In this document: in pieces, positions 1 through 10,390 of the stretch
How the letters are laid out: each line of letters starts with the position of its first letter
How positions within the stretch are numbered: the stretch's first letter is position 1
DNA from: Candidatus Doudnabacteria bacterium
GTDB taxonomy: Bacteria; Patescibacteriota; Doudnabacteria; UBA920; O2-02-FULL-48-8
DNA: 10,390 nt
Direction: 5' to 3'
NCBI GenBank assembly: GCA_016207695.1
Contig: JACQPC010000041.1
Location: 1-10,390 of the forward strand
Notes under the pieces: generated by a model
The model's input: only the letters and a program-made list of their open reading frames with translations
Told to the model about the DNA's origin: nothing
Database searches by the model: none
Made by a program: the position numbers and the translations under genes

Positions 1-4
1 ACTT

Positions 5-24
5 ATAAGTCCTATACGACTTAT
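5..24 (-). repeat. Hairpin just past the nrdR stop
   Basis: A perfect 7-bp inverted repeat (ataagtc / gacttat) with a 6-base loop begins four bases after the nrdR stop codon in the direction of transcription. It could be the stem of an nrdR terminator, but the window ends before any T-tract could be seen, and the stem is AT-rich and weak. I therefore call only the repeat. Confidence 0.4.
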
Positions 25-27
25 TAA

Positions 28-471
28 TTATAACTTCTTAGCTTCCCGGACGAATTCCTCGACATCCGCGAATTTGCGATAAACTGATGCGAACCGGATA
101 TAGGCCACCTGATCGCGGGCCTTGATCCGCTTCATGACTATGTTGCCGATGTCCTTAGAAGTGATTTCTTCTTTGTTGGTTCGCTGAATGTCCTGCTCAA
201 TCGTGGACATTAGCTCTAAGAAACCCTCGCGGTTCAAAGGCCGCTTCTCAAACGCCTTATGGATGCCATTTTCAATTTTCTCCCGCATATAAGGCTGTCT
301 TGTGCCATCGCGCTTGACCACGGTTAAATCCAGGATTTCCATTTCCTCATGGGTGGAGAACCGGAAACCGCACTTAATACATTCCCGGCGCCTGCGAATG
401 ACCATGCCGTCCTGGGCTGGGCGGGAATCAAGCACCTTGGTTTCTTCATGGGAGCAATTAGGACATTTCAT
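28..471 (-). CDS. nrdR: Transcriptional repressor NrdR
   Basis: NrdR is the nucleotide-sensing repressor of ribonucleotide reductase genes. The 147-residue product has the family's usual length and layout. An N-terminal zinc ribbon has Cys3/Cys6 and Cys31/Cys34, the first pair reading CPNC and the second CIKCG, with the typical DSRPAQDG and RRRREC stretches between them. An ATP-cone domain from about residue 48 starts LTVVKRDGTRQPY and continues through REKIENGIHKAFEKRP to a YRKFADVEEF-type end. The ATG at 469-471 places the zinc ribbon at the correct N-terminus, but no Shine-Dalgarno sequence precedes it. The leader is long, about 160 bases from a strong promoter at 638-666. That promoter carries NrdR-box-like palindromes, so autoregulation is likely. 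No ribonucleotide reductase gene lies in the window. Identification is essentially certain; the regulation is inferred. Confidence 0.97.
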   Translation of the reverse strand: MKCPNCSHEETKVLDSRPAQDGMVIRRRRECIKCGFRFSTHEEMEILDLTVVKRDGTRQPYMREKIENGIHKAFEKRPLNREGFLELMSTIEQDIQRTNKEEITSKDIGNIVMKRIKARDQVAYIRFASVYRKFADVEEFVREAKKL

Positions 472-575
472 TTGATTTATTCAGTTGAAAGTTACTTTTT
501 GGCGCAAAAAATAAAAGCCTGTCCGTAAGAAAGCTAATCTCTCAATTTCTAAGCAAAATGAGCTAAATTGTGATT

Positions 576-616
576 TTGTGTCTAAGGAAAAGCCTAATTT
601 TGGGCTTAGAACACAA
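576..616 (-). repeat. Inverted repeat in the nrdR leader
   Basis: The arm ttgtgtctaag (576-586) pairs with cttagaacacaa (605-616), giving 11 base pairs with a single bulged A, around an 18-base loop. A competing small stem (agcc 591-594 with ggct 603-606) lies inside. The right arm overlaps the proximal NrdR-box-like palindrome at 611-626. The repeat lies about 15 bases downstream of the predicted nrdR transcription start. It has no T-tract directly after it on minus, so it is not a simple terminator. Confidence 0.5.
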
Positions 617-626
617 TATCTAGTGG
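611..626 (-). promoter_or_regulatory. NrdR box, promoter-proximal
   Basis: The plus-strand 16-mer acacaatatctagtgg agrees with the palindromic NrdR-box consensus acaCwAtATaTwGwgt at nearly every position. It lies just downstream of the predicted transcription start of nrdR, where a bound repressor would block initiation. A weaker match (644-659) sits in the spacer of the same promoter, 33 bases away start to start. NrdR normally uses two boxes roughly three helical turns apart. Agreement with the consensus was judged by eye. Confidence 0.6.
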
Positions 627-637
627 TTGCCTTATTC

Positions 638-666
638 ACTATAACCCCATATGTAGAAAGTGTCAA
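638..666 (-). promoter_or_regulatory. Promoter of nrdR
   Basis: On the minus strand this reads TTGACA (666-661), a 17-base spacer (660-644), then TATAGT (643-638). That is a perfect -35 and a 5/6 -10 at the optimal spacing, with transcription predicted to start near 631. The only minus-strand gene downstream is nrdR, about 160 bases away. The spacer contains a weaker NrdR-box-like palindrome (644-659: core CTA-AT-T-G conserved), and a better box follows the start site. This is a typical repressor layout. Confidence 0.75.
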
Positions 667-768
667 AAATGACCATTTGGCCTGCTTTTGCTCTATTTTT
701 TAAAAATCTTTTATTGTCGTACAATCAATTATCAACATTAGGACACGGAAAAATTCAGTAGTGTCAAG

Positions 769-885
769 ATGCGTCTGATCGAGGCAGTTGCCGAGCGAAC
801 TGTAGATAAACTCCTGCCAACTTTGCAAATTGCTAGATTTAGTGCGGGTTTGACCCTGATTTTTTGGCTTTCTATAATAAATTAA
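769..885 (+). CDS. Possible 38-residue small protein (weak)
   Basis: An ATG-started frame of 38 codons runs to a TAA. The product begins MRLIEAVAERTVDKLLPTLQ, which would form an amphipathic helix, and ends in a hydrophobic stretch (LTLIFWLSII). I recognise no family. No ribosome-binding site precedes the ATG, and the last third coincides with the strong plus-strand promoter at 850-878, so base-level constraint there could come from the promoter instead. It may well be chance. Confidence 0.15.
   Translation: MRLIEAVAERTVDKLLPTLQIARFSAGLTLIFWLSIIN
850..878 (+). promoter_or_regulatory. Plus-strand sigma70-type promoter in intergenic DNA
   Basis: TTGACC (850-855), a 17-base spacer, then a perfect TATAAT (873-878). 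Transcription would begin near 885. No plus-strand gene follows; the next element is the hairpin at 956-983. The most direct reading is a promoter for a short RNA. Its quality is as good as the promoters assigned to nrdR and rpsU in this window. Confidence 0.5.
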
Positions 886-992
886 GAAGTTGGCCCTGAC
901 AAAAATCTGCCGGGACCTTTCAAGAACTTCGAAAAAACAAACAAAATTTTTGTTTCATTCCCAAAGGCCAACCTTTGGGAATGTTTAATTTA
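885..992 (+). ncRNA. Candidate small RNA of about 105 bases
   Basis: The predicted transcript starts about seven bases after the TATAAT at 873-878 and ends at the 12-bp hairpin (956-983) followed by TTTAATTT. Inside, gaagtt (886-891) can pair with aacttc (925-930), ggccc just inside the left arm can pair with gggacc, and an AT hairpin (939-955) precedes the terminator. I recognise no Rfam family. No expression or conservation data are available; the call rests on promoter plus terminator spacing and the lack of a gene. Confidence 0.3.
931..983 (-). terminator. Terminator after the ATP-grasp gene
   Basis: A perfect 12-bp stem (cattcccaaagg 956-967 / cctttgggaatg 972-983) with a 4-base loop starts 11 bases past the ATP-grasp stop on minus. 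A T-rich stretch follows, though its first bases are A-rich and the T runs begin about nine bases after the stem. On plus the same hairpin is followed by TTTAATTT, so it may terminate in both directions. Confidence 0.65.
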
Positions 993-994
993 GG

Positions 995-2185
995 CTACAG
1001 GTAATATTTGGCAAACATGTCAGCCAAAGCCTTGGCCGGGTTGGTTGGGACGCCCGAAGATGGAAAATGGTGCAGCTCAATGCAAGGCACGCTGTTTAGC
1101 TCCAGAATGGCGCAGGGTTGGCTTTTCCAGGACACGGAAATATCTTCCGCCAAAAAATCAATTCCAGTTAAGCGAGTATCAAAAAAGCGGGTAATATCCT
1201 TAAACAATTTTAAGTTGTCCGGATGAACCTGGGACGTTAGCTCTTCCAAGTCCCCTCCCAGCCTTAAAAATGGGTCTTTTTGCAAATAAACTATCTCCTC
1301 TTTTGGCGGGATTGAGTCAAAGCCATATCTTTGTTCTGAAATCAACTCTTGGGCTGTCCCATCTTCGACAATCTTATAAAGCGTAAACTGCTTCTGGTCC
1401 GGTCTACCCCGGTTTCGATTTTTTTTATCAATCAATTGCCGAATAGTCGAGCCCCCGTCGCCCACCACGTTTGCCGGCACTTGCCGGACACAAGCCACAA
1501 AATCAAAATCGATAACCGTGGCCCGATGGACAAAAGCATTCGGGATAAACTTCTCCACTATAAATGCCGGAGAATAAACCAGCGCATGTTTAATTGCCTT
1601 TTGTAATTGCGCTTCGTTTTGGATATTCGTGGTCACATGGCGGGCCACCGACCCCGCCCGAGGCTTAACCACCACCGGAAAGCCGATTTCGCGGGCAAAG
1701 CGGACCGCTTTCTTCCTTTGCCAAATCCAAAATGCCCGGCCCTCTGCCACGGGAAAGCCGCCCTTTCTCGCATGTCTCTTGGTCAACTCTTTATCCTCCG
1801 TAAGCCTGGAAGAAAATTTGCCAATAAAATCGGCCACCGGCAGAGTTTCAAACCGGAAAGTCTTGCCAGATATTTCCATTTTGAAATGATTGGTAAAGCC
1901 GAAGGACGAGCGCAGAGAGTAAAAAACCGCGCCGCGCTTCTGCATCTCATCAATAAAACAGGTAGACCTAAGCTGGATGTCGGAACTGGTAAAATCTGAC
2001 CGAAACTGCCCAATTCCGGTCAGCCTAAAAATCTGCTCCAACAAAACATCCAGCGAAGAATTAATTTTAGCCGGCAGCTTGATTGGCGGAAAAAAATGAT
2101 TGCCCAGCTGTTCCAGCCAGGTATTGATATGGTTGAGGTTCGAATGCCCGCAATCCTTGCAAATATTTTTTCCTGTCCGCGCCAT
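995..2185 (-). CDS. Stand-alone ATP-grasp protein, cyanophycin-synthetase/GshAB-like
   Basis: This 396-residue protein belongs to the ATP-grasp ligases, which couple ATP hydrolysis to joining a carboxylate and an amine. The C-terminal two thirds matches the ATP-grasp half of cyanophycin synthetase. Seen are the ATP lysine in VVVKPRAG (Lys174), the VEKFI strand (Glu211), the family-specific NVVGDGGSTIRQLI (239-252), IVYL and VHPD segments, and the metal-binding GIDFLAEDI (Asp343) and LELNSVP (Glu362, Asn364). The Mur-ligase-like second half of cyanophycin synthetase is absent, so it is not a full CphA. The N-terminus has an odd Cys9-x-x-Cys12-Gly-His motif. The substrate is unknown; an amino-acid or peptide ligase is the safe reading. 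The ATG has no Shine-Dalgarno, and a TATACT lies six bases before it. Terminator-like hairpins lie on both sides, so it is probably monocistronic. Confidence 0.85.
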   Translation of the reverse strand: MARTGKNICKDCGHSNLNHINTWLEQLGNHFFPPIKLPAKINSSLDVLLEQIFRLTGIGQFRSDFTSSDIQLRSTCFIDEMQKRGAVFYSLRSSFGFTNHFKMEISGKTFRFETLPVADFIGKFSSRLTEDKELTKRHARKGGFPVAEGRAFWIWQRKKAVRFAREIGFPVVVKPRAGSVARHVTTNIQNEAQLQKAIKHALVYSPAFIVEKFIPNAFVHRATVIDFDFVACVRQVPANVVGDGGSTIRQLIDKKNRNRGRPDQKQFTLYKIVEDGTAQELISEQRYGFDSIPPKEEIVYLQKDPFLRLGGDLEELTSQVHPDNLKLFKDITRFFDTRLTGIDFLAEDISVSWKSQPCAILELNSVPCIELHHFPSSGVPTNPAKALADMFAKYYL

Positions 2186-2191
2186 GACTTA

Positions 2192-2197
2192 AGTATA
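2192..2197 (-). promoter_or_regulatory. -10-like TATACT six bases before the ATP-grasp start codon
   Basis: On minus, TATACT (2197-2192) is followed by six bases and then the ATG at 2185. A transcript starting at the usual distance would begin at or next to the A of the ATG, giving a leaderless mRNA. No Shine-Dalgarno is present. No convincing -35 is found 16-18 bases upstream, so the call is tentative. Confidence 0.3.
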
Positions 2198-2199
2198 TA

Positions 2200-2262
2200 C
2201 CAAAAGCAAACAAGGCGGATGCCGTGTAGCGCGTTTTGAGTCGCACTCCACAAGCACCCGCC
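2200..2262 (-). terminator. Terminator after the pyrE-like gene
   Basis: On minus, an imperfect stem of about 20 bp begins 15 bases after the pyrE-like stop. The outer GGCGGGTG pairs with CATCCGCC (one G·U), and the inner AGTGCG pairs with CGCGCT around an 8-base loop, with a bulge and one mismatch between. TTGTTTGCTTTT follows. This fits a Rho-independent terminator separating the pyr pair from the ATP-grasp gene. The long stem and broken T-tract leave some doubt. Confidence 0.55.
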
Positions 2263-2277
2263 CGTTGTTTCAATTTG

Positions 2278-3021
2278 TTATCTTGGCGCAGCCTGCATGC
2301 TTTCAATCAGGCTTGCCCACACCTCCTTACTTTTCGGCTGAAAAACCACTCGCCCCGCCTCCACGTCGGTCACCACTGCAGGATCATCCTGTCGGAATGA
2401 CTGCAGAGGATGATCAAGTAGACTAATCACGGGAACACCCCCGTACTCCGACAGTCCAGAACCATTGACCACACACACGATGGCCACCGGAAGGGCCCTG
2501 CACTCACGGACTAAATCGATGGCTTTCTTCGTGGTTGCGAAATGGTGGACGATATCTTCGGCGATGGCGATCCGTTCGTTCGCTGTGAGATCGTGCCGCC
2601 TCAGTTCGAGCCTAGATGACTCGCGCACTCCCGGCCGTGCATGGTTAGTCACTATCTTCTCGGCCGAAACCGAGCGCCAACTCCCGATCCGAGCCACTTC
2701 CCGACCGAACACCGATCCGCTGGTCGGTAACCCTAAGACCGTCCTAGGTCGATAAGACGGCAACTCACACTGCACGAGCTCAAATGCCCAGGCCTCATAT
2801 ACATTAGGGAACTCGTCGGCCTTGGCGAAGTTGAAGTACTCTTCACCAACAAAATTCTTTTCACCGTCGTCTGTCGGATAAACGGCGGTGTAGGCGACAA
2901 GCTGTCCCAGTCGGATTCTCTCCGAACTTACTGGACACTTGTAGTACGCGCCCAGAGCTTGCATCGCCTTAAGAGGATCCCTGACCAGCAATAGGTGATT
3001 GTTGACGTCTCGAAAGTTCAA
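2278..3021 (-). CDS. Orotate phosphoribosyltransferase-like protein (PyrE-like)
   Basis: The 247-residue product is a type I phosphoribosyltransferase. Its position directly after pyrF points to orotate phosphoribosyltransferase, which makes orotidine 5'-phosphate (OMP) from orotate and PRPP in the cytoplasm. Seen are TVLGLPTSGSVFGREVAR (94-111), RLELRRHDL before the PRPP strand, and IAIAEDIV (151-158) with the acidic pair Glu155-Asp156. The loop after that pair reads HHFATTKKAIDLV instead of the usual TTGGS type, so it is longer and lacks the glycines. The start is TTG: no ATG is near, and a GAGGAGG lies four bases upstream (3026-3032). It starts 14 bases after pyrF ends, so the two are one operon. 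Base composition is well above that of the flanking genes. A PRTase of another specificity is possible. Confidence 0.75.
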   Translation of the reverse strand: MNFRDVNNHLLLVRDPLKAMQALGAYYKCPVSSERIRLGQLVAYTAVYPTDDGEKNFVGEEYFNFAKADEFPNVYEAWAFELVQCELPSYRPRTVLGLPTSGSVFGREVARIGSWRSVSAEKIVTNHARPGVRESSRLELRRHDLTANERIAIAEDIVHHFATTKKAIDLVRECRALPVAIVCVVNGSGLSEYGGVPVISLLDHPLQSFRQDDPAVVTDVEAGRVVFQPKSKEVWASLIESMQAAPR

Positions 3022-3025
3022 TGCC

Positions 3026-3032
3026 CCTCCTC
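3026..3032 (-). promoter_or_regulatory. Ribosome-binding site that fixes a TTG start
   Basis: GAGGAGG on minus lies four bases before TTG (3021-3019), within the pyrF-pyrE-like gap. No ATG or GTG is as well placed. The next in-frame Met is about 20 codons in and would remove the N-terminal helix. Confidence 0.7.
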
Positions 3033-3035
3033 ACG

Positions 3036-3788
3036 CTATGCGCGCGCTAAGGCCGCGTCCATCTCTTCCGCCATGCGGACAGCTGCTTCCTTTCGGTTCG
3101 GTGCCCGAAGCAGCGGCCGACCGACCACGATGTAATCCGCGCCAGCCTGAACCGCTTCGACGTGGGTCGTAGGCCGCGCCTGGTCTCCGGCGGGAGCCCA
3201 GGTCGCCCATTCCGGACGAATCGCCGGCGTGATGATCACGAAACCCGAATCGCAGACGGTCTTGCGGATCTCCACGGCCTCCTGGGCCGAAGCGACCACA
3301 CCGTCAAGCCCCGAATTCGCGGCAAGAGCGGTAAGACGCACAACCTGCTCTGACACCGGCATCCCGTCGTAGTAGCCGATTTCCTTGAGCGCCGACGAGT
3401 CCATGCTCGTGAGTACCGTGATGGCGATCGCCATTGATCCTTTCGTCAACTCCTTCTCGACGAGCGCTTCGTTTCGGCCTTCGACAGCGGCACGCATCAT
3501 CTTCAAGCCGCCATCAGCATGAACATCAAACATCAGCACGCCCAGCCGCGCCGCAGCACGCGCCGCAGCCTTGACGGTATTCCCGATGTCCTTGAATTTC
3601 TGGTCCAAAAACACCGAACCACCCCGGCTGTGGACGAACTGACACGCTTGCGGCACACCGACGCTCGTTCCGAGTTGCATCCCGATCTTGAACCCACCGA
3701 CGTCGCCCGCCAGTTCCTCAATCAGACTTCCCACCTGGTCCAGATCATCGACATCAAGCGCGACGAGAATACGATCCTTTCCGGTCAT
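3036..3788 (-). CDS. pyrF: Orotidine 5'-phosphate decarboxylase
   Basis: PyrF decarboxylates orotidine 5'-phosphate to UMP, the last step of de novo pyrimidine synthesis, with no cofactor. The 250-residue sequence is a full-length TIM barrel with all signature parts: ILVALDVDDLD (7-17), FKIGMQLG, the catalytic FLDQKFKDIGNTV block with its Asp-x-Lys-x-x-x-Asp arrangement, TVLTSMD, GVVASAQE, the phosphate-binding IITPAIRP, and ADYIVVGRPL near the end. The ATG at 3786-3788 follows GGGAGGG at a four-base distance. It is the first gene of a two-gene unit with the pyrE-like gene, so the pair would carry out consecutive steps. Two 60-base lines counted by hand are 62-63% G+C against about 47% in ftsZ, which suggests transfer from another lineage. 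Confidence 0.97.
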   Translation of the reverse strand: MTGKDRILVALDVDDLDQVGSLIEELAGDVGGFKIGMQLGTSVGVPQACQFVHSRGGSVFLDQKFKDIGNTVKAAARAAARLGVLMFDVHADGGLKMMRAAVEGRNEALVEKELTKGSMAIAITVLTSMDSSALKEIGYYDGMPVSEQVVRLTALAANSGLDGVVASAQEAVEIRKTVCDSGFVIITPAIRPEWATWAPAGDQARPTTHVEAVQAGADYIVVGRPLLRAPNRKEAAVRMAEEMDAALARA

Positions 3789-3807
3789 AATCCCTCCCTT
3801 TCTTCAC

Positions 3808-3839
3808 AAAAAGTCAGCGCAGCGCCACGCTGCCTGACT
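3808..3839 (-). terminator. GC-rich terminator-type hairpin in front of pyrF
   Basis: On minus, AGTCAG pairs with CTGACT and GCAGCG with CGCTGC, with one bulged G and a 3-base loop, and the stem runs straight into TTTTT. It lies 20 bases before the pyrF start codon. It is either a second terminator behind the fts operon, or a leader attenuator of pyrF. A poor promoter (TTGCCT 3866-3861, 16 bases, TATAGA 3844-3839) would overlap it and start inside the stem. Confidence 0.6.
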
Positions 3840-3864
3840 CTATAGATTACCATAAATCTTAGGC

Positions 3865-3891
3865 AAATTAAAAAAAGCCCTCACGGGCTTT
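3865..3891 (-). terminator. Terminator of the rpsU-ftsZ operon
   Basis: On minus, AAAGCCC (3891-3885), loop GTGA, GGGCTTT (3880-3874), then further T residues and TTAATTT. This is a textbook Rho-independent terminator. The loop contains the TGA stop of the small membrane protein gene, so the terminator overlaps the end of the last gene in the operon. Confidence 0.85.
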
Positions 3892-4090
3892 GGTTGTTTG
3901 GTTCTTCTTTTTTCTTTCCTTGCCGGGATTGGAGGACTGCCACTATGAGCAAGACAAACCCTAAAAATATCGGCCAGTGGGCAGCGGCAAAAAAATCCTG
4001 CAAGCCGCCATTGTTTACATGATAAAAAAAATCCCAGACAATGCCCACAATCTGAAACGCAAGCGCTGTATTGATTAAAGGCTTGCTCAT
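3881..4090 (-). CDS. Small two-helix membrane protein coupled to ftsZ
   Basis: No recognised family. The 69-residue product has two hydrophobic segments, roughly residues 5-25 (starting LINTALAFQIVGIVWDFF) and 38-55 (HWPIFLGFVLLIVAVL), joined by a short loop with HVNNGG. It ends in a basic then polar tail (GKKKEEPNNQSP). It is therefore predicted to be an integral membrane hairpin with a charged tail. Its ATG overlaps the ftsZ stop by one base (TAATG on minus), the usual mark of translational coupling, and the operon terminator overlaps its own stop. Location after ftsA-ftsZ suggests a role at the division site or membrane, but that is inference. The hydrophobic pattern and tight coupling make it a real gene rather than a chance frame. 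Confidence 0.75.
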   Translation of the reverse strand: MSKPLINTALAFQIVGIVWDFFYHVNNGGLQDFFAAAHWPIFLGFVLLIVAVLQSRQGKKKEEPNNQSP

Positions 4091-5214
4091 TACTTAATCT
4101 TCTTTCTAATAAACGCGGGGATTTCCAGTTCGTCCTGTTCTTCCTCATGCGCCACTTCTTCCTCAATCACCTTGGGGGCGAAAATCGGTTTTTTGATTTC
4201 ACTTCTGATTGGTTCTTCCATTCGCGCTACCGGTTCGGTTTTCCGCATGGTCTGGTCAAACCCCGTGGCAATGACTGTGATTTTGACTTCCTCATCCATT
4301 TCTTCGTCAATCACTGCGCCAAAAATAATTTTAGCGTCCGGGTCCACAGCCTTGGTGATGAACTTGGCTGCTTCATCAACCTCAAACATCCCCAAATCCT
4401 TGCTGCCGTAGACATTGAACAAAACTCCCTTGGCGCCATCAATGGAAAGTTCTAGAAGAGGCGAGTCAATGGCTGCCCTTGCCGCATCCAGCGCCCGATT
4501 TTCGCCAGTGCCGCGACCAATGCCCATAAGAGCGGAACCGGCATTCTGCATAATGGCTTTGACATCCGCAAAATCCACGTTAATCATGCCCGGGGTCGTA
4601 ATTAAATCCGAAATTCCAGCCACTCCCTGGCGCAACACGTCATCCACGGTTTTAAAAGCATCCAGGAGGGAAGTTTTCTTGTCAATAATCTGCAAAATTC
4701 GGTCATTGGGAATCACGATAATAGTATCGACATACTGTTTAAGCTCTTCCATGCCCTTTTCAGCAATCTCGCGCCGCTTGGCTCCTTCAAAGGCAAAGGG
4801 TTTGGTGACCACAGCAACAGTCAGAATCCCGGCCTTGCGGGCGAGTTCCGCCACCACGGGAGAAGCTCCTGTGCCGGTGCCGCCGCCAAGACCGCAGGTG
4901 ATAAACACCATGTCAGCATTTTTGATAACGTCGGAGATCTCTTCCTTATTCTCTTCTGCCGCAGCTCTGCCGATGTCTGGATTCATGCCCGCGCCTAAGC
5001 CCCGGGTGATAGTTTTGCCGATATGGACCTTCTGGTCAGCCTGGGAATTATGCAGGGCTTGAGCATCAGTATTGATAGCCACAAACTCCACGCCGCGGAT
5101 GCCCTCTTCCATCATGCGGTGGATGGCATTGTGTCCGGAGCCGCCCACGCCAATCACTTTTATGCGCGCAAATGTTTCTATCTTTGGTTTCACTTCGTAA
5201 GCCTTAAATTTCAT
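4090..5214 (-). CDS. ftsZ: Cell division protein FtsZ
   Basis: FtsZ is the tubulin-like GTPase that polymerises into the division ring. The 374-residue protein has the complete set of motifs: [13 protein letters not shown] (22-34), where usual bacterial forms have GGNAVNRM, the tubulin signature GGGTGTG (110-116), the T7 loop NVDFAD (212-217) that activates the neighbouring subunit's GTP, an acidic linker of about 50 residues, and a C-terminal tail [13 protein letters not shown] that matches the conserved FtsA-binding peptide. It starts 14 bases after ftsA and overlaps the next gene by one base. No Shine-Dalgarno precedes the ATG. Instead a perfect TATAAT sits six bases upstream, so an internal promoter giving leaderless mRNA is possible besides read-through from rpsU. 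Confidence 0.98.
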
Positions 5215-5220
5215 AAGCTA

Positions 5221-5226
5221 ATTATA
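5221..5226 (-). promoter_or_regulatory. -10-like TATAAT six bases before ftsZ
   Basis: On minus, TATAAT (5226-5221) lies in the 14-base gap between ftsA and ftsZ, six bases before the ATG. A 4/6 -35 match, TTCAAA (5249-5244), lies 17 bases further upstream inside ftsA. Transcription would start at the ATG itself. The gap has no Shine-Dalgarno, which fits a leaderless start. Confidence 0.4.
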
Positions 5227-5228
5227 CA

Positions 5229-6476
5229 CTATGGCAAAAAACTTTTGAACCACTTTCGCAGTTTGTTGACCGTGTCGTTTTCCAAAACTTTTTTGGCAAA
5301 CTTATTGACTGTGCGGGAGGAACCTAATAAAAACTCATTGGCCCACAAAACCAGTCCCACAGCCGTGGCAAAAGACGGATCATCTACACGATCAATCACA
5401 GTGGAAACACTTCCCGGCAAGCCCACAGTCACCGGCAGGCGCAGCTGCTTTTTTGCCAGTTCCACAATCCCGGGCAAATGCGCCCCGCCGCCGGTCAAAA
5501 TCGCCCCTGCTGGCAGCTGGCCGTCGCGGCCCACAGCTTTTAACTCCTTATTGACCAAGTCAAAAATCTCCTCCAGCCTGGCTTCCACAATCTCCGCGAT
5601 GTGTTTGACTGATACCTTGCCCTCTTCCTGTTTGTCAATCTTGGTTAAATCAATCTCCGCATCTTTTTTAACCTCGTGAACCTCGGCCACCGCGTATTGC
5701 AGCTTGACTTTTTCCGCCGTATCCACCGAAGAACGCAGCCCGATAGCCAAGTCATTGGTAATGTGCATGGAGCCCACTGGCAAAATAGTGCTGGTGATAA
5801 GCTCTCCCTCCTCAAACACCACCAATCCGGTGGTGCCGCCACCCAAATCAATCACCGCCACCCCCAGCTCCTTCTGTTTTTTGGTTAGCACCGCCTGGGC
5901 GCAAGCCAAAGGAGCCAGCACCAAATCATCAATCTCAAGCCCGGCCTGCAGAATGCACTTAGTCAGATTCTTAATGAACGGCACCGAGGCCTGGATAATC
6001 AAACTGTCCACCTCAAGCCTAATGCCAGTCATGCCTACAGGATCCTTAATGCCTTTTTGGCCATCGACAGTAAAAGTTTTAGGAATCACATGCAGAATCT
6101 CTCGATTGGCGGGGATGGAAATCGCCTGGGACGCATCCACCACGCGGACCACGTCGTTTTCCGTGATCTCACCATCCGCTCGCGCCACCGCCACCACCCC
6201 GTGGCTTTCCACAGCCGAAATCTGGGCTCCGCCCACGGACACCACGGCGTGATCAATGGAAAGACCAGTCATGCGCTCGGCTTTCTCCAAGGCTTCAGTG
6301 ATTGATGACACTGCTTCGTCTATGTCAACTATCACTCCTCTTCTAATGCCCGACGCTTGGGCTTCACCAACACCAATAATGCTAGGGCTGCCCAGCTCTG
6401 ATTCCTGCTTGCCGACCACCACCCTGATCATGGAGGACCCGACATCAAGCCCGACAAAGATTTGTTCTTTAGCCAT
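5229..6476 (-). CDS. ftsA: Cell division protein FtsA
   Basis: FtsA is the actin-like ATPase that tethers FtsZ polymers to the membrane and recruits later division proteins. The 415-residue product has the phosphate-1 motif GLDVGSSMIRVVVG (9-22), the SHS2 (1C) subdomain region with GIRRGVIVDID and VVSVGGAQI, the second phosphate motif VIDLGGGTTGLVVF, and the adenosine motif ILTGGGAHLPGI. It ends in an amphipathic, membrane-targeting helix (VNKLRKWFKSFLP) after a linker. The start codon follows the yqeY stop by one base (TAAAATG), so it is tightly coupled to yqeY, and ftsZ follows after 14 bases. Its co-occurrence with an FtsZ carrying the C-terminal peptide is consistent. Confidence 0.97.
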   Translation of the reverse strand: MAKEQIFVGLDVGSSMIRVVVGKQESELGSPSIIGVGEAQASGIRRGVIVDIDEAVSSITEALEKAERMTGLSIDHAVVSVGGAQISAVESHGVVAVARADGEITENDVVRVVDASQAISIPANREILHVIPKTFTVDGQKGIKDPVGMTGIRLEVDSLIIQASVPFIKNLTKCILQAGLEIDDLVLAPLACAQAVLTKKQKELGVAVIDLGGGTTGLVVFEEGELITSTILPVGSMHITNDLAIGLRSSVDTAEKVKLQYAVAEVHEVKKDAEIDLTKIDKQEEGKVSVKHIAEIVEARLEEIFDLVNKELKAVGRDGQLPAGAILTGGGAHLPGIVELAKKQLRLPVTVGLPGSVSTVIDRVDDPSFATAVGLVLWANEFLLGSSRTVNKFAKKVLENDTVNKLRKWFKSFLP

Positions 6477-6477
6477 T

Positions 6478-6915
6478 TTATTTTAACTGTTCCTTGACGA
6501 TTTTAGACACTAAATTGCCTTCAGTGCTTCCTTTAGCGCGCGTCATCACTTCTTTCATGACTTTGCCGAAATCTTTTTGTGTGGCATTAAGCTGACTGAT
6601 CGTGTCTGCAACAATCTTACGAAGATCACCTTCGTCAATTTGAGCCGGAAGATATTTGACAAGCACTGCCATTTGGCCTTCTTCGTGCGCTACCAAATCG
6701 GTTCGGCCGCCCTTTTGAAAGCTTTCAATCGAGTCCTTGTGCTGCTTAACCTTTTTACGCACCACGTCCGTAACTTCTTCATCGGTCAGCTCTTTTCTTT
6801 TCTCTATCTGGACGTTTGTCAATTCAGCCTTGAGGTTGCGCAGAGCCGAAACCGCAATTTCATTTTTTTCTTTCAGCGCTGTTTTAAAATCCTGGTCGAT
6901 TTGTTCGAGTAACAT
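6478..6915 (-). CDS. YqeY/GatB-like protein
   Basis: The 145-residue product belongs to the YqeY family, a stand-alone relative of the C-terminal helical domain of GatB, the tRNA-binding part of the Asp/Glu-tRNA amidotransferase. Seen are SALRNLKAELTNVQIEKRKELTDEEV (about 23-48), the helical stretch around VVRKKVKQHKDSIESFQKGGR, the LVKYLPAQIDEGDL segment (85-98), and the C-terminal KDFGKVMKEVM...GNLVSKIVKEQL block. These are the family's typical landmarks, and the length is standard (about 150). The precise role is not established. It lies between rpsU (30-base gap) and ftsA (one-base gap). In many bacteria yqeY is found beside rpsU, so the neighbourhood supports the call. Confidence 0.93.
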   Translation of the reverse strand: MLLEQIDQDFKTALKEKNEIAVSALRNLKAELTNVQIEKRKELTDEEVTDVVRKKVKQHKDSIESFQKGGRTDLVAHEEGQMAVLVKYLPAQIDEGDLRKIVADTISQLNATQKDFGKVMKEVMTRAKGSTEGNLVSKIVKEQLK

Positions 6916-6945
6916 GTTATATTGCTTTGCCGCGAGCGGCTAGCC

Positions 6946-7188
6946 CTATCTGCGTTTAAACTTCGGTGGAGTAACCGGCAGTTTGCCCAACTTCTTAAGC
7001 TCTTCCCGTTTTTCTCGGTTCTCCGCTCTTCTCAAAGCATCCACGCGCAGCAAGTTGCGGGACTTGCCCGGCTCATAAAATCTAATTTTGCGGGCACGAA
7101 CTAAAACGCCGCTTTGCTGGATCTTTCGGTTAAAGCGGCGGAGCAGACTTTCGAACGATTCTCCGTCCTTCTTTTTCACTTCTACCAA
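6946..7188 (-). CDS. rpsU: Ribosomal protein bS21
   Basis: bS21 is a small, basic 30S subunit protein involved in start-site selection near the anti-Shine-Dalgarno end of 16S rRNA. The 80-residue product begins MVEVKKKDGESFESLLRRFN, the S21 pattern, continues with KIQQSGVLVRARKIRFYEPG, and ends in a basic tail (KREELKKLGKLPVTPPKFKRR). The chosen start is TTG (7188-7186): GAGGTGA (7196-7202) lies seven bases upstream, and the family N-terminus aligns from there. The nearest alternative is a GTG at codon 4. It is the first gene of rpsU-yqeY-ftsA-ftsZ-membrane protein, with a strong promoter just upstream (7223-7251). Confidence 0.95.
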   Translation of the reverse strand: MVEVKKKDGESFESLLRRFNRKIQQSGVLVRARKIRFYEPGKSRNLLRVDALRRAENREKREELKKLGKLPVTPPKFKRR

Positions 7189-7195
7189 ACTTTAT

Positions 7196-7202
7196 TCACC
7201 TC
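7196..7202 (-). promoter_or_regulatory. Ribosome-binding site for the TTG start of rpsU
   Basis: GAGGTGA on minus, seven bases before TTG at 7188-7186. It supports the TTG over the GTG three codons later. Confidence 0.75.
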
Positions 7203-7222
7203 TTTCTCTCTAAACTGCCTGG

Positions 7223-7251
7223 AGTGTAACATATTTGGAGCTTAGGGTCAA
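7223..7251 (-). promoter_or_regulatory. Promoter of the rpsU-yqeY-ftsA-ftsZ operon
   Basis: On minus, TTGACC (7251-7246), a 17-base spacer, then TACACT (7228-7223) with a TG one base upstream of the -10 hexamer (extended -10). Transcription would start near 7216, leaving a leader of about 28 bases that contains the rpsU ribosome-binding site. It lies between the HisRS-like stop and rpsU, so the operon is set apart from the genes upstream. Confidence 0.8.
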
Positions 7252-7256
7252 TGCGA

Positions 7257-7273
7257 GGACAGACAATCTGTCC
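7257..7273 (-). repeat. Perfect inverted repeat behind the HisRS-like gene
   Basis: ggacaga / tctgtcc, 7 bp with a 3-base loop, lies 9 bases past the HisRS-like stop and 5 bases before the -35 of the rpsU promoter. No T-tract follows, so it is a poor intrinsic terminator. It could be a Rho-type or processing hairpin, or an operator next to the promoter. Confidence 0.5.
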
Positions 7274-7282
7274 GAGCAATTA

Positions 7283-8557
7283 TTACTTGCCCAGGCGTTT
7301 CTTGACTTCTTCAATAATTCTAGAGGCTTCAAACAACTCCTGCATGCCAGAGCGGACATCCCGCAGAATGACGGTGCCATCCCGGGCTTCCTTCTGTCCA
7401 ATGATTAAGGCAATGCTGACTTTGTTTGACTCCGCCAGCTTAAGCTGGGTTTTGATTGAGCCGGGGCCGATGAACTCCGAGGCTACAATATTGTTGCTCC
7501 AAAGCTCGGAGAATAATTTCAAAGTCTTCTTGGCAGCCAAATCGCCCAACGGCACCAGATAGACATCAGCCTTATGCTGCTGGTTGACCCTAACCTCTGC
7601 TTCCTCAAAAGCTGACAAAATTGCCTCTATGGTCGCGCTAAAACCCAAGGCCTGGACAATCGGACCGGCCATACTCTGCAACAGATCGTCCGCATGGCAG
7701 CCTTGTCCAAGCACAACCTCGCCTTTTTCAGTGCTGCTTCTAATTTCGAATACGGTCTTGCGCGACCACGGCTTGCCAATGACTTTTTGATTCAAATTAT
7801 AGGGGATGGAGAGTTCATCCAACCCTTCCAAAACTTTGATAAAATGCTTGCGGCAGTTTTCGCACAAGTAATCAATCAGCACGGGAGCCTCGGTGGAAAC
7901 CGTACTGCACGACAAATTAGCGCAGGCCAGAATGTTTACAGGATTTCGCTCCAAGTCCTCCAAGCATTGTTCGCACAAATCATATTTCTTTTCCTTGTAA
8001 AACCCGCGCAAGACTTCCTGGTAAGCCGGCAGGCATTCCAGGCATCCGATATTGTTGATTTCCAAGCTGACGTTCTTAAGCTCCAGTTCGGTAAACAGCT
8101 TGAGGAGCATGTTGATCATCTGCGCATCGACAATTGGCGAAGTTTCGCCAAAAACCTGAAAGCCGAATTCATGGCTTTGCATGATCTGCCCGTTGCGGAT
8201 GAAAGCTATGGGAGAAACATAACACCACTTGCTGGATTTTTCTTTTTCAAAAAAACGATAATCAAGATACATCCGGGCCAAACCAAACAGGTTTAAGGGC
8301 TTGACAGCCAGCCGAGTGCCTTTAGTGTCGGCAAAAACAACCAATTCGCCGCCTGCCTGCTCCCAAGGCTTAAACAGCCTGGCATCTTCAACCAATGAGC
8401 AATCCACGCGCTGATAGCCAAAAGTCTGGGCAAGCTCAAAAAGCTTGTGCAGGAAAAAATCCCAGGTCCGATGCTGCTCCACAACCAAATCCAAGGTTCC
8501 GGGCAGTTTGGCTGGTGGCTTTTCGATCGCGGGTTGTGCTTTCTTTGGCCGCCCCAT
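7283..8557 (-). CDS. Histidyl-tRNA synthetase-like paralogue, catalytic residues missing
   Basis: The 424-residue protein has the HisRS fold order. A class II core comes first, then an insertion with paired cysteines typical of one HisRS group (CLEC 172-175, CEQC 195-198, CANLSC 212-217, CENC 232-235) and the ILIDYLC...CRKHF-like stretch. A C-terminal anticodon-binding domain follows (VYLVPLGDLAAK, SIKTQLKLAE, ALIIGQKE). However, signature active-site positions are changed: motif 2, normally FRYERPQxGRYRQF, reads YVSPIAFIRNGQIMQS (113-128); the RGLDYYxRTVFE motif reads IGKPWSRKTVFE (260-271); GGGRYD reads GQGCHAD; the motif 3 GxER is ATIEA. It is thus probably inactive as a synthetase and may act as a tRNA-binding regulator. 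HisZ is a less likely alternative because HisZ lacks the anticodon domain. The ATG at 8557 (GAAGAGA upstream) is preferred over an in-frame TTG at 8590. Confidence 0.8.
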   Translation of the reverse strand: MGRPKKAQPAIEKPPAKLPGTLDLVVEQHRTWDFFLHKLFELAQTFGYQRVDCSLVEDARLFKPWEQAGGELVVFADTKGTRLAVKPLNLFGLARMYLDYRFFEKEKSSKWCYVSPIAFIRNGQIMQSHEFGFQVFGETSPIVDAQMINMLLKLFTELELKNVSLEINNIGCLECLPAYQEVLRGFYKEKKYDLCEQCLEDLERNPVNILACANLSCSTVSTEAPVLIDYLCENCRKHFIKVLEGLDELSIPYNLNQKVIGKPWSRKTVFEIRSSTEKGEVVLGQGCHADDLLQSMAGPIVQALGFSATIEAILSAFEEAEVRVNQQHKADVYLVPLGDLAAKKTLKLFSELWSNNIVASEFIGPGSIKTQLKLAESNKVSIALIIGQKEARDGTVILRDVRSGMQELFEASRIIEEVKKRLGK

Positions 8558-8579
8558 ATGGTTCTCTTCAATTTGGATC

Positions 8580-8605
8580 TCCCCTCTCAAGGGGAGGGAG
8601 ATTCT
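8580..8605 (-). repeat. GC-rich hairpin between lepB and the HisRS-like gene
   Basis: On minus, a CTCCCC arm pairs with GGGGAG around a 6-base loop; a second register pairs ATCTCCC with GGGAGAT. No T-tract follows, so it is not an intrinsic terminator. It sits in the leader of the HisRS-like gene, 20-odd bases before the preferred ATG, and could affect its translation or processing of a lepB-HisRS-like transcript. Confidence 0.5.
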
Positions 8606-8617
8606 AATTTGTTAATA

Positions 8618-9232
8618 TCAATAACTGTATTCTGGCTGCTCAAACATCCCAAACTCCGTAAGCGGCAGAGCCCGCAAAAACACGCGCCCGACCATGTTTG
8701 GTCTTTGCAAAATGCCCCAATCGCGGGAGTCAGAAGAAGCCAGCCGGTTGTCGCCTAAGACAAAGTATTCATCTGGACCTAAGGTAATGGTTTTGCGCCC
8801 GCCGACTAAGTCTGCATTATGGGGGAAAGTCAGTCCCTGGTTAGATAGGTAAGGTTCCTGCAGCGTCACTCCTTCCGGATATTCCTCGTTATAAATCACA
8901 ACGCGGCCGCTGTCAATCTTCACTTTTTCCCCCGGCAGGCCGATAATTCTTTTGATGAAAAACTGCTTGCGGTCCTTGGGAAAATGCAGCACCACGACTT
9001 CCCCGCGCAAGGCATCCCGAAAGCGGTAGGAAGCCTCATCTATGATCAGATATTCGCCATTGGAATAATTCGGCTCCATAGATGAGCCAGAGACGATAAA
9101 GGGCTGGAACAAAAAATAGCGGATCGGCAGGATGATTGCCAGGGCGATTGCCACAACCTTGATAAAGTCCCAAAGAAACAACCCGATGCTCGCTAAACGA
9201 TTATTTTGAGAGTGACTTTCTTGATCTTCCAC
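8618..9232 (-). CDS. lepB: Signal peptidase I
   Basis: LepB cleaves signal peptides from exported proteins at the outer face of the membrane. The 204-residue product has one N-terminal membrane anchor (about residues 17-42, FLWDFIKVVAIALAIILPI), box B with the nucleophile in SGSSMEP (Ser51), and the general-base lysine in FFIKRIIGLPGE (Lys94). The C-terminal box GDNRLASSDSRDWG is followed by the GR strand. This is the usual size for Gram-positive-type S26A enzymes. The start is GTG (9232-9230) with AAAGGA six bases upstream (9239-9244). That ribosome-binding site begins one base after the CCA of the upstream tRNA remnant, so lepB is probably transcribed with the tRNA region. The HisRS-like gene follows after 60 bases. 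Confidence 0.96.
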   Translation of the reverse strand: MEDQESHSQNNRLASIGLFLWDFIKVVAIALAIILPIRYFLFQPFIVSGSSMEPNYSNGEYLIIDEASYRFRDALRGEVVVLHFPKDRKQFFIKRIIGLPGEKVKIDSGRVVIYNEEYPEGVTLQEPYLSNQGLTFPHNADLVGGRKTITLGPDEYFVLGDNRLASSDSRDWGILQRPNMVGRVFLRALPLTEFGMFEQPEYSY

Positions 9233-9245
9233 ACAAATTCCTTTC

Positions 9246-9290
9246 TGGTGGATCCGGATGGACTTGAACCATCGACCTTTCGGACCCGCC
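9246..9290 (-). pseudogene. 3' part of an interrupted tRNA
   Basis: On minus this is a clean tRNA 3' end: T-arm GATGG-TTCAAGT-CCATC (9273-9257), acceptor strand CGGATCC (9256-9250), discriminator A, and encoded CCA (9248-9246). Only about 30 bases separate it from the CCA of tRNA-Val upstream, too few for acceptor, D and anticodon arms. The seven-base acceptor strand is fully complementary to GGATCCG at 9715-9709, so the two look like the ends of one tRNA, now about 470 bases apart end to end. The anticodon cannot be read: CCGAA before the AGGTC-like variable loop has no partner. A different fold is possible, in which GGGTCCG (9287-9281) pairs with CGGATCC (one G·U) as a tRNA-like minihelix. 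Confidence 0.6.
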
Positions 9291-9303
9291 TACGTTACCA
9301 TTC

Positions 9304-9379
9304 TGGTGGGCAATGGTGGATTCGAACCACCGACTTCTGCAATGTGAATGCAGCGCTCTAACCGCTGAGCTAATTGCCC
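9304..9379 (-). tRNA. tRNA-Val(CAC)
   Basis: A complete cloverleaf of 76 bases including encoded CCA. Acceptor GGGCAAT pairs with ATTGCCC, the D-arm is GCTC-AGCGGTTA-GAGC, the anticodon arm is CTGCA-TTCACAT-TGCAG with anticodon CAC at 9346-9344, and the T-arm is GGTGG-TTCGAAT-CCACC. The discriminator is A. It starts six bases after the GIY-YIG stop codon. A weak TAGAAT (9395-9390) could be a private -10; otherwise it comes from processing of a longer transcript. It lies between the two separated ends of another tRNA. Confidence 0.95.
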
Positions 9380-9385
9380 CAAAAA

Positions 9386-9622
9386 CTAAATTCTATCTTT
9401 GAGAAACCTGCGACCAAAGCCAGTTTTAAAATACTTTTCTCTCTTTATAGCTTTTTCTTTACTCAGACAAGCCTCATAATAAACCAACTCCAAAGGTCTC
9501 CTATACTTAGTCGCTAGTACAAATCCGTCATTATGCTTTTTAACTCTGATTCTCAAATCAGACGTCCAGCCAATATATAACTTTAAATCTTTTAGACTTC
9601 GCAATACGTATGTGTAAAACAT
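9386..9622 (-). CDS. Small GIY-YIG nuclease domain protein (UvrC/URI type)
   Basis: The 78-residue product is a single GIY-YIG domain of the URI group. Seen are MFYTYVLRS (the GIY-like strand, residues 1-9), LYIGWT (YIG, 15-20), the arginine-rich DLRIRVKKHN helix with the catalytic Arg24 or Arg26, TKYRRPLELVYYEAC (38-52), and Glu62 in REKYFKTGFG, the usual metal-binding glutamate. The ATG at 9622 starts the conserved domain. The reading frame stays open to a TTG at 9664, but those 14 extra codons read through a palindromic insert and the D-arm of a broken tRNA, so they are unlikely to be native. Function is unknown; a nuclease role in repair or mobility is inferred. It lies inside the interrupted tRNA, directly before tRNA-Val. 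Confidence 0.85.
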   Translation of the reverse strand: MFYTYVLRSLKDLKLYIGWTSDLRIRVKKHNDGFVLATKYRRPLELVYYEACLSKEKAIKREKYFKTGFGRRFLKDRI

Positions 9623-9715
9623 ATATACGCGCTCTAACCCGCCCGCCATCGCAAGCCTGCTCAATGCTCAACTACTTGCTCAGGCGTTGCGGGCGGGCCG
9701 CTGAGCTACGGATCC
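9623..9715 (-). pseudogene. 5' part of an interrupted tRNA
   Basis: On minus it begins GGATCCG (acceptor, 9715-9709), TA, GCTC (D-stem, 9706-9703), AGCGG. After a 60-base palindromic insert it resumes TTA GAGC (9637-9631), completing a D-arm whose joined loop is identical to that of tRNA-Val. It then runs into the GIY-YIG start codon within nine bases, so the anticodon arm and 3' half are not here. A matching 3' end lies at 9246-9290. It has its own well-formed promoter (9738-9766). As it stands no standard mature tRNA can be built from it. Confidence 0.65.
9638..9697 (-). repeat. 60-bp palindromic insert in a tRNA D-loop
   Basis: The insert starts CCCGCCCGC (9697-9689) and ends GCGGGCGGG (9646-9638), perfect 9-bp terminal inverted repeats. 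A second register pairs CGCAA with TTGCG and GCCTG with CAGGC (one bulged C) further in, so the whole unit folds as a long hairpin. The loop carries TGAGCA three times. Removing it restores a normal 8-base D-loop. It resembles a REP- or MITE-like element in structure; no family is recognised. Confidence 0.65.
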
Positions 9716-9737
9716 TAAAATCGCAAATAGCCTTCTT

Positions 9738-9766
9738 ATTTTATCAGAGTAAGCATGGCAAATCAA
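9738..9766 (-). promoter_or_regulatory. Promoter in front of the interrupted tRNA
   Basis: On minus, TTGATT (9766-9761), a 17-base spacer, then TAAAAT (9743-9738) with a TG one base upstream (extended -10). Transcription would start near 9731, about 16 bases before the tRNA 5' end. It could drive the tRNA region and lepB together. It overlaps the proposed LCP promoter on the other strand. Confidence 0.65.
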
Positions 9767-9784
9767 CCCTAATTAAGTTATAAT
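9755..9784 (+). promoter_or_regulatory. Possible promoter of the LCP gene
   Basis: A perfect TATAAT (9779-9784) ends 13 bases before the ATG. A 4/6 -35 (ATGGCA, 9755-9760) lies 18 bases upstream. Transcription would begin near 9791, leaving a leader of about 7 bases and no room for a Shine-Dalgarno, which is indeed absent. Confidence 0.4.
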
Positions 9785-9797
9785 AATTGGGCAAAAT

Positions 9798-10390
9798 ATG
9801 AGAAGTTTCGATATCAATCAACCAAAGCATCCATCTCAAACCTATGAACGGCCGAAAAAAAAGCGCCGGCTGCTTAAGTTTTTAATCCTGCTGTTGATTC
9901 TTATAGGCATGGGCTGGGCCAGCAGCAGGCTGTTGTCCAAAGCCAATCAAATTTTCACCAACAAGGAGAATATTTTTATCCGCGCCGGCAAGCTGATTAT
10001 TGGCGCGGACAAGACGCTGGTTGGAGAAGATGAGGGGGTAGTCAATATTCTGCTGTTGGGCATGGGAGGGCCTGGGCATGATGGGCCACTGCTGACTGAC
10101 ACCATGATTGTGGCCAGCATCAGCGTTAAAACAAACGAAGTGGTTCTAATTTCGATCCCGCGTGATTTTGTTGTTGCGCTCGCCAACCAAGGTTTTCGAA
10201 AAATCAATTCCGCCTATGCTTACGCTGAATTAGCCGAGCCGGGTAGCGGCGGGATAGTGGCGGCAGCTGCTGTTGAAAAAATCACAGGCCTGACTATTCC
10301 ATATTACGCTTCAATAGATTTCAAGGGCTTTGTTAAAGCCGTGGATCACGTGGGCGGAATCGATGTCACAATTGACCGTACTTTTACCGA
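9798..10390 (+). CDS. LCP (LytR-CpsA-Psr) family protein, 5' part
   Basis: The frame runs from ATG at 9798 to the window end with no stop: 197 codons, so the gene is cut by the edge. The product has a short basic cytoplasmic start (PKKKRRLLK), one membrane helix (about residues 25-45), then an extracellular LCP domain: NILLLGMGGPGHDGPLLTDT (83-102), MIVASIS, the SIPRDFVV strand (119-126) with the conserved Arg-Asp, the FRKINSAYAYA helix (133-143), and DFKGFVKAVDHVGGIDV (174-190). LCP proteins transfer undecaprenyl-linked glycopolymers onto the cell wall or other acceptors. Which polymer is used here cannot be told. It is the only clear plus-strand gene and is divergent from the tRNA/lepB region. 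No Shine-Dalgarno is seen. Confidence 0.93.
   Translation, partial: MRSFDINQPKHPSQTYERPKKKRRLLKFLILLLILIGMGWASSRLLSKANQIFTNKENIFIRAGKLIIGADKTLVGEDEGVVNILLLGMGGPGHDGPLLTDTMIVASISVKTNEVVLISIPRDFVVALANQGFRKINSAYAYAELAEPGSGGIVAAAAVEKITGLTIPYYASIDFKGFVKAVDHVGGIDVTIDRTFT

Follow-up and report, generated by a model that had tools for sequence, protein, structure and literature searches.

What does it mean that the two ends of a tRNA gene lie apart from each other in a bacterial genome, with a small nuclease gene and a second, complete tRNA gene between them? This question is raised by a stretch of 10,390 nucleotides from a Candidatus Doudnabacteria bacterium, referred to here as the window, which is the whole of one contig of a 515-kb draft genome (79% complete, 101 contigs). 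An earlier note on this DNA had described a tRNA split around a GIY-YIG nuclease gene and a tRNA-Val(CAC), a description that was confirmed, with refined coordinates, on the minus strand (Table 1). The nest is flanked by a LytR-CpsA-Psr gene on one side and a signal peptidase I gene on the other, and all its parts are on the minus strand; read along that strand, a 5′ tRNA piece is followed by a palindrome, the rest of the D-arm, the GIY-YIG gene, a tRNA-Val(CAC), a junction, and a 3′ tRNA piece. The GIY-YIG open reading frame is the sole sizeable gene inside the insert.

Table 1. Features of the nested tRNA-Val locus and its neighbours in the window.
Feature	Position	Strand	Evidence or remark
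LytR-CpsA-Psr gene, on the other side of the nest, running off the window	9798..10390	+	PF03816, E 1.1e-20
Sigma-70-like promoter match upstream of the old tRNA	9738..9766	-	consensus only, TTGATT-17-TAAAAT
5′ piece of the old tRNA-Val(CAC): acceptor GGATCCG, TA, GCTC AGCGG (D-arm 5′ side)	9698..9715	-	
60-nt palindrome CCCGCCCGC...GCGGGCGGG, within the old tRNA's D-loop	9638..9697	-	
D-arm 3′ side of the old tRNA, TTAGAGCG	9630..9637	-	
Small GIY-YIG nuclease gene, 78 aa, ATG at 9622	9386..9622	-	PF01541, E 4.1e-13
Complete inner tRNA-Val(CAC) with CCA	9304..9379	-	ARAGORN; RF00005, 73 bits
19-nt right junction from the inner tRNA to the old 3′ half, ending in ..GTAGGCGGG, palindrome-end-like	9285..9303	-	
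3′ piece of the old tRNA-Val(CAC), from the 3′ anticodon stem through variable loop and T-arm to acceptor CGGATCC, A, CCA	9246..9284	-	
Signal peptidase I gene, the anchor for finding the locus in relatives	8618..9232	-	PF10502, E 5.6e-42

ARAGORN, proposed as a check in the earlier note, found the intact tRNA-Val(CAC) at 9379-9304, and neither ARAGORN nor Rfam reported a split tRNA or an intron in the window. The stretch 9621-9715 folds with -46.2 kcal/mol (z -3.86). The pattern of the palindrome had one exact match only, its own, in the examined part of its genome, and the right junction ends in GGCGGG, as does the palindrome; between the two sides of the inner tRNA no clear inverted repeat was seen (score 5.0). 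The promoter that had been assigned to the 5′ piece does match the consensus, but two such matches on the window, compared to 1.6 in shuffles, are not above chance. As an aside, RF04354 (Plastid-ycf2) matched the antisense strands of tRNAs below its cut-off in the window (9306-9379, plus strand) and at loci L148 and L203, which looks like a property of the model.

The origin of the two pieces became apparent from the relative G002 (locus L108), where an intact tRNA-Val(CAC) sits at the same chromosomal place as the nest of the window. The 5′ piece together with 9630-9637 is identical to it at 25 of 26 positions and the 3′ piece at 39 of 39, and the acceptor strands of the two pieces pair 7 of 7, as had been noticed before. 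This comparison identifies the halves as pieces of one old tRNA-Val(CAC), the pairing not being a matter of chance. Among 23 orphan 3′ halves with CCA, taken from an early set of loci with some places counted twice, a 7/7 acceptor partner was found upstream of 17 and, as a control, downstream of none. The inner tRNA of the window differs from the outer one and is identical to the inner tRNA of L104; inner and outer tRNA-Val differ in the acceptor and anticodon stems. A reading of the 3′ half as tRNA-Pro(CGG), considered initially, was dropped in view of the Val anticodon loop in L022 and the intact tRNA-Val in L108.

Both pieces lack 11 nucleotides, TTCGGTTCACA, which hold most of the anticodon loop including the anticodon, and TTCGGTTCACA is absent from the whole window even when one mismatch is allowed. 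Due to this loss, the outer tRNA of the window cannot be rebuilt from its halves. The suggestion of a trans-assembled tRNA thus failed, and the same applies to a spliced one, the window having no match to an intron family; for the group I intron core (RF00028) there was no match up to E 1, while the same library did find the introns of L148 and L203. Within the reading of the locus as an insertion, the old tRNA is probably dead and the inner tRNA probably the functional gene.

With the signal peptidase gene, which is present in 12 of 14 genomes of the family (own included), the locus could be followed in relatives, and tRNA-Val(CAC) lies beside it in all 11 relatives' loci fetched. Inspection by eye of the 700 nt upstream of this gene revealed a single intact tRNA-Val in six of them (L101, L102, L106, L107, L110, and L111), nested tRNA-Val in four (L103, L104, L108, and L109), and in L105 only a 5′ piece with palindrome ahead of an intact tRNA. 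With intact genes at the same place in relatives, and with the same architecture recurring at other tRNAs (see below), a mobile insertion, one of the earlier possibilities, is strongly supported. Another one, a rearranged tRNA pair, came close, although the inner tRNA is a complete gene of the same isoacceptor inside the outer one and no half has been swapped.

The layers of the locus suggest several invasions. In L103, an intact tRNA-Val is enclosed by the halves of at least two older tRNA-Val genes, with the arms CCCCGTTAGATTTT / AAAATCTAACGGGG, and by eye its middle layer matches the intact tRNA of L111; in L109, the same GGATCCG tRNA as in the window encloses a different tRNA-Val, and behind a further 5′ piece comes a GIY-YIG gene. 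When the inner tRNA was searched for in 49 genomes of the order, more Val nests emerged, e.g., L116 and L125. A few Val and Ile tRNA alleles were also seen to recur, in differing nest orders and in different genomes (L104/L193, L142, L199, L108, and L109), as if tRNA alleles circulated between relatives.

Nests at other tRNAs were surveyed in five genomes, four of which (G002, G004, G011, and G012) had been picked after a Val nest was seen, and one (G010) without. The survey comprised 72 regions around the best 150 of 231 tRNA matches, chosen by tRNA score irrespective of nesting, and 173 intact tRNAs were detected in them by ARAGORN. A tRNA fragment of the same amino acid adjoins 31 of these 173, while only three more have nothing but a fragment for another amino acid; by genome, the counts are 7/32 in G002, 8/34 in G004, 2/36 in G010, 10/38 in G011, and 4/33 in G012. 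On the side expected for nesting, the flanks of the 173 tRNAs showed 24 upstream 5′ halves (22 for the same amino acid) and 25 downstream 3′ halves (23 for the same), compared to eight and eight (three and two for the same) in the wrong-side controls and none on the opposite strand.

The same rule emerged from the 21 orphan 3′ halves with CCA in the survey. Sixteen were classifiable, i.e., they had a clear nearest neighbour and an intact tRNA at most 260 nt upstream, and all 16 agreed in amino acid with the intact tRNA preceding them, whereas random neighbours from the same survey gave a mean of 1.06 matches and a maximum of seven in 10,000 draws. In the comparison library, tRNAs of the same locus id were excluded, a few Val sites being duplicated under other ids. 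Five halves were left out: two belong to intron-bearing tRNA-Phe genes without an intact tRNA just upstream, and three had scores below 12 and no intact tRNA upstream. The 16 represent Ile, Pro, Arg, Val, Met, Asp, Ala, and Thr, with Val accounting for four. Where fragments lie on both sides, the inner tRNA was the sole intact copy of its anticodon in 16 of 17 cases among the best 150 of 231 matches, Met(CAT) being the exception; as the only intact copy in the examined loci, the inner tRNA of such two-sided nests is probably the gene that does the work.

A scan for nests gave 20 rows, eight of which were discarded as spurious (nearest-neighbour scores of at most 2), leaving 12 split pairs, all for the same amino acid. 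In ten of the 12, no more than 105 nt separate the outer 5′ half from the inner tRNA that follows, so there is no room for a nuclease gene between them. Several insertions were followed by eye: the outer tRNA-Ile(GAT) halves of L142 join without a missing base into a sequence equal to the intact inner tRNA-Ile of G011, the outer tRNA-Arg(TCG) of L145 is complete and split at the end of the D-loop, the outer tRNA of L213 being divided at that point as well, and other insertions lie in the anticodon loop. By eye, the joins at L142, L145, and L213 look clean and free of a target-site duplication. In L142, inner and outer tRNA-Ile share their loops and differ mainly in the acceptor stem. Some outer tRNAs have decayed (L108 and the Ile layer of L199, both by eye), and at L025 and similar loci a 5′ tRNA part is duplicated and nothing more. 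A TCCGCC..GGCGGA-like palindrome was noticed by eye in the T-loop of outer 3′ halves at L153, L161, L167, L168, and L187, a third loop as target. Separately, group I introns occur in the anticodon loop of tRNA-Phe(GAA)-like genes at L148 (2886-3115, minus strand) and L203 (1026-1257, plus strand), with RF00028 scores of 66.7 and 72.1 bits, respectively.

An even sample of the phylum, for which 24 genomes were searched and 23 examined besides the window's own, was covered via 97 regions and 29 ready-made loci, the best-scoring part of the tRNA matches being listed. Among these matches, a fragment for the same amino acid lies beside 15 of 264 tRNAs, in eight of the 23 genomes. The expected sides gave 15 (10 for the same amino acid) and 13 (seven) hits, the wrong sides seven (none) and six (two); with this weaker signal, some of the 15 may be due to chance. 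Clear-looking nests with inverted repeats were found for Met in G068, Thr in G070, and Arg in G066.

The inserts often have recognizable ends. In 16 of 21 nests, the arms around the inner tRNA form inverted repeats (score of at least 9), compared to 16.75% of mismatched pairs, the 21 nests and the cassette arms having been picked by hand; of 157 other tRNAs, 20 pass the same threshold, and several of these read as further nests (L191, L153, L168, L187, and L164). GIY-YIG genes themselves lie between inverted repeats at 43 of 100 loci, compared to 4.3% of mismatched pairs (L091, L093-L096, L098, and L099 excluded; L022 and L214 are one place counted twice), and the right arm frequently overlaps the end of the gene. 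Cassette arms and GIY-YIG element ends have 7 nt or more of a core in common for 10 of 18 arms (7.9% when shuffled), and 8 nt or more for four of 18 (1.5%). Hairpins upstream of tRNA-adjacent GIY-YIG genes were in no clear excess (13/30, control stretches 11/30); for other GIY-YIG genes the counts were 25/42 and, in control stretches, 12/42. The core CCGCCCG was present in 12 of 30 tRNA-adjacent genes versus two of 42 others. At L051, three copies of a GIY-YIG element of about 280 nt with inverted repeats, counted by the spacing of CCCGTTAGA repeats, lie within 6 kb (374-646, 1132-1404, and 2985-3257), and no tRNA was found in this locus.

The 78-aa product of the window's GIY-YIG gene belongs, by its PF01541 domain, to the GIY-YIG nuclease superfamily. 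In an alignment of 94 rows that includes the window, Y5, Y16, G18, R26, H30, and E62 are each conserved in 98% or more; the Y, Y, R, H, and E are the catalytic residues of the domain. A search of NCBIfam with the protein gave no family. The nearest solved structure by sequence is that of the UPF0213 protein BH0048 (PDB 1zg2, E 7.3e-5), which shares the domain and the size class at a clear sequence distance. Scanning the named genomes with the window's protein, we obtained 79 loci from the best 80 of 83 hits, the closest relative (82% identity) being encoded in another Doudnabacteria genome (L022). Within the same best 80 hits, a tRNA on the same strand starts at most 100 nt downstream of the GIY-YIG gene in 32 of 79 loci, whereas none lies on the opposite strand and only three end just upstream, with a background of 0.006 per such stretch. 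Wherever a tRNA piece upstream scored at least 13, its best match among the 32 tRNAs was the downstream tRNA or another one for its amino acid (17/17 loci); over all tRNA-adjacent loci, the upstream piece matches the amino acid of the downstream tRNA in 23 of 32.

In a tree of 94 proteins, most forks of which are weak and in which L022/L214 is one place counted twice, the tRNA-adjacent trait changes 12 times, compared to 29.8 times when shuffled (0 of 500 shuffles as low). The weakly supported branch of the window holds 33 rows; 28 of them are tRNA-adjacent, the tRNAs being of various kinds and the genomes belonging to many candidate phyla. Left out of the tree were L091, L093-L096, L098, L099, L041, L043, L056, L097, and L100 as well as translations below 70 aa (below 60 aa for L214-L241). 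Relatives of the gene are present in all 14 genomes of the family; G010 carries six, yet has fragments at only two of its 36 tRNAs. Two arrangements of another kind were seen by eye. In L030, the GIY-YIG frame is followed on its 3′ side by a tRNA-Thr-like sequence with palindromes in the D-arm and anticodon loop, the T-arm region of which seems to contain a second, different GIY-YIG reading frame, and in L075 and L100 from Verrucomicrobiota the GIY-YIG gene is located 3′ of the tRNA, the order opposite to that of the window.

We consider the following to be established, in so far as sequence can establish it: the window holds one split old tRNA, its identity is tRNA-Val(CAC), and the site is intact in relatives; the same-amino-acid rule applies at many tRNAs, and inverted repeats surround many inner tRNAs and GIY-YIG genes. 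To these we add the repeated insertion of a complete isoacceptor into a resident one, often with inverted-repeat ends, and a group of GIY-YIG genes that adjoin tRNAs. Our main reading, to which we assign a probability of roughly 0.7, is that the window represents an insertion into a resident tRNA-Val(CAC) that carried a palindrome and a nuclease gene together with a complete replacement tRNA, with the nuclease as the driver. Taken alone, the insertion appears highly probable; for the nuclease as its driver, the odds are in our judgement slightly short of even. In the proposed course of events, the predicted GIY-YIG nuclease would cut or nick the loops of tRNA genes and the element would enter at the break. 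The same-amino-acid rule would follow because an insertion into a single-copy tRNA gene can only be survived if the insert brings that tRNA; no copy would persist unless it supplied a functional tRNA like the one disrupted, and repeated rounds would leave tRNAs nested like Russian dolls. Such “cleave and rescue” with the nuclease as driver is plausible. In its strictest form, natural cleave-and-rescue by inverted-repeat elements of about 280 nt, whose only protein is a GIY-YIG nuclease that breaks tRNA loops, it can only be put forward tentatively. The ten tight split pairs and the few nests that hold the gene count against simple cleave-and-rescue, and the inner tRNA of L142, sharing its loops with the outer one, would not obviously be protected at the insertion site. 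The gene-rich but fragment-poor G010, the near absence of a hairpin excess, and the doubts about homing expressed for GIY-YIG inserts in rRNA genes (PMC11270868) count against the nuclease as driver. The main reading is further weakened by the lower signal in the even phylum sample and by the window's own inner tRNA, the sides of which give no clear inverted repeat.

A passive origin, doubtful as a whole though deserving serious attention, has to be weighed here: other machinery, or recombination after DNA uptake, would have inserted palindromic repeats of the MITE or REP type as well as tRNA alleles from outside, the GIY-YIG gene being a further passenger at tRNA hot spots and not the driver. 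The gene does not fit into ten of the 12 split pairs, G010 carries the genes and few nests, and the limited Val allele set in varying nest orders (by eye) is what recombination among relatives is expected to give. What a passenger does not readily account for is that the GIY-YIG genes are themselves bounded by inverted repeats (43/100), that their ends have the core of at least 7 nt in common with the cassette arms (10/18, 7.9% when shuffled), and that the tRNA-adjacent genes cluster in the tree across many phyla and with different tRNAs. An ordinary free-standing homing endonuclease in a tRNA spacer, accompanied by unrelated tRNA pieces from tandem duplication, is unlikely in spite of two points in its favour, namely SegB of phage T4, a GIY-YIG endonuclease in a tRNA region (PMC2988022), and loci such as L025 in which a duplicated 5′ part stands alone; tandem duplication does not account for a complete tRNA enclosed by the two parts of another, those parts pair across the inner tRNA, and many inner tRNAs are flanked by inverted repeats.

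That the outer tRNA is still made, its insert being spliced as an intron or its halves being joined in trans, is very improbable. The complementary acceptor strands would suit it, as would the outer halves of L142 and L145, which join without a missing base (by eye), and the group I introns in tRNA-Phe anticodon loops of these genomes; for the window, however, it is refuted by the lost anticodon, intron families that the library detects at L148 and L203 gave no match there, and some other outer tRNAs have decayed. An assembly artefact that merged two tRNA regions might be suspected in so fragmented a draft genome, but nests of the same kind with different sequences occur in other genomes, also within long contigs (L213, 344,653 bases; L354, 699,981 bases), so that this explanation is hardly credible. 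Insertion of a nuclease-carrying element with its own replacement tRNA remains our preferred reading.

Parts of this logic are known from other systems. Elements with tyrosine integrases target tRNA genes and restore one tRNA end at the attachment site; they resemble the window in that a tRNA gene is entered and its function kept by the element's own sequence, and differ from it by the complete second tRNA inside and by the GIY-YIG frame as the only sizeable gene of the insert. Synthetic “Cleave and Rescue” gene drives combine a nuclease against an essential gene with a recoded rescue copy. Those drives are man-made, whereas in the window such logic is only inferred.

A natural parallel is found in the mobile ORFs (mORFs) of fungal mitochondria, in which an endonuclease gene inserts itself into a gene that the cell requires and supplies a foreign substitute for the portion it displaces, the native portion staying behind (PMC3630166); gene hybrids of this kind are described there for atp6 of Allomyces and for atp6, atp9, cox2, and nad3 of Glomus. 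The window likewise combines an endonuclease gene with a replacement for the displaced target, a complete tRNA-Val in a split tRNA-Val. Unlike in mORFs, a whole tRNA gene has here entered a tRNA gene for the same amino acid, repeatedly nested and in bacteria, and the inserts are often bounded by inverted repeats and often without room for an endonuclease. For phage T4 SegB, high-frequency inheritance of its gene in T4 x T2 crosses is reported (PMC2988022), and a split tRNA, a replacement tRNA, or inverted repeats as seen here are not described in the portion of that paper at hand.

Closer in host are the rRNA genes of CPR bacteria, where GIY-YIG reading frames occur in inserts that show no similarity to introns of group I or II; most inserts of all kinds sit at the top or base of stem-loops, and the authors, in the excerpts considered, hold that the GIY-YIG inserts do not spread by homing (PMC11270868). 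They share with the window the host group and the non-intron nature of the GIY-YIG inserts. Unlike for the window, the main text of that paper mentions neither tRNA nor palindrome, and no rescue gene is described with the rRNA inserts in the excerpts considered (PMC11270868). In none of the three systems, as far as these partial sources extend, does a whole tRNA of the same kind lie inside a tRNA (PMC3630166, PMC2988022, PMC11270868). Nor was a description of nested isoacceptor tRNAs or of this element found in the literature searched, a partial collection with preprints and most subscription papers outside its scope. The nested-tRNA architecture appears to be new; since its logic has parallels, as in the fungal mORFs, what sets it apart is the unit that is inserted, along with its inverted repeats, its nesting, and the same-amino-acid rule.

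In the usual picture, tRNA genes serve as conserved landing sites, and the phages that use them restore the gene ends. In the nests, whole tRNA genes with apparently no second copy in the examined loci, among them Ile(GAT), Asp(GTC), and Ala(TGC), seem to have been repeatedly replaced by a copy of the same kind inserted into the old one. Annotation should take heed of this, as nested halves resemble introns or split tRNAs. If confirmed, the nests would represent a new route of tRNA evolution and reveal a mobile element of a new kind, equipped with just one tiny nuclease, as well as a natural counterpart to the engineered cleave-and-rescue drives. Such an element would spread by carrying a complete tRNA of the kind that it breaks, its sweeps replacing essential tRNA genes and leaving nested fossil tRNAs behind. 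In these bacteria, selfish DNA, and not mutation alone, would then account for the turnover of tRNA alleles.
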